This document shows, one piece after another, positions 1 through 50,931 of a stretch of 50,931 bases of DNA (positions are counted from its first letter, which is position 1; each line of letters opens with the position of its first letter). The stretch lies in assembly GCF_024641065.1 (NCBI RefSeq), contig NZ_JAHEDV010000007.1, positions 1 through 50,931 of the forward strand. Reading direction: 5' to 3'. Source of the DNA: Rhodoluna sp. Its GTDB lineage: Bacteria; Actinomycetota; Actinomycetes; Actinomycetales; Microbacteriaceae. The notes below the pieces were generated by a model. The model saw nothing but the letters and a program-made list of their open reading frames with translations. It was not told where the DNA came from and searched no databases. Position numbers and translations under genes: made by a program.

Positions 1-14
1 TAGAAGTAAGAGAC

Positions 15-128
15 ATGAAGGTAAACCCAAGCGTCAAGAAGATTTGCGACAAGTGCAAGGTCATTCGTCGTCACGGTCGCGTCATGGTTATCTGCGACAA
101 CCCACGTCACAAGCAGCGCCAGGGCTAA
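15..128 (+). CDS. rpmJ: 50S ribosomal protein L36
   Basis: This 37-residue protein is the small zinc-ribbon protein of the large ribosomal subunit. It carries the C-x2-C-x12-C-x4-H zinc ligand set at Cys11, Cys14, Cys27 and His32, so it is the zinc-binding (C+) form. The length is normal for the family. ATG at 15 follows a purine-rich AAGTAAGAG stretch at 5-13 that can serve as ribosome-binding site. It sits directly before rpsM, as in the standard bacterial alpha operon, so the window opens inside a long ribosomal transcript. The identification is certain from motif and synteny. Confidence 0.97.
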
Positions 129-155
129 TAACCAAATAACAAAAAAGGCAATACA

Positions 156-192
156 AGGTTTTTAGGAACCTAACCCTCGGAGAAGGCCGGGG
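156..192 (+). promoter_or_regulatory. Paired hairpins between rpmJ and rpsM
   Basis: The 124-nt gap between rpmJ and rpsM contains two adjacent stem-loops. AGGTT (156-160) pairs with AACCT (167-171), and CCTCGG (175-180) pairs with CCGGGG (187-192) with one G-U pair. There is no T-tract, so they are not terminators. They may be RNA processing or ribosomal-protein feedback structures; this is inference. Confidence 0.35.
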
Positions 193-252
193 CCAAATCG
201 TGAGATTCGGATGTATTGCTCCAGACCTTCAACTACAACAAGGAGAAATCCC

Positions 253-633
253 ATGGCACGTGTTGCCGGAGCAGATATTCCAGACGCGAAGCGCGTCGAA
301 ATCGCACTTACCTACATCTACGGCATTGGCCGTACTCGCTCAGTTCAGATCTTGGAAGAAACCAAGGTTGACAAGAACATCCGCGTAAAAGACCTAACTG
401 ACGACCAGCTGGTTGCCATCCGTGACTTCATCGAAGGCACTTTCAAAGTTGAGGGTGACCTCCGCCGCGATGTTGCAGCAGACATCCGCCGCAAGGTTGA
501 GATCGGCTCATACGAGGGTATCCGTCACCGCAAGGGCCTACCGGTCCGCGGTCAGCGTACCAAGACCAACGCACGTACTCGCAAGGGTCCAAAGCGTACC
601 GTAGCCGGCAAGAAGAAGGCGGCTCGCAAGTAG
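253..633 (+). CDS. rpsM: 30S ribosomal protein S13
   Basis: S13 is a 126-residue protein of the small-subunit head that contacts 16S rRNA and the P-site tRNA. The sequence starts [15 protein letters not shown], contains the conserved [21 protein letters not shown] stretch in its second half, and ends in a lysine/arginine-rich tail. The reading frame is open upstream to 211, but the start at ATG 253 is chosen because it has an AAGGAG ribosome-binding site at 240-245 and gives the family N-terminus. It is followed 52 nt later by rpsK. Length and motifs are normal. Confidence 0.97.
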
Positions 634-685
634 CCCTTAGGCACTTGTAGCCCTTCCACAAACCTTAAGAATTTAGGAGAAACTC

Positions 686-1084
686 ATGGCAGCACCTAAG
701 GCAAGCGTCCGCAAGCCACGCCGCAAAGAGAAGAAGAACATTGCTGTAGGCCAGGCCCACATCAAGAGCACCTTCAACAACACAATCGTTTCAATTACCG
801 ACCCAACCGGTGCGGTTATCTCATGGTCATCATCTGGCGATGTCGGCTTCAAGGGTTCACGTAAGTCAACCCCGTTCGCCGCGCAGCTAGCAGCAGAAGC
901 AGCAGCTCGCAAGGCACAGGAGCACGGCCTAAAGAAGGTTGACGTATTCGTGAAGGGCCCAGGCTCAGGTCGCGAAACTGCAATCCGTTCACTTCAGGCT
1001 GCTGGCCTAGAGGTTGGCTCAATCTCAGACGTGACCCCACAGGCTCACAACGGTTGCCGCCCACCAAAGCGTCGCCGCGTCTAA
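686..1084 (+). CDS. rpsK: 30S ribosomal protein S11
   Basis: S11 (132 residues) forms part of the small-subunit platform near the mRNA exit. The core contains the expected [15 protein letters not shown] and [20 protein letters not shown] signatures and the C-terminal arginine-rich RPPKRRRV end. The N-terminus is lysine/arginine rich. A clear ribosome-binding site (TAGGAGA, 675-681) precedes ATG 686. In many bacteria rpsD (S4) follows rpsK; here the next gene is rpoA, so rpsD must be elsewhere in the genome. Confidence 0.97.
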
Positions 1085-1161
1085 CTTCGGTTCTGTCTCG
1101 GCTGGCTAAATTGGCTAGCCGGGTCTAACCACCCGATGCTAAGCGCATCAAAGATTTACCG

Positions 1162-1218
1162 CTTCGTAGTGGCCACTGCGAAGTCCCCAACAAATAGACA
1201 TCAAATAGTGGATGTCTA
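1162..1218 (+). promoter_or_regulatory. Two hairpins in the rpsK-rpoA gap
   Basis: Two strong inverted repeats occupy this 151-nt gap. CTTCGTAGTGG (1162-1172) is followed without spacer by CCACTGCGAAG (1173-1183), which is self-complementary except for one G-U pair. TAGACATC (1195-1202) and GATGTCTA (1211-1218) form a perfect 8-bp stem with an 8-nt loop ending just before the rpoA ribosome-binding site (AAAGG, 1222-1226). No U-run follows, so termination is unlikely. A role in processing or translation control of rpoA is inferred. Confidence 0.45.
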
Positions 1219-1235
1219 GCTGAAAGGAACCAAAC

Positions 1236-2228
1236 GTGCTGATTGCACAGCGTCCAACTCTTCACGAAGAAGTACTAGCACCGAACCGCTCACGTTTTGC
1301 TCTAGAGCCACTTGAGCCAGGTTTTGGTTACACCCTAGGAAACTCACTCCGTCGTACCCTTTTGTCATCTATCCCAGGTGCAGCTGTTACCAACATCCGC
1401 ATCGAGGGTGTTCGTCACGAGTTCAGCACCATCGAGGGTGTTAAAGAAGACGTAACCGAGATCATCTTGAACATCAAGGACCTCGTAGTTTCTTCAGAGC
1501 ACGACGCACCTGTCGTGGCTCACCTGCGCAAGCAGACTGCTGGCCCTGTAACCGCTGCAGACATCCAGGTACCTGCTGGTGTAGAGGTTCACAACCCAGA
1601 ATTGGTTATCGCAACCATCAACGCAAAGGCAAAGTTCGAAGTTGAGCTAACCATCGAGCGTGGCCGTGGCTACGTTCAGGCTTCTCAGAACCGTAACCCA
1701 GACGCAGATGCTGACGTTATTCCAATTGACTCAATTTATTCACCAGTACTAAAGGTCTCGTACCGCGTAGAGGCAACCCGTGCCGGTGAGTTCACCAACT
1801 TCGACAAGCTAATCGTTGACGTTGAGAGCAAGCCATCGATCACTCCTCGCGACGCAGTTGCGTCTGCAGGTAGCACCTTGGTTGAGCTCTTTGGTCTTGC
1901 ACGTGAGCTTAACTCAGCCGCTGAAGGTATCGAGCTTGGCGCAGCACCAGTTGAGGCTGGACTGTCACCTGAGCTTGCAATGGCAATCGAAGAACTGGAC
2001 CTAACCGTCCGCTCATACAACTGCCTAAAGCGCGAGGGCATCAACACCGTTAGCGAGCTAATCGGTCTTTCAGAAGACCAGTTGATGAACATCCGCAACT
2101 TCGGTAGCAAGTCGGTAGACGAGGTTCGCGACAAGCTAACCTCAATGGGACTTAAGTTCAAGGACGCCGTCCCAGGCTTCGACGCAGCTTACTTTAGCTC
2201 GGCTTATGACGAGGGCGACCAGGCGTAA
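1236..2228 (+). CDS. rpoA: DNA-directed RNA polymerase subunit alpha
   Basis: This is the 330-residue alpha subunit that nucleates RNA polymerase assembly. The N-terminal domain contains the conserved [20 protein letters not shown] segment near residues 29-48 and the dimerisation region. The C-terminal domain, after an acidic linker near residue 235, contains the [15 protein letters not shown] and [15 protein letters not shown] helix-hairpin-helix motifs that bind UP elements and activators. Translation starts at GTG 1236 with AAAGGAA at 1222-1228 as ribosome-binding site. It lies between rpsK and rplQ, the standard position. Confidence 0.98.
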
Positions 2229-2268
2229 GCCGGTCTTCCAGATCACAGAAATCTAAGAGGAGAAATCA

Positions 2269-2766
2269 ATGCCTACCCCAACTAAGGGACCACGTCTAGG
2301 TGGCGGACCAGCTCACGAGCGTCTAATGCTTCGCAACATGGCGACTTCGCTTTTCAAGCACGGCAAGATCACTACTACTGAGACCAAGGCAAAGCGCCTT
2401 CGTCCAGTTGCAGAGCGTCTTGTTAGCTTCGCAAAGCGCGGAGACCTACACGCACGTCGTCGCGTTATGCAGCAGATCACTGACAAGTCAGTTGTTCACG
2501 AGCTATTCGCAAACATCGCACCACAGGTTGCAGAGCGCCAGGGTGGCTACACCCGCATCACCAAGCTTGGCTTCCGTAAGGGCGACAACGCCCCTATGGC
2601 GCTTATCGAGCTTGTTCTTGAGCCAGTTGCTCCTAAGAACGCAACCAAGAAGCCTAAGCTAACCAACAGCGTTAAGGCAGTTGCAGCAGCTCCTGTTGAG
2701 GCTCCAGCCGAGGTCGTAGAGACCGAAGTTGAAGAAGCAGCAGTAGAGGCTCCAGCAGCAGAGTAG
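2269..2766 (+). CDS. rplQ: 50S ribosomal protein L17
   Basis: L17 is a large-subunit protein near the exit tunnel. Residues 1 to about 120 are the conserved core, starting [20 protein letters not shown]. The remaining 45 residues form an alanine/glutamate/valine-rich acidic tail, typical of actinobacterial L17 and absent from the short E. coli protein. A ribosome-binding site (AGAGGAGAAA, 2256-2265) precedes ATG 2269. This is the last gene of the alpha operon: a strong intrinsic terminator begins 17 nt after its stop codon. Confidence 0.97.
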
Positions 2767-2775
2767 TTTTAGCTA

Positions 2776-3642
2776 ATGAATCAGCCCGTTAACCCACCGG
2801 TTAACGGGCTTTTTCGTTACCGCGTGAACTTTGCCTACGACGGAACCGCCTATTGGGGGTTTTCGAAGCAGCGTGACTTCAACACGGTTCAGGCTGAACT
2901 GCTCGAAGCCCTAACCACCGTCTTTGGTGAATCGAAGAATGACTTTGGAATGCGAGTGGCCGGTAGAACTGATGCCGGCGTTCACGCCTATGACCAAGTT
3001 GTTCATTTCGATCTGTCGATAGAGCAAATCAAGCGACTGGGCCGTTCCCGTGGCATGGTTGGCAAATTGAACGACCTGCTGCCAGTGGACATCCGTGTGC
3101 ATTCTGTAGAAGAGGCGCCGCCGGGGTTCGACGCACGCTTCTCTGCGACCTACCGCCGCTATCGCTATCGCATCGCCGATGGCCTAGCTCAAAAGAACCC
3201 ACTAAAGCAGCGCTATACCCACTGGATCAAACACCCCTTGGATGTCTTGCAGATGCAAGCCGCTGCGCTCGAACTCTATGGACTTCACGACTTTGCCTCT
3301 TTTTGTCGACCAAAGCTCGGCGCCACAACCATTCGCCATCTGAGAGAAATCACTATTCAGCGAAACACTCAAGATGACAATGTCATTGAGGTTGAGATTC
3401 AGGCGGATGCTTTTTGCCACAACATGGTTCGCTCAATCGTTGGCGGGCTGATTACCGCTGGTGAAGGCCGAGCTACACCTAGCGACATTTCGGCGACGTT
3501 GGCCCGCAAAACCAGGGTTGGTTCATACAAGGTAGCGCCGGCTCGTGGACTCACTTTAATCAAGATTGGTTACCCAGCCGATGACCAATTAGCGGCCCAG
3601 GCAGAGATTGCTCGCAACCTTCGAACCTTGGATGAGAATTAG
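2776..3642 (+). CDS. truA: tRNA pseudouridine(38-40) synthase TruA
   Basis: TruA isomerises U38-U40 in tRNA anticodon stems. The family signatures are present: FAYDGTAYWGF near the N-terminus, the catalytic-Asp motif GRTDAGVHAYDQ, and FCHNMVRSIVGGL near residue 215. The 288 residues are slightly longer than usual because the frame is open to ATG 2776, only 9 nt after rplQ. The first 13 codons run through the rplQ terminator, and no good Shine-Dalgarno site exists. TAGTTT at 2764-2769 lies 6 nt before ATG 2776 and could be a -10 for a leaderless mRNA. The alternative GTG at 2824 would cut into the first beta strand. Function is certain; the start is about 65% sure. Confidence 0.93.
   Translation: MNQPVNPPVNGLFRYRVNFAYDGTAYWGFSKQRDFNTVQAELLEALTTVFGESKNDFGMRVAGRTDAGVHAYDQVVHFDLSIEQIKRLGRSRGMVGKLNDLLPVDIRVHSVEEAPPGFDARFSATYRRYRYRIADGLAQKNPLKQRYTHWIKHPLDVLQMQAAALELYGLHDFASFCRPKLGATTIRHLREITIQRNTQDDNVIEVEIQADAFCHNMVRSIVGGLITAGEGRATPSDISATLARKTRVGSYKVAPARGLTLIKIGYPADDQLAAQAEIARNLRTLDEN
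2783..2814 (+). terminator. Rho-independent terminator after rplQ, inside the truA start
   Basis: AGCCCGTTAACC (2783-2794) and GGTTAACGGGCT (2799-2810) form a perfect 12-bp stem with a CACC loop, followed by a T-run (2810-2814). This is the strongest terminator shape in the window and closes the ribosomal operon. It lies inside the open reading frame of truA (about codons 3 to 12). Confidence 0.9.
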
Positions 3643-3645
3643 GGT

Positions 3646-3675
3646 TTGACCGCAAGCCATAGTTCGGGCTAGACT
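3646..3675 (+). promoter_or_regulatory. rplM: Promoter of rplM-rpsI
   Basis: TTGACC (3646-3651) and TAGACT (3670-3675) are separated by 18 nt and fit a housekeeping sigma promoter. The start point would be near 3682, giving an untranslated leader of roughly 100 nt before rplM. Confidence 0.65.
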
Positions 3676-3686
3676 TGACCTTTGGT

Positions 3687-3748
3687 ATTGGCAGTTAGCC
3701 AATGTGAAAATGTGAATCCCGAGAAGATCTCTCTTCTAGTGAGGGTTC
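3687..3748 (+). promoter_or_regulatory. Structured 5' leader of rplM
   Basis: The rplM leader can fold into ATTGGC (3687-3692) with GCCAAT (3698-3703), then GAATCC (3714-3719) with GGGTTC (3743-3748, one G-U pair) enclosing AGAAGA (3722-3727) with TCTTCT (3732-3737). Ribosomal-protein leaders that bind L13 are known in other phyla. Feedback control here is inferred from position and structure only. Confidence 0.4.
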
Positions 3749-3784
3749 ATTTCAATCCGACACTGAAGTAGAAGGCAATCTAAC

Positions 3785-4228
3785 GTGCGTACTTATTCTC
3801 CAAAGGCTCACGAGCTGAGCAACGAGTGGCTAGTCATCGACGCCGCTGATGTAGTTCTCGGCCGTCTAGCAACCCACGCAGCAGCACTGTTGCGCGGAAA
3901 GCACAAGCCAACTTTTGCTCCTCACATGGACAACGGTGACTTCGTCATCATCATCAATGCAGAGAAGGTTGCTCTAACCGGCGCCAAGCTCAAGCAGAAG
4001 AAGGCTTACCGTCACTCTGGTTACCCAGGTGGCCTAACTGCAACCACCTATGCGGAACTTCTTGAGAAGAACCCAGAGAAGGCTGTAGAAAAGGCAATCA
4101 AGGGCATGCTGCCTCACAACAAGCTAGGCGCAGACCAGTTGTCAAAGCTTAAGGTTTACCGCGGTGCAGAGCACCCACACGCTGCTCAGCAGCCAAAGCC
4201 TTTCATCATCGACCAGGTAGCTCAGTAA
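3785..4228 (+). CDS. rplM: 50S ribosomal protein L13
   Basis: L13 (147 residues) is an early-assembly protein of the large subunit. The sequence shows the family pattern: [14 protein letters not shown] followed by [20 protein letters not shown] near residues 20-55, and the [25 protein letters not shown] segment (residues about 110-134). It begins at GTG 3785 after a purine stretch (AGAAGG) in the leader. It is paired with rpsI ten nt downstream, the nearly universal L13-S9 operon. Confidence 0.97.
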
Positions 4229-4238
4229 GGAATCCCTC

Positions 4239-4742
4239 GTGGCTAAAGACATCGTAGAAAACACCACTGCTGAAGACGTAGCAGTTCCAGAGAGCTACAC
4301 CACCGAGACCCCAGCAGCTAAGGCTGCTCCGGCTAAGTCACGTGGCCCACTAACCACTCCAGGTGCAGGCCTAGGTCGCCGCAAAGAAGCGATCGCTCGC
4401 GTTCGCATCATGCCAGGCACCGGCGTTATCAAGGTCAACGGCCGTGAGTTCGCAGAGTACTTCCCAAACAAGCTTCACCAGCAGCTAATCACTGACCCGT
4501 TCACCATCCTTGACCTAAAGGGCGCTTACGACGTAGTCGCTCGCATCTCAGGTGGCGGCTCAGCTGGTCAGGCTGGTGCACTTCGTCTAGGTATTGCTCG
4601 TGCACTTAACGAGATCGACCGCGACAACAACCGTCCTTCACTAAAGAAGGCAGGCTTCCTAAAGCGCGACCCACGTGTTATCGAGCGCAAGAAGGCTGGT
4701 CTTAAGAAGGCACGTAAGGCATCTCAGTTCTCGAAGCGTTAA
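4239..4742 (+). CDS. rpsI: 30S ribosomal protein S9
   Basis: S9 binds the small-subunit head and its C-terminal tail reaches the P-site tRNA. The conserved core runs from [19 protein letters not shown] (about residue 45) to the basic SQFSKR end. A 40-residue alanine/threonine-rich N-terminal extension precedes it, as in many actinobacteria. Translation starts at GTG 4239 with AAGGAA (4227-4232) upstream. Its 12 leucine codons are seven CTA and five CTT with no CTG, CTC or TTG. A weak stem (AATCC 4741-4745 with GGATT 4751-4755) follows the stop codon. Confidence 0.97.
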
Positions 4743-4780
4743 TCCGTTTCGGATTCTCGTTCAGCGCGTAGTCTTCAAAC

Positions 4781-6127
4781 ATGGCTCGTCTATTTGGAAC
4801 CGATGGCGTTCGAGGTCTTGCTAACCGAGACCTCACCCTTGAAATGGCTATTCAGCTGGCTCAAGCGGCTGCCATCGTTCTAGGCGAAGAAGCGCGTTCA
4901 CGAGGAATCAAACCTAAAGCCGTTATCGGCCGCGACCCCCGCATCTCGGGAGAGTTTCTAGCTGCAGCAATTGCAGCCGGGCTCTCGAGTTCGGGGGTTG
5001 ACGTTTTTGACGCTGGAGTCTTGCCGACCCCGGCGACTGCGTTTCTAACCGCTGATCTAGACGCCGATTTTGGTGTCATGATTTCGGCTTCGCACAACCC
5101 AGCCCCAGATAACGGCATCAAATTCTTCTCGCGTGGTGGTCACAAACTTGACGACGCAATTGAAGATGCCATTCAGGCAGCGATGGCTGGCGAAAAGCTG
5201 GCTCCGGTTGGCGGCAATGTCGGCCACGTTCAGCGATTTGCTGATGCTGAAGATCGCTACATCGTTCACTTGTTGGCTAGCCTGCCTAACCGACTTGATG
5301 GCCTCAAGGTAGTTGTCGACTGTGCCCACGGTGCAGCTGCGGGTGTTTCACCTCAGGTTTTTGCTGATGCTGGTGCTCAGGTGATCGTTATTGGTGCAGA
5401 CCCAGATGGCATGAACATTAACCTCGGATGTGGTTCTACCCACTTGAGCGCATTGCAGACGGCGGTACTAGAACACGGTGCAGATCTTGGTGTAGCTCAC
5501 GATGGTGATGCCGACCGCTGCTTGGCTGTCGATCACAACGGTCACATTATTGACGGTGATGAGATCATGGCTATTCTTGCGCTTTCAATGAAAGAGCGCG
5601 GGCAGCTGGCTCGAAACACCTTGGTTGCAACGGTTATGAGCAACCTGGGTCTAAAGATTGCGATGCGCGAAAACGGCATCGAAATGCTTGAGACCAAAGT
5701 TGGCGACCGCTACGTTCTTGAAGAAATTCGCGCTGGTGGCTACACCTTGGGTGGCGAGCAGTCTGGCCACGTAATTTTTAGCCAGTATGCAACCACCGGT
5801 GACGGAATCTTGACCGGCCTGAAGTTGGCAGCCGAAGTAAACCGAAAGGGCAAATCCCTTGCCGAACTTGCCAAGGTTATGACGGTTTACCCACAGGTAT
5901 TGATCAACGTTCCAAAGGTTGACCGTTCTCGTGCAGACTCAGACGCGGCAGTTCAAGCTATTGTTGCCGAGGCTGAAGCAGCTCTTCACGGAACCGGCCG
6001 AGTGCTTTTGCGCGCATCTGGAACCGAGCCGCTGGTTCGAGTTATGGTCGAGGCCGCTGACGAAGGCACAGCAAGAAGCTGGGCTGAACGCATATCGCGC
6101 GTAGTCGAAAAAGAACTGGCGCTCTAA
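4781..6127 (+). CDS. glmM: Phosphoglucosamine mutase
   Basis: GlmM converts glucosamine-6-phosphate to glucosamine-1-phosphate, the step after GlmS on the way to UDP-GlcNAc for peptidoglycan. All four signatures of the alpha-D-phosphohexomutase family are visible: the phosphoserine loop ISASHNP with Ser104, the metal loop DGDADR at 241-246, the sugar loop GGEQSGH, and the phosphate-binding [12 protein letters not shown] near the C-terminus. At 448 residues it has normal length. No Shine-Dalgarno site precedes ATG 4781, but TAGTCT (4769-4774) lies 6 nt upstream, predicting a leaderless transcript. Its 3' end overlaps convergent coaA by 4 nt. Confidence 0.97.
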
Positions 6128-7053
6128 AGCTTTCTGAGCAGCACGCGCTCTACCGCATGCTTGTCGCCTTTGTGCAAAACCAAAGTCGCCCTTGATCTGG
6201 TTGGCAAAATATTCTCAACCAGGTTCGGCAAATTGATTGTCGACCAAATCTCATTGGCTCGGGCCAATGCCTTGTCAACTGGCATTTCCGCGTAGCGGTG
6301 AAAATACGATGCAGGGTTCGTGAAGGCTGACTCGCGCAATTTATAGAATCGATCCAAGAACCAGGATGTGATGTTCTGGGTGTCAGCATCAACATAAATC
6401 TTGAAGTCGAAGAAATCGCTTAGCGCAACGTCTTGGTCGGCACCGGGGGATTGCAACACATTCAAACCCTCGATGATCAAGACGTCTGGATTGTGAACGG
6501 CGATGACTTCGCCGGGAACGATGTCGTAAATCAGGTGCGAATAGACCGGTGCGGTTACCTCAGCAGCACCGCTCTTGATGTCGGCCACGAATTTGAGCAA
6601 CGCTAGGCGGTCGTAAGACTCGGGGAATCCCTTGCGGTGCATGATGCCGCGTTTTTCTAGTTCGGCATTGGGGTGCAGAAATCCATCCGTGGTCACTAGT
6701 TCAACGCTCGGAGTGCCATCCCAGCGACTGAGCAGCTCCTTCAGCAATCGAGACACAGTTGACTTGCCAACGGCCACTGAACCGGCAACGCCGATGATGA
6801 ACGGAGTGCGACCTGAAGACTTGCCAAGAAAGCTTCCGGCAGCGCGGTGAAGGCTCTGGTGCTCGGCAACATAGAGGTTGAGCAAGCGGCTGAGAGGTAG
6901 GTAGACCTCGCGAACTTCTTTGAGGTCTAGAAAGTCACCGAGGCCACGGATTTGCTGAATTTCAGCCTCGGTCAGAGGCATATCAGTGGTGTTTCCTAGG
7001 TCTGCCCAGTCGGCTCGAGAAATCTCGTTGAAAGGGCTCAGCAGTTCGCTCAC
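6124..7053 (-). CDS. coaA: Type I pantothenate kinase
   Basis: CoaA phosphorylates pantothenate, the first and regulated step of coenzyme A synthesis. The 309-residue protein has the P-loop [12 protein letters not shown] at about residues 88-99, followed by the [10 protein letters not shown] segment and the [10 protein letters not shown] strand typical of the prokaryotic type I enzyme. The start is GTG 7053, only 30 nt from the divergent glmS start. CAGAAT sits 8 nt before the GTG and could be a poor -10 element. Sitting between glmM and glmS, it interrupts the amino-sugar genes on the opposite strand. Confidence 0.96.
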
Positions 7054-7083
7054 AAAAAGCCATTCTGCCGTAAAGTTGAAGGC

Positions 7084-8940
7084 ATGTGTGGAATCATCGG
7101 CTATGTAGGCCCAAAGTCAACCCTGGACGTGCTACTTGGCGGCCTTCGCAGACTGGAATATCGTGGCTACGATTCAGCTGGAGTTTCAGTAATTTCAGCT
7201 GGTGGAAACCTTGAAACCCGCAAGAAGGCTGGAAAGCTAGACAACCTGGTTTCAGAAATCACCTCACACCCGCTACCTGAGTCACACATCGGTATCGGCC
7301 ACACTCGCTGGGCAACACACGGCGCGCCAACTGATGGCAACGCACACCCACACCTAGGTGGCCCAACCAGCAAACTTTCTCTGATTCACAATGGCATCAT
7401 TGAGAACTTTGGTGCACTAAAAGCTGAGCTGCTTGCCGCGGGCACCAAATTTGCAAGCGAGACTGACTCTGAAGTTGCAGCCCACCTAATTGCAGCCGAG
7501 TTCGAAAAGACCGGCGACCTGCCTAAAGCTTTTGCAAATGTGGTTAACCGCCTGCACGGCGCATTCACCATCCTGGTAATTCATGAATCTCAGCCAGACG
7601 TTGTTTTGGCAGCCCGTCGCAACGCACCGTTGGTTATTGGTCTTGGTGACGGCGAAAACTTCTTGGGTTCTGACGTTGCAGCATTCGTCGAGCACACCGA
7701 CCGCGCCATCTCTGTTGGCCAGGATGAAATCGTAATTCTGCGCGCAGGTTCAGTCGAGGTTCGCACCTTCGACGGCGCACCGGTAACCCCAACCGAATTC
7801 AAAGTTGACTGGGATGCCTCTGCTGCCAGCAAGGGTGGTTGGTCAAGCTTTATGGCGAAAGAGATCGCCGACCAGCCTCAGGCAGTCGCCGACACACTCA
7901 TGGGCCGCCTTGAATCAGATGGCTCTGTAGTTCTTCAAGAAATTGACGGCCTTAGCGCAGAAGACATCAAGAACATCGACCGCATCATCATGGTTGCCTG
8001 TGGCACTGCGAGCTATGCCTGTGACGTGGCCAAGTATGCAATCGAAAAGTTCTCTCGCATTCCGGTTCAGGTAGAGCTCTCACACGAGTTCCGTTACCGC
8101 GACCCAATCGTCACCGAGCGCACTCTAATTGTTGCGGTCAGCCAGTCTGGCGAGACCATGGATACCCTGATGGCTACCCGTTATGCCAAAGAGCAGGGTG
8201 CAAAGGTTCTAGCAATCTGTAACACCCAGGGTGCAACCCTTGCCCGAGAGTCAGACGCTGTTATCTACACCCACGCTGGCCCAGAGGTTGCTGTTGCCTC
8301 AACCAAGGCTCTGGTGGCACAGATCACCGCGGGTTACCTATTGGCACTGTTCCTAGGTGCTGGTCGCGGTGCAACCGCACAGGCAGAACTTCGTCGCCTG
8401 GGTCAAGAGCTATTGAAGATGCCGGCAAATGTCACTCACGTTCTAGAGCGCCTTGAGCCAATTCGTGAACTGGCCAAGAAGATGGCTGACGCAAAGTCAG
8501 TGCTATTCCTAGGTCGCAACGTCGGCTTCCCGGTCGCTATGGAGGGTGCACTCAAGCTCAAGGAGCTGGCTTACATCCATGCTGAAGGTTTTGCCGCGGG
8601 TGAATTGAAGCACGGCCCAATTGCACTAATCGAAGAGGGGCAGCCGGTATTCGTTATCGTGCCAAGCCCAGACGATGTCGACAGCTTGCACCCGAAGGTG
8701 ATTTCAAACATCCAAGAGATTCGCGCTCGCGGAGCCAAGGTTATTGCGATTGCTGAAGAGGGCGACGCCGAGGTTGGCAACTATGCCGAGCACGTGACCT
8801 ATGTGCCAAAGTGTGAAAACATTTTCTCTTCGATTTTGACTGTGATTCCACTTCAGTGCTTTGCTCTTGAACTTTCAACCGCAAAGGGCTTGGATGTAGA
8901 CCAGCCTCGCAACCTAGCCAAGTCGGTAACGGTCGAGTAA
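7084..8940 (+). CDS. glmS: Glutamine--fructose-6-phosphate aminotransferase
   Basis: GlmS makes glucosamine-6-phosphate from fructose-6-phosphate and glutamine. Cys2 after the initiator Met is the N-terminal nucleophile of the class II glutaminase domain (about residues 2-220, with HTRWATHG and the SDVAAF segment). Two SIS isomerase domains follow, with VACGTASYA and VSQSGETMDTL in the first. The protein ends in LAKSVTVE, the conserved C-terminal tail. Length (618) is typical. TAAAGT (7071-7076) lies 7 nt before ATG 7084. No glmS ribozyme is present in the 30-nt upstream gap. It probably begins a transcript running through acpS, alr and the tsa genes. Confidence 0.97.
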   Translation: MCGIIGYVGPKSTLDVLLGGLRRLEYRGYDSAGVSVISAGGNLETRKKAGKLDNLVSEITSHPLPESHIGIGHTRWATHGAPTDGNAHPHLGGPTSKLSLIHNGIIENFGALKAELLAAGTKFASETDSEVAAHLIAAEFEKTGDLPKAFANVVNRLHGAFTILVIHESQPDVVLAARRNAPLVIGLGDGENFLGSDVAAFVEHTDRAISVGQDEIVILRAGSVEVRTFDGAPVTPTEFKVDWDASAASKGGWSSFMAKEIADQPQAVADTLMGRLESDGSVVLQEIDGLSAEDIKNIDRIIMVACGTASYACDVAKYAIEKFSRIPVQVELSHEFRYRDPIVTERTLIVAVSQSGETMDTLMATRYAKEQGAKVLAICNTQGATLARESDAVIYTHAGPEVAVASTKALVAQITAGYLLALFLGAGRGATAQAELRRLGQELLKMPANVTHVLERLEPIRELAKKMADAKSVLFLGRNVGFPVAMEGALKLKELAYIHAEGFAAGELKHGPIALIEEGQPVFVIVPSPDDVDSLHPKVISNIQEIRARGAKVIAIAEEGDAEVGNYAEHVTYVPKCENIFSSILTVIPLQCFALELSTAKGLDVDQPRNLAKSVTVE

Positions 8941-8944
8941 TTCG

Positions 8945-9301
8945 ATGATTGTGGGTGTCGGTGTAGACGCGGTTGAACTCAGCCGCTTCGAAATCAAACT
9001 CTCAGAGACTCCTAGACTTGCCGAACGGCTTTTCACCGAGGCCGAGCGCGATTCGAACCTCAAATCTTTGGCGGGCAAATTCGCGGCTAAAGAAGCGTTG
9101 ATTAAGGCGCTCGCCGGAGTTGGCGGCTTGGAGTGGCATGGCATGGAGATCATCAAAGAAGCTTCAGGCAAACCAGCATTTTCGCTCACTGGGCGCACGG
9201 CTGAATTAGCTGCTGATGCCGGGGTGCAGAACATCCATGTTTCAATTACTCATGACGGCCAAATGGCTGTTGCTTTTGTAGTGGCCGAGGGAGGTGCCTG
9301 A
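8945..9301 (+). CDS. acpS: Holo-[acyl-carrier-protein] synthase
   Basis: AcpS transfers 4'-phosphopantetheine from CoA to acyl carrier protein. The 118-residue protein has the two signature regions: GVGVDAVELSRFE near the N-terminus (magnesium-binding Asp) and KFAAKEALIKAL near residue 45. Size is normal. ATG 8945 lies 4 nt after glmS, and its stop codon overlaps the alr start by one base (TGATG), indicating translational coupling. CoA from CoaA, encoded nearby, is its substrate. Confidence 0.95.
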   Translation: MIVGVGVDAVELSRFEIKLSETPRLAERLFTEAERDSNLKSLAGKFAAKEALIKALAGVGGLEWHGMEIIKEASGKPAFSLTGRTAELAADAGVQNIHVSITHDGQMAVAFVVAEGGA

Positions 9302-10413
9302 TGCGCGAGTTGATTATCGATCTTGACGCCATTGCGAGCAACCTTAAGTCGGTGCGCGCGCGCGTTGGCTCAGCCATGGTTCTGGGAGTGGTCAAGGCAG
9401 ACGCCTACGGCCACGGCATGATTCCGGTAGCTAAGAAGCTTGAGGCTGCTGGCGTCGACTATCTCGGCGTTGCTGACGTTCACGAAGCTCAGCAGTTGCG
9501 TGATGCCGGAATCGATCTGCCAATTTTGGCTTGGTTGCATGACCCACGCGAAAACTTTATCCGTGCCATTGATAGCGGAATCGAATTAGGTATTGCCAAC
9601 CTGGAACAGTTGGAGCGAGTTGCGAAGGCAGCCGAGCACCTCGGCCGAATCGCCCGCGTGCACTTGAAAGTCGACACCGGCTTGGGGCGCAATGGTTCGA
9701 CGGAACAAGAATGGCCTGCTCTGCTGAAGGCTGCTCACGGTTTTGTAGCCGAAGGTTTCATTCAGGCAGTTGCCATTTTTAGTCACCTGTCTTGCACCAG
9801 CGAGGCTGACGACCTGTTGCAAATCGAACGCTTCGAGGCTGCCTGCGAAAGCGCGCGAGAGCACGAGATTGATTTTGAATTGCGTCACCTAACTGCGAGC
9901 GACGGTTCGATTCGCTACCCGCAGGCTCACTACGAAATGGTTCGTATTGGCGTTGCGCTCTATGGTCTTTCGCCGTTCACCGAGAATCACTCTGAAGATT
10001 TTGGATTGATTCCGGCAATGACTGCAACCTCGGTTGTTGTGCAGACCAAGCGGGTGCCCGCTGACCATGGGGTCAGTTATGGTTACCTCCACCGCACCAC
10101 TGGCGAGACCACTTTGGCACTGGTGCCAGTTGGCTACGCCGAGGGTCTTCCGCGAAACGCTAGCACAGCCGCCAAAGTCTCGATCAACGGCAAGACCTAT
10201 TCGATCCTTAGTCGAATTGCCATGGATCAATTTGTGCTTGACGTCGGTGACGATGTAGTTAGTGCTGGCGACCTAGTGACTATTTTTGGTGATGCTGCCG
10301 CGGGGGTTCCATCCGTGGATGATTTGGCTGCCGCTGCCGACACGATCAACTATGAAATCGTCACTCGCATGGGTGGCCGTTTCAAGCGAACCTATTTGGG
10401 CGAAGAGGCATAA
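9301..10413 (+). CDS. alr: Alanine racemase
   Basis: Alr interconverts L- and D-alanine for peptidoglycan. The PLP-binding lysine is Lys32 in VVKADAYGHG and the second catalytic base is Tyr260 in HGVSYGYLH, both in their family contexts. The 370-residue length is typical. It is translationally coupled to acpS and followed without gap by tsaE. The alr-tsaE-tsaB-rimI-tsaD gene order is a common actinobacterial arrangement. Confidence 0.96.
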   Translation: MRELIIDLDAIASNLKSVRARVGSAMVLGVVKADAYGHGMIPVAKKLEAAGVDYLGVADVHEAQQLRDAGIDLPILAWLHDPRENFIRAIDSGIELGIANLEQLERVAKAAEHLGRIARVHLKVDTGLGRNGSTEQEWPALLKAAHGFVAEGFIQAVAIFSHLSCTSEADDLLQIERFEAACESAREHEIDFELRHLTASDGSIRYPQAHYEMVRIGVALYGLSPFTENHSEDFGLIPAMTATSVVVQTKRVPADHGVSYGYLHRTTGETTLALVPVGYAEGLPRNASTAAKVSINGKTYSILSRIAMDQFVLDVGDDVVSAGDLVTIFGDAAAGVPSVDDLAAAADTINYEIVTRMGGRFKRTYLGEEA

Positions 10414-10878
10414 GTGGCCGAGGTTCTGGCCAACCTGATAATCGAAACCCCCGAAGAAATGCACGACTTGGGGTTGAAACTTGCACGCGCTTTCAAAGCC
10501 GGAGATCTAATTTTGCTCACTGGCCCACTCGGGGCAGGTAAGACCACGCTCACCCGCGGAATTGGCGAGGCGCTGGGCGCAATCGGAAACGTCTCAAGCC
10601 CAACTTTCGTTTTGGCCCGAACCCATTCTTGTGGCACCGGCAAACCAGAATTGGTTCACGTGGATGCTTATCGACTAACCAGCGCGGCTGAGCTCGATGA
10701 CCTAGACATTGATTTTGGCAACTCGATCACTGTGGTCGAATGGGGTCGCGGGCTAACCGACGGAATCACCGAGGATTGGCTCGAACTTGAAATCGAGCGA
10801 GACCACACCGGTGCGTCAGAGACTCGAAAGGTTACTATTACAGGCACCGGCAGTCGTTGGTCAGGAGTGAAATTCTGA
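10414..10878 (+). CDS. tsaE: tRNA t6A37 biosynthesis ATPase TsaE
   Basis: TsaE is the ATPase that resets the TsaBD complex during synthesis of N6-threonylcarbamoyladenosine at tRNA position 37. The P-loop GPLGAGKTTLTRG spans residues about 37-49, followed by SSPTFVLARTH and the HVDAYRL motif. At 154 residues it has family length. GTG 10414 begins directly after the alr stop codon. The stop overlaps the tsaB ATG by one base. Confidence 0.94.
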   Translation: MAEVLANLIIETPEEMHDLGLKLARAFKAGDLILLTGPLGAGKTTLTRGIGEALGAIGNVSSPTFVLARTHSCGTGKPELVHVDAYRLTSAAELDDLDIDFGNSITVVEWGRGLTDGITEDWLELEIERDHTGASETRKVTITGTGSRWSGVKF

Positions 10879-11534
10879 TGCCTATCACTCTGGCGATTGA
10901 CACCTCGGCTGGTACATCCGTGGCGGTCTTGCGTGGCGGCGAATTGTTGGCCGAGTTGAACAACGACTACAACATGAAACATGCCGAAGGAATTGGCGAT
11001 GCGATTTCGCAAGTGATTGCAGCCGCCGAGATTAAGCCAAGCCAAATAAAGACTGTTGTGGTTGGTCGAGGCCCAGCCCCATTCACCGGCCTAAGAATCG
11101 GCATCGCGGCCGCCATCATGTTTTCTGAAGGTGTCGGAGCTAGGTTATTCGGAGTCGTCAGCCTTGACGCTGTTGCTCGCGAGGCTTTGATAAACCGCGA
11201 GATTGCCAGCCAGGTTTCAGAAGAAAAGCCCCTGTTGGTAACCGCAGATGCCAGGCGCAGCGAGGTCTACTGGGCGCTTTATTCGGGCATCTCAAAGTCG
11301 GGTGCGCCAATTTGTGTTGAAGGCCCAGCGGTTATCAAACCGGTTGCGCTTGAAGAGCTACTCGCTGGCAGAGGCCTGCAACCAATCAGGTCTGAAGCGC
11401 CGGTTAGGGCAGCCCAACTGGCTAAGGTGCTCGATGCGCAACTAGTCGATGGCCAGGCAACTGATGATGTAACCGCGCTGTATCTGCGTGCTCCAGATGC
11501 GGTGCCGAGCCCAGGCAAGAAGGTCAGCGGATGA
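10878..11534 (+). CDS. tsaB: tRNA t6A37 threonylcarbamoyltransferase subunit TsaB
   Basis: TsaB is the inactive ASKHA-fold partner that dimerises with TsaD. The N-terminus [13 protein letters not shown] is the degenerate ATPase phosphate-1 strand, and [19 protein letters not shown] is the family signature. The frame is open from 10857, but ATG 10878 is chosen because it has an AGGAG site at 10863-10867 and overlaps the tsaE stop by one base. The product is 218 residues. The last bases overlap the next gene (ATGA). Confidence 0.93.
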
Positions 11535-13042
11535 AACCCTGGTCGATAAGAAATGCGGTTGAGTCAGACCTTGACGCAATCATGCAACTCGAAAATGCCT
11601 GCTTCGCGGCAGATGCCTGGTCTCGCGAAAATATGCACTTTGAAGTGCAGGCTCACCACACGGTTTATTTGGTGGCCCACCTTGATGAGCAGCTGGTTGG
11701 CTTTGCTGGTCTGAGCAAGGTGCCTGGCAACGATCAAGCCGACATCCAAACCATCGCTGTGTCTGAAACTCAGCGAGGCAAGGGTCTTGGTCGAGACCTG
11801 ATGAACCACTTGCTCACCGATGCCCGTCGCCAGCTTGCCTATGAGGTTTTTCTTGAGGTTCGTGCAGATAACGAGCCGGCTCAAAAACTCTATGAGTCGT
11901 TGGGGTTTGAGCACATCGACACCCGCAAGCGTTATTACCAACCCGATGATGTCGATGCCTGGGTTATGCGTTTGCAATTCAAGCAGTCATCTTTCGGCCG
12001 CGAGCCTGTGGTTCTCGGAATCGAGTCTTCTTGCGATGAAACCGGTGTTGGCATTGTTCGAGGCAGCACGCTTTTGGCGAATGTCATTTCAAGCAGCATG
12101 GATGAACATGCTCGCTTCGGTGGAGTTGTTCCCGAGATTGCAGCAAGAGCTCACCTAGAGGCGCTCAAGCCAACTCTGAATCAAGCACTGGCTACGGCAA
12201 ATCTCAGCCTTCAAGATATCGATGCGATTGCGGTCACAAATGGCCCGGGTCTCGGTGGCGCTCTAATGGTTGGCGTTGGCGCAGCCAAAGCCTTGGCCGT
12301 TGCGCTAGAAAAGCCGATCTATGCCGTGAATCACTTGGTTGGTCACGTCGGAGTAGACATTCTTGAGCGCGGCAAACTTGAAACTCCGACCATTGCACTC
12401 TTGGTCAGTGGTGGGCATACCTCGTTGCTATTGGTTCGCGATCTTTTAGATGATGTTGAGTTGTTGGGCGAGACCATCGACGATGCCGCGGGTGAAGCCT
12501 TCGACAAAATTGCCCGAGTGCTCGGATTGCCATACCCGGGTGGCCCCGAAATCGACCGAGCTGCGATTGGGGGTGACCCTAAAGCGATAAGGTTCCCGCG
12601 TGGGCTCACTCTGCCAAAAGACATGGAGAAGCATCGCTATAACTTCTCGTTCTCAGGACTAAAAACCGCGGTTGCCCGTTGGGTAGAGGTTGCCGAGGCC
12701 AAGGGCGAAACTTATAACAAGGCCGATGTGGCAGCTAGCTTCAGAGAGGCAGTTGCCGACGTTTTGGTGAGCAAGGCAATTAATGCTTGCCTGGCCTACG
12801 GTGTTCCTCGACTGTTGCTCGGTGGGGGCGTGGTTGCCAATGCCAGACTTCGCGAACTTGCAACCGAACGGTGCGCCGAGAATGGAATCGAACTTCGAAT
12901 CCCAGCACTTAGCCTCTGCACTGATAACGGCGCAATGATCGCCGCTCTTGGTGCCCAACTCATAATGGCCGGGCGCCAGCCTTCATCCTTGCATTTTGGC
13001 GCCGACTCAACGCTGCCGGTGACCACAGTTCAGTCGTTGTAG
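11531..13042 (+). CDS. tsaD: Fused RimI-type acetyltransferase / TsaD
   Basis: One uninterrupted 503-residue frame joins two enzymes. Residues 1 to about 150 are a GNAT acetyltransferase of the RimI type, which acetylates the N-terminus of S18; the acetyl-CoA loop QRGKGLG is at 81-87 and [13 protein letters not shown] at 114-126. From about residue 158 the protein is TsaD, which transfers threonylcarbamoyl to tRNA A37. It opens [12 protein letters not shown], has the iron ligands His268 and His272 in [14 protein letters not shown], and [10 protein letters not shown]. RimI and TsaD are separate neighbouring genes in most actinobacteria; here no stop or start lies between them. It overlaps tsaB by 4 nt. 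Confidence 0.95.
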
Positions 13043-13138
13043 TTTCACTGCCTAACCTCAGGCTTCTCACAGTGTTTTATCAGACACGGGTGGTCAACTG
13101 ATTTTGTTGTAAGACAACGAGACCTAGGAGAAAGCCAA

Positions 13139-13567
13139 ATGGCTGAGAAGACCGCAAAGATTGAAACCGCTGCGAAGGCAGACGCAAAAGCTGCACCAAA
13201 AACTGAGGCTAAGGCCGCCCCTGCAGCGGCTGCTAATGGTGCAGCAAAATTTGACCTGAATTCACTGAACACCCTTGCTGTTGTTTCTCTCGCAACAGCG
13301 GTAACTGGCTTCGGTGCCGTGGCCGCAATCATCACCGGTCACATCTCACTGGCTCAGATCAAAAAGTCTGGTCAGTCAGGTCGAGGTCTTGCCATTGCTG
13401 GTGTCATCGTGGGCTATGCAGTTGTAGCGCTTTGGGTGCTCGGCGGCATTGCTTCAATCGCTTACAAGCTTCGCTATGGCTTCGGCTATGGCGATGTCAT
13501 GCCCATGGATGGCTTTGGAACCAGAATGGACGGTTTCGGCAACGGCATGATGGGTCAGATCGACTAA
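13139..13567 (+). CDS. DUF4190-type membrane protein
   Basis: The first 40 residues are an alanine/lysine-rich, probably disordered cytoplasmic segment. Two hydrophobic helices follow (about residues 45-67 and 83-107), separated by GHISLAQIKKSGQSGRGLAIAG, which is the recognisable DUF4190 signature. The C-terminal tail is glycine/methionine rich. Function is unknown; family members are small actinobacterial membrane proteins often found near envelope genes. ATG 13139 has a TAGGAGA site at 13125-13131. A short inverted repeat GTTGT/ACAAC (about 13106-13118) lies upstream. It is monocistronic: the next gene is convergent. Confidence 0.75.
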   Translation: MAEKTAKIETAAKADAKAAPKTEAKAAPAAAANGAAKFDLNSLNTLAVVSLATAVTGFGAVAAIITGHISLAQIKKSGQSGRGLAIAGVIVGYAVVALWVLGGIASIAYKLRYGFGYGDVMPMDGFGTRMDGFGNGMMGQID

Positions 13568-13603
13568 GGGTTTTACTACTGCAACAAAACGAGGATAAAG
13601 GGA

Positions 13604-14800
13604 TTACTTCTCGCAGATAAGAACACGATGGGCGTCGCCCACTCTGGTAACAATCAGGGTGGCGGCGCCTTTCCCTTTGGGCGCCAACTCTTTGCGCAAT
13701 TGCTCAGGAACAATATCTGAACCACGTTTTTTGATTTCAAGCGTGCCTATTTCGCGCTCGCGAAGATAAGCCTTTAACTTTTTGCGATCGAAAGCTAGGT
13801 TGTCGATCACGCGATAGCTCTTCAACCAAGGCGAATCAATAGGTTCATCGCTGGTCAGGTAGGCGATCTCTGGGGCAAAGATGCGAGCGCCCACCTCAAT
13901 GGCGAGCTGACCCAGCAAGTGCGATCGAATTACTGAGTTGTCTGGCTCGTGTACGAAATTACCCAACTCGCCATACGGTGCATCTAGTCGAGCACTGCTA
14001 GCGCTGGTGATTTCGAACTTTGCATCCGGGGTAATCAAAAGTGCAGCACGCTTGATGTTTGGGCGCGCAACAGCGCCAAACCAGAGGCCAAGTTCTACTA
14101 GGTCGCCATTTACTGAAACCCATTGGGCTTCGGCGGTTTCAGGAATACCTTCGTGCGGGTGACCAGGGCCAAACTTCACTCCGGTAGGTTTGCGCTCTGC
14201 AGCGGCAACCACAAAGTCAAATGTTGGTGAGAAGGCGGCTGGGTCAAATTTTCTTGAAGCGCGCTCGCGCGATGGCCCACCAAGTTCGCGTCTTGCTGGG
14301 TCAAAGAAGAGTCCATCAAATTGGTCAAGGTCTAGTTTGGTGACGTCGGCTTGTTCGACGACTGCATTTTCAAATGGCGCCAGGTTATAGGAAGCCACTG
14401 CGGCGGTCACTTCATCGATGTCAAAGGCCCGAACCTGCAAATCCAGGCTGGCCATAGCCAGGCTCTCGGCTCCGATTCCGCAGCCAAGGTCGGCAATGAC
14501 GCTCAAGCCCGCGGCTCTGAAGCGTTGGGCGTGCAATGCCGCCACTGAAAGCCTGGATGCCTGTTCTAGACCAGCCTCGGTGAAGAGCATCTGAGGAGTG
14601 AATGGTCCAAATTTTGATTCGGCTCGCCTGCGAAGTTTGGCTTGGCTGAGCACCGCGGCAACCAGGGCCGGGTCGTTTCCTTCGGAACGAAGGCTGCTGA
14701 CCAGTTTTAGAACGTCTGCTTTAGCGTCAATCGGGCCTACTTTTTCAAGTAGCTTTTGACCCTCTGGTGAGAGCAAGCGAATGAAGTCTTGGCGTTCCAT
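13604..14800 (-). CDS. Class I SAM-dependent methyltransferase with THUMP-like domain
   Basis: The 398-residue protein has a Rossmann methyltransferase core with motif I VIADLGCGIGAESLA near residue 100, an acidic strand end FDIDEVTAA, and FFDPARRELGGPSR further on. The C-terminal third matches the THUMP-like domain found in a conserved actinobacterial family, ending with KGAATLIVTRVGDAHRVLICEK-like strands. Substrate is unknown; an RNA substrate is inferred from the THUMP-like domain. TAGCCT (14812-14807) lies 6 nt before ATG 14800 and no Shine-Dalgarno site is seen, suggesting leaderless translation. It is divergent from groES, close to the CIRCE site. Confidence 0.8.
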   Translation of the reverse strand: MERQDFIRLLSPEGQKLLEKVGPIDAKADVLKLVSSLRSEGNDPALVAAVLSQAKLRRRAESKFGPFTPQMLFTEAGLEQASRLSVAALHAQRFRAAGLSVIADLGCGIGAESLAMASLDLQVRAFDIDEVTAAVASYNLAPFENAVVEQADVTKLDLDQFDGLFFDPARRELGGPSRERASRKFDPAAFSPTFDFVVAAAERKPTGVKFGPGHPHEGIPETAEAQWVSVNGDLVELGLWFGAVARPNIKRAALLITPDAKFEITSASSARLDAPYGELGNFVHEPDNSVIRSHLLGQLAIEVGARIFAPEIAYLTSDEPIDSPWLKSYRVIDNLAFDRKKLKAYLREREIGTLEIKKRGSDIVPEQLRKELAPKGKGAATLIVTRVGDAHRVLICEK

Positions 14801-14837
14801 AAAGACAGGCTACCAATCGGCTGACAGCGAACAGCCT

Positions 14838-14864
14838 TTAGCACTCAACTGCATCGAGTGCTAA
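14838..14864 (+). promoter_or_regulatory. CIRCE operator (HrcA site) of groES
   Basis: TTAGCACTC (14838-14846), nine bases, then GAGTGCTAA (14856-14864) is a perfect CIRCE inverted repeat, the HrcA repressor site. TAATAT at 14862-14867 may be the -10 of the groES promoter, so bound HrcA would block polymerase. HrcA itself is not encoded in the window. Confidence 0.95.
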
Positions 14865-14903
14865 TATGGCTCTACAAACCCGTTTCTAGAAGAAGAGGTA
14901 ATC

Positions 14904-15200
14904 ATGTCGGTTTCGATTAAGCCACTTGAAGATCGCATCGTTGTTCGCCCAGTTGAGGCAGAGCAGGTCACCGCTTCGGGTCTGGTAATTCCAGACACCG
15001 CAAAAGAGAAGCCACAAGAGGCTGAGGTTATTGCTGTTGGTCCTGGTCGTGTAGACGAGCGCGGCAACCGCATCCCAGTTGATGTTGCTGTTGGCGACAA
15101 AGTTATCTTCTCGAAGTACGGCGGCACCGAGCTAAAGTTTGCTGGCGAAGAGTACCTAGTGCTTTCAGCCCGCGACGTGCTAGCAGTAGTAGTTCGCTAA
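14904..15200 (+). CDS. groS: Co-chaperonin GroES
   Basis: GroES caps the GroEL folding chamber. The 98-residue protein shows [15 protein letters not shown] at the N-terminus, the mobile-loop region [25 protein letters not shown] at residues about 25-49, and the [17 protein letters not shown] end. ATG 14904 has an AGAAGAGG site upstream. It is heat-shock regulated through the CIRCE site 40 nt upstream. No groEL follows: a terminator and then guaB come next, so groES is a single-gene unit here and groEL must lie elsewhere. Confidence 0.97.
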
Positions 15201-15209
15201 ATTGCTTTG

Positions 15210-15238
15210 AAAGACCCCGGCCTAGGTCGGGGTCTTTT
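15210..15238 (+). terminator. Rho-independent terminator after groES
   Basis: AAAGACCCCG (15210-15219) pairs perfectly with CGGGGTCTTT (15228-15237) around an 8-nt loop, ending in TTTT. The A-tract on the left arm means it may also act on the opposite strand. Confidence 0.88.
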
Positions 15239-15286
15239 GCGTTAAATCAAGGTGGTTTTAGCGCCGCCAGACAAAAATTCTTCCTC

Positions 15287-15315
15287 TAAACAAGCCCCAC
15301 TCCGGTGGGTAGAAT
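15287..15315 (+). promoter_or_regulatory. guaB: Leaderless promoter of guaB
   Basis: TAAACA (15287-15292) and TAGAAT (15310-15315) are spaced by 17 nt. The expected start point falls on or next to the A of the guaB ATG at 15322, and there is no Shine-Dalgarno site. CCCAC/GTGGG (15296-15309) forms a small stem between the two hexamers. Confidence 0.65.
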
Positions 15316-15318
15316 TGA

Positions 15319-16827
<1,509 letters not shown>

Positions 16828-16850
16828 ACGCGGATTAGGAAACAGAACTT

Positions 16851-17969
16851 ATGAGTGAAATCGAAATCGGTCGCGGCAAGCGCGGCAATCGTGCCTGGGC
16901 ATTCGACGACATCGCTATCGTGCCATCACGACGCACCCGCGACCCTCGCGATGTTTCAACCGCCTGGAAGATCGATGCTTATGAGTTCGACCTGCCTGTG
17001 TTGGGTGCGCCAATGGACTCAGTCGTCTCACCTGATACCGCAATTGCCATCGGCAAGCTCGGTGGTCTCGGTGTTTTAGATCTTGAAGGTCTCTGGACTC
17101 GCTACGAAGACCCAACCCAGCAGCTAAACGAGGTTGCCAAGCTTTCTCCTGAATCTGCTACCAAGCGCATGCAAGAGATTTATGCAGAGCCAATCAAGGC
17201 TGAACTGATTCGCGATCGAATCGCTCAGATTCGTGCAGCTGGTGTGACCGTTGCCGGTGCACTAACCCCGCAGCGTGCCGCCGAGTTCAGCGACACCGTC
17301 ATCAAGGCGGGTCTCGACATGTTCGTTATCCGTGGCACAACCGTTTCGGCTGAGCACGTTTCACGAAACTCAGAACCGCTGAACCTAAAAGAATTCATTT
17401 ACAAGCTCGAGGTGCCGGTAATCGTCGGTGGCGCAGCAACCTACACCTCAGCTCTCCACCTGATGCGCACCGGTGCTGCTGGTGTTCTAGTTGGCTTCGG
17501 TGGTGGCGCAGCTTCAACCACTCGCCGCGTTTTGGGCATACACGCTCCGATGGCAACCGCAGTTGCTGATGTGGCTGGCGCTCGTCGTGACTACATGGAT
17601 GAATCTGGCGGTCGCTATGTTCACGTAATCGCCGATGGCGGTCTTGGTACTGCCGGTGACATCGTGAAAGCCATCGCTGTTGGTGCCGATGCAGTGATGC
17701 TCGGTTCAGTTCTTGCTCGTGCCGAAGAGGCACCTGGTCAAGGCTGGCACTGGGGTCAAGAGGCTTTCAACCAAGAGTTGCCGCGCGGCAACAAGGTTGA
17801 GGTCGGAACCTCTGGCACACTCGAGCAGATTTTGGTTGGCCCGTCTTCAAAGGCTGACGGAACCACCAACCTAATGGGTTCACTTCGCCGTTCGATGGCA
17901 ACCACCGGTTACTCAGATGTCAAAGAGTTCCAGCGCGTTGACGTCGTGGTTGCCCCATATCACGTTTAG
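16851..17969 (+). CDS. guaB3: GuaB3-type IMP dehydrogenase-related protein
   Basis: This 372-residue protein belongs to the second IMPDH-like family of actinobacteria, which lacks CBS domains and always accompanies a true GuaB. The barrel motifs VLGAPMDSVVSP, GGAATYTSALHLMRTGA and HVIADGGLGTAGDIVKAIA are clear. The loop equivalent to the IMPDH nucleophile reads GFGGGAASTTRRV, so Ser222 stands where GuaB has Cys312. A cyanobacterial GuaB3 has been described as a GMP reductase; with Ser here, activity is uncertain. A TTAGGAAACAG site precedes ATG 16851. It is likely co-transcribed with guaB and precedes SURF1. Confidence 0.88.
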   Translation: MSEIEIGRGKRGNRAWAFDDIAIVPSRRTRDPRDVSTAWKIDAYEFDLPVLGAPMDSVVSPDTAIAIGKLGGLGVLDLEGLWTRYEDPTQQLNEVAKLSPESATKRMQEIYAEPIKAELIRDRIAQIRAAGVTVAGALTPQRAAEFSDTVIKAGLDMFVIRGTTVSAEHVSRNSEPLNLKEFIYKLEVPVIVGGAATYTSALHLMRTGAAGVLVGFGGGAASTTRRVLGIHAPMATAVADVAGARRDYMDESGGRYVHVIADGGLGTAGDIVKAIAVGADAVMLGSVLARAEEAPGQGWHWGQEAFNQELPRGNKVEVGTSGTLEQILVGPSSKADGTTNLMGSLRRSMATTGYSDVKEFQRVDVVVAPYHV

Positions 17970-17977
17970 GCAAAAGC

Positions 17978-18700
17978 ATGCCAGCAAAGGCGCCAACCTT
18001 CTTCTCTGTCGCAAGGCAGCCGAAGTGGATTGGCGCTTTGTTGCTTTCGCTCATGGTGGCAGCAGTTTTCGCAGCACTGGGTCAATGGCAGCTTGATCGA
18101 AGTTTTACTAAAAACACTCCGGGTCAGACCCAAGAGCTTCCGGTTGAAACTGTGAACCTAATGCTCGACACTGAACATGTTTTTATCGTCGAAAACCGAT
18201 TGCAGTCGAATGAACTCGGGTTCTGGCTAATCTCAGGCGCCCACGACGAAGCCGGCAAATCGCTCACGGTCGCGCTCGGCTGGGGAGAAAACCTTGCTGA
18301 ACTGGTTGCTGACCGAGAGGCGCTCATGCAATCAGTGCAGGCCCAGGCATTCATGCCTCACAAGGGAATTTGGGTGCCAACCGAGGCACCGCAACCGACG
18401 AATATCGAGCAGCCATATTTGCTCAAGTCAGTATCGTTGGCCCAACTGATCAATCTTTATGACTTAGACGCCGGCACCGAGTTGTACCCAGATGTTTTTG
18501 TGCTCGCCCAAGAGTTTCAGACTAAAAGCGGAAAGCTAGAACAAATTAAAGTCTCCTATGAAAAAGGGGCTGCAAGTATCAATTGGCTGAGCGCTTTCTA
18601 TTTTCTGGAGTGGTGCCTCTTCGCCGGTTTTGCGGTCTTCCTTTGGTGGCGCTTGGTCAAAGATGAGCAAATTCGCCTTCAACTCGAAACGGTAAACTAG
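17978..18700 (+). CDS. SURF1 family protein
   Basis: SURF1 proteins assist assembly of haem-copper cytochrome oxidase. The 240-residue product has two membrane helices at the ends (about residues 17-39 and 206-226) flanking a long extracytoplasmic domain, the classical SURF1 layout. GQWQLDRS just after the first helix is the family signature, and the second helix ends in WWRLVKDEQ. It starts 8 nt after guaB3. Its stop codon is embedded in a TAAACT hexamer that may act as promoter for the next gene. Confidence 0.85.
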   Translation: MPAKAPTFFSVARQPKWIGALLLSLMVAAVFAALGQWQLDRSFTKNTPGQTQELPVETVNLMLDTEHVFIVENRLQSNELGFWLISGAHDEAGKSLTVALGWGENLAELVADREALMQSVQAQAFMPHKGIWVPTEAPQPTNIEQPYLLKSVSLAQLINLYDLDAGTELYPDVFVLAQEFQTKSGKLEQIKVSYEKGAASINWLSAFYFLEWCLFAGFAVFLWWRLVKDEQIRLQLETVN

Positions 18701-18704
18701 AGGC

Positions 18705-19142
18705 ATGACTTTGGCCCCTCTTCCCGAGCAAATTCCAACCATCCGTGGTGTTTTGAAGTATTTCAAAGTGACTTCTTATATCACCGGTGTGTTCTTGATT
18801 TTGATCATGGTTATGTGGGCAATTCGCTTGAGCATTCATGCCGACCTGTGGCTTGCGGGCCCTGATGGTTTTCTTGCATTGGCCTTTTATTCAGAGGGCG
18901 CTGACGGCGTCAAAGTAGGCCTACCGACCAATGGCTTTAGCCTCACCTCGGTCTCGCTAATTGTTCATGGATGGCTCTATGTTGCCTACCTGTTTGGCGA
19001 TTTCAGACTCTGGACTCTGCTGCGCTGGAGTTTCACCAGATTCCTGATTATTGCGCTTGGTGGAATCGTTCCATTTCTTTCATTCTTTACCGAAAAATAC
19101 TTCGCCAAGGTTGCCGAAGCCGATCTGAAAAAGGTTGTCTAA
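18705..19142 (+). CDS. DUF3817 family membrane protein
   Basis: This 145-residue protein has three hydrophobic segments (about residues 25-45, 83-102 and 113-128) and the VHGWLYVAYLFGDF pattern of DUF3817, an actinobacterial family frequently encoded directly before guaA. Function is unknown. TAAACT (18693-18698) sits exactly 6 nt before ATG 18705, so it may have its own leaderless transcript. The gene ends immediately before the guaA ATG, so the two are probably translated from one message. Confidence 0.8.
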   Translation: MTLAPLPEQIPTIRGVLKYFKVTSYITGVFLILIMVMWAIRLSIHADLWLAGPDGFLALAFYSEGADGVKVGLPTNGFSLTSVSLIVHGWLYVAYLFGDFRLWTLLRWSFTRFLIIALGGIVPFLSFFTEKYFAKVAEADLKKVV

Positions 19143-20714
19143 ATGACCCAATCAACAAATTCACGTCCGGTTCTAGTCGTCGACTTCGGTGCACAGTACG
19201 CCCAGTTGATTGCTCGTCGCGTTCGCGAGGCTTCGGTCTACTCAGAGATCGTTCACCACAATGTGACCGCTGTTGAAGTAGCTGCCAAAAACCCGCTTGC
19301 CATCATCCTTTCTGGTGGTCCATCATCGGTTTACGAAGCTGGTTCTCCAAAGCTTGACCCAGCCATCCTTGAATTGGGTGTACCGATTCTGGGTATTTGC
19401 TACGGTTTTCAGACTCTGGCCAATGCTCTTGGTGGCACAGTCGAACCAACCGGCATTCGCGAATACGGTGCAACTGAACTCTCGGTTATCTCAGGCGGAG
19501 AAATTCTTGAGGGTCAGCCGGCCGAGCAAATCTGTTGGATGAGCCACGGCGACCAGGTAACCAAGGCCCCTGCCGGCTTTGAGGTATTGGCTTCAACCGC
19601 AATTACTCCTGTGGCTGCCTTCGCTAACCACGAGAAGAAGATTTATGGCGTTCAGTGGCACCCAGAGGTGAAGCACTCGCAGTTTGGTCAAGACGTTCTA
19701 GTGAACTTCTTGCACAATGCCGCTGGTATTCCGGCTGACTGGAATTCTGGCAACGTAATTGCCGAGCAGGTGGAGAAGATTCGTGCGCAGGTGGGCGATG
19801 CCCGCGTTATCTGTGGCCTTTCTGGCGGCGTTGACTCTGCCGTTGCAGCCGCGCTGGTTCACAAGGCTGTCGGCGACCAATTGGTTTGCGTGTTCGTGAA
19901 CCACGGTCTACTGCGTCAAGACGAGGCCGAGCAGGTTGAGCGTGACTATGTTGCAGCAACCGGAATTCGCCTGGTTACCGTGAACGTTGAAGAGAAATTC
20001 TTGAACGCGCTAGCCGGGGTTAGCGACCCTGAGACCAAGCGAAAGATTATCGGCCGCGAGTTCATCCGCACCTTCGAAGAGGCTCAGGCAGCACTTTACG
20101 AAGAGTCGAAAGCCGACAACCGACCAATCAAGTTCTTGGTTCAGGGCACTCTTTATCCTGACGTTGTTGAATCTGGTGGCGGCGCTACCGCAGGCATTAA
20201 GAGCCACCACAACGTTGGCGGTTTGCCAGACGACATTGAGTTCGAGCTGGTTGAACCACTTCGTACTCTCTTCAAGGATGAAGTTCGCGCCATCGGTGCC
20301 GAACTAGGTTTGCCAGCCGAGATTGTTCAGCGTCAGCCTTTCCCAGGCCCAGGCCTAGGTATTCGCATCGTTGGCGAAATCACCAAGGATCGCCTAGACC
20401 TTCTGCGCAAAGCCGATGCGATTGTTCGCGCCGAGCTAACTGCTGCCGGACTAGATTCTGAGATCTGGCAGTGCCCAGTTGTGCTGCTTGCCGATGTTCG
20501 CTCGGTTGGTGTTCAGGGCGATGGCCGCACCTACGGTCACCCAATTGTGCTTCGCCCAGTTTCTTCTGAAGACGCAATGACCGCAGACTGGACCCGCGTT
20601 CCTTACGAAGTTCTTGCGAAAATCTCGAACCGAATCACCAACGAGGTTGACGGCGTAAACCGAGTGGTTCTCGACGTCACATCAAAGCCACCTGGCACCA
20701 TCGAGTGGGAATAA
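19143..20714 (+). CDS. guaA: GMP synthase (glutamine-hydrolysing)
   Basis: GuaA aminates XMP to GMP. The N-terminal class I glutaminase domain (about 1-195) has nucleophile Cys86 in ILGICYGFQ and the catalytic His-Glu pair in [10 protein letters not shown]. The ATP pyrophosphatase domain follows with [15 protein letters not shown], and the C-terminal dimerisation domain ends [10 protein letters not shown]. The 523-residue length is normal. ATG 19143 is adjacent to the DUF3817 stop. With guaB and guaB3 upstream this forms a guanine nucleotide locus. Confidence 0.97.
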
Positions 20715-21610
20715 CAAAACCGGTGCTCGTTTTTGGGCACCGCGGAGCCTGCGGTTATCGACCAGAAAATACCCTCGAGTCTTTCGAGCTGGCGTTTATT
20801 CAGGGTGCCGATGCAATCGAGTGCGACGTTGTTCCAACCAAAGACGGTCATTTGATCGTTCGTCATGACTCGTGGCTTTCTGACACCACCGACATTGCCG
20901 AACACCCTGAGTTTGCCGATCGCAAGCGCGAGGGTTTAGTTGGTTGGCAAATGACCCGCCAAGACTGGTTTGTTGAAGACTTCACGCTCGCTGAAATCAA
21001 GACACTTCGTGCTACCGAAAGGCTGGCTGATTTGCGCCCAGGTAGCGCAAAGTTTGATGGCCAATTCGAGATTCCATCCTTGGATGAATTTCTCGCCGCA
21101 TCGTTCAACGATGGAAAACACCTAATCATCGAGATCAAACACGGATCTCACTTTGCGTTGCTTGGATTCCCGGTAGCCGCGATCCTTGCTCGAATCTTGG
21201 GTGAAAGCAATTGGCGTGAGCGTGGCATAACGCTAACCATCGAGTCGTTTGACGCCGCGGTGCTATCGCAGGCTAAGCGCCTCTGCGGAGACATTGCGAA
21301 ATATGTATTTTTAGTCGAGAGCTGGGGCATGCCCAGCGACCGCACCGACTTGGGGGTCGCAGCCTGGCTCGACGAAATTGCGAGCAAGTTTGACGGTGTC
21401 GGCATCGAGGCCAAGCAACTTTTTGATGATGGCTCACTGGTGAGCAAAATGCATGACCGCGGGCTCTTGGTTTATGCCTGGACTGCCAAGGTTGAAGAGG
21501 CAGTTGCCAGCATTGAAGAGTATTACGTTGGGTTCATTAATCTGGGCACGGATGGAATCTTTGCCGACCAGCCCGACCTGCTTGCCGAACTTGTCGCAGG
21601 GCTGTCCTAA
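20705..21610 (+). CDS. Glycerophosphodiester phosphodiesterase family protein
   Basis: The protein has the GDPD TIM-barrel signature: [17 protein letters not shown] at the N-terminus with catalytic His and Arg, [19 protein letters not shown] with the metal-binding Glu and Asp, and IIEIKHG further along. It probably releases glycerol-3-phosphate from lipid-derived diesters. It has no signal peptide, so it is predicted cytoplasmic. The start is ambiguous: GTG 20705 overlaps guaA by 10 nt (301 residues), and GTG 20723 lies in the same frame six codons later. The SD-like GGGA before the latter makes it a real alternative. Confidence 0.88.
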
Positions 21611-21622
21611 ACTTGCGTAGTT

Positions 21623-23932
21623 ATGTCTGAGTTAGATCTTTTTTCAAACGCCTTTGGCGCAAGCGAACGCCTTGTAGAAGGCTTGAATCCGCAACAAAAA
21701 GCTGCCGTTGAGTACCGCGGCCCAGCTTTGCTTATCGTTGCCGGAGCAGGTTCAGGCAAAACCCGAGTGCTTACCCACCGAATCGCCCACCTGTTGGCAA
21801 ACCGAGAGGCCTGGCCTTCTCAGATTCTTGCCATCACCTTTACCAACAAAGCAGCTGCTGAAATGCGCGAACGAGTCAAAGATTTGCTGGGCGAAGCCGC
21901 TGATGGAATGTGGCTGAAGACCTTTCACTCAGCCTGTGTGCTCATTTTGCGTCGTGAGGCAGAGCGCCTAGGGCATGACTCAAATTTCACAATTTATGAC
22001 TCGGGCGATAGCCGAGCAATTCTCAAGCGCCTGATCAAAGACACTGCAGCCGACATCCATAAGTTGACTCCAGCCGGTGTGGCAGCAGCAATTTCTAATG
22101 CCAAAAATGAGCTTGCAGATGCTGAATCATTCGCGCGCAACACTGATCAAAATGATCCAGTGGCTCGTGCGATTTCAGAAATTTTCACTCGTTACCAGGC
22201 AGAACTTCGAAAGAACAACGCCTTCGACTTTGATGACCTAATCGGCGAGACCGTTCACCTGTTCCGCGCTTTTCCTGATGTTTTGGCTCGCTATCAAGAC
22301 AAGTTCAAGCACATCCTGGTCGATGAGTATCAAGACACCAACCACGCTCAATACGCACTCATCAAAGAGCTAGCCGCTAAAGCGTCGCTAACAGTGGTGG
22401 GTGATTCAGACCAGTCGATTTATGCCTTCCGTGGTGCTGATATTCGAAACATCACCGAGTTTGAAAAAGACTTTGGCGGCGCAAAGGCCATCTTGCTCGA
22501 ACAGAATTACCGTTCAACCCAAAACATTCTTTCTGCGGCTAACGCTGTCATCTCGAACAACTTTGACCGACCGGCTAAAAACCTCTGGACCGCCTCGGGC
22601 GATGGCGAGAAAATCGTCGGCTACACCGGTTATTCGGCACATGATGAAGCGCAGTTTATTGCTGATGAAATCAACAAACTTCACAGCGATGGCATCAACT
22701 ATCGCGATATTGCCGTGATGTATCGCACCAACTCACAAACCCGTGCCCTTGAAGATATCTTCATTCGTTCAGCCTTGCCATACCGAGTCGTCGGCGGAAC
22801 AAAGTTTTATGAGCGCCAAGAAATCAAGGATGCAATGGCCTACCTCGTGGCCATCAGCAACATCAAAGATGACCTGGCTACCAGAAGAATCCTGAATGTT
22901 CCAAAGCGCGGCATTGGCGATGCCAGCGAAACCGCCTTGGCGACCTTCGCGGCTAAAAACGGACTATCAGTGCGTGAAGTTTTGGCTCACGTGAGTGAGC
23001 TTGGTTTTGGGCCAAAGATCACTGGCGCGATCAATCAATTGGCTGATCTTTTGAATGAGCTTCAGGCCATGGTTGAGGCCGAATCAGTCGACAGTATCAT
23101 GCGCGAAATGCTGAACCGATCGGGTTACCTCGAGTCTTTGCGCTCAAGCCGTGATCCTCAAGACGAAGCTCGAGTCGAGAACCTTGAAGAACTTGTCTCG
23201 GTTGCCCGAGAATTCCAGCGCAATAATCCAGAGGGTCGATTGCCCGACTTCTTGAACGAAGTTGCACTGGTTGCAGCTGCTGATGATCTTGACGATGAAT
23301 CAGGAACCATCTCTTTGATGACTCTTCACACCGCTAAGGGCTTGGAGTATGAAGCGGTATTCCTCACCGGAATTGAAGAGGGTCTGCTGCCACACCGAAT
23401 GTCATTCATTACTCCGGGCGGTATGGCCGAGGAACGAAGGCTGTTCTATGTGGGCATCACTCGAGCACGCAAGAAATTGCACATTAGCCTGGCCATGACC
23501 CGAACCACGTTTGGTGAGTCTGAAGCTTCGACTCCGAGTCGCTACCTGCAAGAAATACCAGATGCACTGATTGATTGGCGCGAATCTGGAGCGGGGTCAT
23601 CTCGTTCACTCAACTCAAGCCGCTACCGACCTTCAATTGCAGATGGTGCCGGCTATGGTTCTCGCGATTCGTCAGAGTCTTCTGGCGGTTATGGCGGCAC
23701 GCCATCGGCCAAGCCGAAGACAGAGTGGAAGGGCGCAATTAGCTCGGTCCGAAACAACGAAGGCTTGCAATTAGCCGTTGGCGACCTGATTAACCACTCC
23801 GATTTTGGCAAGGGCAAAGTAATTGCAACTGCCGGTGAAGGCAATCGCCAGACCGCTGAAATTCACTTTGGCAGCATCGGCGTAAAGCGCCTGCTGGTCA
23901 AGGTTGCTCCGATCGAAAAACTAGAAAGCTAA
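21623..23932 (+). CDS. pcrA: ATP-dependent DNA helicase PcrA/UvrD
   Basis: This is a 769-residue SF1A 3'-5' helicase for repair and replication-conflict resolution. Motif I AGAGSGKTRVL is at residues about 40-50, motif Ia ITFTNKAAAEMRER, motif II VDEYQDTN, motif III GDSDQSIYAFRGA, motif IV QNYRSTQNIL, motif V TLHTAKGLEYEAVF and motif VI FYVGITRARKKL. The last 50 residues (VGDLINHSDFGKGKV onward) are the Tudor-like domain of PcrA that binds RNA polymerase. TAAACT (21608-21613) lies 9 nt before ATG 21623 and overlaps the stop codon of the phosphodiesterase gene. Confidence 0.96.
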   Translation: MSELDLFSNAFGASERLVEGLNPQQKAAVEYRGPALLIVAGAGSGKTRVLTHRIAHLLANREAWPSQILAITFTNKAAAEMRERVKDLLGEAADGMWLKTFHSACVLILRREAERLGHDSNFTIYDSGDSRAILKRLIKDTAADIHKLTPAGVAAAISNAKNELADAESFARNTDQNDPVARAISEIFTRYQAELRKNNAFDFDDLIGETVHLFRAFPDVLARYQDKFKHILVDEYQDTNHAQYALIKELAAKASLTVVGDSDQSIYAFRGADIRNITEFEKDFGGAKAILLEQNYRSTQNILSAANAVISNNFDRPAKNLWTASGDGEKIVGYTGYSAHDEAQFIADEINKLHSDGINYRDIAVMYRTNSQTRALEDIFIRSALPYRVVGGTKFYERQEIKDAMAYLVAISNIKDDLATRRILNVPKRGIGDASETALATFAAKNGLSVREVLAHVSELGFGPKITGAINQLADLLNELQAMVEAESVDSIMREMLNRSGYLESLRSSRDPQDEARVENLEELVSVAREFQRNNPEGRLPDFLNEVALVAAADDLDDESGTISLMTLHTAKGLEYEAVFLTGIEEGLLPHRMSFITPGGMAEERRLFYVGITRARKKLHISLAMTRTTFGESEASTPSRYLQEIPDALIDWRESGAGSSRSLNSSRYRPSIADGAGYGSRDSSESSGGYGGTPSAKPKTEWKGAISSVRNNEGLQLAVGDLINHSDFGKGKVIATAGEGNRQTAEIHFGSIGVKRLLVKVAPIEKLES

Positions 23933-23948
23933 AGCGGCACAGCCGAAT

Positions 23949-23991
23949 TTGTGGGCCCAGAAAAGGTCTAAACTGAGAGGGTTGCCCACAA
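23949..23991 (+). promoter_or_regulatory. Inverted repeat upstream of sucC
   Basis: TTGTGGGC (23949-23956) and GCCCACAA (23984-23991) are perfect 8-bp arms around 27 nt that contain a possible -10, TAAACT (23969-23974). The arms flank the likely sucCD promoter and could be half-sites of a regulator or an RNA stem in the leader. No known factor is recognised. Confidence 0.35.
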
Positions 23992-24011
23992 CAATCTGAA
24001 CGGAAATCACA

Positions 24012-25169
24012 GTGGATTTATTCGAGTATCAGGCACGCGACATGTTCGAGGCCTACGGCGTTCCAGTTCTGCAGGGTCTTACCGCAGACACTCCTGAAGA
24101 GGTCGAGGCAGCTGCTGCCAAGATTGGCGGCGTAGTAGTCGTCAAGGCTCAGGTTAAGGCCGGTGGCCGCGGCAAAGCCGGTGGCGTCAAGGTGGCAAAG
24201 TCACCTGAAGAAGCAAAAGAGCTTTCAAAGAACATCTTTGGTCTAGACATCAAGGGCCACGTAGTAAAGCGCGTGATGGTGGCCCAAGGCGCCTCAATCG
24301 CCCAGGAATTCTATTTCTCAGTTCTTCTTGATCGATCAAACCGCACCTTCCTATCGCTTTGCAGCGTTGAGGGCGGCATGGAGATTGAGCAGCTAGCCGA
24401 AGAGCGTCCTGAAGCACTAGCTAAAGTTCCTGTTGACGCTACCAAGGGCATCGACCTCGCAAAGGCACTCGACATCGCCAAGCAGGGTGGCTTCGATGAC
24501 GAACTAGCTGCCAAGGTTGCTCCAGTGTTCGTGAAGCTTTACGAAGTCTTCGTAAAAGAAGACACCACTTTGGTTGAGGTAAACCCTCTAGTTCTAACCA
24601 CCGATGGCCAGATCATCGCTCTTGATGGCAAGGTGTCGCTAGACGACAACGCCGAGTTCCGCCACGAGCGCGAATCAATGGAGCGAGACGAACTTGACCC
24701 GCTTGAGGCCAAGGCTAAGGCTATGGACCTCAACTACGTCAAGCTCGACGGCGAAGTTGGAATCATTGGTAACGGTGCTGGTTTGGTTATGTCGACCCTT
24801 GACGTAGTTGCCTATGCGGGTGAGCGTCACGGTGGCGTAAAGCCAGCAAACTTCCTTGACATTGGTGGTGGCGCTTCAGCAGAGGTCATGGCTGCTGGCC
24901 TAGACGTTATTTTGAACGACCCTCAGGTAAAGAGCGTTTTCGTGAACGTCTTCGGTGGCATCACTGCTTGTGACGCTGTTGCAAACGGCATCGTCGGCGC
25001 ACTAAAGACTCTCGGCGACAAAGCAACCAAGCCGCTAGTTGTTCGCCTTGACGGCAACAACGTTCTTGAGGGCCGCTACATCCTTGAACAAGCATCACAC
25101 CCGCTTGTGACCGTTGTCGACACCATGGATGAAGCTGCCGACAAGGCCGCAGAATTCGCAAACCGCTAA
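24012..25169 (+). CDS. sucC: Succinyl-CoA synthetase subunit beta
   Basis: SucC provides the nucleotide-binding ATP-grasp half of the TCA-cycle enzyme that makes ATP or GTP from succinyl-CoA. The N-terminus [18 protein letters not shown], the [18 protein letters not shown] segment (residues about 45-60) and [17 protein letters not shown] near the C-terminus are diagnostic. Length is 385 residues. It starts at GTG 24012 with CGGAAA upstream. It is followed 21 nt later by sucD. Confidence 0.97.
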
Positions 25170-25190
25170 GCGCGAGAAGGAAATAAAGAA

Positions 25191-26078
25191 ATGGCTATTT
25201 TTCTAGACGAGAACTCGCGAATCATTGTTCAGGGCATGACTGGCTCTGAGGGCATGAAGCACACCCGCCGCATGCTGCTTGGCGGTTCAAACATCGTCGG
25301 TGGTGTGAACCCGCGCAAGGCTGGCGAAACCGTTGACGTTGAAGGCAAGCAGTTGCCAGTCTTTGGCTCTGTTGCCGAAGCTATGTCGGCTACCGGCGCT
25401 AACGTCACCGTGATCTTTGTTCCACCTGCCTTCGCTAAGGCTGCCATGATCGAGGCTATTGACGCTGAGATTCCATTGGCAGTTGCTATCACCGAAGGCA
25501 TTCCAGTTCACGACTCTGCTGAGGCCTGGGCCTACAACGTTGACAAGGGTCTAAAGACCCGCCTCATCGGCCCTAACTGCCCGGGCATCATCAGCCCAGG
25601 AAAATCAAACGCCGGAATCACCCCGTCTGACATCACCGGCGCCGGCCCAATCGGTCTAGTTTCGAAGTCAGGAACCCTGACTTACCAGATGATGTTTGAA
25701 CTTCGTGACATCGGCATGTCAACCGCAATCGGTATCGGCGGAGACCCAGTAATTGGCACCACCCACATCGATGCGCTGGCTGCTTTTGAGGCAGACCCAG
25801 AGACCAAGGCAATCGTTCTAATTGGTGAAATCGGTGGCGACTCTGAAGAGAAGGCCGCTGCTTACATCAAGGCAAACGTGACCAAGCCGGTTGTTGCCTA
25901 TGTTGCTGGTTTTACCGCTCCAGAAGGCAAGACCATGGGTCACGCGGGTGCTATCGTTTCAGGTTCTGCAGGTACAGCACAGGCTAAGAAAGAAGCTTTC
26001 GAAGCTGCTGGCGTAAAGGTAGGCAAGACCCCTAGCGAGACCGCAGCGCTAATGCGTGAGGTTTACGCGAGTCTCTAA
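25191..26078 (+). CDS. sucD: Succinyl-CoA synthetase subunit alpha
   Basis: SucD binds CoA and carries the phosphohistidine. The CoA-binding Rossmann domain begins [32 protein letters not shown] is at 127-137, and the active-site histidine is His251 in [12 protein letters not shown]. The 295-residue length matches the family. A GAAGGAAAT site precedes ATG 25191. It forms the sucCD operon, with perM beginning 27 nt after its stop. Confidence 0.97.
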
Positions 26079-26105
26079 ACGAGGCTCGTGGGGGAGCCCA
26101 GTTAA

Positions 26106-27371
26106 GTGAATCGTCGTCTTACGTTTTTGATGGCGGCCCTCGAGGCCACCATCATTGCCGCCATTGGCGTCTTCATTTCGCTGGCTCCGCTAACTATCGT
26201 TTGGTTATTTGAGAACGATCCGAGCATCACCTGGCTGGTTCCATATCGTGCGGCTACCGACATTTGGTTGCTTGCCCAAGGTGCGCACCTAAGCGTTCCG
26301 GCGGCGACGGTTCTGAGTTTCGAATCTCCGGCTTTTAGTATCGGAATTTTGCCACTTGGCCTAAGCGTCATAATCGCCGCTATGGCATTCAGGTTGGGTC
26401 GTCGCCTTACCGCAGCAGGCCAATTGTGGCCTGGCTGGTCGGCAGCTGTAATTGCCTACGGGTTGATGTCGCTGCTTATCACTACTTCTTCGTATGACGT
26501 TGCAATTTTTCCGGTGGCCTGGGAGGGCACGTTCTTTCCGCCTGCCTTCTTTACGTTATTCATGGTTCTTGGTTCGGTAGTCGGCCGATTGGAATATTCC
26601 GGCGATGGGCCTCTGGTTGAGCCAGCTGAACGCTTGTGGATTCGACAGTATGCGGCTTATCGCTTTGATCGTTTCAATTGGGCTGTGCGTGCGCTTTTCT
26701 CCCCGGCGCTAAGAGCAGGAACAGGCGTCACAGCAATAATGCTTGCCGCTTCTTCGATCTTGATTGCCTTGCTGATCGGTTTCAACTGGGTTCAGTTCAC
26801 CCGACTTTATGAGGGGCTTCACGTAAGTTTTCTTGGCGGGGTAATCATCACTCTCGGCCAGCTGGCGTTCTTGCCAAACGTAGTTATCTTCGGTGCAAGT
26901 TGGCTCACCGGAGTTGGCTTTTCAGTCGGCACAGGCTCAACCATCAGCCCACTCGGAACTGTTGTCGGCCCGCTTCCGGCGCTCCCAATCACCGCAGCTC
27001 TGCCGGTGGGAGCGAATGACTTTGGCATGGTGGCCATTCTGGTCCCATTAGTTGCCGCCTTCGTTGCCACCATCTTGGTTCGCAAACATGCTGCCGAGAT
27101 TCGATTTGAATTCGCATCTCCTTTGTCGGCGGCTATCTCGCTAGGCATTTCGGTTGGCCTGGTTGCAGCACTAGAAATGGGCATTCTCGCAGCACTTGCT
27201 TCGGGCTCGGTTGGCCCTGGTCGCCTGGTGACCGTGGGTATAAATCCATGGATGCTTGCGCTGGTAACTTTCATTGAAGTTGCATTGGTTTCAACGCTTG
27301 CAGCCTTTTATAGCGCTCGGCCAGATGCTCCGGATCACCCTCTGTTGAGCCGAAAGCACAAGGTAAACTAG
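26106..27371 (+). CDS. perM: DUF6350 / PerM-like polytopic membrane protein
   Basis: The 421-residue product has about nine or ten hydrophobic helices and few charged residues. Sequence alone identifies it as a DUF6350-type protein; the position between sucCD and purN-purH matches mycobacterial Rv0955 (PerM), reported to support cell division and persistence. The name is therefore mainly synteny-based. The short soluble loop FNWVQFTRLYEGLHVSFLGG is followed by the FLPNVVIFGASWLTGVGFSV helix. GTG 26106 follows a GGGGGAG stretch (26090-26096). Confidence 0.75.
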   Translation: MNRRLTFLMAALEATIIAAIGVFISLAPLTIVWLFENDPSITWLVPYRAATDIWLLAQGAHLSVPAATVLSFESPAFSIGILPLGLSVIIAAMAFRLGRRLTAAGQLWPGWSAAVIAYGLMSLLITTSSYDVAIFPVAWEGTFFPPAFFTLFMVLGSVVGRLEYSGDGPLVEPAERLWIRQYAAYRFDRFNWAVRALFSPALRAGTGVTAIMLAASSILIALLIGFNWVQFTRLYEGLHVSFLGGVIITLGQLAFLPNVVIFGASWLTGVGFSVGTGSTISPLGTVVGPLPALPITAALPVGANDFGMVAILVPLVAAFVATILVRKHAAEIRFEFASPLSAAISLGISVGLVAALEMGILAALASGSVGPGRLVTVGINPWMLALVTFIEVALVSTLAAFYSARPDAPDHPLLSRKHKVN

Positions 27372-27375
27372 AGCA

Positions 27376-27966
27376 ATGCTCTCAGTCGTCGTGCTTATCT
27401 CAGGTTCTGGTTCAAATCTTTTAGCCCTGCTCGAAGCCGCCGACAACCCACTTTACGGAGCACGAGTTTTGGCTGTGGGTTCTGATAACCCAGCTGATGG
27501 TCTAGCCCACGCAGAACGTTTTGGCATTCCAACTTTTGTGGTTTCACCTCAGGCATTTGACTCTCGCGAGGCTTGGGCAGACATGTTGCTTGCCAACATC
27601 AACCACTTCAAGCCAGACCTTGTTGTCTTGGCCGGCTTCATGCGAATTCTGCCAAGCAATTTTGTGCAGGCGATGTCGCCGAACCTGATTAACACTCACC
27701 CATCGCTCTTGCCAGCTTTCCCAGGTGCCCACGCTGTTCGCGATGCACTTGAGGCCGGCGTAAAAACCACCGGTGTGACTATCCATGTGGTTGATGAGGG
27801 TGTTGACACCGGGCCTCACATTGCGCAGCGCGAGGTCGAGGTGCAGACCGACGACAATGAACATGATTTGCACGAGCGAATCAAATCTGTTGAGCGCGAA
27901 CTTTTGGTTGCAACCGTCAAAGACATTGCAGCAAAAAACATTCACCTAGCTTCACTAACCAATTAA
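27376..27966 (+). CDS. purN: Phosphoribosylglycinamide formyltransferase
   Basis: PurN transfers a formyl group from 10-formyl-THF to GAR in purine synthesis. It has the phosphate loop LISGSGSNL near the N-terminus, VLAGFMRILP, and the catalytic Asn-His-Asp set in INTHPSLLPAFPG (Asn and His) and VDEGVDTGPHI (Asp). Length is 196 residues. TAAACT (27364-27369) lies 6 nt before ATG 27376, overlapping the perM stop codon, so an internal leaderless promoter is possible. purH follows 15 nt later. Confidence 0.96.
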   Translation: MLSVVVLISGSGSNLLALLEAADNPLYGARVLAVGSDNPADGLAHAERFGIPTFVVSPQAFDSREAWADMLLANINHFKPDLVVLAGFMRILPSNFVQAMSPNLINTHPSLLPAFPGAHAVRDALEAGVKTTGVTIHVVDEGVDTGPHIAQREVEVQTDDNEHDLHERIKSVERELLVATVKDIAAKNIHLASLTN

Positions 27967-27981
27967 CTGGAGGGCACTGCC

Positions 27982-29634
27982 TTGGCCGCACACAACGACC
28001 ACAAACCAGCCGATTACCGTCACCGCGACCGCGTAGCAATTAAGCGCGCATTGCTTTCGGTTTCTGACAAAACTGGTCTTCTTGAACTTGCTACCTCGCT
28101 AGCCGAGGCCGGCGTAGACATCGTTTCTACTGGCGGTACCTTTGCTGCCCTTTCTGCAGCAGGAATTCCGGTTACCGAGGTTTCACAAATCACTGGTTTC
28201 CCAGAGTCGCTTGACGGTCGCGTAAAAACCTTGCACCCAAGCATCCACGGTGGTTTGTTGGCTGACATGCGATTGATCGCTCACGAATCGCAGCTAAACG
28301 AACTTGGTATCGAGGCGTTCCAGCTTGTGGTCGTGAACCTTTACCCATTCGTTCAGACCGTTCAGTCTGGTGCAAAGGGTGACGCAGTTGTCGAGCAGAT
28401 CGACATCGGTGGCCCAGCAATGGTTCGTGCCTCGGCAAAGAACCACGCGAACGTTGCAATTGTTGTTGACCCAGCAAAATACTCGGATGTAATCGCAGCA
28501 GTTGCTCAGGGTGGAACCACCCTCGCTCAGCGTCGCGAATTGGCTTTGGCTGCGTTCTCACACACTGCAAAGTACGACGCTGCTGTTGCTGCTTGGTTTG
28601 CTGCCGAGCTTGAAGGCGACTGGAAGCGCGCTGCTGGTCAGAGCGCACAGGTAGAGAACGCAAACCCTGGCTTCGAGACCTCATTCAAGGTTGAGGCCCA
28701 ACTTGAAAACGTGCTTCGTTATGGCGAAAACTCTCACCAGGCAGCCGCAATCTATCGCACCACCGGTGAAGGTTCGGTCGCGGGCATCGCTCAGGCACGC
28801 CAATTTGGTGGCAAAGAGATGTCTTATAACAACTACGTTGACGCCGATGCCGCTTTGCGCGCAGCCTACGACTTCAACGAGCCAGCTGTTGCAATCATCA
28901 AGCACGCTAACCCTTGTGGCATCGCAGTTGGCGACCCTAACAGCGCAGATGTGATTGCCGACGCACACGCCAAAGCTCACATGTGTGACTCGGTTTCAGC
29001 CTTCGGTGGCGTCATAGCGTCAAACCGCGTTGTAACCGTGACCATGGCCAAGCAGGTTGCCGGAATCTTCACCGAGGTAATCATTGCCCCGGGTTACGAA
29101 ATCGAGGCGCTTGCGATTCTGCTCGAAAAGAAGAACCTTCGTGTTCTCGAGCTGCCGGCAAACTACTCACGCGAAGAGCTCGAGTTCCGTCAAATCTCTG
29201 GCGGCATCTTGGTTCAGCAGCCCGATGAGTTCTCTAAGTTCTCATCTCAAGGATGGAAGCTAGTAACCGGCAAGAAGGCCGACGCAGCGACCATGGCCGA
29301 CCTAGAGTTCGCGTGGCGCGCCTGCCGCGCCGTGAAGTCAAACGGAATTTTGCTTGCTCGTGACGGTGCCTCGGTTGGTGTTGGCATGGGTCAGGTCAAC
29401 CGTGTTGACTCTTGCAAGCTGGCTGTAGAGCGCGCATCTTCTCGCTCACGCGGCGCAGTTGCTGCTTCTGACGCGTTCTTCCCTTTCGCAGATGGCCTCC
29501 AAATTCTCTTGGATGCTGGCGTGCGCGCAGTAGTTCAGCCGGGCGGGTCAGTTCGTGATGAAGAGGTAATTGCTGCGGCTGAGGCTGCCGGAGTCACCAT
29601 GTACTTCACTGGCGAACGCCACTTCTTCCACTAA
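27982..29634 (+). CDS. purH: Bifunctional AICAR transformylase / IMP cyclohydrolase
   Basis: PurH performs the last two steps of IMP synthesis. The N-terminal MGS-like cyclohydrolase domain (about residues 20-160) contains [18 protein letters not shown] and [13 protein letters not shown]. The transformylase domain carries the catalytic KHANPCGIA motif and ends [10 protein letters not shown]. Length is 550. Translation starts at TTG 27982, supported by CTGGAGGG at 27967-27974. Its substrate AICAR (ZMP) is the signal read by the ZTP riboswitch upstream of glyA at 36166. Confidence 0.97.
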
Positions 29635-29650
29635 AAGACCTTTAGTTAAG

Positions 29651-29685
29651 TTTGAAGCCCCGCAGTTGACCTGCGGGGCTTCAAA
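29651..29685. terminator. Bidirectional hairpin between purH and the amylase gene
   Basis: TTTGAAGCCCCGCAG (29651-29665) and CTGCGGGGCTTCAAA (29671-29685) form a perfect 15-bp stem with a TTGAC loop between convergent genes. The arms end in TTT/AAA, so each strand has a short T-run at the stem base. It probably terminates transcription from both sides. Confidence 0.8.
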
Positions 29686-29696
29686 CATTTCAGTTT

Positions 29697-31154
29697 CTAC
29701 TTTTTAGAGCCTTTGTGAATCGCAAACATTGTTCCGGCTGGTGCCTGGTAACTAATGGTTCCATCCCCGGCTACCTCAATTTCAAGGCCAGCACACTTGC
29801 CATCTTTTAGGGCGTTAGGCCCGCCCGAGAATACGTCGCAGTAGGTGCCAGCGGCCATTGAAGTCTTGAGCGGCTTGTCGGCATATGGCTTCTTCGAGAG
29901 GTTCACGAATATATAGCCGCGGTCTCCGCGACCCCAACCAACAATTCCCGAACCCTTCTTGGTGTCAGTCATCGGTGCGTCGCCAACGACATCGCGAAAT
30001 TGAATCATGGCAGCTGTTGAAGCCCAGCGGTGCTGGCAGATCCAATCGCCATCGGCATATTTTTCAATTGCTGCAGACGGCGAATCTACGCACTGAACAT
30101 CTAGAACCCGACCCGATTCGTCGGTGTTTGGTCCGTCATCAAAACTGGTGAAGGCATAACCCGAATACAACATGGCCTTGCCATAAGGGTCGGCCAGCAT
30201 CATGGCAGTGCCGATTTCAAATTTCTTCGCGTTCTTCTTCCAGCTCAACGAAGACCCGTTGCGTTCGGTGTCATGGTTCGAGATAAATGAAATTCCTGAA
30301 GCACTTGGCACATAACCTTCAACGCGAGTCTCTGAAACCAGGCTGCTCATTACCCCGCTGCCAACCATGTTGCTGTAATCGTGAGTGATGCCGAATTCAA
30401 AAACATCTCCCCAGCTGGTGTAGTACTCAGGTTTCGTCGGTTCATTTGCTCCGCCTCGGATAACCTCCTGAAGAATCCAGGTGTCCTTAGGCAGTTGCCC
30501 AATAATCGCCTTTAGGTCGCCGCTGTAGATGTGCTTGGCAGCGTCAAATCTGAACCCGATGACTCCCATATCTAGCAGCTCTTGCAGGTAGGCAACGATG
30601 GTTTTTTGTACCTTAGGGCTCGCGGTATCGAGATCGGCTAGGCCAACCAGCTCACAATTGGTCACTTGCTCAAGGTCGCTGTAATCCTGAATTTGGCCAT
30701 CCGAGGTGTTGTCGCAGTGATGAAAATCGCTGCTGGTATAAATGCCCGGATACTCATACTTCGTGAATTCACTGCCAGCCCAACCGGTGCCACTGTCACG
30801 GCCGGTCATGTGGTTCACCAATGCGTCGGCGACAATTCCAACCCCGGCTTCCTTGCAGGTGTCGATCATGTTTTGGTACTCAGCCTTGGTGCCGAGTCGA
30901 GATTCAAGCTTGTAGCTGGCCGCCTGATAGTGAATCCACCACTCGCTGCCCGTCACGTGTTCTTGAGGGGGAGAGGTCTCAACCCAATCGATACCGGCTG
31001 GCCCGAGATAATCGGTGCACTCCTTGGCAATCGAATTCCAATTCCACATGAAAAGTTGCACGCCCACTTCACCTTGGTGAGGGGCTCTTGGTGCTGCAGG
31101 AGCGCAGCCGGTGAGGGCCAGAACGGCCACAAGCATGAGGGCTAGTCGTTTCAT
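29697..31154 (-). CDS. Lipoprotein alpha-amylase (GH13)
   Basis: This 485-residue protein starts with a lipoprotein signal peptide whose lipobox LALTGC places the lipid-bearing cysteine at residue 17, so it is anchored outside the membrane. The GH13 barrel has region I VADALVNHM, region II GFRFDAAKH with nucleophile Asp204, acid/base Glu230 in ILQEVI, and region IV FISNHDTERN with Asp295. It should degrade starch or glycogen-like glucans outside the cell. No transporter is adjacent. TAGGCT (31167-31162) lies 7 nt before ATG 31154 and no Shine-Dalgarno site is present. It ends 12 nt from the bidirectional terminator. Confidence 0.93.
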   Translation of the reverse strand: MKRLALMLVAVLALTGCAPAAPRAPHQGEVGVQLFMWNWNSIAKECTDYLGPAGIDWVETSPPQEHVTGSEWWIHYQAASYKLESRLGTKAEYQNMIDTCKEAGVGIVADALVNHMTGRDSGTGWAGSEFTKYEYPGIYTSSDFHHCDNTSDGQIQDYSDLEQVTNCELVGLADLDTASPKVQKTIVAYLQELLDMGVIGFRFDAAKHIYSGDLKAIIGQLPKDTWILQEVIRGGANEPTKPEYYTSWGDVFEFGITHDYSNMVGSGVMSSLVSETRVEGYVPSASGISFISNHDTERNGSSLSWKKNAKKFEIGTAMMLADPYGKAMLYSGYAFTSFDDGPNTDESGRVLDVQCVDSPSAAIEKYADGDWICQHRWASTAAMIQFRDVVGDAPMTDTKKGSGIVGWGRGDRGYIFVNLSKKPYADKPLKTSMAAGTYCDVFSGGPNALKDGKCAGLEIEVAGDGTISYQAPAGTMFAIHKGSKK

Positions 31155-31161
31155 GCGGTTC

Positions 31162-31184
31162 AGCCTAGCCCAAACCGATAGGCT
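31162..31184. promoter_or_regulatory. Palindromic site in the amylase-icd divergent promoter region
   Basis: AGCCTA (31162-31167) and TAGGCT (31179-31184) form an inverted repeat with an 11-nt spacer. Read on the minus strand, the left arm is the predicted -10 (TAGGCT) of the amylase gene. It could be an operator or chance symmetry of two divergent -10 elements. Confidence 0.35.
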
Positions 31185-31235
31185 AGAAGAAGACTGGCTC
31201 GCTGGTCACAAAACTTCGAAAAACAGGAGCGCCAC

Positions 31236-32453
31236 ATGGCAAAAATCAAGGTAGTAGGCAAGGTTGTCGAGCTCGATGGCGACGAGATGACCCGCATTAT
31301 CTGGCAGAACATCAAAGACTCTCTGATCCTTCCATTCCTGGATGTAGACCTTGAGTACTACGACCTTTCGGTCGAGAACCGCGATGCTACTGACGACCAG
31401 GTAACCATCGACGCAGCACACGCAATCAAGCAGCACGGTGTTGGCGTTAAGTGCGCAACCATCACCCCAGATGAAGCGCGCGTTGAAGAGTTCAAGCTAA
31501 AGAAGATGTGGAAGTCCCCTAACGGAACTATCCGCAACATTCTTGATGGTGTTGTATTCCGCGAGCCAATCATCATCTCAAACGTTCCTCGTTTGGTTCC
31601 AGGCTGGACCAAGCCGATTATCATTGGTCGTCACGCTCACGGTGACCAGTACAAGGCAACTGACTTCAAGGTTCCAGGAGCTGGCCGCGTTACTATCACT
31701 TGGACTCCAGCTGATGGCGGAGAAGTTGTAACCCAGACCATCGCTGACTATCCAGAGCACGGTGGTGTTGCAATGGGTATGTACAACTACATGGACTCAA
31801 TCCGTGACTTTGCTCGTGCGTCTTTCAACTACGGTTTGTCACGCAACTACCCGGTTTACCTTTCAACTAAGAACACCATCTTGAAGGCCTACGACGGTGC
31901 TTTCAAGGATGCCTTCCAAGAAGTCTTCGACGCTGAGTATGCAGACCGATTCAAGGCTGCCGGCATCACCTATGAACACCGCCTAATCGACGACATGGTT
32001 GCCGCTGCACTTAAGTGGGAGGGTGGCTACGTTTGGGCTTGTAAGAACTATGACGGCGACGTTCAGTCAGACACCGTTGCCCAGGGCTTTGGTTCACTAG
32101 GTCTAATGACTTCAGTTCTAACCACTCCAGATGGCAAAACCACTCTTGCTGAGGCAGCTCACGGTACCGTGACTCGTCACTACCGCGAGTGGCAGGCAGG
32201 CAAGTCAACTTCGACTAACCCAATCGCTTCGATTTTTGCTTGGACTCGTGCGCTTATTGCTCGTGCAGAGATTGACGGTACTCCAGAAGTTCGCACCTTT
32301 GCTGAGACTCTTGAAGATGTAATCGTCAAGACTGTTGAATCAGGCAAGATGACCAAAGACCTAGCTGCTCTTGTTGGCAAGGGTCAGGCATTCCAGAGCA
32401 CCGATGAGTTCATGGCATCAATTGCTGAGAACCTTCAGGCGCGCCTGGGCTAG
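31236..32453 (+). CDS. icd: NADP-dependent isocitrate dehydrogenase
   Basis: The 405-residue enzyme oxidatively decarboxylates isocitrate to 2-oxoglutarate. It is the homodimeric, eukaryote-like type: [16 protein letters not shown] at the N-terminus, [33 protein letters not shown] and YKATDF are characteristic, and length fits this class rather than the 740-residue monomeric enzyme of many actinobacteria. A CAGGAG site precedes ATG 31236. It is followed by a strong terminator. It shares a short divergent promoter region with the amylase gene. Confidence 0.96.
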
Positions 32454-32484
32454 TAACTGTGTAAAACCGGCTGCAATTTAGGGC

Positions 32485-32493
32485 TGTGGATAA
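32485..32493 (-). other. DnaA box
   Basis: TGTGGATAA here is the reverse complement of TTATCCACA, a perfect DnaA box. It lies in the gap after icd, overlapping the first two bases of the terminator stem. A single 9-mer can occur by chance. Confidence 0.4.
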
Positions 32494-32521
32494 CTCCGGC
32501 AGGGAAACCTGCCGGAGTTTT
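32492..32521 (+). terminator. Rho-independent terminator after icd
   Basis: AACTCCGGCAGG (32492-32503) and CCTGCCGGAGTT (32508-32519) form a perfect 12-bp stem with a GAAA tetraloop, followed by TTTT at 32518-32521. The next start codon is only 12 nt further on. Confidence 0.92.
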
Positions 32522-32532
32522 ACATTTCTGGA

Positions 32533-35028
32533 ATGAAAACCACAGTTCAGCAGCGTTGGGCCAAACTAATCGCCAGCAGCGCCATCCTTGCCGCAGTTTT
32601 TAATGGGCTAGCTATCGAGCCCGTCGGGGCCGTGTCAATCACCCCAGCTCCGGTGTGCGTTGGTTCGTCTTGCACGGTAACTTTTGATTACACCGGTGAT
32701 TACTTTTCCTGGTCGCCACCGGTCGGAGCCAAAAACCTGACTTTCGATCTTGCTGGCGCACAGGGCGCAAGTGCGGCAGCCTTCGGTGGCCGCGTGACCG
32801 GTGCACTGGCAAACATCCCTAGCACTCTGTACATCTATGTTGGCGGTGCAGGCCTTCGGGGGAGCGGCGCGCTCGGCGGATTCAACGGTGGCGGAAACGC
32901 CGGTACCGGTGGTGCCGATGCGGGTTCTGGAGGGGGCGCTACCGACATCAGATCTTCGATTGCGCTTGCAGACCGAATTGCTGTCGCCGGAGGTGGAGGT
33001 GGCCAAGCCGGTGTCACCGGCGGTGTTGGTGGAGCAGCCGGTGGGGTTACCGGTTCAAGCGGAGTCGGTGGTCAGGGTGGAGCCGGAACAGGTGGTTCGG
33101 CAACCGCCGGAGGATCGGCCGGATTCGCCGGTGTTGGTGCAACTGCCGCAACCGTTGGTTCATCAGGCAAAGGCGGCAACGGCGGCTCAAGTGCCTACTC
33201 TGGTGGAGGCGGCGGCGGTGGCGGCTACTTCGGCGGCGGTGGCGGTGGCGGAGATGCCGACAATTGCTGCTCTAACGGTGGTGGTGGAGGGGGTGGCTCA
33301 TCCTGGGTCAATGCCACCCTGGTTTCTGGCTCTACCAACACTGCCGCCTATCGCACCGGCGCGGGTCGAGCCATGCTCAGCTACCAGATGCCACCTTCGG
33401 TGGTCTCATTCCAAGCCGCATCGCAGGTTTCGAACGCAGCATCGGTCACATTCAATTTGCAGTTCAGCGAATCTGTTTCGGGCCTATCGAGTGCAGATTT
33501 CACAATTGCAGGCTCAGCAACCGCTTGTCAGCTAGCAGTATCAGGCAGCGGCACAACTTATGCGGTGGCAGTCTCGGGTTGCAGTTCGGGAACCCTCGCG
33601 CTCGCGCTGTTGGCAAACTCAGTTCAGGGAGTCTTGGCCGGACCAGCCGTTGCAGTAACTGCCGATTCGATCACTCTCGACTACGCGAATCCCACAGCAA
33701 CAATTGCCTCGCCGGGCTCACCAAATAATTCAAGTCTTCAGAATTTCGTTGTCACTTTTTCTGAGCCGGTCACAGGCTTGGCTAGCAGCGACTTTGAAGT
33801 TCTCGGCGCTGGTTGTCAGCTAGCTTCGGTGAGTGGTTCTCAGGCTAGTTACAACATCCAAGTTTCTAATTGCACGGATGCAGCCCAGTTGCACCTGAAT
33901 CTTGCCCCGAACTCTGTGAACGATGTAGCTGGCAATCTTGGCCCGGCTGAATTGGTGTCTAGTTCAGCAGTACTAATTGACTTGCTGGCACCAAATGCAA
34001 CAGTCACTGTTCCTAGTTCGCCGTCGAATCATGCTGCCGTGACGGTCGAAATTCAATTTAGTGAGCAAATAGTTGGGCTAGCCGAATCTGACCTACAGAT
34101 TGTGGGTGCCGGTTGCCTAATTGACGCGCTGGTTGCCGAGGGCAATCTGGTTTTTGTCACAGTCTCAAATTGCACTGATTCACTTCAAGTAAATTTATTG
34201 GCTGGGTCGGTGACAGATGTCGCTCAAAATTCCGGGCCTGTTGTTGCGGTGCATTCTGCCACCGTAATTTTTGATCTTGCGGCGCCAACAGCAACCTGGT
34301 CGAGTGCGCAGACTGAGACCCAAAGTATTGCAAGCTTCGAGCTGCGTTTCAGTGAGGCCATTACCGGTTTAGCCGATGACGACTTTGTTTCTGTGGGCAC
34401 ATCACTCGGATGTCGACTAACCCTCAGTGAGGTTTCTGCAGGAACCAATTACCTTGTTGAAGTGATTGATTGCCAGGTAGGGCAGATAAGCCTTGCCCTT
34501 AGATCAGGAGCTGTGTTCGACGCCGTTCTGAACGCCGGCCCAACGAGTGAGACTATTTCGCCAGTGATCACAAAGTTGGCTATTCCGGTTGTGATCGAGC
34601 CAACTCCAGAACCAACCGTTGAACCAAGCGTTGAACCAACCGTTGAACCGAGCCCAACACCGGTTCCTGAGCCAGAACCGACCTCATCGCCGGCCCCAGA
34701 ACCTTCATCATCGCCGATGCCAATCAGCGAGCAAGCTGAATCAGAGTCAAGGCCCTTTTCAACCAACTCAAATCAAGAATCAGGTTCTGAAGCAGTGGTG
34801 CTTGTGCCCGAGGGTTCGGGTAATGATTCGAATGGCCCAGATACTGAAATAGAGGCGGGGCTTGCACCAAGTGATTCACCAACCTTTAGTTGGCCAACTC
34901 TTGATCAGGTTCAAACCTGGCTGCTTTCGGCAGTGGCCGCAGCGCTCGCCGGAATCGCAGCTGTCGTGATTGCGAAGTTGCTATCGATAGTTCGACGTCG
35001 CCGAATTGTGAGGTTGTTTGGTGTTTAG
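32533..35028 (+). CDS. Secreted glycine-rich, Ig-repeat surface protein
   Basis: The 831-residue protein starts with a signal peptide (about residues 1-33). Residues about 45-285 form a domain opening with FDYTGDYFSWSPPVGAKNL and LAGAQG, then long glycine runs with LYIYVGG, GGGATDIR and RIAVAGGGGG. These are signatures of bacterial glycine-rich proteins related to the ALK/LTK glycine-rich fold. Four Ig-like repeats of about 95 residues follow (about 289-690), each with F-S-E-x-V-x-G-L-x-x-x-D-F and usually a GAGC...C cysteine pair. A proline/glutamate/threonine/serine-rich stalk (about 692-735) and a C-terminal membrane helix with arginine-rich end anchor it. There is no LPxTG motif. TACATT (32521-32526) lies 6 nt before ATG 32533. 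Adhesion or envelope structure is inferred. Confidence 0.85.
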   Translation: MKTTVQQRWAKLIASSAILAAVFNGLAIEPVGAVSITPAPVCVGSSCTVTFDYTGDYFSWSPPVGAKNLTFDLAGAQGASAAAFGGRVTGALANIPSTLYIYVGGAGLRGSGALGGFNGGGNAGTGGADAGSGGGATDIRSSIALADRIAVAGGGGGQAGVTGGVGGAAGGVTGSSGVGGQGGAGTGGSATAGGSAGFAGVGATAATVGSSGKGGNGGSSAYSGGGGGGGGYFGGGGGGGDADNCCSNGGGGGGGSSWVNATLVSGSTNTAAYRTGAGRAMLSYQMPPSVVSFQAASQVSNAASVTFNLQFSESVSGLSSADFTIAGSATACQLAVSGSGTTYAVAVSGCSSGTLALALLANSVQGVLAGPAVAVTADSITLDYANPTATIASPGSPNNSSLQNFVVTFSEPVTGLASSDFEVLGAGCQLASVSGSQASYNIQVSNCTDAAQLHLNLAPNSVNDVAGNLGPAELVSSSAVLIDLLAPNATVTVPSSPSNHAAVTVEIQFSEQIVGLAESDLQIVGAGCLIDALVAEGNLVFVTVSNCTDSLQVNLLAGSVTDVAQNSGPVVAVHSATVIFDLAAPTATWSSAQTETQSIASFELRFSEAITGLADDDFVSVGTSLGCRLTLSEVSAGTNYLVEVIDCQVGQISLALRSGAVFDAVLNAGPTSETISPVITKLAIPVVIEPTPEPTVEPSVEPTVEPSPTPVPEPEPTSSPAPEPSSSPMPISEQAESESRPFSTNSNQESGSEAVVLVPEGSGNDSNGPDTEIEAGLAPSDSPTFSWPTLDQVQTWLLSAVAAALAGIAAVVIAKLLSIVRRRRIVRLFGV

Positions 35029-35882
35029 CTGAAGATGATGGTGCGGTCGCCATCAAGCAACACGCGACGTTCAGCAAACCAGCGAACGGCCTGGGTCAAG
35101 GTCTTTGACTCGACATCTTGGCCAATTGAGACCAAGCGCTTCTTTGAGTCTGAGTGCTCAACGCGAACTACATTTTGCTCAATGATCGGGCCTTCGTCAA
35201 GGTCGGCTGTCACAAAGTGTGCGGTGGCACCAATCAACTTCACACCGCGAGCGTGAGCCTGGGCATAAGGGTTAGCGCCCTTAAACCCTGGCAAGAATGA
35301 GTGGTGAATGTTGATAATTCTGCCTTCAAACTCCGCACAGAATTCAGGTGAAAGCACCTGCATGTAGCGAGCCAAAACAATCAGCTCGATACCAGCCGAT
35401 TTGATGAAGTCACGAAGCATCGCCTCGAATGCACGCTTGTCGCCATCCGAGGTAATTGGGTGAGTTTCGAACGGAATGCCGTAAAACTCGGCCATCTCAG
35501 CGAGTTCGGCGTGGTTTCCGAATACTGCTGGCAGCTCAATTGGCAACTGGCCGTTGCGCTGGCGAAAGAGGATGTCATTCAAGCAGTGAGCGCTCTTTGA
35601 GACCAAAACCAAGGTCTTCATTTTGCGGCCAACTTCTTCAAGTTCCCAGATCATTCCGTAGCGCTCGGCTACCGGAGCAATTTGGTTTTCAAAGTGTTCG
35701 CGCGGCACTGCCGACTCAATCTGCAAGCGCATGAAGAAGCGCCCGGTGTCATCTGAGGTGAACTGCGAAGATTCGGTGATGTTTCCGTTAGCCGCGACGA
35801 TGGCACCTGAAATGGCGTGAACGATTCCGGGCTTATCTTCGCAAACGAGGGTTAAAACCCAGTGTGTGGTCGCAGCAGTCAT
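35025..35882 (-). CDS. purU: Formyltetrahydrofolate deformylase
   Basis: PurU hydrolyses 10-formyl-THF to THF and formate, balancing the one-carbon pool. An N-terminal ACT domain (about residues 8-80, beginning VLTLVCEDKPGIVHAI) precedes the formyltransferase-fold domain with MQVLSPEF, INIHHSFLPGFKGANPY (catalytic Asn and His) and TADLDEGPII (catalytic Asp). Length is 285. TAAACT (35895-35890) lies 7 nt before ATG 35882 with no Shine-Dalgarno site. It overlaps the end of the surface-protein gene by 4 nt and stands beside glyA-folD of the same pathway. Confidence 0.96.
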   Translation of the reverse strand: MTAATTHWVLTLVCEDKPGIVHAISGAIVAANGNITESSQFTSDDTGRFFMRLQIESAVPREHFENQIAPVAERYGMIWELEEVGRKMKTLVLVSKSAHCLNDILFRQRNGQLPIELPAVFGNHAELAEMAEFYGIPFETHPITSDGDKRAFEAMLRDFIKSAGIELIVLARYMQVLSPEFCAEFEGRIINIHHSFLPGFKGANPYAQAHARGVKLIGATAHFVTADLDEGPIIEQNVVRVEHSDSKKRLVSIGQDVESKTLTQAVRWFAERRVLLDGDRTIIFS

Positions 35883-35920
35883 AAAAAGTAGTTTAACCGC
35901 GTGATTAAAAAGATGAACGC

Positions 35921-36046
35921 TTAGTCAAGGATGTCTTCGCCGCGTTTACGAGCGGCGACAATCTGCACGAGAACCCAAACCGACAAGATCAGCCCCGAGA
36001 TGATCATCACTGCTCCAATGATTACTGGAAGCGGTAGTTGCTGCAT
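35921..36046 (-). CDS. Small single-helix membrane protein
   Basis: This 41-residue frame encodes one transmembrane helix (about residues 6-30, rich in Ile, Val and Leu) followed by a short charged tail, AARKRGEDILD. It is supported by a good ribosome-binding site (ATAGGAAA, 36060-36053) at normal spacing before ATG 36046 and a -10 candidate TAGACT (36086-36081). It lies 38 nt upstream of purU on the same strand. No homologue is recognised. It could be a regulatory or stabilising membrane peptide. Confidence 0.65.
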   Translation of the reverse strand: MQQLPLPVIIGAVMIISGLILSVWVLVQIVAARKRGEDILD

Positions 36047-36153
36047 TTTTTATTTCCTATGCTTGATTTCCCCTCCCTGCAGTCTAGTGTTCGTTTTGCG
36101 TAATACTCCTGAGGCCAAAGGGCCTTTCTTGTTCAGTCGCCGAGCCTTGAAAA

Positions 36154-36162
36154 TGTTAGGAT
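36154..36162 (+). promoter_or_regulatory. Extended -10 promoter of glyA-folD
   Basis: TGTTAGGAT at 36154-36162 combines a TGn extension with a TAGGAT -10. The predicted start near 36168 coincides with the 5' end of the ZTP riboswitch. No good -35 is seen, which is acceptable for an extended -10 promoter. Confidence 0.5.
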
Positions 36163-36165
36163 TTA

Positions 36166-36235
36166 GGTATCGCAACTGGCGCTAAAGATGGGTATCCATC
36201 ATGGAGCGAAGACATTTTGGTCGTGCGCCTGGGCC
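36166..36235 (+). ncRNA. ZTP (pfl) riboswitch
   Basis: This leader shows the conserved features of the ZTP/ZMP riboswitch. ACTGGCG (36175-36181) is the 5' core. The P2 hairpin is GATG/CATC around 36187-36200. GGAGCGA (36203-36209) has GCGA pairing with TCGC (36170-36173) to close P1. The 3' core GCGCCTGGGC is at 36225-36234. GGCGC (36178-36182) pairs with GCGCC (36225-36229) as the pseudoknot. The glyA ribosome-binding site AAAGGGG (36254-36260) is 20 nt downstream and no U-run is present, so control of translation is likely. Genes of one-carbon metabolism are the established targets of this class. Confidence 0.88.
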
Positions 36236-36267
36236 AAGACAAACTACTTGTATAAAGGGGTTAACTC

Positions 36268-37548
36268 ATGTCACAGCTTCCAACTACTTTCAACTCACCA
36301 CTTAGTGAAACCGACCCAGAGATCGCCGCAGTTCTTGCAGCCGAACTTGATCGTCAGCGCCACACTCTCGAAATGATTGCCAGCGAAAACTTTGTTTCTC
36401 GCGGTGTTCTTGAGGCACAGGGTTCAGTTCTAACCAACAAATATGCCGAGGGTTACCCTGGCAAGCGCTACTACGGTGGTTGCGAAGCCGTTGACGTTGC
36501 CGAGAACCTAGCCCGCGACCGCGCTAAGGCCCTTTTCGGTGCCGAGCACGCAAACGTTCAGCCTCACTCGGGCGCGTCAGCCAACGCGGCTGTTTTGATG
36601 GCCTTGGCTAACCCTGGCGACCGCATCCTTGGTCTAGAGCTTGCACACGGTGGCCACCTAACCCACGGTATGCGTCTCAACTTCTCAGGCAAAATGTACG
36701 AAGCTCACGCTTATGAGCTAAACCCAGAAACCCACCTTGTCGACATGGACATCGTTCGTGCTCGCGCACACGAGGTAAAGCCAGCCGTAATCATCGCTGG
36801 TTGGTCCGCTTACTCTCGTCACCTTGACTTTGCCGAATTCCGCAAAATTGCCGACGAGGTTGGCGCCAAGCTTTGGGTAGACATGGCTCACTTCGCTGGC
36901 CTTGTTGCCGCTGGCCTGCACCCAAGCCCAGTTCCTTTTGCCGATGTTGTTTCAACCACCGTTCACAAGACTCTTGCTGGCCCACGCTCAGGTCTGATTC
37001 TTTGCAAGGCTGAATACGCCAAGAAAATTGACTCAGCTGTTTTCCCTGGCCAGCAGGGTGGTCCATTGATGCACGTGATCGCAGCAAAGGCTGTTGCTTT
37101 CAAGGCAGCTGCCACGGATGAATTCAAAGACCGTCAGAAGCGCACTATTGAAGGTGCTGCAATCATTGCTAATCGCTTGATGCAGGCTGATGTAACCGCA
37201 AATGGCGTTCAGGTTCTGACCGGCGGCACTCAGGTTCACCTGGTCTTGGTTGACCTTCGCAACGCACCGATCAATGGTCAAGAGACTGAAGACCTTCTTC
37301 ACGATGTCGGCATCACTGTGAACCGCAACTCGGTTCCTAACGACCCACGTCCACCTATGGTTACCTCAGGTGTTCGTATTGGTACTCCGGCTCTTGCCAC
37401 TCGTGGTTTCGGTGCTGCAGAATTCACCGAAGTTGCCGAGATCATTGCAGGCGTTTTGGTGCCAAACCCAGACATCGAGGCACTTCGTGCTCGCACTCGC
37501 AAGCTAACCGAGGCATTCCCGCTATACAGCGGCCTTGAGAACTGGTAG
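36268..37548 (+). CDS. glyA: Serine hydroxymethyltransferase
   Basis: GlyA converts serine and THF into glycine and 5,10-methylene-THF, the main one-carbon source. PLP binds Lys234 in [24 protein letters not shown] at about 36-44, [15 protein letters not shown] at 57-71 and [13 protein letters not shown] at about 204-216 are diagnostic. Length is 426. ATG 36268 has AAAGGGG 7 nt upstream. It is governed by the ZTP riboswitch and is followed 19 nt later by folD, so accumulation of ZMP/ZTP should raise production of both enzymes. Confidence 0.98.
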
Positions 37549-37567
37549 TCAGGTCTAGGTAATCACC

Positions 37568-38443
37568 GTGACTGCTATCAAACTTGACGGTTTAGCAACT
37601 GCAAAGGCCATCAAGGCTGAGCTTGCTGAGCGGGTAATCGGGCTAAAGCAACTAGGCATCACTCCAGGCCTAGGAACACTTTTAGTTGGCGATGACCCAG
37701 GTTCGCACTCGTATGTTGCCGGTAAACACCGCGACTGCGCAGAGGTCGGCATTCACTCCATTCGAGTTGATTTGCCAGCCTCGGCTTCGGCAAATGATGT
37801 TCGTGCAGCATTGCGCGATCTAAACCAGGCCCGCGACGTTACCGGTTACATCGTTCAGTTGCCTTTGCCTTTTGGCATCGACACCAACGAGATGCTTGAG
37901 CTTATTGACCCAAATAAAGACGCGGATGGCCTTCACCCGACCAACCTTGGTCGATTGGTGCTCGGAGTCTCTGGCGAGCTTAATTCTCCATTGCCCTGCA
38001 CGCCGGCCGGCATCGTTGAGTTGCTGAATCGCTACGAGGTGCCAACTCGCGGAGCTGAAGTTGCCGTAATCGGTCGCGGTGTGACCGTTGGTCGCCCGCT
38101 TGGCTTGCTAATGACTCGCAAGGGAATCGATTCAACAGTCACGCTTTTGCACTCAGCCAGCCGCGATCTTGAACACGCAGTTAAGCGTGCCGACATCGTG
38201 ATTGCTGCACTCGGAGTCGCTCACTTTGTTCAACCTGAGTGGATCAAACCCGGCGCTGCCGTTCTAGATGTTGGAATTACTCGCGTTGAGGCAACTTCAG
38301 CAGATGACAAGGCTCGTTTGGTTGGAGATGTTGACCCTCGTGTTGCTGAGGTTGCTGGTTGGCTATCGCCAAACCCTGGCGGTGTCGGCCCGATGACTCG
38401 AGCCATGTTGGTCAAAAACGTGGTTGACGCGGCTTCTCGCTAA
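37568..38443 (+). CDS. folD: Methylenetetrahydrofolate dehydrogenase/cyclohydrolase
   Basis: FolD oxidises 5,10-methylene-THF and hydrolyses the product to 10-formyl-THF, the donor for PurN and PurH. The catalytic lysine is Lys53 in [44 protein letters not shown]-like residues about 98-127 and [13 protein letters not shown] (NADP-binding) follow, and [13 protein letters not shown] closes the domain. Length is 291, start GTG 37568. It shares the riboswitch-controlled transcript with glyA and overlaps the convergent ABC exporter gene by 4 nt. Confidence 0.97.
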
Positions 38444-40251
38444 ACCAACAATTGCTGCTTGGCTAGTTTTTTATAGAGCGGAGTGCTTGCAACCAACTCG
38501 CTGTGAGTTCCAACTCCAACAACTTGGCCATTCTCCAAAACAATAATTTGATCGCTGTCTACAACTGTCGAAAGTCGGTGGGCAATGACCAGCAAAGTTC
38601 TGTTTTTTGCAACCGAGTCGATGGCCTCGCGCATTTTTTGTTCGTTCAATCCGTCAAGAGCCGAAGTCGATTCGTCTAGCAGCAGAATTGGTGGGGCAGC
38701 CAACAGCGCTCGTGCAATCGCTAATCGCTGACGCTCGCCGCCAGAAAGCATGATTCCATTTTCGCCAACCTCTGCATCAAGACCACGGCTATCGCGTTCC
38801 AAAACCTCGGTCAAGTTCACCTCGGCCAAAACGGCGGTTAGCTGTTCATCCGTGGCATCTGGCGAACCAATGGTTAGGTTGGCGCGAATTGAGCCGGCAA
38901 GCACCGGTGCATCTTGTTCAACATAGCCAATTTGCGATCTGAGCGCCTCGCGGCTGATGTCGGTAACCTTCTGCCCATCGAGCAAAATCTGCCCACCGCT
39001 AGGTTCATAGAATCTCTCGATGAGCGAGAAAACGGTCGACTTGCCCGAACCAGATGGCCCAACCAACGCAACCCGTGAACCACGTTTGATTTCGAAGCTT
39101 ACGTTTTGCAAGACCTCGCGACTTTCAGGCAGAGGGTTCTCGGCAGTGGCCGGCGGCGCCGCATAACCGAACGAAACGTTGGCAAATTCAATAGCCGTGT
39201 CATTTACAGCTTTTGCAGATGCGGTCTTGGTTTGCTCTGATTCCTCGAGTGGTAGATCCAAAATCTCTTGGATGCGAGCAAGTGCGCCTAAGCCAGATTG
39301 AACCGAGCTATAGGCACCGAATGCTTGACCCAATGGGCGAATCATCTGGAACATCAAGAGAATGAACATGACCAAGCTGGCTACCGAAGTTGTGCCGGTT
39401 GCGACTCGGTAGCCGCCAACACCGAGCACAACAATGAAGGCACCGTTCATGGCAAGGCCTGCGATTGGCGTAATCATCGAATTGATTTTGGCAATCTTTA
39501 CGCCCTGCTTATACGCCTCGGCGGCATCGGTGACAATGAGGTCGCTCTCTCGCTTTTCAGCGCGGGCCGCACGAATTGTTCGCACGGCTGAGAGTGCGCG
39601 TTCGACCGCGGCTGCCATGTCACCCACTCTTTGCTGGGCCTTTGTGGTGGCAGAGCGCACCTGGCGCGCTGTGATCACGATCGAGATGATTGCAAAGACA
39701 ACCATCAAAAGCGTTAGCCCGAGCAACACCGGGTCGATGATCGCCATGGCAATCAGCGAGCCTACAAAAATCAGCACGCCACCAACTGCATCAACTAGAC
39801 CCTGGGTTAGAACTGCACGAAGCAATGTTGTGTCTGAACCAACCCGCGATACCAAATCGCCGGTGCGACGAAGGTCATATTCGTGAATGGGCAATCTAAG
39901 CAAACGCTTGGCAAGTTTCTGCCGGGCCGATAGCACAACGCCTTCGCCGGCTTTTGAAAGTACGTAATACATCAAACCGCCGGTGATGGCGCTGCCCAGA
40001 ATCACTGCCACCAATAGGGCAACCAAGCCGCCCATTGGTTTTGATTCCTGAACCGCAGTAATTACCTGGCCAACGACAAGTGGTTGAGCGAGGCTAATTG
40101 CTGCTCCAAATACCGACAGTGCCATTGCAGTCCACAGAGCAGGTTTGTGCTCGAGCAGGTAAGGAACCAGTTGCTTGAATTTTGCCTTCGGAGTGTTGTC
40201 GTTTGGGTTTTGACCACCGCGCGCTCCGCGGCCACCGAATCTCATGCTCAT
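38440..40251 (-). CDS. ABC exporter, fused permease and ATPase
   Basis: The 603-residue half-transporter has an N-terminal six-helix membrane domain (about residues 38-320) and a C-terminal ATPase. Walker A is GPSGSGKST, the signature [16 protein letters not shown], Walker [13 protein letters not shown] and the switch histidine is in VIAHRLS. It resembles MsbA/LmrA-type homodimeric lipid or multidrug exporters. The N-terminus is arginine/glycine rich. The start ATG 40251 is 7 nt after the methyltransferase gene upstream, so the two may be co-transcribed. The substrate cannot be told from sequence. Confidence 0.88.
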
Positions 40252-40258
40252 GCCTAAT

Positions 40259-41122
40259 TCAACCTTGATTCTCTAATTGTGGATTCCCCAAAATGGCCTC
40301 GTTAAGCAGATAGTTAATCTCTGGTAGCGAAAGCGCCGGGGTGTAAGCCGTGTTTTGGTAAAACTTGGCGAAGTTTGCGTTTTGCAACGCCGAAAGCGCC
40401 TGCGGATGGTTGAGCTTCAAAAACATCCGAGTTGAATTGGGTTTTCTCTCAAATTCAGTGTGCACGCGACCGCAGCCAAAGCCAAAAATTGTGAGCGCTA
40501 CGTCAGCCTCAGCCGGCGAAACCTTCGAAACGATGCCTTTGTCCTCAACTTTGACCAATGGGCGCAAGTCGCTTCGACGTTGCCAAATTTGAAAACAGGT
40601 TGCCAAGCTCGTGCGCTGCGATAGCTTTGCACCTTGTTCATCTTCGTAGTCAATTTGAATGTCATGATCGGCAACCAGGTGAAATCTTCGGTCAAGGCGA
40701 TTAATCACTGACCACTTGCGCCAAGATCTCGGAACTATGAAACAGATGAACTCTGAATGGTCAGCTGCTTTGTTGAAGAACGGAATCGATAGCGAGTTAT
40801 TTCTGCCAAAAGGCGGGTTTGAAATCGTTACGGCGTCTTGCACCTCAACAACAGCGTCTAAGAAATCAAACTTCACCACGGATGGATGCTTGGGCTCAAT
40901 GTCGAACGAAATCACACTCTTGGCGCCAGCTTTTTCAGCGGCTTTGATGAATGCCCCGGTGCCTCCGGCGGGCTCGAGGACGCTTCTGTTGCGAAGGTCT
41001 GCCACCACAGCTTGCACTTCAACCATGAGCGCAGTCGCAAGGTTGAATGGTGTGTAGTACTGCTCTTTGCCGGTCACTCGGGTATTGCCGAGTTTGACTT
41101 TGGATGGCGGGTTTGCAGGCAC
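40259..41122 (-). CDS. Putative adenine-specific DNA methyltransferase (orphan)
   Basis: The 287-residue protein has the order motif X - I - IV of amino-methyltransferases. KEQYYTPFNLATALM (about residues 19-33) resembles the YTP motif of type I/IIG modification subunits, VLEPAGGTGAF (48-58) binds AdoMet, and ISNPPF has the catalytic NPPF at 102-105, which indicates methylation of an exocyclic amino group. There is no recognisable target-recognition domain and no endonuclease next door. N6-adenine in DNA is the best guess; an RNA or protein substrate is possible. The start is GTG 41122 with TAGCCT (41135-41130) 7 nt upstream. It lies 7 nt from the ABC exporter gene. Confidence 0.72.
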   Translation of the reverse strand: MPANPPSKVKLGNTRVTGKEQYYTPFNLATALMVEVQAVVADLRNRSVLEPAGGTGAFIKAAEKAGAKSVISFDIEPKHPSVVKFDFLDAVVEVQDAVTISNPPFGRNNSLSIPFFNKAADHSEFICFIVPRSWRKWSVINRLDRRFHLVADHDIQIDYEDEQGAKLSQRTSLATCFQIWQRRSDLRPLVKVEDKGIVSKVSPAEADVALTIFGFGCGRVHTEFERKPNSTRMFLKLNHPQALSALQNANFAKFYQNTAYTPALSLPEINYLLNEAILGNPQLENQG

Positions 41123-41193
41123 GTTTTATAGGCTATCAGTGCTAGTCTGAAGGGCTGCCCCGAAGCGAAATTGAAGACGAGTTAGGAACTGCC

Positions 41194-42123
41194 TTGTCAG
41201 AAGAAATCATGATCAAAGCCACTGATCTCACCAAGTCATACGGTGATTTCATTGCTGTTGACGGAATCAACTTCGAGATTAGACGTGGCGAATCTTTTGG
41301 ACTACTCGGGCCAAACGGTGCTGGTAAGTCGACCACCATGAAAATGATTGCATCGGTGTCACAACGCACCTCGGGTGGTCTAGAAATTCTGGGACTTGAC
41401 CCAAATAAGCGTGGGCCAGAAATTCGTGCGCACCTGGGTGTTGTTCCGCAGCAAGACAACCTCGACCGCGAACTGACCGTCTCAGAGAACCTCTATGTCT
41501 ATGGTCGCTACTTTGGCCTGAGTCGCAAATTTTTGAAAACTAAGGTTCAAGACCTTCTTGAGTTCGCTCAACTTGCCGATAAAGCCAAGTCAAAATCTGA
41601 AGAACTCTCGGGTGGAATGAAGCGCCGACTAACCATCGCGCGCGCACTCGTGAACGAACCAGAAATCTTCATGCTAGATGAGCCAACCACCGGTCTAGAC
41701 CCGCAGGCCCGGCACATTCTTTGGGATCGCCTGTTCCGTTTGAAAGAACAGGGCGTGACCCTGGTAATCACGACTCACTACATGGATGAAGCCGAACAGC
41801 TGTGTGATCGACTAATCGTCATGGACAAAGGCAAAATCATGGCCGAGGGTTCACCTGCTGAACTCATCCGGTCATATTCGAGCCGCGAGGTGCTCGAGGT
41901 TCGCTTTGGTTCAAGCAAGAATGCCGAAGTAGCCGAGCAGATTCGCGGCTTGGGCGATCGCATCGAGGTGTTGCCAGACCGAATCTTGGTTTATGCAGAA
42001 GATGGCGAAGCTGAATTGGCCAAGATTCACAAACTCGGGCTTGAACCGCTGACTTCTTTGGTTCGACGTAGCTCACTCGAAGATGTCTTCTTGCGACTAA
42101 CCGGTAGAACGCTGGTTGAGTAA
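41194..42123 (+). CDS. ABC-2 type transporter ATPase
   Basis: The 309-residue ATPase has Walker A GPNGAGKST at 39-47, signature LSGGMKRRLTIARAL, and Walker B IFMLDEPTTGLDP, with the C-terminal DrrA-type extension. It should power the two permeases encoded next. Start TTG 41194 is chosen because TTAGGA lies 7-8 nt before it; ATG 41209 is the in-frame alternative. TAGTCT (41143-41148) may be the promoter -10. It is divergent from the methyltransferase gene. Confidence 0.9.
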   Translation: MSEEIMIKATDLTKSYGDFIAVDGINFEIRRGESFGLLGPNGAGKSTTMKMIASVSQRTSGGLEILGLDPNKRGPEIRAHLGVVPQQDNLDRELTVSENLYVYGRYFGLSRKFLKTKVQDLLEFAQLADKAKSKSEELSGGMKRRLTIARALVNEPEIFMLDEPTTGLDPQARHILWDRLFRLKEQGVTLVITTHYMDEAEQLCDRLIVMDKGKIMAEGSPAELIRSYSSREVLEVRFGSSKNAEVAEQIRGLGDRIEVLPDRILVYAEDGEAELAKIHKLGLEPLTSLVRRSSLEDVFLRLTGRTLVE

Positions 42124-42124
42124 C

Positions 42125-42979
42125 GTGAGCGTTGAAAAGGCAGTACACGCCAGCGCTTGGCAGGGCTCTAGGGTCCTTGTAAATTCTGATAAAAATCGCC
42201 GGTTTGCCTGGTGGTATTTAGCGGAATACCGCGTGCGTCACATGCGCAAGTGGGCTACGGCGATTCTAATCTTTGGCATCGGCAACCCAATTTTGTATTT
42301 ATTTTCGATTGGCCTAGGAATCGGCGCACTGGTTGATGCCAATTCCGGCGGTGCCGGAGTCGACGGGGTTCCTTACCTAACTTTTCTAGCTCCAGCCCTG
42401 CTTGCGTCTGCTGCTATCCAAGGTGCCCAGGATGAAACCGTGTTTCCGGTAATGCAGGGTTTTATTTGGGATAAAGGTTTCTTTGCAGTCAATTCAACTC
42501 CGGTGAGCTCGCGAGATATTGTTCACGGAGTTTTGACCGCCGCGTTGATTAGAACCTTGATCACTACTGCAATCTATGAACTTGTGCTGCTCGGTTTCGG
42601 CGGCATCACGCTTGCCAATATGTTGCCAATGTACGTGACGGCAATCCTGGCTGCAATGGCCTACAGCTGCGTGATGGTCGGAATGGCGGGATATGCCAGC
42701 GAAAACGGTTCTTTTATGGAGGTCGTGCAGCGTCTGATCATCTTTCCAATGTTCATGTTCTCGGGCACCTTTTATCCAATCGAAACCACTCCGATCTATC
42801 TCCAGTGGTTTGGCTGGATCTCTCCGCTTTGGCACGCAACAGATCTCTCACGTGCCATCAGCTATGGGCACAGCATTGAGCCGTGGGTCCTGGTCGTTCA
42901 CATCGCCTACTTGGCGCTTTGGGCTGTAGTGGGCCTGGCTATCGCCTATCCAAAATTCGCCAAGAGGTTGTCAGCATGA
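42125..42979 (+). CDS. ABC-2 type permease, first of pair
   Basis: The 284-residue protein has about six hydrophobic helices after a 35-residue cytoplasmic N-terminus. It carries the ABC-2 signature FPMFMFSGTFYPIETTPIYLQWF and a preceding LTFLAPALLASAAIQGAQ stretch seen in daunorubicin/nodulation-type exporters. GTG 42125 lies one base after the ATPase stop; TTG 42116, overlapping the ATPase gene, is equally in frame. It overlaps the next permease by 4 nt. Confidence 0.85.
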   Translation: MSVEKAVHASAWQGSRVLVNSDKNRRFAWWYLAEYRVRHMRKWATAILIFGIGNPILYLFSIGLGIGALVDANSGGAGVDGVPYLTFLAPALLASAAIQGAQDETVFPVMQGFIWDKGFFAVNSTPVSSRDIVHGVLTAALIRTLITTAIYELVLLGFGGITLANMLPMYVTAILAAMAYSCVMVGMAGYASENGSFMEVVQRLIIFPMFMFSGTFYPIETTPIYLQWFGWISPLWHATDLSRAISYGHSIEPWVLVVHIAYLALWAVVGLAIAYPKFAKRLSA

Positions 42980-43821
42980 GTTTCGTAAATAGCGCCGTGA
43001 CGGCCGCGGTTGCCAACGCAGAACGACGACAGAAGAATGCGCTTGCCGGTGTTTACTCTGGGCGAAGCAGAGTGGTGCTTCAGCGTGGATTCTTTGCTCT
43101 TCGAACCAGCAATCTGGTGGCTGTGGCAACCGGCTTCTTAGAGCCACTGTTCTTCTTGCTTGCATTTGGGTTCGGTTTAGGCGCACTGGTTGGCGGAATT
43201 ACCGATGGGTCAGGCAAAGAAGTAACTTTTGCGGCTTATATCGCACCAGCGCTTTTAGCGACCTCGGCGATGAATGGCGCAATTTTTGACAGCACCTGGA
43301 ATGTCTATTTCAAAATGCACTTCGCCAAGCTTTACGAGAGCATGCTTGCAACCTCGCTTGGGCCATTGGATGTAGCCCTTGGTGAAATTGCTTGGGCGCT
43401 GGTTCGTGGTGCCATGTATGCGATCAGCTTCATGTTCATCATGTGGCCACTTGGCTTGATCCCAAGTTGGTGGGGCTTACTGGCCATCCCAGGTGCTGTT
43501 TTGATCGCCTTTGGTTTTTCATCGGTGGGTATGGCTGTGACCTCATATTTGAAGTCCTTCCACCAGATGAACTACGTGAACTTCTTCATGTTGCCGATGT
43601 TCTTGTTTTCGGGCACTTTTTACCCACTGAGCGTCTACCCAGAGTGGTTGCAGGCCCTTATTCAGGCGATGCCACTTTGGCATGCAATTCAACTCGAACG
43701 TGCATTCACGCTCGGCACCATTGGTCCTGAACTGTTCGGGCACATTCTTTACTTTGCTGTCATGATCGTGGTTGGTTTGGTCTTCACAACCAAGCGACTC
43801 ACAGCCCTCTTTATGCGCTAA
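42976..43821 (+). CDS. ABC-2 type permease, second of pair
   Basis: This 281-residue permease is a diverged copy of the preceding one, sharing APALLATSAMNGA and LPMFLFSGTFYPLSVYPEWLQ. The two permeases probably form a heterodimer with the upstream ATPase. The open frame extends upstream, but ATG 42976 is chosen because it overlaps the previous stop (ATGA) and has AAGAGGT at 42961-42967. The substrate is unknown. Confidence 0.87.
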   Translation: MSFVNSAVTAAVANAERRQKNALAGVYSGRSRVVLQRGFFALRTSNLVAVATGFLEPLFFLLAFGFGLGALVGGITDGSGKEVTFAAYIAPALLATSAMNGAIFDSTWNVYFKMHFAKLYESMLATSLGPLDVALGEIAWALVRGAMYAISFMFIMWPLGLIPSWWGLLAIPGAVLIAFGFSSVGMAVTSYLKSFHQMNYVNFFMLPMFLFSGTFYPLSVYPEWLQALIQAMPLWHAIQLERAFTLGTIGPELFGHILYFAVMIVVGLVFTTKRLTALFMR

Positions 43822-43842
43822 GGGCGAAAAGAAGTTGCCATT

Positions 43843-43868
43843 AATTTGTTGTGAATAAGCAACAAATT
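43843..43868. promoter_or_regulatory. Palindromic operator 1 with embedded promoter
   Basis: AATTTGTTG (43843-43851) and CAACAAATT (43860-43868) are perfect 9-bp arms. The core 43847-43864 matches operator 2 (44572-44589) at 16 of 18 positions, consensus TGTTGYGWATAAGCAACA. TTGTGA (43849-43854) with TAACCT (43872-43877), spaced 17 nt, would place a promoter -35 inside the palindrome, so binding would repress rightward transcription. Confidence 0.7.
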
Positions 43869-43882
43869 ACTTAACCTTTCTA

Positions 43883-44005
43883 ATGGCGCTGAATACTTCC
43901 CCATTCCCCAATGGGTTTCAGCGCTTTAAGGACGCCCGTCGATCGCCCCCCGGTTTTCGGCGGGCGTTCAATTTCGAAATCATTACTTTTCCAGCAAATC
44001 GCTGA
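43883..44005 (+). CDS. Possible 40-residue leaderless ORF
   Basis: ATG 43883 opens a 40-codon frame rich in arginine, proline and phenylalanine, ending ITFPANR. It has no Shine-Dalgarno site, but a possible -10 (TAACCT) ends 5 nt before it, which fits leaderless initiation. The same bases form two long hairpins, so the transcript may instead be noncoding. No homologue is recognised, and coding status is uncertain. Confidence 0.25.
   Translation: MALNTSPFPNGFQRFKDARRSPPGFRRAFNFEIITFPANR
43886..43969 (+). ncRNA. Double-hairpin structured RNA region
   Basis: Hairpin 1 has outer arms GCGCTGAA (43886-43893) and TTCAGCGC (43917-43924) and inner arms CCCATT (43900-43905) and AATGGG (43910-43915) with a CCCC loop. 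Hairpin 2 has ACGCCCG (43932-43938) and CGGGCGT (43961-43967), extended by further pairs on both sides. They could be terminators of the ABC operon or a small RNA or leader of the downstream regulator. TTT after hairpin 1 is a weak U-run. Confidence 0.5.
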
Positions 44006-44008
44006 TGG

Positions 44009-44017
44009 TTATCCACA
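44009..44017 (+). other. DnaA box
   Basis: TTATCCACA is a perfect DnaA box, located about 50 nt before the XRE regulator gene. It could link the module to replication or be a chance match. Confidence 0.4.
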
Positions 44018-44068
44018 AGCGGGTAGATTTGAACTTGTAGCGATACCCCTCATAGCTTGGATGAATCA

Positions 44069-44338
44069 ATGGAAATTTTTGGCCCTGAAGAATCTAGTTC
44101 TTGGCTTCGCGAGCAAATGCTGGCCCGAGAAATTGAAACCTTTGATGAGCTTCAGGATAAAACCGGTATCCATAAGGGAAATCTCTCACGGTACTTCCGC
44201 CAGCAGCAGAGCCCTTCGGTGCGAGTAATCCCGGCTTTATGTGACGCCCTTGGATGTTCTCCGCACTCACTTTTGATTGGCTTGGGTGTAATCGCACCTT
44301 CTGATGAAGATGTCCTAGCTTTTCAGCTTGACGATTAG
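44069..44338 (+). CDS. XRE-family helix-turn-helix regulator
   Basis: The 89-residue protein is essentially one lambda-repressor-like HTH domain. FDELQDKTGIHKGNLSRYFRQ (about residues 24-44) is the helix-turn-helix, and SPSVRVIPALCDALGCSPHSL is the typical fourth/fifth helix region. ATG 44069 is preferred over in-frame TTG 44057. TAGCTT (44053-44058) with TTGAAC (44029-44034) gives a promoter whose start is only a few bases before the ATG. The last 24 nt overlap the convergent 79-residue gene. The two similar palindromes flanking the gene are its likely operators. Confidence 0.82.
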   Translation: MEIFGPEESSSWLREQMLAREIETFDELQDKTGIHKGNLSRYFRQQQSPSVRVIPALCDALGCSPHSLLIGLGVIAPSDEDVLAFQLDD

Positions 44339-44554
44339 CAGTTCGCCCTCAACTTCAAAGCTCCTGGATAGGTCATCTCGTGACCAAATGTCCATGGCCT
44401 CAATAGCAACCTCGTGATCAACGCCTAAGTCGGTCAGGGTGCGCCGCAAGTTTGTTTTCGTTTCGCGCATTGAAACGTGAATGCGCAAAAGATCTTGCGA
44501 AACGTTTTCAATCCATATTTCAATTGGTTCTTGGTGAACGGCAAGTTCAATCAT
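44315..44554 (-). CDS. Unknown 79-residue protein convergent to the XRE regulator
   Basis: I do not recognise this protein. It is predicted alpha/beta: strands in EIWIENVSQDLLRIHVSM, a helix around TNLRRTLTDLG and a strand ELLIVKLK at the end; it is acidic overall and has no membrane helix. The frame continues upstream to 44614, but ATG 44554 has AAGGGGG 4-5 nt upstream and is preferred. Its promoter (TAATAT at 44594-44589) abuts operator 2, so it should be repressed by whatever binds there. The 24-nt tail overlap with the regulator gene suggests antagonistic expression. An antirepressor or toxin-type role is speculative. Confidence 0.7.
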   Translation of the reverse strand: MIELAVHQEPIEIWIENVSQDLLRIHVSMRETKTNLRRTLTDLGVDHEVAIEAMDIWSRDDLSRSFEVEGELLIVKLKS

Positions 44555-44571
44555 TCGGCCCCCTTCCGTTT

Positions 44572-44589
44572 TGTTGCGTATAAGCAACA
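44572..44589. promoter_or_regulatory. Palindromic operator 2
   Basis: TGTTGC (44572-44577) and GCAACA (44584-44589) flank GTATAA. The 18-bp site matches the core of operator 1 at 16 of 18 positions and in the same orientation. It lies between the predicted -10 and the ribosome-binding site of the 79-residue gene, over the expected transcription start. Confidence 0.72.
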
Positions 44590-44622
44590 TATTATGACGG
44601 TTTACCCATTCCACAAATGAAA

Positions 44623-44654
44623 AAAGGGGCCCGCGCTATCGCGCGAGCCCCTTT
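44623..44654 (-). terminator. Terminator of the four-TM protein gene
   Basis: AAAGGGGC pairs with GCCCCTTT, and an inner CGCGC/GCGCG stem with a TATC loop extends it to 13 bp with one mismatch. On the minus strand it ends in a T-run, fitting termination of the gene at 44667-45038 and, through it, of the rib operon. Confidence 0.85.
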
Positions 44655-44666
44655 CGAGTCATCTAA

Positions 44667-45038
44667 TTACTCGACTGTTACTCCAGTGATTACTGCAATC
44701 GAAAGATTAACCACGGTCAAAAGCAAGATAGTTGGAACAGCCCACTTAGGTGCGGTTTCCTTCTTCGAGAAGGTGTAGGCGATGAAGAAGATACCGATAA
44801 TTCCGAGACCCTTGATTGAGATCACGAGATTGTTCACGGTCTCATCAGCTGCATAGACCAGACCAGTAAGAACCACGCCGGTGAGCAGCGACAACCAGGC
44901 GCCGTGAATCACGGCCGAGGTAACTGGTGCTCCAGTTTTGAAGTTCTTGGTTTGGCTTAGTGTGCCAGACATAATCGAGGCAAAGCCAAGCAGGTGCAAC
45001 ACCAAGGTGATGCGAATAATGATTTCTAGAATTTCCAT
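44667..45038 (-). CDS. Four-helix integral membrane protein
   Basis: The 123-residue protein consists of four hydrophobic helices (about residues 5-24, 42-62, 73-90 and 100-120) with short loops, including SGTLSQTKNFKTGAPVTSAVIHGAW between helices 1 and 2. The family is not one I can name; function is unknown. TAGACT (45051-45046) lies 7 nt before ATG 45038 inside the ribH 3' end, so it may have its own leaderless transcript besides read-through from ribH, which ends 3 nt upstream. A riboflavin-related role is suggested only by position. Confidence 0.72.
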   Translation of the reverse strand: MEILEIIIRITLVLHLLGFASIMSGTLSQTKNFKTGAPVTSAVIHGAWLSLLTGVVLTGLVYAADETVNNLVISIKGLGIIGIFFIAYTFSKKETAPKWAVPTILLLTVVNLSIAVITGVTVE

Positions 45039-45041
45039 ATT

Positions 45042-45497
45042 TTAGAGTCTAGCCATCAAGACCGCTGCTTCTACAGCCTCGGCACCCTTGTCTTCTTTTG
45101 AGCCTTCAAGGCCTGCACGGTCAAGTGCCTGCTGCTCGTTATCCACGGTCAAGAGCCCAAAGCCAACCGGAACGCCACTGTCAAGTTGCACTCGGTTCAG
45201 TCCATCGGTCGCAGCGCTGCAGACGTAATCAAAGTGTGGGGTTTCTCCCTGAATAACGACACCCAGTGCGATGACAGCATCCGCACCGGCATCGATTGCC
45301 TTTTGTGCTCCCAGCGGAAGCTCAAATGCGCCGGGGACTCGCCAAATCTCGTAGGTGTCGTTGCCGGCGGCTTTCAGCGCGCGTTCGGCACCGGCAAGCA
45401 AACCACCGGTAATTTGGTCATGCCAACTGGTTACAACAATCGCAATCTGAAGACCTGATGCGTCGATTGCTAGTTTTGGGGCTCCCGCTCCACTCAT
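45042..45497 (-). CDS. ribH: 6,7-dimethyl-8-ribityllumazine synthase
   Basis: RibH condenses the pyrimidine intermediate with dihydroxybutanone phosphate to lumazine. The 151-residue protein shows VTSWHDQITGGLLAGAERAL, the phosphate loop VPGAFELPLGAQKA, and ALGVVIQGETPHFDYVC with the catalytic His. Its start overlaps ribBA by 4 nt, making it the last enzyme gene of the FMN-controlled operon. Confidence 0.96.
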   Translation of the reverse strand: MSGAGAPKLAIDASGLQIAIVVTSWHDQITGGLLAGAERALKAAGNDTYEIWRVPGAFELPLGAQKAIDAGADAVIALGVVIQGETPHFDYVCSAATDGLNRVQLDSGVPVGFGLLTVDNEQQALDRAGLEGSKEDKGAEAVEAAVLMARL

Positions 45498-46729
45498 TCT
45501 TTTACCTCCGGAATAAGGTGTCCCATGCGGGCACGTTTGGTTTCTAAATATTGCTCGTTTTCGTCAGCTTTTCCGACGATCACCGGCACATAAGAGTTCA
45601 CCGGAATTCCTGCGGCAACTAGGTAGCCGCTCTTCGCCGGGTTGTTGGTCATCAGGCGAACGCTGCTAACGCCCAGATCGCGCAAAATTGCAACTGCGGC
45701 ACCGTACTCACGATTTTCGCTCGGTAGTCCGAGCGCAAGGTTCGCATCCACGGTGTCTAGCCCGGTGTCTTGCAAAGCGTAGGCCTTGAGTTTGTTCAGC
45801 AGGCCGATGCCTCGGCCTTCTTGGCCTCGCAGATAAATCACTACGCCACCGCGTGGGTCTCGGGCAATCTCATCCAAGGCAAAATCTAGCTGCGGGCCAC
45901 ATTCACACTTCAATGAGCCAAAAGCCTCACCAGTGATGCACTCGCTGTGCATGCGAACCAGCACGTCGTCGCCGGTAGGGTTGCCCGAAATGATTGCAAC
46001 GTGATCAGCAGTGGTTTTGATGTCGTAGTAGCCGCGCACTTTGAATTCACCGTGGGTGGTCGGCAGTTTTGCCTCGGCCTCTAGGCGAATTCGGTTGTTC
46101 GGTCGCTCCGCCGAAAACTCAATTTCACCCTGACGGTATTCAACCAATTGGGCGATAGTAATTACTGGGATGCCCTCTTCTGTGCCAATTTCTAGAAGGC
46201 GCGGCAGGCGGGTCATGGTGCCATCGGTTTCGGTCATTTCGCCGATGACGCCAACAGGGTTTAGCCCAGCTAGCTTCAAAAGGTCAACGGTTGCTTCGGT
46301 GTGGCCAGGTCTAGCCAACACACCTTCGTGGTGCGCACGCAGCGGAATAATGTGACCCGGTCTGAGTAGGTCTCCAGGTTCAGTGGCTGGGTCAGCTAGG
46401 GCCTGCAGTGTCAACGCGCGATCTCCAGCACTAATTCCAGTTGTTGTACCCGCTGCTACGTCCACTGAAATCGTGTATTGAGTGCGAAGACGGTCCTGGT
46501 TTGATTTAGCCATGAGCGGCAAATCAAGACGGTTAGCAATTTGCTCGGTCATTGGTGCACAAAGATAACCAGAAGTTCTTCTAATCATCCAGGCAATCCA
46601 TTCAGGGGTCGCAAACTCAGCGGCCATAACTGCGTCGCCTTCATTTTCGCGGTTCTCATCGTCAGCCACCAAGATCGGCTTACCTGCGCGAAGCGCGTCA
46701 AGTGCTTGTTCGATAGTTGCTAGTGCCAT
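45494..46729 (-). CDS. ribBA: Bifunctional DHBP synthase / GTP cyclohydrolase II
   Basis: Both entry reactions of riboflavin synthesis are in this 411-residue fusion. The N-terminal half (about residues 1-200) is DHBP synthase with the acidic loop DDENRENEGD and RPGHIIPLRAHHEGVLARPG. The C-terminal half is GTP cyclohydrolase II with the zinc cysteines in SECITGEAFGSLKCECGPQL and the RGQEGRGIGL motif. Start and stop overlap the neighbouring rib genes by 1 and 4 nt. Confidence 0.97.
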   Translation of the reverse strand: MALATIEQALDALRAGKPILVADDENRENEGDAVMAAEFATPEWIAWMIRRTSGYLCAPMTEQIANRLDLPLMAKSNQDRLRTQYTISVDVAAGTTTGISAGDRALTLQALADPATEPGDLLRPGHIIPLRAHHEGVLARPGHTEATVDLLKLAGLNPVGVIGEMTETDGTMTRLPRLLEIGTEEGIPVITIAQLVEYRQGEIEFSAERPNNRIRLEAEAKLPTTHGEFKVRGYYDIKTTADHVAIISGNPTGDDVLVRMHSECITGEAFGSLKCECGPQLDFALDEIARDPRGGVVIYLRGQEGRGIGLLNKLKAYALQDTGLDTVDANLALGLPSENREYGAAVAILRDLGVSSVRLMTNNPAKSGYLVAAGIPVNSYVPVIVGKADENEQYLETKRARMGHLIPEVKE

Positions 46730-47325
46730 TAAATGTTTCTCGCTTCTAGAAGGCGCTCGATGTGTTTTGCCATCACATCAGCTTCGACATTTACCTTGTC
46801 GCCAGGTTTCTTTGATCCAAGTGTGGTTAGAGCCAGGGTCTCTGGAATCAAGCTCAGACCAAGCCAGTCATCGCCAACTTCATTGACGGTTAGTGAGACG
46901 CCATCGATGGTTATCGAGCCTTTGAGTACCACATACTTCATCAGTTCAGTCGGAACCTGAACTCGCACCCATTCCCAGTTTTCAGAAGGCTGTCGAGAAA
47001 TAATTTGGCCTACGCCATCAACGTGCCCCTGAACTACGTGGCCACCAAAGCGGGTTGCTGCAGTCATCGCGCGTTCCAGATTTACCGGGTCACCAGCCTT
47101 GATTGCGTCAAGGCTAGTTAGGCGCAAAGTCTCTTGCATCACATCCGCGGTGAAGGTTTCTGCATCAAATTCAACCGCAGTTAGGCAGGTGCCATTCACT
47201 GCAATTGAGTCGCCACGCTTCACATCTGAAACCACAAGTGGGCCTCGAATCTTAAGGCGAATAGCGTCAGGCAGTTGTTCGATTGAGTCCACAGCGCCAA
47301 GTTCTTCGATAATTCCGGTGAACAT
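46729..47325 (-). CDS. ribE: Riboflavin synthase alpha subunit
   Basis: RibE dismutates two lumazines to riboflavin. The 198-residue protein consists of two homologous lumazine-binding domains, the first starting MFTGIIEELG with VNGTCLTAVEF and the second with HVVQGHVDGVG and IDGVSLTVNEVGDDWLGLSLIP-type residues. It overlaps ribD and ribBA by one base at each end, so translation is coupled. Confidence 0.96.
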   Translation of the reverse strand: MFTGIIEELGAVDSIEQLPDAIRLKIRGPLVVSDVKRGDSIAVNGTCLTAVEFDAETFTADVMQETLRLTSLDAIKAGDPVNLERAMTAATRFGGHVVQGHVDGVGQIISRQPSENWEWVRVQVPTELMKYVVLKGSITIDGVSLTVNEVGDDWLGLSLIPETLALTTLGSKKPGDKVNVEADVMAKHIERLLEARNI

Positions 47326-48353
47326 TATTTCTCCCTCGGTAATGCACGGATAAACAGATCTTTCCCAAGTTTTTCCACTTGGATAAATTCAAGTTGCTGA
47401 GCCTCGCTCATGGTCGCCACGTCTAATTGCTTGATGGAAGTCTTCGGTCCACCAATCAACATCGGAGCCAGATAGACAAGGTACTCGTCTACTAGACCTA
47501 GGTTGACAAATTGGGTTGCTACCGTTGGGCCGCCTTCAATAAATAGGCTGCGAATGCCGCGGCTGAACAGCTCAGACAAAACCAGATTCATGTCTCGGGT
47601 TTCGAAGTGAACCGTTTTTGCGTCACGATTAAAAACTCGGGCAGTTGCTTCAAGCTTGCTTTCACCAACTACAACTCTCAGCGGCTGGTCTGCATATAGT
47701 GAGCCATCCTCCTGGCGAGCGGTTAGCTCCGGGTCGTCAGCAAGCACGGTTCCAGTACCAACCAAAATCGCATCAGCTTTTGAACGACGCAGGTGCACAT
47801 CTGCTCTAGCTTCTGGGCCGGTAATCCACTTGCTGCTGCCATCAGGCGCAGCTGAACGACCATCAATGCTGCTGGCCCACTTGAGCAAAACATAGGGGCG
47901 CTTCAAAAAGGTGTTCACAACCCAAGGCTTGATCAAATCAAAACCGCGCACGGCCTGCACTCCAGCCAAGACTTCAATTCCCGCATCGGCCAGGGTTTGT
48001 GCTCCACCCTTTGACTTTTCACCAGGGTCGCTGGCCGCAAACACAACTCTTCCAATTCCGGCAGCGATTAGCGCTTGCGAGCAAGGGCCGGTTTTTCCGG
48101 TGTGGTTGCAGGGTTCTAGGGTTACTACAGCGGTTAGTCCGGCTGCAGAAATGCCTGCCGCCTTCAGGTTTGCAAGGGCGTCAACTTCTGCGTGGGCTGT
48201 ACCAGCGCCACGGTGATATCCCTCGGCAACAATTTGCCCTGATGCATCAAGGATGACTGCGCCCACCTGTGGGTTCACTCCAAATGCTGGGCTTTGCGCA
48301 GCTAGCTCGAAGGCGCGATTCATCGCTGCTTCGAATTGCGTTTTCTGATCCAT
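47325..48353 (-). CDS. ribD: Bifunctional deaminase/reductase RibD
   Basis: RibD deaminates and reduces the pyrimidine intermediate. The N-terminal cytidine-deaminase-like domain has the zinc motifs GTAHAEVDAL and LEPCNHTGKTGPCSQ. The C-terminal DHFR-like reductase domain begins near residue 160 (RPYVLLKWASSIDG) and has LFIEGGPTVATQF. Start ATG 48353 gives 342 residues and an ordinary N-terminus (MDQKTQFEAAMNRAF); the frame is open into the riboswitch and that extension is rejected. It is first in the operon, 75 nt after the FMN riboswitch. Confidence 0.95.
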   Translation of the reverse strand: MDQKTQFEAAMNRAFELAAQSPAFGVNPQVGAVILDASGQIVAEGYHRGAGTAHAEVDALANLKAAGISAAGLTAVVTLEPCNHTGKTGPCSQALIAAGIGRVVFAASDPGEKSKGGAQTLADAGIEVLAGVQAVRGFDLIKPWVVNTFLKRPYVLLKWASSIDGRSAAPDGSSKWITGPEARADVHLRRSKADAILVGTGTVLADDPELTARQEDGSLYADQPLRVVVGESKLEATARVFNRDAKTVHFETRDMNLVLSELFSRGIRSLFIEGGPTVATQFVNLGLVDEYLVYLAPMLIGGPKTSIKQLDVATMSEAQQLEFIQVEKLGKDLFIRALPREK

Positions 48354-48429
48354 ACACCCGGGTCTTCGTCTAAAGTGAACGAACCTCGGGGTTGAGAAAA
48401 TGACGTTGACGCAAAAACGCCAACGCATC

Positions 48430-48590
48430 GTTCTTCTCCCATCCGGACTTTAACCGTCGGTGCTGGAATTTCACCAGCTCAACCGCCGCCTCACTCATCC
48501 TAGAAACTAGGCCTCGCTTACCAACTGAATGGCTGATGCGTCGGGTCGCGGACTTTAACCGCCGGCTCAGATTTTCACTGACCCCGAAGA
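48430..48590 (-). ncRNA. FMN riboswitch (RFN element)
   Basis: Read on the minus strand, this begins CTTCGGGGTCAGTGAAAATC and has the two GGCGGT/GACGGTTAAAGTCCG-type segments, the GGTGAAATTCCAGC hairpin and the terminal GGATGGGAGAAGAACGATG-like end of the RFN element. It lies directly upstream of ribD and controls the four-gene operon by FMN. Between it and ribD a CGTTG/CAACG stem around 48403-48424 could be part of the expression platform. No clear U-run follows. Confidence 0.96.
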
Positions 48591-48604
48591 ACTTTGTTGC
48601 TTGT

Positions 48605-48620
48605 GGTGACTTGCGTCACC
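48605..48620. promoter_or_regulatory. Palindrome upstream of the FMN riboswitch
   Basis: GGTGAC (48605-48610) and GTCACC (48615-48620) flank TTGC in perfect symmetry, between the trpS stop codon and the riboswitch. TTGACA on the minus strand (48638-48633) is a -35 candidate, but no convincing -10 is seen. The palindrome may be an operator or an RNA stem at the transcript start. Confidence 0.35.
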
Positions 48621-48640
48621 GATTTACTGCTGTGTCAAGG

Positions 48641-49645
48641 CTAACGCCTTGCAGGTATAAACCCAATTCGGTCATAGACAATTCCCAGCGTCTTTTCAGC
48701 CTGCTCATTGGCTTTAGCTGCGCCCTTGGCCAATAGTCGATCCAGCTCGGCTGGGTCAGCCAAAAGTTCGTTCGCGCGGTCGCGAATTGGTTCGATGGCA
48801 CCAAGTACAACTTCGAGTACCTCGGTTTTTAACGCCCCGTAGCCCTGACCTTCAAAGTGCGCGGTCAATGATTCGACACTTTGGCCGCTAATTGCCGAGT
48901 GAATGCCCAGAAGGTTTGAGACTCCCGGCTTGTTCTCGCGGTCAAAACGCACCACGCCATCCAGGTCGGTTACCGCACTCTTGATTTTCTTAGCGATCAA
49001 AGAGCTTTCATCCATGATGTTCACCAGACCCTTTGGGTCGCCAGACTTAGACATCTTGGCTTCAGGGTTTTGCAAGTCATAAATCTTGGCTGTTTCTTTC
49101 AAAATCACAGCCTCCGGAATCACAAATGTTTCGCCGAATCTTGAATTGAATCGGTTAGCCAAATCGCGGGTCAGCTCTAGGTGCTGACGCTGATCCTCGC
49201 CAACTGGCACAGCCTTTGGTTGATAAAGAAGAATGTCTGCTGCCTGCAAAACCGGGTAAGTGAACAAACCCACGGATGCTGCGTCTGCCCCAGCCTTTTG
49301 TGACTTGTCCTTGAACTGTGTCATTCGACCAGCTTCGCCAAAACCAGTAAGGGTCATCAAGACCCAAGCCAGTTGAGCGTGGGCAGGAACATGCGACTGC
49401 ACAAACAGAGCCGACTTGTTCTCGTTGATTCCGGCAGCAAGATACTGTGCCGCGGTGATTCGAGTGTTCTGACGCAACTGAGCCGGTTCCTGAGGAACGG
49501 TGATCGCGTGCAAATCGACTACACAATAAAAGGCGTTGTAGTCGTCCTGCATCTTCGTCCAGTTCACCAAAGCACCCAGATAGTTGCCCAGGTGAAGTGA
49601 ACCGGCAGAAGGCTGCATGCCGCTGAGAAGGTTTGGCTTAGTCAT
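48641..49645 (-). CDS. trpS: Tryptophanyl-tRNA synthetase
   Basis: This class I synthetase charges tRNA-Trp. [19 protein letters not shown] carries the HIGH-type motif (HLGN), and AKMSKS near residue 195 is the KMSKS loop. [15 protein letters not shown] is typical of the bacterial enzyme. Length is 334. TAGGAT (49657-49652) lies 6 nt before ATG 49645, and an AGGA immediately before the start is too close for a normal Shine-Dalgarno. An AAGGC/GCCTT stem follows the stop codon. Confidence 0.97.
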
Positions 49646-49654
49646 GTCCTAATC

Positions 49655-50455
49655 CTAAATTGCGTAGTCAACCACTACCGGAGTGTGGTCGGTCCAGCGG
49701 GTGTCATATGAGGCAGCGCGGTGAACTTGATAATTTTCGGCTTTTGCTGCGAGCCCAGGGGTTGCCAGGTGGTAGTCAATTCGCCAACCCGCATCGGTGT
49801 CAAAGGCTTGGCCACGATAAGACCACCAGGTATAAGGTCCAGCAATTCCCGGATGAGCTGCGCGACCAACATCCACCCAGCCCTGGTCGTTCATCATGGT
49901 GTCGAAATAAGCGCGCTCTTCTGGCAAGAACCCGGCATTCTTCAGATTGCCCTTCCAGTTCTTGATGTCCAATTCGGTGTGACCAACATTCAGATCGCCA
50001 ACAATAACTACATCGGCTCCTGATGCTTTCAGTTCTGCCATGCGAGCGACCATGGCATCTAAGAACTTGTATTTCTCCACCTGCTTTGGGGTGTCAACCT
50101 CACCAGAGTGCACATAGGTGCTCACTACAGTCAGTTTCTTGCCATCAAAGTCATAATCTGCCTCTAGCCAGCGACCAGCTGAATCAAAATCATCCGAGCC
50201 AAAGTCGGTTCTGGTGGCAGTTGCGGCAACCTTGCTAACCAGCGCAGCCCCGGCACGGCCCTTAGCGCTCGCGGCATCATGCAGAATGTGCCATTCGCCA
50301 GTCTCAGCAAATAGGTCGGCTAGATCCTTGGTTTCGGCGCGAACCTCTTGAAGGGCGATGATGTCGGCCCCAGAACTGTTCACCCATTCAGCCATGCCTT
50401 TTCTAAAGGCAGCACGGATGCCGTTCACATTTACTGTTGCAAGTTTGATAGCCAT
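49655..50455 (-). CDS. xthA: Exonuclease III family DNA repair enzyme
   Basis: The 266-residue protein belongs to the endonuclease/exonuclease/phosphatase fold used for abasic-site repair. VNVNGIRAAFRKGMAEW at the N-terminus, ALQEVRAE with the metal-binding Glu, VVGDLNVGHTELDIKNWK with catalytic Asp and Asn, and the C-terminal WRIDYHLATPGL and TDHTPVVVDY with the Asp-His pair are all present. TAGACT (50467-50462) lies 6 nt before ATG 50455. It probably shares no promoter with trpS, which has its own -10. Confidence 0.94.
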   Translation of the reverse strand: MAIKLATVNVNGIRAAFRKGMAEWVNSSGADIIALQEVRAETKDLADLFAETGEWHILHDAASAKGRAGAALVSKVAATATRTDFGSDDFDSAGRWLEADYDFDGKKLTVVSTYVHSGEVDTPKQVEKYKFLDAMVARMAELKASGADVVIVGDLNVGHTELDIKNWKGNLKNAGFLPEERAYFDTMMNDQGWVDVGRAAHPGIAGPYTWWSYRGQAFDTDAGWRIDYHLATPGLAAKAENYQVHRAASYDTRWTDHTPVVVDYAI

Positions 50456-50611
50456 GCCCCAAGTCTATTAACCAGCTAGCCCACCGGTTCGACTTAGAGC
50501 CAACGAATGCCAATAGCACCTGAATTCCTAGGATGTGAGGGTGCAGCCGGGCCTAGAGCGATGATCACGAAGGGTGTTTCGAAGTTTCAAAAAACACAGG
50601 GCAAATTGGAG

Positions 50612-50640
50612 TTGACTTTTTCGTTACCAATGCGTAATGT
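50612..50640 (+). promoter_or_regulatory. Upstream rRNA operon promoter P1
   Basis: TTGACT (50612-50617), 17 nt, then TAATGT (50635-50640) is a near-consensus promoter pointing out of the window towards the rRNA genes. The stretch 50456-50611 between xthA and this promoter holds no recognisable gene. Confidence 0.7.
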
Positions 50641-50773
50641 TTTACCTGTTGCCCAAAGCTTGGAATGTTCTGCTTAGAACTCCGGCTCAAGAGCACAAAA
50701 CCCCAGAAACCTTATAGGTCTAGGCCTTTTATTGTCTCTGGAACGAGCTTCCAAAATTCGTTTCGTGTCAGGT

Positions 50774-50801
50774 TTGACAAGTCTCGGTTTTATGGTAAGT
50801 T
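50774..50801 (+). promoter_or_regulatory. Downstream rRNA operon promoter P2
   Basis: TTGACA (50774-50779), a perfect -35, is followed after 16 nt by TAAGTT (50796-50801). It lies 162 nt downstream of P1, a tandem arrangement common for rRNA operons. Confidence 0.7.
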
Positions 50802-50807
50802 AGTGAA

Positions 50808-50931
50808 GTTGCCCTGGAGGCGAGTAGTGATACAGACTCCCAGGTGCATCCGATCCTTGAGAACTCAACAGCGTGCACAATGTCGATACCAAGAACCTCT
50901 TGGTTGTCCGAGCTTGCTCGGATAAGCAGAG
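50808..50931 (+). other. 16S rRNA leader (start of rrn operon)
   Basis: The CTTGAGAACTCAACAGCGTG stretch at 50856-50875 is the characteristic element found in pre-16S leaders of many actinobacteria and contains the boxA-like antitermination region. It is followed by stem-loops ACCAAG/CTTGGT (50888-50904) and TCCGAG/CTCGGA (50907-50922) that fit leader processing signals. The mature 16S gene starts beyond the window. Confidence 0.75.

What the first reader, a model, noticed from the sequence alone, without database searches (positions are those of the whole stretch)
43843..44589. Compact two-gene switch flanked by twin 18-bp palindromes
Seen directly: two sites, 43847-43864 and 44572-44589, match at 16 of 18 bases (TGTTGYGWATAAGCAACA), are themselves palindromic, and bracket an XRE regulator (44069-44338) and a convergent unknown 79-residue gene (44315-44554) whose 3' ends overlap by 24 nt. 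Site 1 covers a predicted -35, and site 2 covers the predicted start point of the 79-residue gene. The layout suggests one repressor controlling both arms, with antisense overlap making expression mutually exclusive. I know of no described system with this protein pair. The sites are also in direct orientation, so a relic of a tiny mobile unit is the competing explanation.
Basis: partly seen in the sequence, partly recalled or inferred. Interest (0 to 1): 0.78.

Follow-up and report, generated by a model that had tools for sequence, protein, structure and literature searches.

The report
Repressor with convergent small effector gene
A small-genome water bacterium carries a tiny two-gene switch in which a repressor appears to shut off a neighbouring gene for a small protein of a new family, and viral sequences from environmental samples carry copies of the repressor alone, which hints that viruses may switch that gene off in their hosts.

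Summary
In detail: two 18-bp sites, alike at 16 of 18 bases, bracket an XRE regulator and a convergent 79-aa gene whose 3' ends overlap by 24 nt. The pair is no strain oddity: 22 of 67 genomes of its genus (three of the public records fetched are titled Rhodoluna) hold the small gene, each with the XRE. With two loci from other genomes this makes 24: all convergent, 23 overlapping. A related site lies 13-71 nt 5' of the small gene in all 24, four with degenerate arms. Sites fall into two classes (GTTGC-N6-GCAAC, GTTCCC-N4-GGGAAC) that match two forms of the XRE recognition helix. XRE-side sites occur in 4 of 5 testable class-1 loci, one weak. The small protein matches no family library used; its confident model has no significant fold match. 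Best reading: the XRE represses the small gene, in class 1 probably itself too, and the small protein is the output. Unexpectedly, 37 viral contigs carry an XRE with one of these helices, without the partner nearby and without a matching exact operator in the DNA held: perhaps silencers of the host gene. That, and the small protein's activity, are inference. A mobile-unit relic is not supported.

The parts
44069..44338 (+). XRE/Cro-CI type HTH regulator, 89 aa (HTH_26); modelled recognition helix residues 36-43, KGNLSRYF
   Evidence: relatives; AF2 model pLDDT 85.8
44315..44554 (-). 79-aa acidic protein of a family not in the libraries used, modelled fold b-b-b-a-a-b-b; putative output of the switch
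   Evidence: AF2 pLDDT 96.8; no significant family or fold match
44572..44589 (.). Operator 2 (TGTTGCGTATAAGCAACA), ends 17 nt before the small gene's start codon; counterpart 5' of the small gene in 24 of 24 loci
43847..43864 (.). Operator 1 (TGTTGTGAATAAGCAACA), XRE-side site 204 nt 5' of the XRE; XRE-side sites also in G082, Loclat bin and (weak) REEB373
44315..44338 (.). 24-nt overlap of the 3' ends of the two genes; overlap of 4-51 nt in 23 of 24 loci
44589..44616 (-). Promoter-like stretch of the small gene read by eye (TTGTGG-N16-TAATAT) abutting operator 2
   Evidence: by eye; not reached by the consensus scan; TANNAT before the operator is conserved in class-2 relatives
44622..44655 (-). 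Intrinsic-terminator-like hairpin upstream of the small gene's promoter on the same strand
43885..43969 (+). Two stable hairpins after the ABC-2 operon (z -6.5), between site 1 and the XRE; probably terminators of that operon
   Evidence: no Rfam family above its gathering score

Best explanation
This is a chromosomal repressor-effector module kept within clades of one genus. The XRE binds an 18-bp palindrome laid over the start region of the small gene's promoter and keeps that gene off; in class-1 loci, this one included, it probably also binds a second site on its own side (autoregulation or looping). The small acidic protein is the output: in G002 and G007 the only exact operator found in the assembly is the module's own, so the repressor seems to have no other job there. 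What the small protein does is not known; I think an effector that harms or slows the cell or an invader is likelier than a mere antirepressor, because viral contigs carry the repressor alone. Shown by sequence: conservation of both genes, convergence, the operator's place, two operator classes matched to two helix types, purifying selection (in class-2 pairs), viral XREs without the partner nearby. Inferred: binding, repression, effector role, silencing by phage.
For: Profile search with the small protein: 22 of 67 genus genomes. Separate XRE search: 20 loci in genome contigs. Every locus of both sets holds both genes. Union 24 loci, all convergent, 23 overlapping. Related site 13-71 nt 5' of the small gene in 24 of 24, four degenerate. 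In 13 class-2 loci TA--AT and parts of the operator arms are invariant while flanks vary. Helix KG[TN]LS goes with GTTGC, KSSLS with GTTCCC in the 22 of 24 helices readable in full. XRE-side site in 4 of 5 class-1 loci with enough flank. dN/dS of the small gene 0.05-0.26 in 7 of 9 class-2 pairs, 2 saturated. The one exact GTTCCC-N4-GGGAAC in G002 and the one in G007 are the module's. Small protein acidic in 19 of 20. 37 of 40 viral loci carry the family helix, partner found in 0 of 40.
Against: No binding, expression or toxicity data. A sequence-free palindrome count near the small gene is not clearly above random windows: the signal rests on conserved sequence and place. Helix-operator agreement largely reflects one split in the tree. 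Class-2 loci show at most a half-site on the XRE side. Site 1 is 204 nt from the XRE start with hairpins between. This genome has many further sites, most inside genes, which a purely local repressor does not need. The other six class-2 genomes have no exact site, even at the module, and their one-mismatch counts (1-5) are like the controls (1-5), so other targets are not excluded there; G002 and G007 are 67% and 85% complete. Weak operator-like hits in viral DNA were 26 against 13 in one shuffle, two of them as strong as some real operators.
Confidence: 0.62

Rival explanations
1. Double-negative switch: the small acidic protein is an antirepressor that binds the XRE and frees it from DNA, so the module flips between two states and mainly controls the XRE's other targets.
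For: Small protein acidic in 19 of 20; XRE HTH resembles SinR (E 7.5e-5); further sites in the window genome, 9 exact core sites in all including operator 2; the small partner of WhiJ in Streptomyces was proposed to work so (passages of PMC6262351).
Against: In G002 and G007 no other exact operator was found, and in eight class-2 genomes one-mismatch counts show no clear excess over controls, G032 (5 against 1) apart, so there may be little else to control; the window XRE is itself acidic (net charge -8), unlike most; no complex was modelled.
Confidence: 0.25
2. Toxin-antitoxin-like or abortive-infection module: the small protein is toxic, the XRE is its transcriptional brake, and phages bring a solo XRE to keep it off. 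(A sharper form of the best explanation.)
For: XREs with a family helix in 37 of 40 viral loci, 26 distinct sequences, no partner gene found in 40 of 40 within at most 5 kb of flank; patchy presence, 22 of 67, many genomes incomplete.
Against: Genes are convergent, not one operon; no match to PADLOC or Pfam models; toxicity untested; phage hosts not established (WhiB-like motif in 2 of 40 held stretches).
Confidence: 0.3
3. Relic of a tiny mobile unit whose ends are the two sites.
For: Two near-identical sites in direct orientation 725 bp apart; further copies of the site in the genome.
Against: Relatives keep a small-side site near the start codon while the XRE-side site varies in place or is absent; site sequence changes with the helix type; in-gene sites did not lengthen the 413-aa gene (5 of 5 relatives aligned without gaps) or the DAG kinase (2 of 8 without gaps, others with small gaps); no transposase recognised by eye among the ORFs (no profile search made for one).
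Confidence: 0.03
4. Chance palindromes beside two ordinary genes.
For: Generic palindrome count not clearly above random windows.
Against: Class-specific site 5' of the small gene in 24 of 24 loci; invariant operator columns; a matrix from other genomes picks both window sites.
Confidence: 0.02

Closest known systems
XRE-DUF397 pairs of Streptomyces (WhiJ/SCO4542, Scr1/Scr2, WhiJ9/BldB9)
   Same: Actinobacterial XRE regulator paired with a small protein; proposed repressor/antirepressor or TA-like action (passages of PMC6262351 and PMC10294661; abstract of PMC10364602 in a listing)
   Different: There the small gene often follows the regulator; DUF397 domain; WhiJ9 binds direct repeats. Here: HTH-only XRE, convergent overlapping gene, no DUF397 match, palindromic site
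SinR/SinI of Bacillus
   Same: SinR-like HTH plus a small partner
   Different: SinI is, from memory, a short helical protein; here an a/b protein encoded convergently
Type II toxin-antitoxin modules with XRE antitoxins (PezA type)
   Same: Small two-gene module with an HTH regulator; PezA among the weak HTH matches
   Different: Not one operon; no known toxin family or significant fold match
Phage immunity switches (CI/Cro; recalled)
   Same: XRE-type repressor and palindromic operators
   Different: No divergent repressor pair; the XRE of the viral contigs lacks an exact operator of its own class in the DNA held

Membership tests
XRE / Cro-CI HTH regulators (Pfam HTH_26) | HTH domain above curated cut-off | tested here: met
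   39 bits against a cut-off of 22; helical model
XRE-DUF397 pair | Small partner carries DUF397 | tested here: not met
   DUF397 not among the Pfam families listed at E<=1 for 20 members
XRE-DUF397 pair | Small gene downstream in the same direction (usual layout) | tested here: not met
   Convergent in 24 of 24 loci
Type II toxin-antitoxin | Toxin and antitoxin in one operon | tested here: not met
   Convergent genes
Type II toxin-antitoxin | Small protein toxic, neutralised by partner | not testable with these tools
   Needs expression tests
Type II toxin-antitoxin | Toxin of a known family or fold | tested here: not met
   No significant match in Pfam, NCBIfam, PADLOC, PHROGs, PDB sequences, PDB folds, BFVD folds
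SinR/SinI pair | Small helical antirepressor | tested here: not met
   Model is b-b-b-a-a-b-b, pLDDT 96.8; SinI fold recalled, not compared
Phage CI/Cro switch | Two divergent repressor genes around shared operators | tested here: not met
   Convergent; partner matches no HTH family
IS or mobile unit | Terminal repeats, target duplication, transposase | tested here: inconclusive
   Sites behave as operators across relatives; no transposase recognised by eye, no profile search; empty site not examined

The most novel reading that the evidence does not exclude
A host-virus contest over one small gene: these actinobacteria keep a small infection-related effector of a new fold under an XRE repressor, and their phages carry stand-alone copies of that repressor, in both DNA-binding classes and without an exact operator of their own class in the DNA held, that bind the host operator on infection and keep the effector off. 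That would be counter-defence by promoter silencing with a captured host repressor.
Probability: 0.22. Interest if true: 0.85.

Novelty: new variant of a known kind. Interest (0 to 1): 0.6.

Why it matters
It gives a minimal repressor-operator-effector unit with a natural series of matched helix and operator variants, a conserved protein family that no library used here describes, and a direct, cheap test of whether phages silence host genes with captured repressors. The hosts are small-genome bacteria (0.8-1.6 Mb in the genus assemblies searched, many incomplete), in which kept small modules are likely to matter.

Tried and rejected
Single-sequence search with the 79-aa protein found only its own genome in 59: too divergent; the profile search solved this. 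Rfam: only sub-threshold hits. Sigma-70 scan: nothing. Generic palindrome count: 7 of 7 outer pairs in 3 of 24 loci against 2% of random windows, but 5 or fewer in 16 of 24, so not clearly above random. C4 site cluster as parS: rejected, parS-like sites lie on C32 (parS consensus recalled). As an origin or terminus element: disfavoured, a gene of the region lies about 350 and 310 kb from the parS-like sites in two single-contig relatives of about 1.4 and 1.3 Mb. In-gene sites as inserted elements: disfavoured. Circularity: the first matrix was trained on 5 of the 6 C4 sites, and at its cut-off of 11 the 6 hits only equalled the highest of 20 shuffles (1-6); with a matrix from 7 module sites of other genomes, C4 has 5 sites at 15 or more, all in the cluster, against 0-2 in each of 25 shuffles, top 23.8 against 19.6. 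Dispersed-site excess in relatives: G081 18 against 5 and G082 14 against 2 at up to one mismatch, but a genome without the module, G062, has 13 against 6, G001 13 against 12, and three of four exact sites of G082 lie in a different repeat. Second XRE scan with class-1 rows: 1 locus (L281), not followed. INPHARED and PLSDB: weak XRE hits only (41 records and 1 record, both in INPHARED), no small-protein match (the XRE was not searched in PLSDB). Order-wide profile: 3 of 396, the window genome and two marginal hits at E about 7e-4 and 8e-4 inside longer frames, not followed. Of the 14 genomes hit, three outside the genus (G037, G040, G058) had weak XRE hits; G040 and G058 were scanned and lack the partner, G037 and a second weak hit in G022 were not scanned. 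Literature listings without a matching description; passages read in PMC6802176, PMC10294661, PMC6262351. Empty-site comparison and a complex model were not run.

Full report
What is there. The sites, the genes and the 24-nt overlap are as described. The XRE is an 89-aa HTH_26 protein; the 79-aa product matches nothing in Pfam. A terminator-like hairpin (44622-44655) lies upstream of the small gene's promoter, and two stable hairpins follow the ABC-2 operon on the other side, so the unit seems to stand alone.

Conservation. Among 59 genomes the XRE search hit 14: the window genome and ten of its genus with a true relative, three outside the genus with weak hits. Beside the XRE of all ten genus relatives lies a convergent small gene, too divergent to find singly. 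A profile of these 11 proteins found the family in 22 of 67 genus genomes; a separate XRE search of genome contigs gave 20 loci, three titled Rhodoluna. Every locus of both sets holds both genes, though the sets overlap: the union is 24 loci (18 shared, matched by identical profile scores and lengths; 2 new). All are convergent; 23 overlap by 4-51 nt, and in G069 a 73-nt gap separates the genes near a contig edge. Neighbour genes differ between clades, so the module sits at several chromosomal places. In G020, G080 and G089 the small gene's frame is about doubled (167-198 aa) with a weak second match, which may point to dimer action. Order-wide the family is nearly absent: 3 of 396, two of them marginal.

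Operators. A related site lies 13-71 nt 5' of the small gene in 24 of 24 loci: seven of GTTGC type (G000, G001, G022, G081, G082, Loclat bin, REEB373) and seventeen of GTTCCC type; G035, G070, G074 and REEB373 have degenerate arms. In 14 aligned class-2 upstream stretches (13 loci, one present twice) the invariant columns are in a TGTC-G box, TA--AT, the operator arms, the Shine-Dalgarno Gs and the start codon; the operator begins 8 nt after TANNAT, so it covers the expected start. The modelled recognition helix (residues 36-43) reads KG[TN]LS in class 1 and KSSLS in class 2 (22 of 24 in full; the G035 XRE lacks six residues there and the G069 XRE is cut by the contig end). On the XRE side, 4 of 5 class-1 loci with enough flank show a site: G000 204 nt, G082 about 40 nt and Loclat 15 nt 5' of the start, REEB373 weak; G022 none; G001 and G081 lack flank. 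Several class-2 loci show a half-site CGGGAACA about 57-60 nt 5' of the XRE. Against: the plain palindrome count is not clearly above random windows.

The small protein. dN/dS is 0.05-0.26 in 7 of 9 class-2 pairs, two saturated; for the XRE 0.01-0.08 in 8 of 9, one saturated; the window's own gene was not in these pairs. The AF2 model is b-b-b-a-a-b-b, pLDDT 96.8, pTM 0.85; best PDB hit E 0.47, best BFVD hit E 0.11, none significant. Acidic in 19 of 20 members.

Viruses. An XRE profile scan of viral contigs gave 40 loci: 37 carry a family helix (36 KSSLSRYF, 1 KGTLSKYF, the latter 50% identical to the window XRE over 64 residues), three are other XREs. The 37 hold 26 distinct sequences; seven contigs share one. 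None of the 40 has the small gene within the at most 5 kb of flank held then. In 540,143 of 1,442,274 bases of these contigs no exact class-2 site was seen and one exact class-1 site, in a contig with a class-2 XRE. Weak hits were 26 against 13 in one shuffle, many repeated between near-identical contigs; two (19.7 for class 2 in L282, 20.0 for class 1 in L294) are as strong as some real operators, each in a contig whose XRE is of the other class. In the tree, host and virus labels need 5 changes and well-supported branches force at least 2, on few columns and with long branches. Two of 40 stretches carry a WhiB-like motif, a mark of actinophages in PMC6802176 (passages). Named phage and plasmid collections gave no close relative. 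That the samples are freshwater and the hosts are this genus is not shown.

Further sites in this genome. G000 has 9 exact GTTGCNNATNNGCAAC sites, operator 2 included; seven genomes without a detected module have 1 together. In the 110,580-base contig C4 six sites lie in 11830-32681, inside genes; an independent matrix scores five of them at 15 or more against 0-2 per shuffle. In the three genes that could be compared the encoded peptide departs from that of relatives. They are unexplained.

Verdict. A genuine, genus-level repressor and small-protein module, with the regulatory core well supported by sequence and the output's action open.

Noticed in passing
G000:C4:11830-32681 (L006, L007), also C10, C23, C32: About a dozen further operator-like sites in the window genome, most inside genes, six of them within 21 kb; in three genes compared they go with peptides unlike those of relatives.
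   Followed up: partly
L121-L160 (viral contigs): 37 of 40 viral loci carry an XRE with the host-type recognition helix and no small partner gene within the flank held.
   Followed up: partly
L039:7632-7649 (G022): A class-1 type site with perfect outer arms about 60 bp 5' of a collagen-like repeat protein gene; possible second target of the XRE.
   Followed up: no
L040:9334-9351 (G001): A class-1 type site over the likely start codon of a solute-binding lipoprotein gene, beside genes that look like type IV pilus ATPases by eye.
   Followed up: no
L098, L100, L102 (G082:C69): A repeated element that contains a GTTGCTGATTWGCAAC palindrome, three copies on one 7-kb contig; looks unrelated to the XRE operator.
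   Followed up: no
L021/L060, L066, L070: Small gene's frame about double length (167-198 aa) in G020, G080 and G089, with a weak second profile match.
   Followed up: no
window 43885-43969: Two very stable hairpins 3' of the ABC-2 operon (z -6.5) between site 1 and the XRE; terminator pair or possible small RNA.
   Followed up: partly
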